A DNA stretch of 35,266 nucleotides from Acidimicrobiales bacterium. GTDB taxonomy: Bacteria; Actinomycetota; Acidimicrobiia; Acidimicrobiales; DASWMK01. Shown here one piece after another: positions 1-35,266 of the stretch. A model generated the notes under the pieces. It was not told where the DNA came from. It saw only the letters and a list, made by a program, of their open reading frames with translations, and did no database searches. The DNA is taken from NCBI GenBank assembly GCA_036399815.1, contig DASWMK010000204.1:1-35266 (forward strand). The letters are read 5' to 3'. A program made the position numbers and the translations under genes. Position 1 is the stretch's first letter; each line of letters begins with the position of its first letter.

Positions 1-281
1 ACGTCGACTTCACGTTCGTCACCGACGGCCTGCCGGCCGCCGTCGAGCGGGCCAGGGCGGCCGCCGGCGACCGGGACGTCGTCGTCATGGGCGGCGGCGA
101 CGTCATCCGCCAGTGCGTGGTCGGCGGCCTCGTCGACGAGCTGTCGATCCACCTCGCCCCGGTCGTGCTCGGCGGCGGGACGCCCCTGTTCGCGGCCGAC
201 GGGGAGCGCCGGCGCCTGGTCCAGCGCTCGGTCCGGCCGTCGTCGACGGCGACCCACCTCACCTACGAGGTCGCCCGCTGA
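1..281 (+). CDS. Dihydrofolate reductase family protein (RibD C-terminal type), 3' part
   Basis: Partial gene whose start lies before the window; reading from base 3 it gives 92 residues to a TGA at 279-281. The visible part carries the glycine-rich VVVMGGGDVIRQ segment and the later APVVLGGGTPLF segment, both typical of the C-terminal half of the RibD C-terminal/dihydrofolate-reductase-like fold, where the first glycine cluster contacts NADPH. Proteins of this family are NAD(P)H-dependent reductases. Whether this one acts on a pterin, a riboflavin precursor or something else cannot be told from a fragment. It is followed by a 95-bp gap and a gene on the same strand with its own apparent promoter. 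Family assignment is firm, substrate unknown. Confidence 0.85.
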   Translation, partial: VDFTFVTDGLPAAVERARAAAGDRDVVVMGGGDVIRQCVVGGLVDELSIHLAPVVLGGGTPLFAADGERRRLVQRSVRPSSTATHLTYEVAR

Positions 282-376
282 CGTCGCCGGTCAGCGGCGG
301 GGGCGCGCCGGGGATGTGACCGGTGCCCGAGCGCACGATCAGGTCGAGGCGGGCGCGGGGGCGCCACACTTGGGGG

Positions 377-1462
377 GTGCGACCGCCGACCGTGCCGGGG
401 ATGGACGCCGCCGGGTCGGCCGCGTTCGTCGACGTCCGCCGGCTCGGCCCGAACGCCTGGTTCCTCGTCGCCGGCGAGGCGCCTGCGGCGGTCGTCGACG
501 ACCTGCACGCCGCCGCCTCGAGCGAGACGTCACCGGCGGGGGTGCTGGCCGCCGTGCGCCCGCCGGTCGCTGCCGTCGACGTCGTCGTCGCCCGCGTCGA
601 GCTCGACGCCTGCGGCACGTGGCTGACCCTGTCGAACGCCGGCGGGCCGCGACCCGTCGTGGTGCGGCGGGCCGGCTGGGTCGACCTGCGGGGCCACCCG
701 GCGGCGCCGCTCGGGCAGCGGGGCGAGCCGCCGGCCGACGACCGGGTCGGCCTCGGCCCCGGCGACTCGATCGTGCTGTTCGGCCCGGCGTGGTGCGACC
801 CGTCGCGGGCCGGCGCGGTCGTCGCCGAGGCCGTGCTCGACGGGCTGCTCGCCACCGCCGGCGCGCCGGCCGGCGACCAGTGGCGGGGCCTCGCCGGCGC
901 CGCCCCCCGGGGGACCGGGTCGGAGGTGGCCGTGCTGGCCGTGCCCGGGGACCTCGGCCCCGACCCGCTCGCCCGGGTGGCCGCCGCCACCGGCATCCCG
1001 GCCGACCGGCTCGACCTGCCCGGCTACCCGCTGGGCGACGCCCAGCCCGACCTGTGGTCGTCCCCGCCCCGCCCGCCGCGGGAGGCCCGGCTGCACGTCC
1101 CGAGGGACGCCGCCGTGCTGGCCGACGTCCGCCGCCTCCTCCGCCGGCTGCTCGCCAGCTGGCGCATCGAGGAGCGGGTGGCGGCCGGGGACCTCGAGCT
1201 GCTCGCCACCGAGGTGACGGCCAACGCCATCCGCCACAGCGGCACGACGGCGACCGCCGTCGTCCGCTTCCTCGGCGACCGCTTCCGCATCGAGGTGGGC
1301 GACGGGTCGAGGGCCGCGCCCGTGCGCCGGCAGCCCGACCTGCTGGCCGAGGGCGGGCGGGGCCTCCCGCTCGTCGACACGCTCTCGTCGGACTGGGGGG
1401 TGGTGCCGACGAGGGACGGCAAGCGGGTGTGGTTCGAGGTGCCGGTGACCCCGCCGGCCTAG
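377..1462 (+). CDS. Degenerate SpoIIE-like domain fused to HATPase_c anti-sigma-type kinase domain
   Basis: From GTG 377 the protein has 361 residues. The first ~200 residues resemble the PP2C/SpoIIE phosphatase fold ([14 protein letters not shown] near residues 129-142 sits where active enzymes have GD.L.LYTDG), but the usual metal-binding Asp of that motif is replaced, so phosphatase activity is doubtful. Residues ~237-361 form a GHKL ATPase domain with an N-box ([14 protein letters not shown], ~275-288) and a G-box ([15 protein letters not shown], ~325-340), as in RsbW/SpoIIAB-type serine kinases that bind anti-anti-sigma or sigma factors. It converges on a sigma-factor gene and their stop codons share a CTAG. 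Start choice: GTG 323 (GGGG spaced ~9 nt upstream), GTG 377 and ATG 401 are all in frame; 377 is preferred because CACACT lies 6 nt before it, as in other genes here. Family good, partner unknown. Confidence 0.8.
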
Positions 1463-2928
1463 ACGGGGAGCGCGGCCCGCCGGCCGGCGAGGAACCGGCG
1501 CTCGGCGGCGTTGGCGGTGAGGGCGGCGGCGGCGTCGTAGGCGTCGGCCGCCTCGGCGAAGCGCCCGAGCCGGCGCAGCAGCTCGGCCCTGGCGGCGTGG
1601 AACAGGTGGTAGCCGGCGAGGTCGAGGGCGTCGACGGCGGCCAGCCCGGCCGCCGGCCCGTCCACCTCGGCGACGGCCACCGCCCGGTTGAGCGCCACCA
1701 CCGGCGACGGCGCCATGGCCAGGAGCTGGTCGTAGCTGTGGAGGATCTGGGCCCAGTCGGTGGCGGCCGCCGTCGGCGCGTCGGCGTGGACGGCGGCGAT
1801 GGCCGCCTGGAGCTGGTACGGGCCGGGCCGACCGCGCCGGATGCAGGCGCGGACGAGCGCCTGGCCCTCGGCGATCAGCGCCCGGTCCCAGCGGGAGCGG
1901 TCCTGGTCGGCCAGCAGGACGAGCGACCCGTCGGGGCCGACCCTGGCCGCCCGCCGCGACTCGGTGAGCAGCAGCAGGGCGAGCAGGCCGAGGACCTCGG
2001 GCTCGTCGGGCATCAGGCCGGCGAGCAGGCGGGCCAGGCGGACGGCCTCGGCGCACAGCTCGGCCCTGACCAGCTCGTCGCCGGCCGTCGCCGCATACCC
2101 CTCGTTGAACACGAGGTAGACGACGGCCAGGACCGGGCGGAGGCGGTCGGGGAGCTCGGCGGCCGACGGCACCCGGTAGGGGATGCCGGCGGCCTTGATC
2201 TTGCGCTTGGCCCGCACGAGGCGCTGGGCCATCGTCGCCTCGGGGACGAGGAAGGCCCTCGCGATCTCGTCGGTGGTGAGCCCGCCGAGGAGCCGCAGGG
2301 TGAGGGCCACCTGGGCGCTCGGGGCGAGCGCCGGGTGGCAGCAGGTGAAGATCAGGCGCAGGCGGTCGTCGGGCACGGGGCCGACCTCGGGGAGCTCGTC
2401 GCGCTCGGAGAGCAGGGTGGCCTGGACGGACCGGGCGAGGCGGGTGCCCTCCCGGCGGAGGCGGTCGATGGCCCGGTTGCGGGCGGTGGTCACGATCCAC
2501 CCGGCCGGGTTGGGCGGCACGCCGGCCGCCGCCCAGCGCTCGACGGCGACGACGAAGGCGTCCTGGACGGCCTCCTCGGCGACGTCGATGTCGCCGAAGA
2601 GGCGGACCAGGGTGGCGACCGCCCTGCCCGACTCCTCCCGGAAGACCCGCTCGACCACGACCGCGTCGACCGACGAACCCGGCGGGCCGTCCTCGTCCGG
2701 GTGCCCGCCGGCGCCGCCCGTCGCCGGGCCGGGCGGGGGAGCGTCGCCGGGCCGGTCGTCGGTCGCCGCCGGGCCGAGCGGGGTCCCCTCGCCGGAGTGG
2801 CCGCCGGAGCCCGACGCAGGGCCGGCCGTCGGAGCGTCGCCGGGGGGCCGGCCGCCGCCCGTCGCCGGGCCGGGCGGGGTCTCCTCGCCGGGGGGCCGGC
2901 CGCCGGCGCCCGTCGTCGTGCCGCTCAC
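1459..2928 (-). CDS. ECF42-type RNA polymerase sigma factor with C-terminal TPR-like domain
   Basis: 489 residues. Region 2 lies at about 95-170 ([17 protein letters not shown], then [14 protein letters not shown]) and region 4 at about 200-250 ([21 protein letters not shown], an HTH). A C-terminal part of about 220 residues matches the helical TPR-like extension (DUF6596) of the ECF42 group. It lies 13 bp downstream of a DGPF/YCII protein gene, the conserved partner of ECF42 sigma factors, so the pair is almost certainly an operon. There is no anti-sigma gene beside it, as expected for ECF42, where the C-terminal extension is thought to control activity. Odd point: residues 1-90 are a Gly/Pro-rich low-complexity stretch coded by imperfect DNA repeats. 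A GTG at 2658 would give a more usual ~399-residue protein. Targets are unknown. Confidence 0.93.
2713..2879. repeat. Duplicated 26-bp GC repeat inside the sigma-factor N-terminal extension
   Basis: Bases 2713-2738 and 2854-2879 are identical over 26 positions, and a shorter GAGCGTCGCCGG element also recurs at about 2740 and 2832. Translated on the minus strand they give recurring PPGPATGG- and GDAP-like segments. The region looks like a repeat expansion between the YCII stop and the conserved sigma region 2. Confidence 0.75.
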
Positions 2929-2941
2929 CGGCCCGGCCGGC

Positions 2942-3295
2942 TCAGCCTTCGGGCTCGTCCTGGAACGGGCGGACCTCGATGGGCGCCCGGCAGGCGGCGG
3001 TGGCCTTGGCCGCCCAGGCGAGGGCGGCGTCGAGGTCGGCGGCCTGGATCACCCAGAACCCGCCCATCTGCTCCTTGGTCTCGGCGAAGGGCCCGTCGGT
3101 CACGAGGGTCTCGCCGTCCTGCACCCGCACGACGCTCGCCGTGCTGGCCGGGTGCAGCCCGCCGGCGAACACCCACGCCCCCTGCTCCCGCAGCTCGGCG
3201 TTGACCTCGTCGACGGCCTTGTAGATCGCCTGCATCTCGTCCTCGGGCGGGAGGTCGCCCTCGGTCATCAGCACGGCGAGCAGGTACTGCTGCAT
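2942..3295 (-). CDS. YCII-related DGPF domain protein
   Basis: 117 residues starting [10 protein letters not shown]. It has the signature [18 protein letters not shown] near residues 65-82, defining the YCII/DGPF family, small ferredoxin-fold proteins regularly encoded next to ECF42 sigma factors. The function is not settled; a catalytic His/Asp pair is known in the founding YciI protein, and a role in sensing or responding with the sigma factor is only inferred from linkage. ATG 3295 is preferred because GAGAGGAG lies about 6 nt upstream; the 18 residues before it in the open frame (to 3349) are Arg-rich and not family-like. The sigma gene follows after 13 bp. Confidence 0.92.
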
Positions 3296-3388
3296 CGGTG
3301 GCTCCTCTCGGTCGGACCGGCGCCGTGCCGGGCCCTCACCCCTCTCCACGAACGGCGACGGCCCGGATCGACACCGGCGACGAGGAAA

Positions 3389-6178
<2,790 letters not shown>

Positions 6179-6236
6179 GGCCCCGTCCTACCCGACGCGG
6201 GACCCCGGCATCTACCCCGCGGGGTACACCGGGGGC
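6179..6236. promoter_or_regulatory. Divergent promoter region, acnA / small membrane protein
   Basis: 58 bp between divergent starts. On the minus strand TAGGAC (complement of 6185-6190) lies 6 nt before the acnA GTG; on the plus strand TACACC (6225-6230) lies 6 nt before ATG 6237. Both fit the start-proximal -10 pattern of this window but lack the final T of TANNNT. No clear operator was found. Confidence 0.5.
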
Positions 6237-6635
6237 ATGGGCGATCGATCGTTGCCGACGGCAGCCGTGGCCTTCGCGGCCGGATGGGCGGTGCACAACG
6301 TCGACCACCTGCGGCGGGGGACCGACGCCGTCACCCGCCACGTGCTGGTCGGCGGCCTCGTCGTCGGGGTGCTGGCCGTCGCCGCCGTGTGGCTCGTGCT
6401 GGCCGGGCACCGCCTGGGCCCGTTCGCGGCGGCCGCCGTCGGGCTCGGCACGGCCGTCGCCGTCGGCGCGTCGCACCTGCTGCCGGAATGGAGCGCGTTC
6501 AGCGACGCCCTCCCCGGTGGCGAGGTCGACGGCCTCACGTGGGCGGCGGTGCTGGCCGAGCTGGCCGGCGCCGTCTGGTTGGGGCTGGCCGGGCTGGCCG
6601 CGCTCCGCCGCAGCGGCTTCGCCTACCCCCGGTAG
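6237..6635 (+). CDS. Small membrane protein, about four transmembrane helices, unknown function
   Basis: 132 residues starting MGDRSLPTAAVAFAAG. Hydrophobic segments at about residues 8-25, 38-58, 63-82 and 102-125 predict four transmembrane helices. A conserved-looking HNVDHLRRG follows the first helix and SHLLPEWSAFSD lies between helices 3 and 4; the His/Asp residues there could bind something, but I do not recognise the family. The start is taken at ATG 6237, close to a -10-like TACACC; upstream residues in the open frame are antisense to aconitase. Its last codons overlap the 3' end of the convergent pirin gene by 13 bp. No functional call is made. Confidence 0.75.
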   Translation: MGDRSLPTAAVAFAAGWAVHNVDHLRRGTDAVTRHVLVGGLVVGVLAVAAVWLVLAGHRLGPFAAAAVGLGTAVAVGASHLLPEWSAFSDALPGGEVDGLTWAAVLAELAGAVWLGLAGLAALRRSGFAYPR

Positions 6636-6636
6636 G
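6622..6636. terminator. Hairpin formed by overlapping convergent stop codons
   Basis: CCTACC-CCC-GGTAGG is a perfect inverted repeat with 6-bp arms and a 3-base spacer. It contains the TAG stop of the plus-strand membrane gene and the TAG stop of the minus-strand pirin gene. It could act as a bidirectional terminator or 3'-end stabiliser. No U-tract follows, so the role is an inference. Confidence 0.4.
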
Positions 6637-7573
6637 GGCGGAGGGCGTTCGGCGGCACCACGCCGAGGCGGCCGGCCTGGAAGTCCTCGACGGCCTGGAT
6701 CAGCTCGGCCTTGGTGTTCATGACGAACGGGCCGTAGGCGGCCACCGGCTCGCGGATCGGCTCGCCGCCGAGGAGCAGCACGTCGAGGGGCGCGGCGGCC
6801 GAGCCGGACAGGGTCAGGGTGTCGCCGGCCCCGAACACGGCCAGCTGCCCGAGCCCGACCGGGACCTGCTCGGTGCCGACGGTGCCCGCCCCGGCCAGCA
6901 CGTAGGCGAGGGCGTTGAAGTCGCGTCGCCACGGCAGCACGAGGCGGGCGCCGGGCGAGACGGTGGCGTGGGCGACGGTGATCGGCGTGTGGGTGGACCC
7001 GGGGCCGGTGTGGCCGCCGAGGTCGCCGGCGATCAGGCGGACGATGGCGCCACCGTCGGGCGACGACACCAGCCGGACCTGCCCGGCCTCCAGGTTCTGG
7101 TAGCGGGGCGGGGCCATCTTCGACCGGGACGGGAGGTTGACCCACAGCTGCACGCCGTGGAACAGGCCGCCGCTGACGACCAGCTCCTCGGGCGGGGTCT
7201 CGATGTGGAGGATCCCGCGGCCGGCGGTCATCCACTGGGTGGCGCCGTCGGCGATCAGGCCGCCGCCGCCGTGGGAGTCCTGGTGCTGGAAGACGCCGTC
7301 CATGATGTAGGTGACGGTCTCGAACCCGCGGTGCGGGTGCCAGTCGGTGCCCCTCGGCTCGCCGGGCGCGTAGTCGACCTCGCCCATCTGGTCCATGTGG
7401 ATGAACGGGTCGAGGTCGGCCAGGTCGACGCCGGCGAAGGCCCGGCGGACGGGGAAGCCCTCGCCCTCGAAGCCGCGCGGGGCGGTGGTGACCGAGCGCA
7501 CGCGGCGGTCCGGGCCGGCGGCCGGCTCGGGCAGGCGGGGGAGGGTGAGCGGATCGGCGGTCACGGCAGGCAC
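6623..7573 (-). CDS. Pirin family protein (bicupin)
   Basis: 316 residues from GTG 7573. The N-terminal cupin has the pirin metal site HPHRGFETVTYIMDG followed by FQHQDSHGGGG and QWMTAGRGILHIETP, giving the His/His/His/Glu set of iron-binding pirins. The C-terminal half is the second, non-metal pirin cupin (VFGAGDTLTLSG, then EPVAAYGPFVMNT). Bacterial pirins are cytosolic; some have quercetin 2,3-dioxygenase activity and others regulate enzymes or transcription. The start is uncertain: GTG 7573 has TTGGAC 5 nt upstream, GTG 7564 is also possible, and a longer open frame to 7702 would run into the divergent dioxygenase gene. The neighbouring ring-cleavage dioxygenase and nitroreductase fit a redox/aromatic setting. 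Confidence 0.92.
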   Translation of the reverse strand: MPAVTADPLTLPRLPEPAAGPDRRVRSVTTAPRGFEGEGFPVRRAFAGVDLADLDPFIHMDQMGEVDYAPGEPRGTDWHPHRGFETVTYIMDGVFQHQDSHGGGGLIADGATQWMTAGRGILHIETPPEELVVSGGLFHGVQLWVNLPSRSKMAPPRYQNLEAGQVRLVSSPDGGAIVRLIAGDLGGHTGPGSTHTPITVAHATVSPGARLVLPWRRDFNALAYVLAGAGTVGTEQVPVGLGQLAVFGAGDTLTLSGSAAAPLDVLLLGGEPIREPVAAYGPFVMNTKAELIQAVEDFQAGRLGVVPPNALRPYRG

Positions 7574-7634
7574 GACGGGTCCAACACCGTTTGGTCCCGC
7601 GTGATTCCGGCGCGCCGTGGGGTAGACCGGGGGC
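7574..7634. promoter_or_regulatory. Divergent promoter region, pirin / DODA dioxygenase
   Basis: The 61-bp gap holds TAGACC (7623-7628) 6 nt before ATG 7635. GGGGTAGACCGGGGGCATG (7619-7637) differs by one base from the leader of the membrane gene at 6237 (GGGGTACACCGGGGGCATG). Toward pirin the best match is TTGGAC, 5 nt before GTG 7573. Confidence 0.45.
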
Positions 7635-8501
7635 ATGGCGAACGACGTCGTGCCGGCCGTCTTCTTCGGCCACGGCAGCCCGATGAACGCGCTCGAGCGC
7701 AACCGCTACACGGACGCCTGGCGGGCGTTCGGCGCGTCGGTGCCCCGGCCGCGCGCCATCCTCGTCGTGTCCGCCCACTGGTACATCAACGCCACCGCGG
7801 TGACGGCCATGGCGAGGCCCCGGACCATCCACGACTTCTTCGGGTTCCCCGACGAGCTGTTCGCCGTCGAGTACCCGGCGCCCGGCGCGCCGGACGTGGC
7901 CGAGGAGGTGGCCGACGTGGTCGAGCCGGTGTGGGTCGGGCTCGACGTCGACAGCTGGGGCATCGACCACGGCACCTGGTCGGTGCTGTGCCACGCCTTC
8001 CCCGACGCCGACGTGCCCGTCGTCCAGCTCGCCGTCAATGCCATGAAGCCGCCCGAGTACCACCTCGACCTCGGCGCCCGCCTGGCACCGCTGCGGGAGC
8101 GGGGCGTGCTGATCGTCGGGAGCGGCAACGTCGTCCACAACCTGCGGGGCATCGACCCCCGCCTCCGGGACGACGGCTTCGACTGGACCAGGCGCTTCGA
8201 CGAGGCCGCCACCGAGGTGCTGGCCGGCGACCCGGCCGCCGCCGCCGGCCTGTCGGCCCACCCCGACTACGAGGCGGCGGCCCCGACCCCCGACCACTTC
8301 CTGCCCCTGCTCTACGTGGCCGGCGTGGCCGCCGCGGCCGGGCGGGGCGCCGACGTGCTCGTGGAGGGCTACGCCTACGGGTCGCTGTCGATGACCGCCT
8401 ACACGGTCGGCGCCGGCCCGGTGGCGGCGACCGGCGACGGCGACGGCGCCGCCCCGCTGCCCGACCCGTCCGCCGTGCCCACCGACGACACCAACCTCTG
8501 A
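7635..8501 (+). CDS. DODA-type extradiol aromatic ring-opening dioxygenase (YgiD/LigB family)
   Basis: 288 residues. Family landmarks are FFGHGSPMNALE at the N-terminus, LVVSAHWYINA, WGIDHGTWSVL and ATPDHFLPLL; the histidines in GHG, SAHW, DHG and PDHF match the metal-binding and catalytic positions of class III extradiol dioxygenases of the 4,5-DOPA dioxygenase type. These use non-heme metal and O2 to open catechol rings in the cytosol; the natural substrate here is unknown. The C-terminal ~30 residues (rich in Gly, Asp, Pro) are an unconserved tail. The nitroreductase gene follows after 11 bp, with its AGGAGG starting on the last base of this stop codon, so the two are co-translated. Confidence 0.93.
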   Translation: MANDVVPAVFFGHGSPMNALERNRYTDAWRAFGASVPRPRAILVVSAHWYINATAVTAMARPRTIHDFFGFPDELFAVEYPAPGAPDVAEEVADVVEPVWVGLDVDSWGIDHGTWSVLCHAFPDADVPVVQLAVNAMKPPEYHLDLGARLAPLRERGVLIVGSGNVVHNLRGIDPRLRDDGFDWTRRFDEAATEVLAGDPAAAAGLSAHPDYEAAAPTPDHFLPLLYVAGVAAAAGRGADVLVEGYAYGSLSMTAYTVGAGPVAATGDGDGAAPLPDPSAVPTDDTNL

Positions 8502-8512
8502 GGAGGGCTGCC

Positions 8513-9028
8513 GTGGAGACCTGGGACGCCATCCGGTCGAGGCGCAACGTGCGCAGCTACGCCGACGAGCCGCTCCCGCCCGGCGCCCTCGACCGCGTGC
8601 TCGAGGCCGGGCGGCGGTCGCCGTCGGCCCAGAACTGGCAGCCGTGGGACTTCGTCGTCGTCACCGACCGGGCCCGGCTCGAGCGCCTGGCCGGCGTGTG
8701 GCGGGGCGCCCGCCACGTGGCCGCGTCGGCGGCGACGATCGCGCTGGTCGCCCCCGTGCCGGCCGACGACCGCCAGGCCGCCCTGCTCCAGTTCGACCTG
8801 GGGCAGGCGACGATCTCGATGATGCTGGCCGCCGCCGACCTCGGCGTCGGCACCGGGCACTCGGCCGTCGAGGACCAGGACCTCGCCCGCGAGCTGCTCG
8901 GCTTCCCCGAGGACCGGTCCTGCGCCTACCTGATCGCGCTCGGCCTCCCCGCCGACCGGCCGCTCGCGCCGATCGAGCGCCTCGACCGCCGCCCGTTCGA
9001 CGAGGTCGTCCACCGCGACCGCTGGTAG
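8513..9028 (+). CDS. Nitroreductase family protein
   Basis: 171 residues. The N-terminus WDAIRSRRNVRSYADEPL and AGRRSPSAQNWQPWDFVVV are the FMN-binding signature of the nitroreductase superfamily, with the Arg pair and Ser/Asn contacting FMN. A C-terminal CAYLIALGLPADRP matches the second FMN segment, while the usual GRRP-like end is shortened to LDRRPFDEVVH. Such proteins are homodimeric FMN enzymes reducing nitro groups, quinones or flavins with NAD(P)H. GTG 8513 is chosen because AGGAGG (8501-8506) sits 6 nt upstream. It forms an operon with the dioxygenase gene and ends 4 bp from the convergent dehydrogenase gene. Confidence 0.94.
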   Translation: METWDAIRSRRNVRSYADEPLPPGALDRVLEAGRRSPSAQNWQPWDFVVVTDRARLERLAGVWRGARHVAASAATIALVAPVPADDRQAALLQFDLGQATISMMLAAADLGVGTGHSAVEDQDLARELLGFPEDRSCAYLIALGLPADRPLAPIERLDRRPFDEVVHRDRW

Positions 9029-9032
9029 CCGG

Positions 9033-10094
9033 TCAGGCCGGCTCCCGGCGGGCGGCGGCCAGGCGGAGGTCGGCCATCGCCTCGGCCACCTCGACGGGCG
9101 GGACGCCCTTGCGCTCGGCCTCCTCGTACATGGCCCGCAGGCGGTCGCCGATGGCCGCCACCGAGGCGTCGACCCGGTCGCGGGGCCAGCCGAGCACGTC
9201 GTAGCCGCCGCCGTGGAACACGCCGCCCGAGTTGGCGACGAAGTCCGGCGCCCACAGGATCCCGGCGGCGTGCAGCCGCTCGGCGTCGGCCGGCTCGGCC
9301 AGCTGGTTGTTCGCCGCGCCGACGACGGCCCGGCACCGCAGCGCCGGGATGGTGCCCTCGTGGAGCACGCCGCCCGTGGCGCAGGGCGACAGCACGTCGC
9401 ACGGCTCGGTGAGCACGTCGGCCGGGTCCACCACCCTGGCTCCCACGGTCGCCGCCACCGCCGCCGCCCTCGCCCCGTCGACGTCGCCGACGGTGACCTT
9501 GGCGCCCTCCCCGGCCAGCCGGGTGGCGAGGAGGGCGCCGACCGCGCCGACCCCCTGGATGACCACCGACCGGCCGGCCAGGTCGTCGCTGCCGAACAGG
9601 TGGGCGACCGTGGCCCGGATGGCCGAGTAGACGCCGTTGGCCGTGTCCGGCGCCGTGCTGCCGGTGCCGCCGGCCGCCTCCGTCCGGCAGTGGACGTGCC
9701 TGGTCACCTCGCCGATCACGTCCATGTCCGAGGCCGAGGTGTTCATGTCCGGGCCGACGGCGTAGAGCCCGCCGAGCGAGTCGACCAGCCGGGCGAAGCG
9801 GCGCAGCAGCCCGGCCCGCTCCTCGCCGGAGGGCAGCGCGGGCACGGCCAGCACCGACTTGCCCCCGCCGATCGGCAGGTCGTTCACGGCGAACTTGCGG
9901 GTCATGGCGGCGGACAGCCGGTGGGCGTCGCGGACGGCGTCGGCCGGCGTGTCGTACACGCGCATGCGGCAACCGCCGGCCGACGGGCCGAGCGCGGTGG
10001 AGTGGACGGCGATGACGAACCAGGCCCCGGTGGGGTGGTCCTTCGACACGATCGTCGCCTCGCCGTCCCACCTGTCGATGAGGTCCTCGATCAC
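9033..10094 (-). CDS. Glu/Leu/Phe/Val dehydrogenase (leucine/valine dehydrogenase type)
   Basis: 353 residues. HSTALGPSAGGCRMRVY and LPIGGGKSVLAV form the substrate and catalytic-lysine region of branched-chain amino-acid dehydrogenases; AVGPDMNTSASDMDVIGEVT continues it. The Rossmann part has VVIQGVGAVGALLATRLAGEG, with Asp in TVGDVDG pointing to NAD+. These cytosolic enzymes oxidatively deaminate Leu, Val or Phe to oxo acids and ammonia. GTG 10094 is chosen: TACAGT (complement of 10101-10106) lies 6 nt upstream, and longer frames would overlap the divergent flavodoxin-like gene. Exact substrate preference cannot be read from sequence alone. Confidence 0.95.
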   Translation of the reverse strand: MIEDLIDRWDGEATIVSKDHPTGAWFVIAVHSTALGPSAGGCRMRVYDTPADAVRDAHRLSAAMTRKFAVNDLPIGGGKSVLAVPALPSGEERAGLLRRFARLVDSLGGLYAVGPDMNTSASDMDVIGEVTRHVHCRTEAAGGTGSTAPDTANGVYSAIRATVAHLFGSDDLAGRSVVIQGVGAVGALLATRLAGEGAKVTVGDVDGARAAAVAATVGARVVDPADVLTEPCDVLSPCATGGVLHEGTIPALRCRAVVGAANNQLAEPADAERLHAAGILWAPDFVANSGGVFHGGGYDVLGWPRDRVDASVAAIGDRLRAMYEEAERKGVPPVEVAEAMADLRLAAARREPA

Positions 10095-10122
10095 GGGGCG
10101 ACTGTACGTGGGACATTGGGGC
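10095..10122. promoter_or_regulatory. 28-bp divergent leaderless promoter pair
   Basis: Minus strand: TACAGT (complement of 10101-10106), 6 nt before GTG 10094. Plus strand: GACATT (10112-10117), 5 nt before GTG 10123. The two -10 elements are only 5 bp apart, so each gene's -35 region would lie inside the other's coding sequence. Confidence 0.6.
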
Positions 10123-10869
10123 GTGCCTCTCACGCCCGAGCAGGAGGAGCTGTGCCGCCAGACCCGGTGGGACTTCTCCGACCTCCGCGCCCTGTTCGTC
10201 AACTGCACGCTCAAGCGCAGCCCCGAGCGGTCCCACACCCAGGGCCTGGCCGACGTCGCCGTCGAGATCATGCGCCGCCAGGGCGTGACGGTCGACGTCG
10301 TCCGGGCCGTCGACCACGACCTGCCGCCCGGCGTGTGGCCGGACATGACCGAGCACGGCTGGGACGCCGACGAGTGGCCGGCCCTGTTCGAGCGGGTGCT
10401 CGCCGCCGACGTCCTCGTGCTGTGCACCCCGATCTGGCTGGGCGAGAAGTCCTCGGTGTGCACCCGGGTGATCGAGCGCCTCTACGGCAACTCGTCGCTG
10501 CTCAACGACCGCGGCCAGTACGCCTACTACGGGCGGGTCGGCGGCTGCATCGTCACCGGCAACGAGGACGGCATCAAGCACTGCTCGATGAGCGTCCTCT
10601 ACTCGCTCCAGCACCTCGGGTTCACGATCCCGCCCCAGGCCGACGCCGGCTGGATCGGCGAGGCCGGGCCGGGGCCGTCGTACCTCGACGAGGGGTCGGG
10701 CGGCCCGGACAACGACTTCACCAACCGGAACACCACGTTCATGACCTGGAACCTGCTCCACCTGGCCCGCATGCTGCGCGACGCCGGCGGCGTGCCGGCC
10801 CACGGGAACCAGCGCTCGGAGTGGGACGCCGGCTGCCGGTTCGACTTCCCCAACCCCGAGCACCGGTGA
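10123..10869 (+). CDS. Flavodoxin family / NADPH-dependent FMN reductase-like protein
   Basis: 248 residues. It begins with a ~20-residue lead-in, then LRALFVNCTLKRSPERSHT, the phosphate-binding loop of flavodoxin-like FMN reductases. VLCTPIWLGEKSSVCTRVIERL and GGCIVTGNEDGIKHCSMS are the next two FMN-contacting loops. The protein is probably cytosolic and transfers electrons from NAD(P)H through FMN to a quinone, metal or other acceptor; the acceptor is unknown. The start at GTG 10123 is supported by GACATT 5 nt upstream. It stands alone on this strand before the next regulator gene, 56 bp away. Confidence 0.9.
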   Translation: MPLTPEQEELCRQTRWDFSDLRALFVNCTLKRSPERSHTQGLADVAVEIMRRQGVTVDVVRAVDHDLPPGVWPDMTEHGWDADEWPALFERVLAADVLVLCTPIWLGEKSSVCTRVIERLYGNSSLLNDRGQYAYYGRVGGCIVTGNEDGIKHCSMSVLYSLQHLGFTIPPQADAGWIGEAGPGPSYLDEGSGGPDNDFTNRNTTFMTWNLLHLARMLRDAGGVPAHGNQRSEWDAGCRFDFPNPEHR

Positions 10870-10905
10870 GGCCCGCGCCGCCGACCGACGGGTAACCTGC
10901 ACCGA

Positions 10906-10929
10906 ATGTCCCGGCGGACGGCCCGGTGA
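10906..10929 (+). other. Possible 7-codon leaderless upstream ORF
   Basis: ATG 10906 opens a frame of seven codons (MSRRTAR) ending in a TGA at 10927-10929 that overlaps the GTG start of the next gene (GTGA). TAACCT (10893-10898) is 7 nt before this ATG, so a leaderless mRNA would begin at or near the small ORF and reach the main gene by coupling. Translation of it is not demonstrated. Confidence 0.35.
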
Positions 10930-11852
10930 GCCTCGGCACCTTCCGGCACGACGCCTTCCTGTACTCGGGCGCGGCGGAGTTCGTCGACACCATGGCCGCG
11001 TTCGTGGACGACGGCCTGGCCGGCGGCGAGGCGGTGCTGGTCGCCGTGCCCGGGCAGCGCTCCGAGCGGCTGCGGGCCGCGCTCGGCGAGCGGGCGGCCG
11101 ACGTGTGCTTCGTCGACATGCTGGAGGTGGGCCGCAACCCCGGCCGGATCATCGCCGTGTGGCGGCAGTTCGTGGCCGACCGGTGCGCCGGCGGGCGACC
11201 GGCGAGGGGGGTCGGCGAGCCCGTGTGGGCCGGTCGCTCGGCCGACGAGCTGGTCGAGTGCCGCCACCACGAGCTCCTGCTCAACCTCGCCTTCGACCCC
11301 GGCCCGCCGTGGTGGCTGGTCTGCCCCTACGACGTCGACGGGTTGGCCCCCGCCGTGGTGGACGAGGCCCGCACGACCCACCCGTTCGTGGTCGAGGGCG
11401 GGAGCCGGCGGCGGAGCGAGGCCTACGGCGGGTGGGCCGACGCCACCCTCGCCGAGCCGCTCCCCGAGGCCCCGGCCGGCGCCGAGGAGTTGGCCTTCGA
11501 GGGGCTCCGCCTGGGCGCGGCCCGCGAGCTGGTGGCCCGGCGGGCGGCGGCGGCCGGCCTCCCCCGCGACCGGGCCGCCGCGCTGGTGCTGGCCGTCGGC
11601 GAGCTGGCCACCAACAGCGTCCGCCACGGCGGCGGGCGGGGCGTGCTGCGGGTGTGGGACGGGCCGGGGACGGTCGTCTGCGAGGTGCGGGACGGCGGCC
11701 GGCTGCCCGACCCGCTCGCCGGCCGGCGCCTGCCCGGGCCGGACGAGGAGAGCGGGCGGGGCCTGTGGCTGGTCCACCAGCTGTGCGACCTCGTGCAGGT
11801 CCGGTCGTCGGCGGGCGGCACGACCGTGCGCGTCCACGTGCGGGTGCCGTGA
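10926..11852 (+). CDS. MEDS sensor domain - HATPase_c anti-sigma-type regulator
   Basis: 308 residues. Residues ~5-165 match the MEDS domain (HDAFLYSGAAEFVDTMAAFV at the start, then VLVAVPGQR and VCFVDMLEVGRNPGRII), a sensory fold first noted in DcmR-like regulators. Residues ~195-305 are a GHKL ATPase domain with N-box AVGELATNSVRHGG and G-box SGRGLWLVHQLCDLV, the RsbW-like serine-kinase type. MEDS-HATPase fusions are widespread in actinobacteria and thought to control sigma-factor networks; the signal and partner are unknown. The GTG start overlaps the stop of a 7-codon upstream frame, and the stop overlaps the next start (GTGA at 11849-11852), so the Ada-like gene is coupled. Confidence 0.92.
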   Translation: MSLGTFRHDAFLYSGAAEFVDTMAAFVDDGLAGGEAVLVAVPGQRSERLRAALGERAADVCFVDMLEVGRNPGRIIAVWRQFVADRCAGGRPARGVGEPVWAGRSADELVECRHHELLLNLAFDPGPPWWLVCPYDVDGLAPAVVDEARTTHPFVVEGGSRRRSEAYGGWADATLAEPLPEAPAGAEELAFEGLRLGAARELVARRAAAAGLPRDRAAALVLAVGELATNSVRHGGGRGVLRVWDGPGTVVCEVRDGGRLPDPLAGRRLPGPDEESGRGLWLVHQLCDLVQVRSSAGGTTVRVHVRVP

Positions 11853-12121
11853 GCCGGTACACCCTGCTCGGCCCGGCCGGCCCGTACCGGTCGGACACGC
11901 CGGGGACGCTCGGCGGCGAGCGCCGGCGGCGGATCTACGGCCGGCTCGACTGCCCGTCGGCGCTGCGGGCCATCGCCGCGGGCGGCCCCTACCCCCGCTA
12001 CCGGGTGTTCTTCGCCGACGAGGCCGCCGCCGTCGCCTGCGGCTACCGCCCCTGCGCCCGCTGCCTGCCCGAGGCGTACCGGGCCTGGCGGGCGGGGACG
12101 GGGCCGGGGCCGACGTCGTAG
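11849..12121 (+). CDS. Ada-like metal-binding domain protein
   Basis: 90 residues. The C-terminal VFFADEAAAVACGYRPCARC is the Ada zinc-domain signature (FF....A...G[FY]RPC..C). Upstream, IYGRLDCPSALRAI corresponds to Ada IFCRPSC: the first Cys (methyl acceptor in Ada) is Gly, leaving three Cys. No methyltransferase or HTH domain is attached. Standalone proteins of this kind are common in actinobacteria. They may be structural zinc proteins, but phosphotriester repair is unlikely without the acceptor Cys. GTG 11849 overlaps the stop of the MEDS regulator by four bases, so they are made together. It ends 28 bp from the convergent membrane gene. Confidence 0.85.
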   Translation: MSRYTLLGPAGPYRSDTPGTLGGERRRRIYGRLDCPSALRAIAAGGPYPRYRVFFADEAAAVACGYRPCARCLPEAYRAWRAGTGPGPTS

Positions 12122-12149
12122 TCGCCCGGCGGTCGTCCCGGCCCGGTCG

Positions 12150-13985
12150 TCACGCCGGGGCCGCCGTCGGCACGGCGGCGCGGGAGCCGGGCGCGGTGGC
12201 CGCGCCCGACCGGCCGGCGCCGTCGAGCAGCCGGCCGAGGCCCCACGCCATGGCCGCCACCCAGGCCGCTCCGATCAGGGCCAGCGTGGCGTAGGCGACG
12301 GCCTCCAGCCAGGCCGGCCCGCCGGTGAACTCGCGCTGGAGGATCGCCTTGTCGGCGACGAGCGCGCGGGTGAACGACGGGTCGGCGGGCACCTCGGCCG
12401 CCGGGATGCCGGGGTCCTCGGGCAGGTAGAGGGGCGCGGCGGCGAGCGTGCGGCCGTCGTGGAGGCGGACGATGGCCTTCCACTCGCCGTGCACCGGGAT
12501 CGGCTCCGAGGTGCGCCACACGCCCGGCGCCACCTCCTCGAGCGGGTCGACGACGGCCTGCCGGCGCTCCCAGTCCGCGCCCTGCCAGGCGGTGACCGTG
12601 AAGAAGTCGGCGCCGTCGGCGGCGTCCGGCGGGTCGAGGCGGACGGTCGCCGCCACCGTCCGCTCGGGCGCCGGGGTCAGCTCGGCCAGGGTGACCGACG
12701 CCAGGATGCCGCCGCCGTCGCCGGTCGGCAGCGGCCAGGCCAGGGCGGCGAGCGCGACGGCGCCGGCCACCGCGCCGGCCAGGCGGGGGACGGGGCGGGC
12801 CGCCGCCGTGCCGCCGGCGAGGGCCCGGCCGGCCAGCGCGCCGAGCACGCCGCCGGCGGTGCCGGCCGCGGCGGCGAGGGGCAGGGCCTCGGGCACCAGC
12901 CCGGCCGGCCAGGGCAGCGGCATCCCCACCTGGGACCAGGCCCACTCGGCGGCGAAGCCGACCGTGCCGACGGCCAGCCCGGCGGCGGCGCCGAAGGCCA
13001 GCGGCCGGCGGCGGGGGACGGCGAGGGCGACGAGCTCGACGAGCACGGCCTCGGCGAGGAAGAGCGGCAGGTGGGGCACGGTGCGGCCGAGCACCGGCCC
13101 GACGAGCACGGCCAGCCCGGCCCGCAGCACGACGAAGCCGGCGGCGGCGGCGAGCGCGGCGCCCCGCCCGCCCCGAAGCCTGGCCGTCACGAGGCCGAGC
13201 CCGCCGGCGAGGGCGAGGAGCACCGGCTGGTAGAGCAGGCGGAACTGGGGCACGCCGAAGTCGAACTCGGCCTGCAGGGTGGCCAGCCCGACGAGGAAGG
13301 CGGCGCCGAGGACGGCCTCGACGCTCCGGCGGTGGGCGGCCGGCTCGGCCCTGGTGGACTCGACGTGGAGCACCCACATGGCGAGGGTGGCGAGCGACGC
13401 GCCGGCCACCATCTGCACGTGGGTCGGCCCCCACAGGGTGACGTCCTGGCCGAAGATGCGGTGCCACACGTCGTCGAGCGGGAACCCGAGCAGAGCGATC
13501 ACCCCGCAGGCGAGGAGGAGCACGCCACCGACCGGCGCCCGCCACCGCGGCTCGACGCGCACGCCGCCGGCGTCACCGGGCCGCAGCCCGATCACGACGG
13601 CCACGTAGCCGGCCATGGCGATCCCGACGAGGCCGGCGAGGATGAACCAGTGGGCCGGGTTGGCGAACGGGCCGGCGTCGCGGCCGTTGTCGATGTGGGT
13701 GGCGACGTCCCAGTAGAAGCCGAAGACGGCGGTCAGCAGCGAGGCCGTGGTGAGCGCCATCGGGGCCGACGCCCACGGCGGCAGCCCCCGCAGCCCCGGC
13801 AGCCGCCCGGCCAGGCGGGCGAGGCCGTCGAGCGCGGCCGTGCGGCCGGCGCGGTGGGCCCTGGCCAGGGCGAACAGCGCCACGCCGCCGAGCACGGCGA
13901 CGACGGTGGCGGGCACGAGGTCCTCCGTCGGGGCGCCGCCGGCCGGGTCGACGGCGGCGGCGAGCAGCAGGGGCGCGGCGGTCAC
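12150..13985 (-). CDS. Large polytopic membrane protein with C-terminal FixH/YtkA-like exterior domain, unknown function
   Basis: 611 residues. About 11 hydrophobic stretches fall between residues 20 and 420, then a soluble ~150-residue segment (LAELTPAPERTVAATVRLDP through LPEDPGIPAAEV) resembling YtkA/FixH-type beta-sandwiches, then one more transmembrane helix (~565-585) and a basic tail. Striking loop motifs are GFYWDVATHIDNGRD with NPAHWFI, and FPLDDVWHRIFGQD with WGPTHVQMV, rich in His/Asp/Trp and possibly metal- or heme-binding. I do not recognise a characterised family. GTG 13985 has TAGCGT 6 nt upstream. It is divergent from a MerR-like regulator with a palindrome between them, which suggests that regulator controls it. 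Confidence 0.85.
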   Translation of the reverse strand: MTAAPLLLAAAVDPAGGAPTEDLVPATVVAVLGGVALFALARAHRAGRTAALDGLARLAGRLPGLRGLPPWASAPMALTTASLLTAVFGFYWDVATHIDNGRDAGPFANPAHWFILAGLVGIAMAGYVAVVIGLRPGDAGGVRVEPRWRAPVGGVLLLACGVIALLGFPLDDVWHRIFGQDVTLWGPTHVQMVAGASLATLAMWVLHVESTRAEPAAHRRSVEAVLGAAFLVGLATLQAEFDFGVPQFRLLYQPVLLALAGGLGLVTARLRGGRGAALAAAAGFVVLRAGLAVLVGPVLGRTVPHLPLFLAEAVLVELVALAVPRRRPLAFGAAAGLAVGTVGFAAEWAWSQVGMPLPWPAGLVPEALPLAAAAGTAGGVLGALAGRALAGGTAAARPVPRLAGAVAGAVALAALAWPLPTGDGGGILASVTLAELTPAPERTVAATVRLDPPDAADGADFFTVTAWQGADWERRQAVVDPLEEVAPGVWRTSEPIPVHGEWKAIVRLHDGRTLAAAPLYLPEDPGIPAAEVPADPSFTRALVADKAILQREFTGGPAWLEAVAYATLALIGAAWVAAMAWGLGRLLDGAGRSGAATAPGSRAAVPTAAPA

Positions 13986-14049
13986 GGCCCCACGCTACCC
14001 ATCACGCCATCATTCGATGGCACAGTTGGCCGCGGTAGGGTGGGCCGGC
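13986..14049. promoter_or_regulatory. Divergent promoter with operator-like palindrome
   Basis: GCCATC-ATTC-GATGGC (14006-14021) is a perfect 6-bp-arm palindrome. It lies between TAGCGT for the minus-strand membrane gene (complement of 13992-13997, 6 nt before GTG 13985) and TAGGGT for the regulator (14036-14041, 8 nt before GTG 14050), overlapping where both -35 elements should be. It is a good candidate binding site for the adjacent MerR-like protein. Confidence 0.6.
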
Positions 14050-14769
14050 GTGGGCCGCATGACCATCGACGAGCTCGCCCGGCGGGCCGGCACCACCACC
14101 CGCAACGTGCGTGCCCTCCAGGAGCGGCGCCTCTTGCCCCCGCCCGAGCGGCAGGGCCGGGTCGGCTGGTACGGCGACGGCCACCTGGCCCGGCTGCGGC
14201 TGATCGACCACCTCGCCGGCCGGGGCTTCTCCCAGGCGGCCATTCGCGAGCTGCTCGACGCCTGGCAGGCCGGGCACGGCATTCGCGAGGTGCTCGGGCT
14301 GGAGGAGGCGCTGGCCGCCCTGGACGACCCCGACCCCGTGGTGCTCACGGCCGACGAGCTGGCCGAGCGCTTCGGCGGGCCCGACCCTGGCGCCGTAGCC
14401 CGGGCCGTCGACCTCGGCCTCCTCGAGCCGGTCGACGGCGGCTTCCTCGTGACCGCCCCCGAGGTCGTCGACATCGGGGCCCGGCTGGTCGCGCTCGGCG
14501 TCCCCCTCGCCGCCGTGCTCGAGGAGACGGCCCGGCTGCGCCACGACGTGGACCGGGTCGCCGGCCGCTTCGTCGGCCTGTTCGTCGAGCACGTCGTGGC
14601 CGGGGCCGGCGGCGACGACCTGCCGGGCCTCGCCGCCAAGGTCACGGAGGCCCGCCCGCTCGCCGCCCGGGCCGTCGAGCGGCTCCTGGCCAGGGCGCTG
14701 TCCCGCCACCTGGCCGACGCCGTGGCCGCCGCCGCCGACCCCGGCCGGTCCCGCCCCGCCGCGTCCTAG
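14050..14769 (+). CDS. MerR family transcriptional regulator
   Basis: 239 residues. The N-terminal winged HTH of MerR type is clear: MTIDELARRAGTTTRNVRAL, then ERQGRVGWYGDGHLARLRLI and GFSQAAIRELLDAW. The rest (~80-239) is an effector domain of moderate length with no Cys cluster, so metal sensing by MerR-style cysteines is unlikely; a long helical C-terminus suggests dimerisation or small-molecule sensing. The GTG at 14050 has TAGGGT 8 nt upstream; ATG 14059 is an in-frame alternative. Its divergent neighbour is the 611-residue membrane protein and a palindrome lies between, the usual layout for a self-regulating local regulator. Confidence 0.9.
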   Translation: MGRMTIDELARRAGTTTRNVRALQERRLLPPPERQGRVGWYGDGHLARLRLIDHLAGRGFSQAAIRELLDAWQAGHGIREVLGLEEALAALDDPDPVVLTADELAERFGGPDPGAVARAVDLGLLEPVDGGFLVTAPEVVDIGARLVALGVPLAAVLEETARLRHDVDRVAGRFVGLFVEHVVAGAGGDDLPGLAAKVTEARPLAARAVERLLARALSRHLADAVAAAADPGRSRPAAS

Positions 14770-14830
14770 GGTCGATCCCGCCGCCGCGGGGAAGGCCAGA
14801 GGCCGACGACGGAAGGAGCGCACCGCGACG

Positions 14831-15928
14831 ATGGCCGGCAGCAGGGCGAAGCGGTCGCTGCGCCGCGTGCTGATGCTCCTCGCCGGCGTGCTCGCCGTCG
14901 AGTACCTCGTGCTGCCCCAGCTGGCCGGCGCCCGCCGGGCCGTCGGGCTCCTCGGCCGGGTCGACGCCCGGTGGCTCGCGGCCGGCGCCGTGCTCGAGCT
15001 GCTGGCCGTCGTCTGCTACGCCCAGCTGACGAGGACCCTGGTCCCGGCGGCCGTCCGCCCCGGCCTGGCCACGACCGGTCGCATCACCCTGACCACGCTC
15101 GGGCTCAGCCACGTCGTCCCGGGCGGGTCGGCCGTCGGCACCTCGGTGGGGTTCCGGCTCCTCACGGCGGCCGGCGTGCCCGCCGGCGACGCCGTGTTCG
15201 CGCTCGCCACCCAGGGCCTCGGCTCCGCCGTCATCCTCAACCTCATCCTCTGGGTCGGGCTCGTGGTCTCGATCCCCGCTCGAGGGTTCGACCCGCTGTA
15301 CGGGACGGCCGCGCTGGTCGGCGGGCTCCTGCTCGGGCTGGTCGCCGCGGCCGTGCTGCTCGCCACGAGGGGCGAGGAGCGGATGGTCGGCCTCGTCTGC
15401 CGGGGCGCCGACCGGGTCCCGTTCCTCCAGGGCGAGCCGCTGGCGTCGGGCCTGCGCCGGGTGGCCGACCGCCTGCGGGGCCTGGCCGGCGACCCCGGCC
15501 TCGTGGCCAGGGCGGCCGGCTGGGCGACGGCCAACTGGCTGCTCGACGTCGCCTCCCTCGCCACCTTCGTCGCCGCCTTCGGCGGCCGCCCTCCGATCGA
15601 CGGGCTGGTCATCAGCTTCGGCCTGGCCAACGTGCTGGCCGCCGTGCCGATCACCCCGGGCGGCCTCGGCGTGGTGGAGGCGACGCTGACGGCCGGCCTG
15701 GTCGGCTTCGGCGTGCCGTCGGGCGAGGCCCTCCTCGGCGTCGTGTCCTACCGCCTCGTCAACTTCTGGCTCCCGATCCCGCTCGGCGCCGCCGCCTACC
15801 TGTCGCTGAAGGTCGGCGACGTCACCCGCCGCCGCGGCCGCGACGAGCTCGAGCGGGTGGCCACCGAGACCCTCGAGGAGGCGCCGACCGTCGGCGAGTG
15901 GGCCGGCCGCCGGGGCATCCGCCGCTAG
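14831..15928 (+). CDS. YbhN/UPF0104 family integral membrane protein (lysylphosphatidylglycerol synthase TM region-like)
   Basis: 365 residues with about eight transmembrane helices. Family markers are LGLSHVVPGGSAVGTSVGFR near residue 90, the glycine-rich AAVPITPGGLGVVEATLTAG near residue 275, and the closing SYRLVNFWLPIPLGAAAY. This family corresponds to the flippase half of MprF and to AglD-type proteins and is thought to move lipids or lipid-linked molecules in the cytoplasmic membrane; the cargo is unknown and no synthase domain is attached. ATG 14831 has GGAAGGAG about 12 nt upstream. It follows the MerR-like gene by 61 bp on the same strand and ends 3 bp from the convergent LLM oxidoreductase gene. 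Confidence 0.92.
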   Translation: MAGSRAKRSLRRVLMLLAGVLAVEYLVLPQLAGARRAVGLLGRVDARWLAAGAVLELLAVVCYAQLTRTLVPAAVRPGLATTGRITLTTLGLSHVVPGGSAVGTSVGFRLLTAAGVPAGDAVFALATQGLGSAVILNLILWVGLVVSIPARGFDPLYGTAALVGGLLLGLVAAAVLLATRGEERMVGLVCRGADRVPFLQGEPLASGLRRVADRLRGLAGDPGLVARAAGWATANWLLDVASLATFVAAFGGRPPIDGLVISFGLANVLAAVPITPGGLGVVEATLTAGLVGFGVPSGEALLGVVSYRLVNFWLPIPLGAAAYLSLKVGDVTRRRGRDELERVATETLEEAPTVGEWAGRRGIRR

Positions 15929-15931
15929 GCG

Positions 15932-16804
15932 TCAGCCGCCGACCGCGGCCCGCAGCCGGGGGACGACGTCGGCGGCGAGCCGCTCCACCTGGTCGGCGCC
16001 GTCGCCGGCCGGCCACAGGTCGAGCGCCGTAAAGCCGAGGTCGACCAGCTCGGCCAGCCGCTCGACGACCTCGTCCGGGTCGCCGGCCACCACCCGGTCG
16101 CCCCTGCCCCGGCCGCCGACCGACACGCCGACGTTGTACGCGTAGGTCAGCTCGCCGGGGTCCCGGCCGGCCGCCTCGGCCGCCGCCCGGACCCGGGCCA
16201 GCATCCCGGGCACGACGTCGGGCGGGGCGTAGGGCATCGACGGCAGCCAGCCGTCGGCCAGCCGGCCGGTGAGCTCGAGCGACCGGCGGCCGTAGGCGCC
16301 GAGCCAGACGGGCACGGGGCGGGCCGGCGTCGGGGCGATGCGGGCGCCCTGCGTGCGGTGGTGCCGACCGTCGAGGGTCGACTCGCCCGTGGTCCACAGT
16401 CCCTGGAGCACGGCGATGGCCTCCTCCAGGGCGTCGACCTTCTCGCCCGGCGACCGCACCGGCAGCCCGAACGCCGAGAACTCCTCGTCCGAGCCGCCGG
16501 CCCCGAGGCCGAGCACCAGCCGGCCGCCCGACAGCCGGTCGAGCGACTCGGCCATCTTGGCCAGCACGGCAGGGGGCCGGTAGGGGAGGCCGAGCACGTC
16601 GCTGACCACGCCGACGCGGCTGGTCGAGGCGGCGACCCAGGTCAGCAGGCTCCAGGTCTCGAACGTCGGCGACGTGCCGTGCAGGTGGTCGGAGGCCGAG
16701 ACGAAGTCGAAGCCGAGCGCTTCGGCCCGCCGGGCGTCGGCCACCGGGTCGGCGCCGTCCCGGGCGGAGGTCGACAGGTTCAGCCCGACGCGCAGCGGGG
16801 TCAG
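15932..16804 (-). CDS. LLM class (F420-type) oxidoreductase, apparent CTG start
   Basis: 290 residues of luciferase-like TIM-barrel sequence: LRVGLNLSTSARDG (strand 1), RRAEALGFDFVSASDHLHG, PPAVLAKMAESLDRLSGGR, LVLGLGAGGSDEEF and VPVWLGAYGRRSLELTGRLA. The family uses coenzyme F420 or FMN; F420 is likely in an actinobacterium but not proven. No ATG, GTG or TTG lies just before strand 1; the fitting start is CTG 16804, whose CTGA overlaps the upstream stop in the same way as the GTGA junctions elsewhere here. The next start, GTG 16744, would remove strand 1. It is in a probable operon with the DUF6916-like and GNAT genes. Confidence 0.88.
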   Translation of the reverse strand: MTPLRVGLNLSTSARDGADPVADARRAEALGFDFVSASDHLHGTSPTFETWSLLTWVAASTSRVGVVSDVLGLPYRPPAVLAKMAESLDRLSGGRLVLGLGAGGSDEEFSAFGLPVRSPGEKVDALEEAIAVLQGLWTTGESTLDGRHHRTQGARIAPTPARPVPVWLGAYGRRSLELTGRLADGWLPSMPYAPPDVVPGMLARVRAAAEAAGRDPGELTYAYNVGVSVGGRGRGDRVVAGDPDEVVERLAELVDLGFTALDLWPAGDGADQVERLAADVVPRLRAAVGG

Positions 16805-17094
16805 GTGAAGACCGCCTCGTAGGTGACGGCGTCGGCGTCGGCGCCGACGGGGACGAGGAACAGCTCCAGCTCGCCGAACCCGTCGGAGGACAGGTGGTGG
16901 ATCTGCTGGGGCAGGATCGTGCCGGGGGTGCCCCGGAACAGCAGCGAGAACGGGTCCCGGTCCCCGCGGCGGCGGCCGAGCGGGGTGACCTCGGTGAGCA
17001 CGACGGGCAGGTCGTGGCCGTCCCACTTCAGCAGGAAGGTGGTGCCCTCGAGGGGGCGGAAGTCGTCGACGGTCAGGGCTGCGAGGTCGCGCAC
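16801..17094 (-). CDS. DUF6916-like small protein
   Basis: 97 residues: LAALTVDDFRPLEGTTFLL at the start, then LTEVTPLGRRRGDRDPFSLL, FRGTPGTILPQQIHHL and ELELFLVPVG near the end. This pattern fits the DUF6916 family, small all-beta proteins that I recall being encoded near phage-tail-collar (MdpB-like) genes in many bacteria. Two collar genes lie 2.5 kb away in this window, supporting that link. Function unknown. GTG 17094 lies inside the 3' end of the GNAT gene (22-bp overlap), and the stop overlaps the start of the LLM gene, so the three are translationally linked. Confidence 0.75.
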   Translation of the reverse strand: MRDLAALTVDDFRPLEGTTFLLKWDGHDLPVVLTEVTPLGRRRGDRDPFSLLFRGTPGTILPQQIHHLSSDGFGELELFLVPVGADADAVTYEAVFT

Positions 17095-17552
17095 CGGTGC
17101 TCCATCATCAGGTGGGCGCCGGTCCGGCCGGCGGGGGTGAAGCCCAGCCGGTCGTAGAGCCGGCGGGCCGGGTTGCCGTCCTCGACGTGCAGGCGCACGA
17201 CCCGGCCGTCCCGCTCGCCCTCCTCGATCAGGTCGCGGAGCAGGCGGGTGCCGACGCCAGCGCCCCTCGCCTCGGGGAGCAGGGCGAGGTCGAGGATGCG
17301 GATCTCGTCGGGGCGGCGGTCGACCCAGAGGCGACCGGCCGGCCGCCCGTCGACCACCACCACGTCGTGGCGGGCGTCGGGGAAGTGGGCCGAGTAGTGG
17401 CGGTCCTGGGCCTCGAACTGCATGCGGACGAACGTGTCCTTGTCCTCGTCGGTCCAGGGGACGGCGGCCAGCTCGTCGGCCCTCGTCGAGGCGTAGACGG
17501 CGAGGAGGAGGTCGCGGTCGCCGGGGGTGACGGGGCGCAGCTCCACCTCCAC
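17073..17552 (-). CDS. GNAT family N-acetyltransferase
   Basis: 159 residues. The GNAT fold is seen from VELRPVTPGDRDLLLAVYAS, through RILDLALLPEARGAGVGTRL, which contains the acetyl-CoA pyrophosphate loop (R-G-A-G-V-G-T), to VEDGNPARRLYDRLGF, the typical motif B end. It would transfer an acetyl group from acetyl-CoA to an amine on an unidentified substrate. GTG 17552 is used; TATCGT (complement of 17561-17566) lies 8 nt upstream. It is the first gene of a minus-strand set with the DUF6916-like and LLM genes and is divergent, by only 26 bp, from the Nif11-like/sulfotransferase/AspH set, so the two groups may be expressed together. Confidence 0.93.
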   Translation of the reverse strand: MEVELRPVTPGDRDLLLAVYASTRADELAAVPWTDEDKDTFVRMQFEAQDRHYSAHFPDARHDVVVVDGRPAGRLWVDRRPDEIRILDLALLPEARGAGVGTRLLRDLIEEGERDGRVVRLHVEDGNPARRLYDRLGFTPAGRTGAHLMMEHRCATSQP

Positions 17553-17578
17553 GGCCGCGGACGATACCGTCCGGGCCC
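17553..17578. promoter_or_regulatory. 26-bp mirror-symmetric divergent promoter
   Basis: The central ACGATACCGT (17561-17570) contains TATCGT on the minus strand and TACCGT on the plus strand, overlapping by two bases. Each -10 is exactly 8 nt from its own GTG start (17552 and 17579). There is no room for a 5' leader on either side, so both transcripts are probably leaderless. Confidence 0.65.
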
Positions 17579-17785
17579 GTGGGCGGAGACGGCCTCGAGC
17601 GGCTCACCGCGGCGGTCCTCGCCGACCCGGCCCTCCAGCAGCGCCTCCTCGCCGTCCCGGAGCGGCCGGCGTTCGTGGCGGAGGTCGTGGCCGTGGCCGC
17701 CGAGCGGGGGCTGGACGTGACGCCGGCCGACGTCGAGGCCGCGCTGGTGGCCGCCCGCCGGGCCTGGCTGGAGCGGTGGGTGTGA
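17579..17785 (+). CDS. Nif11-like small protein (leader-peptide-like)
   Basis: 68 residues. LADPALQQRLLAVPERPAFV followed by EVVAVAAERGLDVTPADVEA matches the layout of Nif11-type proteins and leader peptides (DP.LQ..L, then a helix, then A...G..(V/F)T..D). Nif11 leaders precede some RiPP core peptides, but here the protein ends with ARRAWLERWV and has no GG cleavage site or Cys/Ser/Thr-rich core, so it may be a standalone carrier or recognition protein. GTG 17579 is 8 nt from TACCGT. Its stop overlaps the start of the sulfotransferase-like gene (GTGA, 17782-17785), implying joint translation. Family call is by eye and moderately sure. Confidence 0.7.
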   Translation: MGGDGLERLTAAVLADPALQQRLLAVPERPAFVAEVVAVAAERGLDVTPADVEAALVAARRAWLERWV

Positions 17786-18708
17786 CCTTCGAGGCGTGGA
17801 CGCCGATCCGGGTCGACCTCGGGGACGGGGCGCCGGTCGTCGACTGGTGCCACACGGCCGGCGTCGACTTCGGCGAGCCCTTCTTCGACGAGAGCGTCGA
17901 GCGCTGCCTGCGCCACCCGTTCCGGCTGCTGTTCCGCCGGCGGACCGGGATCGACGCCCTCGCCGAGGCGGCCGCCGAGCGCCCCGGCCTGGCCCCGTCC
18001 GGCTTCGTGCTCCACCTGTCGCGCAGCGGGTCGACCCTGGTCGCGTCGATGCTCGCCGCCCTGCCGTCCACCCTCGTGCTGTCCGAGCCGCGGCCCCTCG
18101 ACACCGTGCTGCGCACCGGTCGGGCCGACTGGGTGCGGGCCATGGTCGCCGCCCTCGGCCAGCCCCGGCGGCCGGGCCAGCGCCACCTCGTCGTGAAGCT
18201 CGACGCCTGGGCCGTGTTCCAGCTGCCCGCGCTGGTGGCCGCGTTCCCCGGCGTGCCCGTCGCCATGGTCCACCGCGACCCGGTCGAGGTGCTCGTCTCC
18301 CAGGAGCGGCGGCGGGGCTGGCACATGGTGCCGGGGACGCTCGACCCCGCCGTGGTCGGCGTGGCCGACCCGACCGCGGTGCCGCCGGAGGACCACCTGG
18401 CCGCGGTGCTCGGCGCGCTCTGCCGGGCGGCCGCCGCCCACCTGCCGCCCGGGTCGCTCCTCGTCGACCACCGCGACCTCCCCGGGGCCGTGCCCGACGC
18501 CGTCGCCCCCCACTTCGGCATCCCTTGCGACGGGCCGGCCCGGGCCGACGTGCTCCGGGTGGCCGCCCTCGACGCCAAGAACCCGTTCGTGCCGTTCGAG
18601 GACGACCGGGCGGCCAAGCGGTCGGCGGCGTCGCCGGCGCTGCGGGCCGCGGCCGAGCGGTGGGTGGCCGAGCCCTACGAGGCGCTGCTGGCGAGGAGGG
18701 CGGGGTGA
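17782..18708 (+). CDS. Sulfotransferase family protein
   Basis: 308 residues. GFVLHLSRSGSTLVASMLAA (residues ~74-93) is the 5'-phosphosulfate-binding loop of PAPS sulfotransferases (P-loop-like, with RSGST), and PVAMVHRDPVEVLVSQERRR (~161-180) is the 3'-phosphate-binding Arg/Ser segment. The N-terminal ~70 residues, with DWCHTAGVDFGEPFFDESVE, are extra and may bind the acceptor. The acceptor could be a small molecule, a peptide or a protein; tight coupling with a Nif11-like protein and an AspH-like hydroxylase (GTGA overlaps on both sides) suggests a shared substrate, but that is inference. No membrane anchor is seen, so cytosolic. Confidence 0.85.
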   Translation: MTFEAWTPIRVDLGDGAPVVDWCHTAGVDFGEPFFDESVERCLRHPFRLLFRRRTGIDALAEAAAERPGLAPSGFVLHLSRSGSTLVASMLAALPSTLVLSEPRPLDTVLRTGRADWVRAMVAALGQPRRPGQRHLVVKLDAWAVFQLPALVAAFPGVPVAMVHRDPVEVLVSQERRRGWHMVPGTLDPAVVGVADPTAVPPEDHLAAVLGALCRAAAAHLPPGSLLVDHRDLPGAVPDAVAPHFGIPCDGPARADVLRVAALDAKNPFVPFEDDRAAKRSAASPALRAAAERWVAEPYEALLARRAG

Positions 18709-19268
18709 GCGGGCCGGACCGGGCCCGCCTGCCGCTGCGCTTCGACGCCGCCGCCCTCGCCGCCGAGGCGGCCGCGCTGCCGGCCGACGCCTGGGTGCCC
18801 CACTTCAACACCCGCCAGTACGAGGGCGACTGGAGCGGCGTCGCCCTCCGGGCCCCGGTCGGCGGGCTGACGCCGCTGTACCCGGACCCGGCGGCCGAGG
18901 CGTTCGAGCCGACCGAGGCGCTGGCCGCCTGCCCGCGGACGGCCGAGGCGCTGGCCGCCTTCCCCTGCCCGGTGACGACGGCCCGGTTCCTCCGCCTCGG
19001 CCCCGGGTCGCGGATCACCGAGCACCGCGACCACAAGCTCTCGGTGCCCGACGGCGAGGCCCGCCTCCACGTCCCGCTCACGACCGGGCCGGGGGTGACG
19101 TTCCTGCTCGACGGCCGCCCCGTCGACATGGCCGCCGGCGAGTGCTGGTACCTGGACCTGACGCGGCGCCACGCCGTCACCAACGAGGGCGATCGCCCCC
19201 GCGTCCACCTGGTCGTCGACTGCGTGGCCGACGACTGGCTGGCGCGAATCGTGCAGACGGGGCCGTAG
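18705..19268 (+). CDS. Aspartyl/asparaginyl beta-hydroxylase domain protein
   Basis: 187 residues. PADAWVPHFNTRQYEGDWSG is the start of the bacterial AspH-like family. The iron-binding core has ITEHRDHKL (first His), LHVPLTTGPGVTFLLDG, MAAGECWYLDLTRRHAVTNE (second His) and RPRVHLVVDCV (Arg/His for 2-oxoglutarate). Such proteins are 2-oxoglutarate- and Fe(II)-dependent hydroxylases acting on Asp/Asn or Pro side chains or free amino acids. GTG 18705 overlaps the sulfotransferase stop by four bases, so the enzyme belongs to the same unit as the Nif11-like protein. The next gene, a tail-collar protein, is 197 bp downstream with its own likely promoter. Confidence 0.88.
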   Translation: MSGPDRARLPLRFDAAALAAEAAALPADAWVPHFNTRQYEGDWSGVALRAPVGGLTPLYPDPAAEAFEPTEALAACPRTAEALAAFPCPVTTARFLRLGPGSRITEHRDHKLSVPDGEARLHVPLTTGPGVTFLLDGRPVDMAAGECWYLDLTRRHAVTNEGDRPRVHLVVDCVADDWLARIVQTGP

Positions 19269-19465
19269 CGGAAGGTCCCGCACGGACCACCGGCAGGGGG
19301 GCTACATTCCCGCCGGCCGAAAACCCCTGTTCGGGCGGACAGGGCGGCCGACGGAGACGGAGGCGCGCGCCCGGCGACGTCGTCGGGGTCGCGCGCCCGA
19401 GACGGAGGGGTCGTGGCGCGCCCGCGCACGGCCGGAAGAACGACCGAGCCGAGAGGGAGCCACCT
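19269..19465 (+). promoter_or_regulatory. Structured 5' leader of the first collar gene
   Basis: A -10-like TACATT (19303-19308) would give an mRNA leader of about 150 nt. It contains a CCCTGT/ACAGGG stem (19326-19331 with 19340-19345) enclosed by CGGCC/GGCCG arms, then a long near-perfect hairpin with outer arms GGCGCGCG (19363-19370) and CGCGCGCC (19391-19398) and further pairing inside. GAGACGGAGG occurs on both sides of it (19355-19364, 19400-19409). GAGAGGGAG (19451-19459) is the ribosome site for GTG 19466. It does not match a riboswitch class I can name. Confidence 0.55.
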
Positions 19466-19975
19466 GTGTCCGAGCCGTTCCTGGGCGAGATCCGCCTGTT
19501 CCCGTACACCTTCGCCCCGAGGGGGTGGGCCTTCTGCCAGGGCCAGCTCCTGTCCATCGCCCAGAACACCGCGCTGTTCTCGCTGCTCGGCGTCACCTAC
19601 GGCGGCAACGGGCAGACGACGTTCGGCCTGCCCGACCTCCGCGGCCGGGTGGCGATGAGCTCGGGCCAGGGCCCCGGCCTCAGCAACTACGTCCTCGGCG
19701 AGACGGGCGGCGAGGAGACCGTGACCCTGCTCCAGAACCAGATGCCGATGCACAACCACATGGTCAACGCCAGCAGCCAGGCGTCCTCGGCCAGCCGTCC
19801 GAGCGGGCAGTTCCCGAGCGCGGGCGGCGCCTACACGGGCGCCACGGACGGATCGCTGATGAACCCGTCGATGATCGGCGCCGCCGGCGGCAGCCAACCG
19901 CACGACAACATGCAGCCCTACCTCACGCTCAACTACTGCATCGCGCTGGAGGGCATCTACCCGTCCCGGAACTGA
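19466..19975 (+). CDS. Phage tail collar domain protein (MdpB-like), copy 1
   Basis: 169 residues starting VSEPFLGEIRLFPYTFAPRG. Residues ~4-58 are the tail-collar domain: FLGEIRLF, PRGWAFCQGQLLSI, YGGNGQTTFGLPDLRGRV. The later part has a QMPMHNHMV segment, a Ser/Ala-rich stretch and ends LEGIYPSRN. Standalone proteins like this (microcystin-dependent protein MdpB family) occur in many non-phage contexts and their role is unknown; no signal peptide is visible. GTG 19466 has GAGAGGGAG about 6 nt upstream. A paralog of exactly equal length follows, and no capsid, tail tube, terminase or lysis genes are near, so this is not an obvious prophage. Confidence 0.93.
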   Translation: MSEPFLGEIRLFPYTFAPRGWAFCQGQLLSIAQNTALFSLLGVTYGGNGQTTFGLPDLRGRVAMSSGQGPGLSNYVLGETGGEETVTLLQNQMPMHNHMVNASSQASSASRPSGQFPSAGGAYTGATDGSLMNPSMIGAAGGSQPHDNMQPYLTLNYCIALEGIYPSRN

Positions 19976-20188
19976 CGTTTGAAAAGGGATGAACCGCTCA
20001 TTCGCCTACGCGTGCGTATCCGGGGCGTCGAGCGAGTATCATCCCAACCGGCCTGATCGCGGCTCCGTCACGGGCGGCGGAGCCGGGGCCGGGCTCTGAG
20101 GGAGGCGAGTGTCCCGGCGTCCGTCGCCGTGTGCCCGTCGCGCACCATGACAACCGGGCAGCACCGGACGCACACCTGGGAGGGACAC
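19976..20188 (+). promoter_or_regulatory. 5' leader of the second collar gene
   Basis: 213 bp without a gene. TATCAT (20037-20042) is a good -10 candidate, giving a leader of about 140 nt. GGCTCCG (20061-20067) pairs with CGGAGCC (20078-20084) in a 7-bp hairpin. GGGAGGG (20178-20184) is the ribosome site. An in-frame ATG at 20147 could add 14 residues to the protein, but the paralog has nothing like them. Confidence 0.5.
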
Positions 20189-20698
20189 GTGTCCGAAGCC
20201 TTCATCGGCGAGATCCGCATCTACGGGTTCAACTTCCCGCCGCGTGGCTGGGCCATGTGCAACGGGCAGATCCTGTCGATCTCCCAGAACACGGCGCTGT
20301 TCGCGCTGATCGGGACGACCTACGGGGGCAACGGGCAGACGACGTTCGCGCTGCCGAACCTGCAGAGCCGGGTGCCGGTGCACTTCGGGCAGGGCCCCGG
20401 GCTCAGCCCGTACCCGATCGGGGAGACGTCCGGCTCCGAGACCGTGACGCTCAACCAGAACCAGCTGCCGGTCCACGGCCACACCGTCTCGGCGAGCAGC
20501 GTGGCGCCGAACGCCAGCCGTCCCGGCAACGCCTTCCTCGCCGCGAACGGCGCCTACCAGGCGGCCGCGGACGGCACGACCATGAACCCCGGGATGGTCT
20601 CGGGCGGCGGGTCCAACCAGCCGTTCGGGATCCTCCAGCCCTTCCTGGCGCTCAACTTCAGCATCTGCCTGGAAGGCCTGTTCCCGTCGCGCAACTGA
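20189..20698 (+). CDS. Phage tail collar domain protein (MdpB-like), copy 2
   Basis: 169 residues, same length as copy 1 and alignable without gaps by eye: VSEAFIGEIRIYGFNFPPRG, PRGWAMCNGQILSISQNTAL, YGGNGQTTFALPNLQSRV, LNQNQLPVHGHTV, and the end LEGLFPSRN (LEGIYPSRN in copy 1). The middle Ser/Asn/Ala-rich part differs most, as expected for an exposed or ligand-binding region. The short leader-peptide-free N-terminus argues against Sec export. GTG 20189 is chosen over ATG 20147 because GGGAGGG sits ~5 nt before it and the N-terminus then matches the paralog. A secreted multidomain protein follows 81 bp later on the same strand. Confidence 0.93.
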   Translation: MSEAFIGEIRIYGFNFPPRGWAMCNGQILSISQNTALFALIGTTYGGNGQTTFALPNLQSRVPVHFGQGPGLSPYPIGETSGSETVTLNQNQLPVHGHTVSASSVAPNASRPGNAFLAANGAYQAAADGTTMNPGMVSGGGSNQPFGILQPFLALNFSICLEGLFPSRN

Positions 20699-20739
20699 CG
20701 CACAGAACGGCCGACAAGGGGCGGACGGCGTGATCGACC

Positions 20740-20757
20740 GGCGGGCCAGGGCCCGCC
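20740..20757 (+). terminator. GC hairpin between collar 2 and the large secreted protein
   Basis: GGCGGGC-CAGG-GCCCGCC is a perfect 7-bp stem with a 4-base loop, 42 bp after the collar stop. There is no T-tract after it, so it may be an actinobacterial-type terminator, a processing site or an attenuator. AGAGGGG (20764-20770) beyond it is the ribosome site for ATG 20780. Confidence 0.45.
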
Positions 20758-20779
20758 ACGAACCAGAGGGGCAGTGCTG

Positions 20780-23700
20780 ATGAAGGTTCCGACCTCACCC
20801 GTCCGGCGGGTGTCGGTCCTGGCGGTGGTGACGTTGGCGGCAGCACTGTTCCCCGTGCTGCTCCTCGCCGCGCCCGCCCAGGCCGCCACGTTCTCCAACA
20901 ACACGGCGATCAGCAACGCCGAGGGCCCGGCCACGTGCTCGGGCACGAGGACGCCGCCGTCGGTGTACCCGTCGACGATCAACGTCTCCGGCCAGACGGG
21001 GACGATCCAGAGCGTCTCGGTGACGCTCAAGGGCATGACCGGGTGGAACAACGACTTCGACGTGCTGCTCGTCGGGCCGGCCGGCCAGAAGCTCATCGTC
21101 GTGTCCGACTCCGGCTCGGCGCTGATGACCGGCGGCGGCGTGACCCTCACGTTCGCCGACGCCGGCTCGTCGCTCGCCCCCGCCACCGGGGGCTGGACGA
21201 ACGGCGCCACCTACAAGCCGACCGACTACGACACCTCGACCGACGGCGAGTCGTTCCCGTCGCCCGCCCCCGCGGCGCCGTACGGCGACCCCGCCCCGGC
21301 CGGGTCGACGACGTTCGCCAGCGCCTTCAACGGCGCCAGCGCCAACGGCACGTGGAGCCTGTACCTGACCGACGACTGCCTCGGCGACCCGTCCTCGATC
21401 ACCGGCGGCTGGGACCTGAACGTCACGTCCCTCTCGGCCGCGGCGACCACGACGACGGTCACGTCGTCCAACAACCCGTCCCGCACCGGCAGCAACGTCA
21501 CGTTCACGGCCACGGTCACGAGCGGCGCCAGCCCGGTCACGAGCGGCACGGTCACCTTCACCAGGGGCGCCACCACCTTGGCCGCCAACGTCGCCGTCAA
21601 CGGCAGCGGCCAGGCCGCCTTCACCACCAGCACCCTGACCGAGGGCGTCCACACGATCACGGCGACCTACAACGGCACCGCCTCGTTCGCCACCAGCAAC
21701 GGCTCGGTCACCCAGACGGTCGACAACAACACGGTCGTCACCGGCGGCTCGTACTGCAACACCGGGGCGATCACGATCAACGACAACGGCGCGACCACGC
21801 CGTACCCGTCGCGCATCTTCGTCACCGGTGAGGGCGCCGTCTCCAACCTGACCCTCACGGTCAAGAACGTCACCCACACCCACGGCGACGACCTCGACCT
21901 GCTGCTCGTGGGCCCGACCGGCGTGAAGTACGTGTTCGTCTCCGACGCCGGCGGCAGCCCCGACATCTCGAACCAGACCCTGACCTTCGACGACGCCGCC
22001 GCCTCCGGCCTGACCGACAACGCCGGCGGCTGGGTGACCGGCACGTGGCGCCCGTCGAACTTCAACGACGGAACCGACGCCTTCCTGTCGCCGGCCCCTG
22101 CCGGGCCCTACCAGCACGCCCAGCCCACCGGCGCGGCGACCTTCGCCTCGCTGTTCGGCGGCACCGACCCCAACGGCACGTGGCAGCTGTTCGCCCACGA
22201 CGACGCCCTGGGCGACACCGGCTCCTTCGCCGGCGGCTGGTGCCTCAACATCACCTCGACCACCGACCCGGCCACGACCACGACCGTGTCGTCCTCGCAG
22301 AACCCGTCGACCACCGGCGGCTCGGTGACCTTCACCGCCCACGTGACGAAGACGAGCGACAGCAGCAACGTCACCGTCGGCACCGTCACCTTCAAGGACG
22401 GCGCCACCGTCGTGTCCGGCCCGACCGCCCTCAACGGCAGCGGCGTCGCCACGTGGACGACCTCCTCGCTGACCGAGGGCCAGCACCTGATCACCGCCTC
22501 CTACAGCGGGAGCGCCGGGGCGTTCAACCTGAGCAGCGGCCAGGTCACCCAGACGGTGATCGACCAGACGACGCTCGTCGGCGCCGCCTTCTGCAACACC
22601 GGCTCGTTCCCGATCAACGACGGCGCCGGGCCCGGGGTGGCCGGCACGGCCAACCCGTACCCGTCGCAGGTGACGGTCAGCGGGGTGTCGGGCAGCATCG
22701 GGACCGTCTCGGTCACGCTCCGCAACGTCACCCACAGCGCCGCCGACGACATCGACGTCCTGCTCGTCGGGCCCGGCGGCCAGAAGTTCGTGGTCGTCTC
22801 CGACGCCGGCGGCGGTGAGTCGGCCGGCACCGAGCTGTCCAACGTGACGGTGACCTTCACCGACGCCGCCGCATCCTCGGCGCCCGACTCGTCGCCGTGG
22901 GGCTCGCCCAACACGACGGTCTCGCTCAAGCCGACCGACCACAACAGCGGCACCGACGAGTTCCCGTCGCCCGCCCCTGCCGGCCCGTACGGGACCCCGG
23001 CCCCGGCCGGCTCGGCCACGTTCACCTCGGTGTTCGGCGGGACGGCACCGGCCGGCGTCTGGAGCCTGTACGTCGCCGACGACACCCTGAGCGACACCGG
23101 CACGATCGGTGACGGGTGGTGCCTCAACCTGAGCGTCCCGGTCGACGCCGTCAACGACAGCTACACCGCCACCCAGGGCACGCCGCTCACCGTGAACGCC
23201 CCCGGCGTGCTCGCCAACGACGGCGGCTACCCGGTGCCGACGGCCACGGCCATCTCGAGCGGCACGACCGCCCAGGGCGGGACCGTCACCCTCAACGCCA
23301 ACGGCAGCTTCACCTACACGGCGCCGTCCGGCTACGGGGGCCCCGACAGCTTCACCTACACGGCCGGCAACGGCGCCACCAGCGACACGGCCACGGTGAA
23401 CATCGACGTCCGGTCGGCCCCGGTGATCACGGTGCCGGCCGACTTCGAGGTCACCGAGAGCCCGGCCGACTCGGGGAGCGCGGAGGTGACGTTCACGGTC
23501 ACCGCCACCGGCAACCCGACGCCGACGATCTCCTGCGTCGAGGGCGCGACGCCGGTCAGCTCGCCGGTCACGCTCGCCGTCGGCGCCCACACGATCGACT
23601 GCACGGCGACCAACACCGTCGGCAGCGACAGCGACTCGTTCGTGGTCACGGTCGAGGCGGCCAACACGGCGCCCGTGGCCGACGCCGGCGGCCCGTACAC

Positions 23701-24937
23701 GATCGAGGAGGGCGACGGCCTCACCCTCGACGGCTCGGGCTCCTCGGACGACGACGGCGACACGCTCACCTACAGCTGGGACGTCGACGGCGACGGCACC
23801 TTCGGTGACGCCACCGGCGTGTCACCGACCCTCACGGCCGACGACCTCGAGGCCCTCGGCATCGACGACGGCCCCGGCGACTCCACCTCGAACCTGAAGG
23901 TGCGGGTCACCGACGGCCGCCCCGGCGGCACCGTCGACTCGGCGGCCGCCAGCCTCACCGTGTCCAACCAGGCGCCGACGGCCGGCATCACCGGTGGCGG
24001 CACCGCCATCGCCGGGCAGTCGTTCTCGCTCACCTTCACCGCCGACGACCCCTCGCCGACCGACCAGGCGGCCGGGTTCAGCTACACGATCGACTGGGAC
24101 GACGGCTCGGCCCAGGAGGTCGTGAGCGGCAGCGGCTCCGAGGCGCGGTCGCACACGTACACGACGTTCGGCACCTTCAACGTCACCGTGACGGCCACCG
24201 ACAAGGACGGCGGCACGAGCGAGCAGGAGAACCTGTTCGTCTCGGTGGCCGGCGCCGAGCTCGGCACCGACCCGTGCGGCGCGGGCCAGGCCCTCGTCGT
24301 CCACGGCACCGGCGGCAACGACAACATCCAGGTGGCCACCGCCAGCGGCGGCCTCCGGGTGTCGATCGGCGGCGTCAACGCCGGCGTGTTCTCGCCGACC
24401 GGGCAGCTGATCGTGCTGGCCGGCGCCGGGAACGACACGGTCGCCGTCGGGTCGAACGTCACGACGCCCCGCACCGTCTACGGCGGCGAGGGCAACGACG
24501 TCGTGACCGGCGGCAAGGGCAACGGCGCCCTCGTCGGCGGGGACGGCGACGACCTGCTCCAGGTCGGCGTCGGTCGCAACCTCCTCATCGGCGGCGACGG
24601 CCTCGACACCCTGCGGGGCGGCGACGGCGAGGACATCCTCGTCACCGGGTCGACCACCTACGACGATCCCGACTCCGGGGCCGAGGGCCTGTGCGCCATC
24701 GCCGCCGAGTGGGGCTCGACGCCGAAGTTCAAGTTCCGGGTCGACCACATCTCGGGTGCCCACCCGGGCGGTGCCAACGGCAGCTTCTTCCTCGACGGGT
24801 CCACCGTCAGCGACGACGCCTACGCCGACAGCGCCAGCGGCTGGCGGGGCCGTGACTGGTTCCTCGCCAACCGCACCGGCGGCGGCACGCTCGACACGCT
24901 CGACGCCAGGAACCCGGACCGGGTGACGGACCTCTAG
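20780..24937 (+). CDS. Large secreted multidomain protein: P-domain-like, Ig-like, cadherin-like, PKD and RTX-type repeats
   Basis: 1385 residues. A Sec signal peptide (basic VPTSPVRR, then a hydrophobic stretch, AAPAQA cleavage) ends near residue 35. Then come: P-domain-like modules at ~36-218, ~320-493 and ~603-783, each with DVLLVGP-type or DLLLVGP and GTWSLY-type motifs; Ig-like repeats at ~222-313 and ~497-593 (TTTTVTSSNNPS, LTEGVHTITATYNG); a cadherin-like domain (~789-875, VNDSYTATQG, GVLANDGG); a HYR-like domain (~878-960); two PKD-like domains (~963-1157, PVADAGGPYTIEEGDGLTLD); RTX-type glycine/Asp repeats (~1173-1293, GGEGNDVVTGG, GGDGDDLL); and a 90-residue tail. No catalytic domain, sortase motif or anchor is seen. 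It probably acts as an extracellular adhesin or scaffold; calcium binding by the repeats is inferred. Confidence 0.92.
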   Translation: MKVPTSPVRRVSVLAVVTLAAALFPVLLLAAPAQAATFSNNTAISNAEGPATCSGTRTPPSVYPSTINVSGQTGTIQSVSVTLKGMTGWNNDFDVLLVGPAGQKLIVVSDSGSALMTGGGVTLTFADAGSSLAPATGGWTNGATYKPTDYDTSTDGESFPSPAPAAPYGDPAPAGSTTFASAFNGASANGTWSLYLTDDCLGDPSSITGGWDLNVTSLSAAATTTTVTSSNNPSRTGSNVTFTATVTSGASPVTSGTVTFTRGATTLAANVAVNGSGQAAFTTSTLTEGVHTITATYNGTASFATSNGSVTQTVDNNTVVTGGSYCNTGAITINDNGATTPYPSRIFVTGEGAVSNLTLTVKNVTHTHGDDLDLLLVGPTGVKYVFVSDAGGSPDISNQTLTFDDAAASGLTDNAGGWVTGTWRPSNFNDGTDAFLSPAPAGPYQHAQPTGAATFASLFGGTDPNGTWQLFAHDDALGDTGSFAGGWCLNITSTTDPATTTTVSSSQNPSTTGGSVTFTAHVTKTSDSSNVTVGTVTFKDGATVVSGPTALNGSGVATWTTSSLTEGQHLITASYSGSAGAFNLSSGQVTQTVIDQTTLVGAAFCNTGSFPINDGAGPGVAGTANPYPSQVTVSGVSGSIGTVSVTLRNVTHSAADDIDVLLVGPGGQKFVVVSDAGGGESAGTELSNVTVTFTDAAASSAPDSSPWGSPNTTVSLKPTDHNSGTDEFPSPAPAGPYGTPAPAGSATFTSVFGGTAPAGVWSLYVADDTLSDTGTIGDGWCLNLSVPVDAVNDSYTATQGTPLTVNAPGVLANDGGYPVPTATAISSGTTAQGGTVTLNANGSFTYTAPSGYGGPDSFTYTAGNGATSDTATVNIDVRSAPVITVPADFEVTESPADSGSAEVTFTVTATGNPTPTISCVEGATPVSSPVTLAVGAHTIDCTATNTVGSDSDSFVVTVEAANTAPVADAGGPYTIEEGDGLTLDGSGSSDDDGDTLTYSWDVDGDGTFGDATGVSPTLTADDLEALGIDDGPGDSTSNLKVRVTDGRPGGTVDSAAASLTVSNQAPTAGITGGGTAIAGQSFSLTFTADDPSPTDQAAGFSYTIDWDDGSAQEVVSGSGSEARSHTYTTFGTFNVTVTATDKDGGTSEQENLFVSVAGAELGTDPCGAGQALVVHGTGGNDNIQVATASGGLRVSIGGVNAGVFSPTGQLIVLAGAGNDTVAVGSNVTTPRTVYGGEGNDVVTGGKGNGALVGGDGDDLLQVGVGRNLLIGGDGLDTLRGGDGEDILVTGSTTYDDPDSGAEGLCAIAAEWGSTPKFKFRVDHISGAHPGGANGSFFLDGSTVSDDAYADSASGWRGRDWFLANRTGGGTLDTLDARNPDRVTDL

Positions 24938-24951
24938 GTCGGCGAGCGGCC

Positions 24952-24962
24952 GGGGGGGGGGG
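24952..24962 (+). repeat. Eleven-base G tract upstream of a promoter
   Basis: A run of 11 G lies 14 bp after the stop of the large secreted protein, just upstream of where the -35 of the next gene (-10 TAGCTT at 24987-24992) is expected. Such tracts slip easily in replication and in sequencing, so length variation could alter promoter spacing; its present length should also be treated with caution. Confidence 0.7.
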
Positions 24963-24999
24963 ACGGCCCCACCCCGGCCGACGTCGTAGCTTCCCGGCC

Positions 25000-25212
25000 A
25001 TGACGGCCAGGGAGTGGATCGCCGCGTTCGCCGCCCGGCTGGGCGTCGACCCGCCCGACGACGCCGAGGTGGACCGCCTGCTGGCCCTGGCCGGCACGGC
25101 CGCCCACGCGTCGGAGCGCACGGCCGCCCCGCTCGCCTGCTGGCTGGCCGGCCGGGCCGGCGTCGACCTGGCGACGGCGGAGGCCGCGGCCGCCTCCGTC
25201 CGCCCCCGCTAG
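25000..25212 (+). CDS. DUF6457-like small protein
   Basis: 70 residues: WIAAFAARLGVDPPDDAEVD, then LLALAGTAAHASERTAAPLA and CWLAGRAGVDLATAEAAAAS. This matches the layout of the small DUF6457 proteins of actinobacteria (helical, conserved AAH.....APL..(F/W)L.G). Function unknown; I recall them beside molybdenum-cofactor genes, but none is visible here. ATG 25000 is supported by TAGCTT 7 nt upstream, suggesting a leaderless mRNA. It ends 6 bp from the convergent LLM oxidoreductase gene. Confidence 0.75.
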   Translation: MTAREWIAAFAARLGVDPPDDAEVDRLLALAGTAAHASERTAAPLACWLAGRAGVDLATAEAAAASVRPR

Positions 25213-25218
25213 GGGCGG

Positions 25219-26085
25219 CTACGCGCCGACGTCGGCCAGGCGGGGGGCGAGGGCGGCGATGCGCTCCGCGTCGGCCTCGGCCGCCGCGCCGACCTGGAAC
25301 AGCACCGTGTCCACGCCGAGCCCGGCGTAGGGCGCGAGCTCGGCCAGGGTGGCGTCGGCGTCGTCGACCGGGCGGCCCCAGAGGATCGTCTTCTCGATGC
25401 GGTCGTAGTCCCGGCCCTCGGCGTCGCAGTGGCGGCGGAGGACGTCGAGCTTGCCGGCCACGAAGGCGGGCTCGGGCGCGAACAGGTTGCAGGCGTCGGC
25501 GTAGCGGGCGACGAGGCGCAGGGTCTTCCGCTCGCCGCCGCCGCCGATCAGGATCGGCGGGTGGGGCCGGGTGATGGGCAGGGGCTCGTTCAGGGTCTCG
25601 GCCAGCCGGTAGTGGCGGCCCTCGAACGGGCCGACCTCGCCGGAGCACATCTGGAGGTAGACGCGGATGGCCTCCTCCAGGCGCTCGAAGCGCTCGGCCA
25701 CCGGCGGGAAGGGGACGCCGAGGCCGGCGTGCTCGCGGTCGTACCAGGCGGCGCCGATGCCGAGGATGGCGCGGCCGCCGGACAGCACGTCGAGGGTGGT
25801 GACGGTCTTCGCCAGCAGGCCGGGATGGCGGTAGGTGACGCCGGTGACGAGCAGGCCGAGCCGGGCCGTGCGGGTGCAGCCGGCCAGGAAGCCGAGCGAC
25901 GTGTAGCCCTCGAGCATGGGCTGCTCGGCCGGCAGGCGGGCCTCCATCTGGAAGAAGTGGTCCATCTGCCAGAGCGACGCCGCGCCGGCCTCGTCCACGA
26001 TGGCCGCCGACGCCGCCAGCCGGGGGCCGATGGCCGGCGCCCCGCCCTCCCAGTCGAACCGCCAGAACTGCACCCCGAATCGCAT
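25219..26085 (-). CDS. LLM class F420-dependent oxidoreductase
   Basis: 288 residues starting MRFGVQFWRFDWEG. TIM-barrel landmarks: SLWQMDHFFQ, GYTSLGFLAGCTRTARLGLL, RHPGLLAKTVTTLDVLSGGR, LGIGAAWYDREHAGLG and PILIGGGGERKTLRLVARYA. The family reduces or oxidises small molecules with F420 (or FMN); substrate unknown. It differs from the LLM protein at 15932-16804, so the two are not recent duplicates. The start ATG 26085 has GACGAT 6 nt upstream. The CoA-transferase gene ends 12 bp before it on the same strand, so a two-gene unit is possible. Confidence 0.95.
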   Translation of the reverse strand: MRFGVQFWRFDWEGGAPAIGPRLAASAAIVDEAGAASLWQMDHFFQMEARLPAEQPMLEGYTSLGFLAGCTRTARLGLLVTGVTYRHPGLLAKTVTTLDVLSGGRAILGIGAAWYDREHAGLGVPFPPVAERFERLEEAIRVYLQMCSGEVGPFEGRHYRLAETLNEPLPITRPHPPILIGGGGERKTLRLVARYADACNLFAPEPAFVAGKLDVLRRHCDAEGRDYDRIEKTILWGRPVDDADATLAELAPYAGLGVDTVLFQVGAAAEADAERIAALAPRLADVGA

Positions 26086-26097
26086 CCGCCGATCGTC

Positions 26098-27465
26098 TCA
26101 CCACGCCGGCGGCGACGCCGCACCGGCCGGCGGCGGGCGGTCCCAGCGGACGGGGACGCCGGCGATCGAGGCCGCCGGGCGGACGTGGGTGGTCGCCCCC
26201 CAGGCCGTCGCCGCCGTCGCCGTCACCGCCGCCACCTCGGCCGCCGTCGGCTCGGCGGCGCCGAGCGCGTCGGCCGGGCCCAGGTCGGCCAGCCAGGCGC
26301 CGGTGCGGGCCAGCGAGGCCGTCACCGCCCACGACCCGCCCTCCCCGGCCCGGCGGCGGAGGGCGGCGCAGGCGCCGAGGGCGAGGAGGTAGGCGGTGGC
26401 GTGGTCGAGGAGCTGGCAGGGGAGGGGGACGGGGTGGTCGGCGCCGGCGGCCGCCCGCCCGGCGTCGGCGATGCCGCTCGCCGTCTGCACGAGGCTGTCG
26501 AAGCCCCGCCGGTCCCGCCAGGGGCCGGTGCCGCCCCAGGCCGACAGGCGGGCGGTGACGAGGCCGGGGGCGAGCGCGGCGACGCGGGCGGGGCCGTAGC
26601 CGAGGCCGTCGAGGGCGCCGGGGCGCAGGCCGGCGACGAGCACGTCGGCGCCGGCGACCAGCCGGTCGAAGGCCGCCCGGTCGCCGGGCGCCCGCAGGTC
26701 GAGCGCCGTCGCCCGCTTGCCGAAGCCGGTGTCGACGGCCAGCACCGGCACCTCCCGGTACCCCGGCGGCTCGACCCGCAGCACGTCGGCGCCCAGCGCG
26801 GCGAGCCACTTCGTGGCCGTCGGCCCGGCGATCACCCTCGTCAGGTCGAGGACGCGGACGCCGGCCAGCGGGCGTTCGGCCGGGGGCAGCGGGCGGGGCG
26901 GCCCGCCGCCCGTCCGCTCGACGGCCAGCAGGGGCAGGGCCCGGACGGTCGACCCGTGCGGGTGCGCGGCCCACGCCGCCGCCGGCCGCAGCGCCGCCGC
27001 CACCCCGCCGGCGGCGACCACCGCGGCCTCGAGCCGCTCCGCCTCCCAGCGGGCCACGGCGGCGGCGACCTCGGACCGGTCCTCGCCGGCGCCCAGCACG
27101 GCCAGCGCAGCCGCTCGGTGGTGGGGGTAGACGGCGTGGACCCTGGCCCACCCGTCGACCGTGCGGTGGTCGCCGGTCACCGGGTCGGGCCAGTCGAGGG
27201 GCGCCTCGGCGGCCACGTGGCGCTCGCTGCGACAGGCGATCGCCGCGTGCCGTCGGTCGACGGCCACCTCGGGCAGCGCCTCGCCGTTGCGGTCGGCCCA
27301 CAGCCCGGCGCCGGCCAGCGCGGCCGCGGCGATCGAGGCCGCGGCCACGTCGGTCACCCGGAAGGCGGACGGCAGGGCGTGGGCCGGCCCGGTGCACCGC
27401 ACGGCGGCCAGCTCGGCCGGGTCGCCCCCGGCCGCCGCCCACGCCTCGCGCACCGCCGCGTCCAC
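26098..27465 (-). CDS. CoA transferase family III (CaiB/BaiF) protein
   Basis: 455 residues. The core from residue ~210 has RPLAGVRVLDLTRVIAGPTA, LGADVLRVEPPGYRE, GKRATALDLRAPGDRAAFDR, VLVAGLRPGALDGLGYGPAR, and a late QLLDHATAYLLALG, all family III signatures; the fold transfers CoA between acids via an aspartyl-CoA. The N-terminal ~200 residues (VDAAVREAWAAAGGDPAEL and WPDPVTGDHRTVDGWARVHA) form a degenerate half also seen in actinobacterial members. The Asp expected after RGF in active enzymes is present (RRGFDSLVQTASG). GTG 27465 is preferred; GACAGT is 7 nt upstream. GTG 27474 is the alternative. Substrate unknown. Confidence 0.92.
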   Translation of the reverse strand: MDAAVREAWAAAGGDPAELAAVRCTGPAHALPSAFRVTDVAAASIAAAALAGAGLWADRNGEALPEVAVDRRHAAIACRSERHVAAEAPLDWPDPVTGDHRTVDGWARVHAVYPHHRAAALAVLGAGEDRSEVAAAVARWEAERLEAAVVAAGGVAAALRPAAAWAAHPHGSTVRALPLLAVERTGGGPPRPLPPAERPLAGVRVLDLTRVIAGPTATKWLAALGADVLRVEPPGYREVPVLAVDTGFGKRATALDLRAPGDRAAFDRLVAGADVLVAGLRPGALDGLGYGPARVAALAPGLVTARLSAWGGTGPWRDRRGFDSLVQTASGIADAGRAAAGADHPVPLPCQLLDHATAYLLALGACAALRRRAGEGGSWAVTASLARTGAWLADLGPADALGAAEPTAAEVAAVTATAATAWGATTHVRPAASIAGVPVRWDRPPPAGAASPPAW

Positions 27466-27528
27466 GTCGCCCACTGTCGCGGCCCGGCCCGGCTGGCGCC
27501 GAACCTTTCCACATGCTGACAATGGGGG
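27466..27528. promoter_or_regulatory. Divergent promoter region, CoA transferase / carbamate kinase
   Basis: Plus strand: GACAAT (27518-27523), 5 nt before GTG 27529. Minus strand: GACAGT (complement of 27473-27478), 7 nt before GTG 27465. Both would give leaderless mRNAs. No clear dyad was found in the remaining ~40 bp. Confidence 0.55.
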
Positions 27529-28461
27529 GTGCTGGTCGTGATCGCGCTCGGGGGGAACGCGCTCCTGCGCCGTGGGGAGCCGCTCGATCCCGACGTGCAG
27601 CGACGCAACGTGGCCGCGGCGGCGGCGGTCGTGGCCACCGTCGCCCTCGAGCACCGGGTCGTCGTCACCCACGGCAACGGGCCCCAGGTCGGGCTCCTCG
27701 CCCTCCAGAACGAGGCCGTGCGGGACGCGCCCCGGTGGCCGCTCGACGTGCTCGACGCGCAGAGCGCCGGCATGCTCGGCTACCTCCTCGAACAGGAGCT
27801 GGGCCGCCACCTCGGGGCCGACCGGGTGGCCACCCTGCTCACCCAGGTCGTGGTCGACGCCGACGACCCCGCCTTCTCCCGCCCGTCCAAGCCCGTGGGC
27901 CCCGTCTACACCGAGGACGAGGCGAAGGCGGTGGCGACCGAGCGGGGCTGGGCCGTCGCCCCCGACGGCGCCTCCTGGCGGCGGGTGGTGGCCTCGCCCG
28001 AGCCCCGCCGCCTCGTCGGCCTGGCCACCGTGCGCCGGGTGGTGGCCGGCGGCACCACCGTGGTCTGCGCCGGCGGCGGCGGCATCCCGGTCGTGGCCGA
28101 CGGGCGGGGCGGGCTGCGGGGGGTGGAGGCCGTGGTCGACAAGGACCTGTCGGCCGGGCTGCTCGCCCGCGGGCTCGAGGCCGACGCCCTGGTCATCCTC
28201 ACCGACGTCGCCCACGTGGTCGACGGCTGGGGGACCGCCCACGAGCGGCCGCTCGGCGAGACGACCCCGGCCGAGCTGCGCCGCCTCGACCTGGCCGCCG
28301 GCTCCATGGGCCCCAAGGTCGAGGCGGCCTGCCGCTTCGTCGAGTCCGGCGGGCGCTTCGCGGTCATCGGCTCGCTCGACGACGCCGCCGCCGTCGTGCG
28401 GGGCGAGGCCGGGACGGTGGTGCGGCCGGCGCTGGCGCCGGCCACCCGCGCCCCCTGCTAG
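27529..28461 (+). CDS. arcC: Carbamate kinase
   Basis: 310 residues of the amino-acid-kinase fold: LVVIALGGNALLRRGE at the start, VVVTHGNGPQVGLLALQNEA, LDAQSAGMLGYLLEQEL, VVCAGGGGIPVV, AVVDKDLSAGLLARGLEADA, LVILTDVAHV and the C-terminal GSMGPKVEAACRFVESGGR. It makes ATP and carbamate from carbamoyl phosphate and ADP, or the reverse. Arginine deiminase and ornithine carbamoyltransferase genes are not in the window, so a role in arginine fermentation is not shown; purine or allantoin breakdown is another possibility. The GTG start follows GACAAT and five G residues. It ends 4 bp from the convergent VOC gene. Confidence 0.97.
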   Translation: MLVVIALGGNALLRRGEPLDPDVQRRNVAAAAAVVATVALEHRVVVTHGNGPQVGLLALQNEAVRDAPRWPLDVLDAQSAGMLGYLLEQELGRHLGADRVATLLTQVVVDADDPAFSRPSKPVGPVYTEDEAKAVATERGWAVAPDGASWRRVVASPEPRRLVGLATVRRVVAGGTTVVCAGGGGIPVVADGRGGLRGVEAVVDKDLSAGLLARGLEADALVILTDVAHVVDGWGTAHERPLGETTPAELRRLDLAAGSMGPKVEAACRFVESGGRFAVIGSLDDAAAVVRGEAGTVVRPALAPATRAPC

Positions 28462-28465
28462 CCGC

Positions 28466-28891
28466 TCAGGCCACGCAGAACTCGTTGCCCTCGGGGTCGG
28501 CCATCGTCACCCACCGGTGCGGGCCCTGGTGCCCGTCCCACAGCCGGGTGGCGCCGAGGGCGGTGAGGCGCTCGACCTCGGCCTCGTGCCGCTCCTCGCC
28601 GACCCGCAGGTCGAGGTGGACCCGGTTCTTCACCGCCTTGGCCTCGGGCACCAGCTGGAACAGCAGCCGGGGGCCGCTCCCCTCGGGGTCGACGGCGGCG
28701 ACCCCGTCCTTCCACACCAGCTTCCCGTCGACAACGGCGGTGTCGGCGTCGGTGGCGTGGCCGGCCTCGACCATGCTGCGGATGAAGGACTCGTCCTGCT
28801 CCTCGACCTCGTAGCCGAGCGCCTCCGCCCAGAAGCGGACGAGGCGGTGCGGATCGGCGCAGTCGACGGCGACCTGGAACGGCGTGCTCAC
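28466..28891 (-). CDS. VOC (glyoxalase/bleomycin resistance-like) family protein
   Basis: 141 residues, two beta-alpha-beta-beta-beta modules: FQVAVDCADPHRLVRFWAEA and LGYEVEE in the first, RVHLDLRVGEERHEAEVERL and WVTMADPEGNEFCVA in the second. The His of VHLDL and the Glu of GNEFCV are in the usual metal-ligand positions. Function unknown (isomerase, dioxygenase or resistance types share the fold). The GTG start at 28891 has TACGGT (complement of 28900-28905) 8 nt upstream. It is divergent from the MmpL gene. Confidence 0.94.
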   Translation of the reverse strand: MSTPFQVAVDCADPHRLVRFWAEALGYEVEEQDESFIRSMVEAGHATDADTAVVDGKLVWKDGVAAVDPEGSGPRLLFQLVPEAKAVKNRVHLDLRVGEERHEAEVERLTALGATRLWDGHQGPHRWVTMADPEGNEFCVA

Positions 28892-29000
28892 ACCCGCAGA
28901 CCGTACGCGCCCGGCGGTGTGCCCAACGACCGGTGAATTCGATGCGGCCCGGCCGTCTCACCACGCGTACCGTGTCCTCGACTCGTCCTGGGAGGGACCC
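28892..29000. promoter_or_regulatory. Divergent promoter region, VOC / MmpL
   Basis: Minus strand: TACGGT (complement of 28900-28905), 8 nt before GTG 28891. Plus strand: TACCGT (28968-28973), followed by a short leader with GGGAGGGAC (28990-28998) before GTG 29001, so the MmpL gene, unlike its neighbours, has a leader with a ribosome site. Confidence 0.55.
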
Positions 29001-31319
29001 GTGTTCGCTCGTCTCGGCCGCTGGTGCTACCGGCGGCGTCGTACCGTCGTCCTGCTGTGGCTCGCCGCCGTCGTCGTCGGCGGTGGGCTCCTCGGCGCCA
29101 TCGGGAGCGAGTCCCGGTCCGAGTTCACCCTGCCCGACGTCGAGAGCCGGCGCGGCCTCGACATCCTCGACGAGGAGTTCGGCGGCCAGGGCGCCGGCCA
29201 GACCGGCTCGCTCGTGTTCCTCGCCCAGCAGGGCGTGGACGACCCCCAGGTCCGCTCGGTCATGGAGGACGTGTTCGCCACCGTCGAGGACCTGCCCGGC
29301 GTCCGGGTGACCAGCCCGTACACCGAGCGGGGCGCGCAGCAGATCGCCCGCCAGGGCGAGCTGGCCGGGCGGCTGGCCTACGCCGAGATCGAGATGCCGG
29401 CGGAGACGACCGTCGAGGAGGCGGCCGAGGTCTCCGAGGCCATCCAGGCGGCCATGCCCGACATCGACGGCGTGCAGGTCGAGCTGGGCGGGGCCATCTT
29501 CGCCGAGTTCGCGGCGCCGTCGTCGGAGGCCCTCGGCCTCGGCTTCGCCATGGTCATCCTGATCTTCGCCTTCGGGTCGGTGCTGGCCATGGGCCTGCCC
29601 GTCGGCGTGGCCCTCGCCGGCATCGGCGTCGGCTCGATCGTCGTCGGCCTGGTCAGCAACCTGGCCACCATCCCGGACTTCGCCACCACCGTCGGCGTGA
29701 TGATCGGCCTCGGCGTCGGCATCGACTACGCGCTGTTCCTCGTCACCCGCTTCCGCGAGAACCTGCACGAGGGCCACTCGATCGCCGACGCCGTCGAGAT
29801 CGCCCTCGACACCGCCGGGCGGGCGGTGGCCTTCGCCGGCACGACCGTCGTCATCTCGCTGCTCGGCCTCGTCGTCAACGGCATCAGCTTCGTCAACGGC
29901 CTGGCCATCGGCTCCTCGGTGGTCGTGGCCGTCACGATGATCGCCTCGCTCACCCTGCTCCCGGCCCTGCTCGGCTTCGCCGGCGAGCGGGTCGAGCTGA
30001 CCCGCTGGCGCGGGCTCCTCGCCGCCGGCCTGGTCGCCGTGGCGCTCATCGGCGTCGGCCTCGAGGCCTCGCCGCTGCTGCTCGGCCTGCCCCTCGCCCT
30101 CGTCGTGCTGGCGGCCAGCTTCGTGCTGGCCCCGCTGCGCCGGCCGGTGCCGTGGCGGGCCCGCCGGGAGCTGCGGGACACGCCGTCGTACCGGTGGAGC
30201 CGGCTCATCCAGCGCCGGCCGTGGCAGGCCGTCGTGCTCGGCGTGGCCCTGCTCGGCGTGCTGTCCGTGCCCCTGCTGAGCCTGCGCCTGGGCTTCTCGG
30301 ACGAGGGCAACTTCCCCGAGGACACCACCACCCGCCGGGCCTACGACCTGCTGGCCGAGGGCTTCGGCCCCGGCTTCAACGGGCCCCTGCTGCTCGCCAC
30401 CGAGGTGCCCGCCGGCGCCGGCCAGGCCGAGCTCGACCGGGTGAGCCAGGCGCTCGCCGGGGCCGAGGGCGTGGCCTTCGCCTCGCCGGCCATCCCGAAC
30501 GACCCGGCGGCGCCGACGGCCGCGCTGTGGCGGGTGATCCCGACCACCGCGCCCCAGGACGCCGAGACCACCGAGCTCGTCGACCGCCTCCGCGACGACG
30601 TGCTGCCGGCGGCCGAGGAGGGCACCGACCTCGACGTCGCCGTCACCGGCTCGGTCGCCATCGGCGTCGACTTCTCGACCTACCTGGCGTCCCGCCTGCC
30701 GATCTTCTTCCTCGCCGTCCTCACCCTGTCGTTCCTGCTGCTGATGGCCGTGTTCCGGTCGATCCTCGTGCCGCTCAAGGCCGTGGTGATGAACCTGCTG
30801 TCGATCGGCGCCGCCTACGGCGTCGTCGTCGCCGCCTTCCAGTGGGGCTGGGCCGGGCCGATCCTCGACATCGACGGGGCGCCCATCGAGCCGTTCATCC
30901 CGATGATGCTGTTCGCCATCGTGTTCGGCCTGTCGATGGACTACGAGGTCTTCCTGCTCTCGCGGGTGCGGGAGGAGTGGGACCGCACGGGGGACAGCCG
31001 CCTGTCGGTGGCCGACGGCCTGGCCGCCACGGCCAAGGTCATCACCGCCGCCGCGCTGATCATGGTGTTCGTCTTCGGCAGCTTCCTGCTGGAGAACGAC
31101 CGCATCATCAAGCTGTTCGGCCTCGGCCTGTCCACGGCCGTGCTGCTCGACGCCACCATCGTCCGCATGCTGCTCGTGCCGGCGACGATGGAGCTGCTCG
31201 GCGACAAGAACTGGTGGCTGCCCCGCTGGCTCGACCGCCTGCTGCCCCGCGTCCAGGTCGAGCGCCACCACGACGTGCCCCCGGCGGTCGAGCCGGAGCG
31301 GCAGCTCGAGCAGGTCTGA
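29001..31319 (+). CDS. MMPL/RND family transporter
   Basis: 772 residues, two halves each of one helix, a ~150-residue exterior loop and five helices. The proton-relay motifs are present: GLGVGIDYALFLVTRFRENL near residue 240 and VFGLSMDYEVFLLSRVREEW near residue 644, both with the key Asp-Tyr. Such inner-membrane proteins export lipids, siderophores or drugs using the proton gradient; the cargo is unknown. There is no long C-terminal domain as in mycobacterial MmpL3. The C-terminal 40 residues are polar. GTG 29001 has GGGAGGGAC close upstream. No neighbouring lipid-synthesis genes help to name the substrate. Confidence 0.96.
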   Translation: MFARLGRWCYRRRRTVVLLWLAAVVVGGGLLGAIGSESRSEFTLPDVESRRGLDILDEEFGGQGAGQTGSLVFLAQQGVDDPQVRSVMEDVFATVEDLPGVRVTSPYTERGAQQIARQGELAGRLAYAEIEMPAETTVEEAAEVSEAIQAAMPDIDGVQVELGGAIFAEFAAPSSEALGLGFAMVILIFAFGSVLAMGLPVGVALAGIGVGSIVVGLVSNLATIPDFATTVGVMIGLGVGIDYALFLVTRFRENLHEGHSIADAVEIALDTAGRAVAFAGTTVVISLLGLVVNGISFVNGLAIGSSVVVAVTMIASLTLLPALLGFAGERVELTRWRGLLAAGLVAVALIGVGLEASPLLLGLPLALVVLAASFVLAPLRRPVPWRARRELRDTPSYRWSRLIQRRPWQAVVLGVALLGVLSVPLLSLRLGFSDEGNFPEDTTTRRAYDLLAEGFGPGFNGPLLLATEVPAGAGQAELDRVSQALAGAEGVAFASPAIPNDPAAPTAALWRVIPTTAPQDAETTELVDRLRDDVLPAAEEGTDLDVAVTGSVAIGVDFSTYLASRLPIFFLAVLTLSFLLLMAVFRSILVPLKAVVMNLLSIGAAYGVVVAAFQWGWAGPILDIDGAPIEPFIPMMLFAIVFGLSMDYEVFLLSRVREEWDRTGDSRLSVADGLAATAKVITAAALIMVFVFGSFLLENDRIIKLFGLGLSTAVLLDATIVRMLLVPATMELLGDKNWWLPRWLDRLLPRVQVERHHDVPPAVEPERQLEQV

Positions 31320-31352
31320 CCGGCCGGCGGCCGCGGGCGGCATCCTGTCGGG

Positions 31353-32861
31353 GTGCTGCTCGCCGACGTCGTCGCCACCTCTGCGGCCGTGGCCGCCACC
31401 GGGGCCCGCTCGGCCAAGGTGGCGGCCCTGGCCGAGCTGGTCGCCCGGCTCGATGACGACGAGGTCGTCCCCGCCGTCGCCCTCCTGTCGGGCGAGCCCC
31501 GCCAGGGGCGCATCGGGATCGGCTGGGCGACCCTGTCCGCCGTCGCCGCCGCCCCGGCGGCCGAGCCGTCCCTGACCGTCGCCGACGTGGACGCCGCCCT
31601 CGACCGGCTGGCCGCCACGACCGGCCCCGGCTCGGTCGGCGCCAGGACGGCCGTGCTGGCCGACCTGTTCGGGCGGGCGACGGCCGACGAGGCCGACCTC
31701 CTGCGCCGCCTCCTCCTCGGCGACCTCCGCCAGGGCGCGCTGGAGGGAGTGATGGCCGACGCCGTGGCTCGCGCGGCCGGCGTGCCGGCGGCGGCCGTGC
31801 GCCGGGCGGCGATGCTGGCCGGCGACCTCGCCGAGGTGGCGCTCGTGGCCCGGCGGGGCGGCGCGGGCGGGCTCGCCGCCGTCGGGCTCACGCTCCTCCG
31901 CCCCGTCCAGCCCATGCTGGCGGCGAGCAGCCCCGACGTCGCGTCCGCGCTCGAGGCGTGCGGCGAGGCGTCGGTCGAGTGGAAGCTCGACGGGGCCCGC
32001 ATCCAGGCCCACCGGGACGGCGACGAGGTGCGGGTGTTCACGAGGAGCCTGAACGACGTGACCGCCCGGCTGCCGGCCATCGTCGACCTCGTCCGGTCCC
32101 TGCCGGCCGACCGCCTGGTGCTCGACGGCGAGGCCGTCGGCCTGCGCGACGGCGAGCGCCCCGACGCCTTCCAGGAGGTGATGAGCCGCTTCGGCCGCCA
32201 CGACGGCGAGTCGGGCGGGTCGCTCACCGTCCGGTTCTTCGACGTGCTCCACCGGGACGGCGAGGACCTGCTCGACCGGCCCCTCCGCGACCGGCTGGCC
32301 GTCCTCGACGAGGTGGCCGGCGCCTGGCGGGTCCCGGGCCGGGTCACCGCCGACCCGGGCGAGGCCGGGGCCGTGCTGGACGAGGCGCTGGCCGCCGGCC
32401 ACGAGGGGGTGGTGGTCAAGGCGGCCGGGTCCGCCTACGAGGCCGGCCGCCGGGGCGGGGCGTGGCGCAAGGTCAAGCCCGTGCTCACCCTCGACCTCGT
32501 GGTCCTGGCGGCCGAGTGGGGCCACGGGCGGCGCCGGGGCTGGCTCTCCAACCTCCACCTCGGGGCGCTCGGGCCCGATGGCGGGCTCGTGATGGTCGGC
32601 AAGACGTTCAAGGGCCTGACCGACGAGCTGCTCACCTGGCAGACGGCCGAGCTGCGGGCGAGGGAGGTGCGCACCGAGGGCATCGTCGTCCACGTCCGCC
32701 CCGAGCTGGTGGTCGAGGTGGCGCTCGACGGCGTGCAGGCGTCGCCCCGCTACCCCGGCGGCGTCGCCCTCCGCTTCGCCAGGGTGCGCCGCTACCGCGA
32801 CGACAAGACCCCGGCCGAGGCCGACACCATCGACACCGTCCGGGCGCTCCTCCCCGGCTGA
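31353..32861 (+). CDS. ligB: ATP-dependent DNA ligase (mycobacterial LigB type)
   Basis: 502 residues. The N-terminal DNA-binding domain starts LLADVVATSAAVAATGARSA and has SGEPRQGRIGIGW, both very like LigB of mycobacteria. The nucleotidyltransferase motifs are intact: motif I EWKLDGARIQ (Lys near residue 211 takes AMP), motif III VLDGEAVGL, motif IV EGVVVKA, motif V WRKVKPVLTLDLV; an OB-fold with GKTFKGLTDELL and RYPGGVALRFARVRRYRDDK closes the protein. It seals nicks using ATP and is accessory to the NAD-dependent LigA. GTG 31353 has CATCCT 6 nt upstream. It stands alone between MmpL and an acetoacetate-decarboxylase-like gene. Confidence 0.96.
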   Translation: MLLADVVATSAAVAATGARSAKVAALAELVARLDDDEVVPAVALLSGEPRQGRIGIGWATLSAVAAAPAAEPSLTVADVDAALDRLAATTGPGSVGARTAVLADLFGRATADEADLLRRLLLGDLRQGALEGVMADAVARAAGVPAAAVRRAAMLAGDLAEVALVARRGGAGGLAAVGLTLLRPVQPMLAASSPDVASALEACGEASVEWKLDGARIQAHRDGDEVRVFTRSLNDVTARLPAIVDLVRSLPADRLVLDGEAVGLRDGERPDAFQEVMSRFGRHDGESGGSLTVRFFDVLHRDGEDLLDRPLRDRLAVLDEVAGAWRVPGRVTADPGEAGAVLDEALAAGHEGVVVKAAGSAYEAGRRGGAWRKVKPVLTLDLVVLAAEWGHGRRRGWLSNLHLGALGPDGGLVMVGKTFKGLTDELLTWQTAELRAREVRTEGIVVHVRPELVVEVALDGVQASPRYPGGVALRFARVRRYRDDKTPAEADTIDTVRALLPG

Positions 32862-32910
32862 CGGCCGCGCCGGGGACCGGCCGTCCCGGGCGTCGGGCAG
32901 AATCGCCGCC

Positions 32911-33609
32911 ATGCCCTCATCGCTGCCCGCGCCCCAGCTCGTCCTCCACAGCCGGATGCTGTACACGAGCTGGATCCCCGAGGACCCCGACGCCTGCGCC
33001 GCGCTCCTGCCCGGCACGCTCGAGCCGGCGGCCAACCACGCCGTCTACATGAACCAGTACGTGGTCGACTCGCCCGAGCAGACGACCGGGTTCGGCGCCT
33101 ACTCCCTCACCTACCTGGGCGTCGACGTGGCCGGGCACAACGCGCCCGACGGCGTGACGCCGGGCCGGTTCTTCACCGCCTACCTCAACTCCTCGGAGAC
33201 CGTCCGCGCCTACGCGTCCGAGCGCGGGGTGCCGGCGTCGGCGGGCACGACCACCCTCGAGGTCGCCGACGGCGTGGTGACGGCCACCACCGAGGTCGAC
33301 GGCCGCCCCGTCATCCGCTCGCGGGCCAGCGTCGGCGACGGCATCGCCATGACCCTCGGCGGCCACCTCCGCTACATCACGCGGGTCGGCAACCGCCTCG
33401 TCGCCGGCAACTACCCCTACGTCGGCGAGCTGGCCGACGGCTTCTCGGTCGAGACCATCGAGTTCCTCGACCCCGAGCACCCGACCTACGCGCTCCGCCC
33501 GGCCAGCCCGCTGCAGGTCGTCGAGGGCTCGTGCTTCTACTCGCCGCGGGACTCGTTCGTGTACCCGGGCGGCGAGGAGGACATCGGCCCGGCCGGCGGC
33601 CGGTCCTAG
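32911..33609 (+). CDS. Acetoacetate decarboxylase-like family protein
   Basis: 232 residues: LVLHSRMLYTSWIPEDPDAC, AALLPGTLEPAANHAVYMNQ, GFGAYSLTYLGVDVAG and GRFFTAYLNSSETVRAYASE. The layout (an N-terminal LP-containing segment with N..VY, then a mixed beta barrel) resembles the acetoacetate-decarboxylase-like superfamily, whose members include decarboxylases, dehydratases and aldolases. I cannot place the Schiff-base lysine, as there is none in the usual region, so decarboxylase activity is doubtful. ATG 32911 is 7 nt from CAGAAT. The stop shares CTAG with the convergent gene. Family call is moderate. Confidence 0.65.
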   Translation: MPSSLPAPQLVLHSRMLYTSWIPEDPDACAALLPGTLEPAANHAVYMNQYVVDSPEQTTGFGAYSLTYLGVDVAGHNAPDGVTPGRFFTAYLNSSETVRAYASERGVPASAGTTTLEVADGVVTATTEVDGRPVIRSRASVGDGIAMTLGGHLRYITRVGNRLVAGNYPYVGELADGFSVETIEFLDPEHPTYALRPASPLQVVEGSCFYSPRDSFVYPGGEEDIGPAGGRS

Positions 33610-34526
33610 GTCGCGCCCGCCGACCGGTCGTAGGCGAGGTCGTCCACCCGGTAGCTCCAGGTGTGGGTCGCCGCGGTCGCCGTGCACGTGAGCACGGTGG
33701 CCGCGTCGGCCCGCTGCCGGGCCACGAGCACCCGCACCGGCCGGCCGCCGGGGGCGAGGAACGTCACCCGCACGGCGTCGTCGCCGACGGCCTCCACGCC
33801 GGCGAGCGGCAGCCCGTCGATCTCGACGACCCCGGTCTCCCGGCGGGCGCAGGCGTCGGCCACCTGCACGAGCGGCGGGTCGCAGGACCGGCCCCGGAAG
33901 TTGGGCAGCGGCAGCAGGCCCCGCTCCAGGTCGGCGACGACCGCCGGCGCGGTCACCGGGTCGACCCGGCCGAGGTAGACCCCCGACGGCAGGGACACGA
34001 GGTTGGCGGCGAAGCGGTCGCCGCCCACGTGGGACGACTCCCACACCGATCGCACGCCGGCGGCCACCAGCGCCCGCACCACCGGCCGCCCCATGTCGGC
34101 ACAGCAGGCGTCGTGCCGGCCGTTCGTGCACACCAGGTGGACGGGCGCCGCGCAGGCCCGGCCGTAGCCGGGCGGTTCCGGCGCCGTGATCCGGGACCAG
34201 TCGAGGTCGAGGAGGTCGGCGGCCGACGGCAGGTCCAGCTCCTCCAGCCAGCCCGCCGTCCTCGCCGTGTGGGCGAGGTAGACGCGCGGGTGAGGCGACG
34301 CCACCCGCCCCGGCCGGCGCACGAGCAGCACGCGGGCCCGGTGGCGGCGGCCGAGCGCCTCCAGGGCCTCGCCCACCTCCGGGTCGAGGCGGCTCTCCCG
34401 CAGCGCCGTGCGGCCCCACGGGCCGGGCTGCTCGACCAGCACCCAGCTCCGCACCCGGGAGGCGGTGCCCGGCATGGGCTCGTCGCGGGCGAGCGACGCC
34501 GGCGCGCAGCGGTAGCGCTCAGCCAC
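33606..34526 (-). CDS. Sucrase/ferredoxin-like family protein
   Basis: 306 residues. HLVCTNGRHDACCADMGRPV (Cys-rich) and WESSHVGGDRFAANLVSLPS followed by GVYLGRVDP are the thioredoxin-like [2Fe-2S] domain of the sucrase/ferredoxin-like (Apd1/Aim32-type) family; Cys residues of the first motif and the His of the second are the likely cluster ligands. The N-terminal ~140 residues contain SWVLVEQPGPWGRTALRESR, also family-typical. It is probably a cytosolic redox protein with unknown partner. GTG 34526 overlaps the end of the upstream oxygenase gene by 8 bases, so the two are translated together; the C-terminal ~80 residues are less conserved. Confidence 0.88.
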   Translation of the reverse strand: MAERYRCAPASLARDEPMPGTASRVRSWVLVEQPGPWGRTALRESRLDPEVGEALEALGRRHRARVLLVRRPGRVASPHPRVYLAHTARTAGWLEELDLPSAADLLDLDWSRITAPEPPGYGRACAAPVHLVCTNGRHDACCADMGRPVVRALVAAGVRSVWESSHVGGDRFAANLVSLPSGVYLGRVDPVTAPAVVADLERGLLPLPNFRGRSCDPPLVQVADACARRETGVVEIDGLPLAGVEAVGDDAVRVTFLAPGGRPVRVLVARQRADAATVLTCTATAATHTWSYRVDDLAYDRSAGAT

Positions 34527-35266
34527 CGACGACCTCGAGGAGGCCGTCGCGGACCAGCCGGCGCACGAGCACGACCCGGCTGCCGGCGTCGAGCAGGTCG
34601 CCGAGGTCGGCCACCGGCACCGGCTGGCCACCGGCCAGCCGCTCGACGGCGGGGGCGACGGCGGCCGGCAGGTGCACGTCCCGGTCGCCGAGGGCGACGA
34701 CGGTCTCCCCGTCGTCCACCTTCACCCGGCAGGCGGCCAGCGGCCGGCGGCGCACGACGGTGCCGTCGCCGATGCGGTCGAGCCCGGCGACCTGGAGGAG
34801 CTGCCCGGTGAGGAGCGGGGTGCGGCCCGACCAGAACCGGTCGGCCAGGCGCTCGCCCACGGCGGCCGCGTCGGACCCGGCCAGCCAGGCGGCCAGGCGG
34901 GCGGGCACCTCGGCGACGGCGGCGGCCGCCGTCGCCCCGTCGGCCAGCGCGCCGGCCGGGAGCGAGGCCCGGAAGGCGGGGTCCTCGAGGGCCTCGTCGA
35001 CCAGCGCCCGCACGGCGTCGGCGACGGTCAGGGCGAGGACCCCGATGGTCAGGTGCAGCGACGCGCCCTCCTGGGCCGTCGCGGAGTGCACGAAGCCCCT
35101 GGGCAGGTAGAGGGCGTCGCCGGGGCCGAGGTCGGCCTCGAACAGCACCGGCCGGGCGGCGGCCTCGTCATGGTCGGAGCGGTGGTGGGCCAGCGGGTCG
35201 GTGACCGCCGGCTCGCGCACCAGCCACGACTTGGTGCCGGCCACCTGGAGCACGAACACGTCGTGG
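34519..35266 (-). CDS. JmjC/cupin-like oxygenase, N-terminus beyond the window
   Basis: Partial gene; 248 codons plus stop are visible, the start lies beyond base 35266. The first visible part, HDVFVLQVAGTKSWLVREP, and GDALYLPRGFVHSATAQEGA are the cupin/JmjC core of ribosomal-oxygenase-like (ROX/YcfD) proteins; the His of FVHSA is the distal iron ligand. The HxD pair should lie at the edge, so only part of it can be checked. A winged-helix-like C-terminal segment with LGDRDVHLPAAVAPAVERLA follows, typical of this family. These Fe(II)/2-oxoglutarate enzymes hydroxylate His or Arg in ribosomal proteins; the target here is unknown. Coupled to the following ferredoxin-like gene. Confidence 0.88.
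   Translation of the reverse strand, partial: HDVFVLQVAGTKSWLVREPAVTDPLAHHRSDHDEAAARPVLFEADLGPGDALYLPRGFVHSATAQEGASLHLTIGVLALTVADAVRALVDEALEDPAFRASLPAGALADGATAAAAVAEVPARLAAWLAGSDAAAVGERLADRFWSGRTPLLTGQLLQVAGLDRIGDGTVVRRRPLAACRVKVDDGETVVALGDRDVHLPAAVAPAVERLAGGQPVPVADLGDLLDAGSRVVLVRRLVRDGLLEVVGG

Follow-up and report, generated by a model that had tools for sequence, protein, structure and literature searches.

Three overlapping genes in the genome of an Acidimicrobiales bacterium, which encode a short Nif11-domain protein, a predicted sulfotransferase (ST) and a 2-oxoglutarate (2OG) oxygenase of the AspH family, raise the question of what such a set of proteins modifies. In the 35,266-nucleotide stretch of DNA analysed here (contig DASWMK010000204.1, hereafter the window), the three genes are joined by GTGA start/stop overlaps (Nif11/ST at 17782-17785, ST/AspH at 18705-18708), and two collar genes and a gene for a 1387-aa secreted repeat protein follow directly downstream (Table 1). 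To our knowledge, cell-encoded collar ("tail fiber") proteins, which occur in many bacterial phyla, have no known role. The original prediction, made from the sequence letters, had reported the overlaps and proposed a coupled modification unit with a recognition-type Nif11 protein; this interpretation is partly supported by our analysis, which confirmed the overlaps and upheld the unit, as the three genes also recur together in other genomes. On comparative grounds, the unit is probably a maturation set for the collar proteins, in which the AspH-family oxygenase would hydroxylate the C-terminal Asn, Nif11 would mediate docking and ST would sulfate a collar hydroxyl.

Table 1. Genes of the Nif11-ST-AspH unit and its surroundings in the window.
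Feature	Position	Strand	Properties
DUF6916 small protein	16801..17094	-	PF21880, 102 bits; upstream side, divergent
GNAT acetyltransferase	17073..17552	-	PF00583, 52 bits; divergent from three-gene unit
Nif11-domain protein	17579..17785	+	68 aa; PF07862, 30.7 bits (gathering cut-off 23.8); C-terminus RRAWLERWV, without core peptide
Predicted sulfotransferase (ST)	17782..18708	+	308 aa; PF13469 (Sulfotransfer_3), 28.9 bits (cut-off 27)
AspH-family 2-oxoglutarate oxygenase	18705..19268	+	187 aa; PF05118, 75.9 bits (cut-off 22.6)
Collar protein 1	19466..19975	+	PF07484, 99.4 bits; ends IYPSRN-COOH
Collar protein 2	20189..20698	+	PF07484, 100.3 bits; ends LFPSRN-COOH
Giant secreted protein	20774..24937	+	1387 aa; Big_3_5, P_proprotein, PKD, cadherin-like and RTX repeats

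An ST alignment scan of 84,980 species genomes yielded 385 relatives, and gene neighbourhoods were counted in the best 80 (36-50% identity), which span Acidimicrobiales, Myxococcota, Verrucomicrobiota, Acidobacteriota, Chloroflexota, Pseudomonas and others. Among these best 80 relatives, a Nif11 reading frame lies directly upstream in 66 and Nif11 is detected by a subfamily HMM in 78, AspH is present in 63, and collar, GNAT and DUF6916 genes in 42, 39 and 29, respectively; the nearest relative locus (L074) contains all six. The three genes thus recur in dozens of unrelated genomes, which is far beyond chance. The original prediction had suggested a survey of actinobacteria, where recurrence was indeed found, but the set occurs in many different phyla and is not specific to actinobacteria. 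PF05118 as a lone neighbourhood probe in the class of the window matched other PF05118 proteins away from collars, and an all-against-all blast for further neighbours of ST loci returned mostly shadow reading frames, in addition to a lasso-like gene set in Alphaproteobacteria. A search of the open-access literature for a published account of the Nif11/ST/AspH combination found nothing relevant.

The collar genes are part of a conserved cellular cluster, in which two or three consecutive collar genes are accompanied by GNAT and, in many cases, by DUF6916 or a giant secreted protein. Such clusters were found in the class of the window, in Deinococcota, Pseudomonadota, Bacillota and other groups, with GNAT and DUF6916 as conserved partners and the giant secreted protein as a frequent companion. 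No publication on DUF6916, a small protein that recurs in the collar clusters of different phyla, was found in the open-access literature. Among 150 Pseudomonas genomes, ST is encoded in 39, all of which also encode a collar protein, while 17 contain only a collar and 94 neither (Fisher 6e-23); many of these Pseudomonas ST and collar genes are located 11-15 kb apart on the same contig. Furthermore, all 20 genomes examined in which the ST locus has no collar gene close by encode a collar at another position in the genome or outside the stretch examined. This co-occurrence, exceptionless in the genomes tested, together with the covariation of the collar terminus described below, makes it very improbable that the enzymes modify lipids or small molecules, with an LpxO-like oxygenase, an ST sulfating a lipid or glycan and an incidental link to collars, even though small molecules or lipids are frequent substrates of bacterial sulfotransferases and the oxygenase weakly matches the LpxO model NF033391 (27 vs 500 bits). 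The neighbours of the collar genes in the window are cellular and do not form a phage tail module, and phage assembly genes were absent from nearly all collar clusters inspected, the exception being a plasmid locus (L072) with a tape-measure gene. A phage or defence reading was rejected, as PHROGs matches were limited to collars and GNAT and PADLOC returned none.

Several collar loci have unusual surroundings. On two Azospirillum plasmids (L016, L071), three collar genes with GNAT and DUF6916 adjoin lasso-like genes encoding PqqD, McjB, asparagine synthetase, an HprK-like kinase and 2OG oxygenases, with a distant ST relative in L016. A Pseudoalteromonas collar cluster (L018:10563-11882) contains AspH and SAM methyltransferase-like, DUF6916-like and subtilase-like proteins, with no ST nearby. 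The genome of the window also harbours a second, divergent collar locus (G000:C274, L057:8278-10329), which encodes a 684-aa protein with three collar domains and without the PSRN tail. In L112 and other Pseudomonas loci, AspH-Nif11-ST adjoins a TolC-like gene and a giant Big_12 repeat protein (18 repeats and 2022 aa within the stretch covered in L112), with the collar gene on the other side of the latter. One contig titled Comamonas sp. KCTC 72670 (L078) has the gene content of Myxococcus and probably derives from a mislabelled or contaminated assembly.

At loci with AspH, the collar C-terminus mostly reads ...P[SAT]RN, while it varies elsewhere (S, T, P, G, D, Q). Terminal Asn was found in 109/116 collars of genomes with AspH vs 15/68 of genomes without it (Fisher 1e-24), where the presence of AspH in most ST-encoding Pseudomonas genomes was deduced from ST, AspH being adjacent in 16/16 Pseudomonas loci inspected. 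As Asn also ends these 15 collars, it is not diagnostic by itself. The last collar residue shows the strongest covariation with AspH of about 350 alignment columns, and 36 phylogenetically independent pairs with and without AspH gave 20:0 in favour of terminal Asn with AspH (sign test p=1e-6). Collars of Myxococcus and ST-encoding Pseudomonas end in Asn, whereas those of Pseudomonas without AspH mostly do not. Predictions made in advance held in further collars: 20 more collar reading frames of ST-encoding Pseudomonas end in Asn without exception (20/20; 23/23 in total with AspH), and in a set of four other genomes plus L087, collars at L232 and L234, which have AspH, are Asn-terminal (3/3), and those at L231, L233 and L087, which lack it, are Ser-terminal (3/3), AspH being absent from the entire genomes of L231 and L233.

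AspH was also sought beyond the collar loci, to test predictions that had been set down beforehand. In four of five genomes with exclusively Asn-ended collars but no AspH nearby (L116, L126, L128, L146), the gene was found elsewhere in the genome, and it was present in none of seven ST-encoding genomes without nearby AspH, the collars of which, where covered by sequence, mostly do not end in Asn. The exceptions include Asn-ended collars without AspH (L115 and L154, in genomes with ST, and L199, L204 and L207) and, on the AspH side, L090 (collars ending in N, S and S) and second collar clusters in G532 and G610. The C-termini of ST, GNAT and DUF6916 showed no Asn bias comparable to that of the collars. 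Since AspH without nearby ST coincides with all-Asn collars (L018) and ST without AspH mostly does not, Asn follows AspH.

This oxygenase family is known to act on Asn side chains, and we infer from these associations that it is the modified residue and not just a recognition feature. Alternatively, the Asn tail could serve solely as a recognition signal, with AspH and ST acting on another collar residue or on the giant secreted protein. ST is also present without AspH and without Asn, giant repeat proteins lie alongside many loci, and Asn could be needed for binding while hydroxylation takes place at another position; this alternative is nevertheless rather unlikely, given that the covariation of the last residue exceeds that of every other column by many orders of magnitude and that Asn follows AspH, not ST. 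The collars and the secreted protein had both been named as possible substrates in the original prediction, of which the collars stand as candidates through the covariation of their terminal residue, while the giant secreted protein is without specific support. The substrate assignment is statistical, on entirely comparative evidence, and the chemistry is a prediction.

The identification of the oxygenase as an AspH hydroxylase held at the level of the family. Its PF05118 (Asp_Arg_Hydrox) match and its metal and 2OG residues, comprising an HxD...H triad (H107/D109/H156) and R166, which are nearly invariant in relatives, place it among the 2OG oxygenases. It does not belong to AspH proper, which acts on EGF domains, as its HRD motif provides an Asp. 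In sequence it is nearest to L-proline cis-4-hydroxylase (4p7w), and among proteins of solved structure the L-proline cis-4- and 3-hydroxylases (4p7w, 1e5r) come closest, followed by AspH. These proline hydroxylases act on free amino acids, which fits a target with a free carboxylate.

ST contains a 5'-PSB loop (SRSGST, residues 80-85) and a 3'-PB Arg165/Ser173 pair with the spacing of 8 that defines PAPS sulfotransferases. As SRxGST and R165/S173 are invariant in 49 relatives, it is a predicted PAPS-type sulfotransferase. Its target is the weakest step of the explanation. Collars of loci with ST but without AspH end in Ser/Thr in 13/16 cases, to which L231, L233 and L087 are added, vs 13/48 with neither enzyme (raw p=2e-4), an association that is not phylogenetically robust, as independent contrasts give just 2:0. 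When the collars without AspH were searched column by column, none was decisively associated with ST. We hypothesize that ST sulfates a terminal collar hydroxyl, including one made on Asn.

The Nif11 protein is the sole Nif11 match in its genome and the only one above the PF07862 cut-off among 247 genomes of its class, although several Nif11 relatives score slightly under this cut-off. The similarity to Nif11 anticipated in the original prediction was found with PF07862 but not at the level of the RiPP-leader model TIGR03798, where the protein remains below the cut-off (16.4 vs 32.3 bits). Nif11 is classically a RiPP leader, and a small RiPP pathway, in which the Nif11 protein would be a leader or precursor hydroxylated and sulfated by both enzymes, would also accommodate distant ST relatives, whose lasso-like gene neighbourhoods include PqqD and AsnB. 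Such a pathway is extremely improbable here. As the original prediction had noted for the window, a core peptide is lacking, which extends to all 67 rows of the subfamily alignment, and the C-terminus is instead a conserved RRxWxERW (first W in 61/67, second in 54/67); the subfamily HMM also retrieves one canonical Nif11 leader with a core, from Cylindrospermum (L140). Moreover, Nif11 is found as a part of the modifying enzymes, at one end or the other: in a single frame with AspH at 25 loci (23 plus L081 and L124), at the ST N-terminus at nine alphaproteobacterial loci and at the ST C-terminus at L097 (10 ST fusions in total), and with GNAT at L141. On account of the absent core and these fusions, the reading as a RiPP precursor was rejected. 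The AspH-Nif11 fusion gives a well-defined structure model (pLDDT 89.6). As Nif11 is carried by three kinds of modifying enzyme, we interpret it as a shared docking element, which supports the proposed recognition-type role. In these loci, Nif11 appears to be a docking domain attached to the enzymes.

Taken together, the AspH-family oxygenase would hydroxylate the C-terminal Asn of the collar (...PSRN-COOH, as in both window collars), assisted by Nif11 as a docking or substrate-presenting domain common to the modifying enzymes, which is separate in the window and fused to AspH, ST or GNAT elsewhere. ST would use PAPS to sulfate a collar hydroxyl, for which the hydroxyl newly made by AspH would be the simplest acceptor, replaced by Ser/Thr in relatives without AspH; both this acceptor and the order of the two reactions are hypothetical. 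We put forward more tentatively an undescribed, phylum-crossing system in which the oxygenase and ST share a Nif11 docking module and act in turn on the very last residue of the collar, which would first be hydroxylated and then O-sulfated. If correct, this would extend known protein chemistry to the hydroxylation of a C-terminal residue, and the residue-level substrate prediction makes the roles of collars and Nif11 testable in culturable hosts such as Myxococcus and Pseudomonas. As Nif11 is usually read as a RiPP leader, Nif11 genes of this type should not be labelled natural-product precursors.

Each part of the unit belongs to a known family, and the novelty is in the system and its substrate. 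The Nif11 protein shares PF07862 with Nif11-leader RiPP precursors (TIGR03798, prochlorosin-like), in which Nif11 resides on the substrate, whereas here it is a domain of modifying enzymes, without core or GG site and with a conserved WxERW C-terminus. ST shares the sulfotransferase fold and PAPS motifs with tyrosylprotein sulfotransferases and bacterial PAPS sulfotransferases (Stf1); tyrosylprotein sulfotransferases are the closest fold to its AF2 model (pLDDT 96.2), but with a TM of only about 0.45, and ST has neither a close solved relative nor an identified Tyr acceptor. The oxygenase has the PF05118 fold and 2OG oxygenase residues of AspH and the L-proline cis-4-/3-hydroxylases, and its HxD...H site resembles that of the proline hydroxylases and differs from the two-His iron site of AspH; its predicted substrate is a C-terminal Asn, in contrast to the EGF domain of AspH and the free proline of the proline hydroxylases. 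Finally, the collars share PF07484 with phage short tail fibre gp12 and tail collar proteins, from which they differ in being cell-encoded, arranged in tandem and accompanied by GNAT, DUF6916 and a giant secreted protein.
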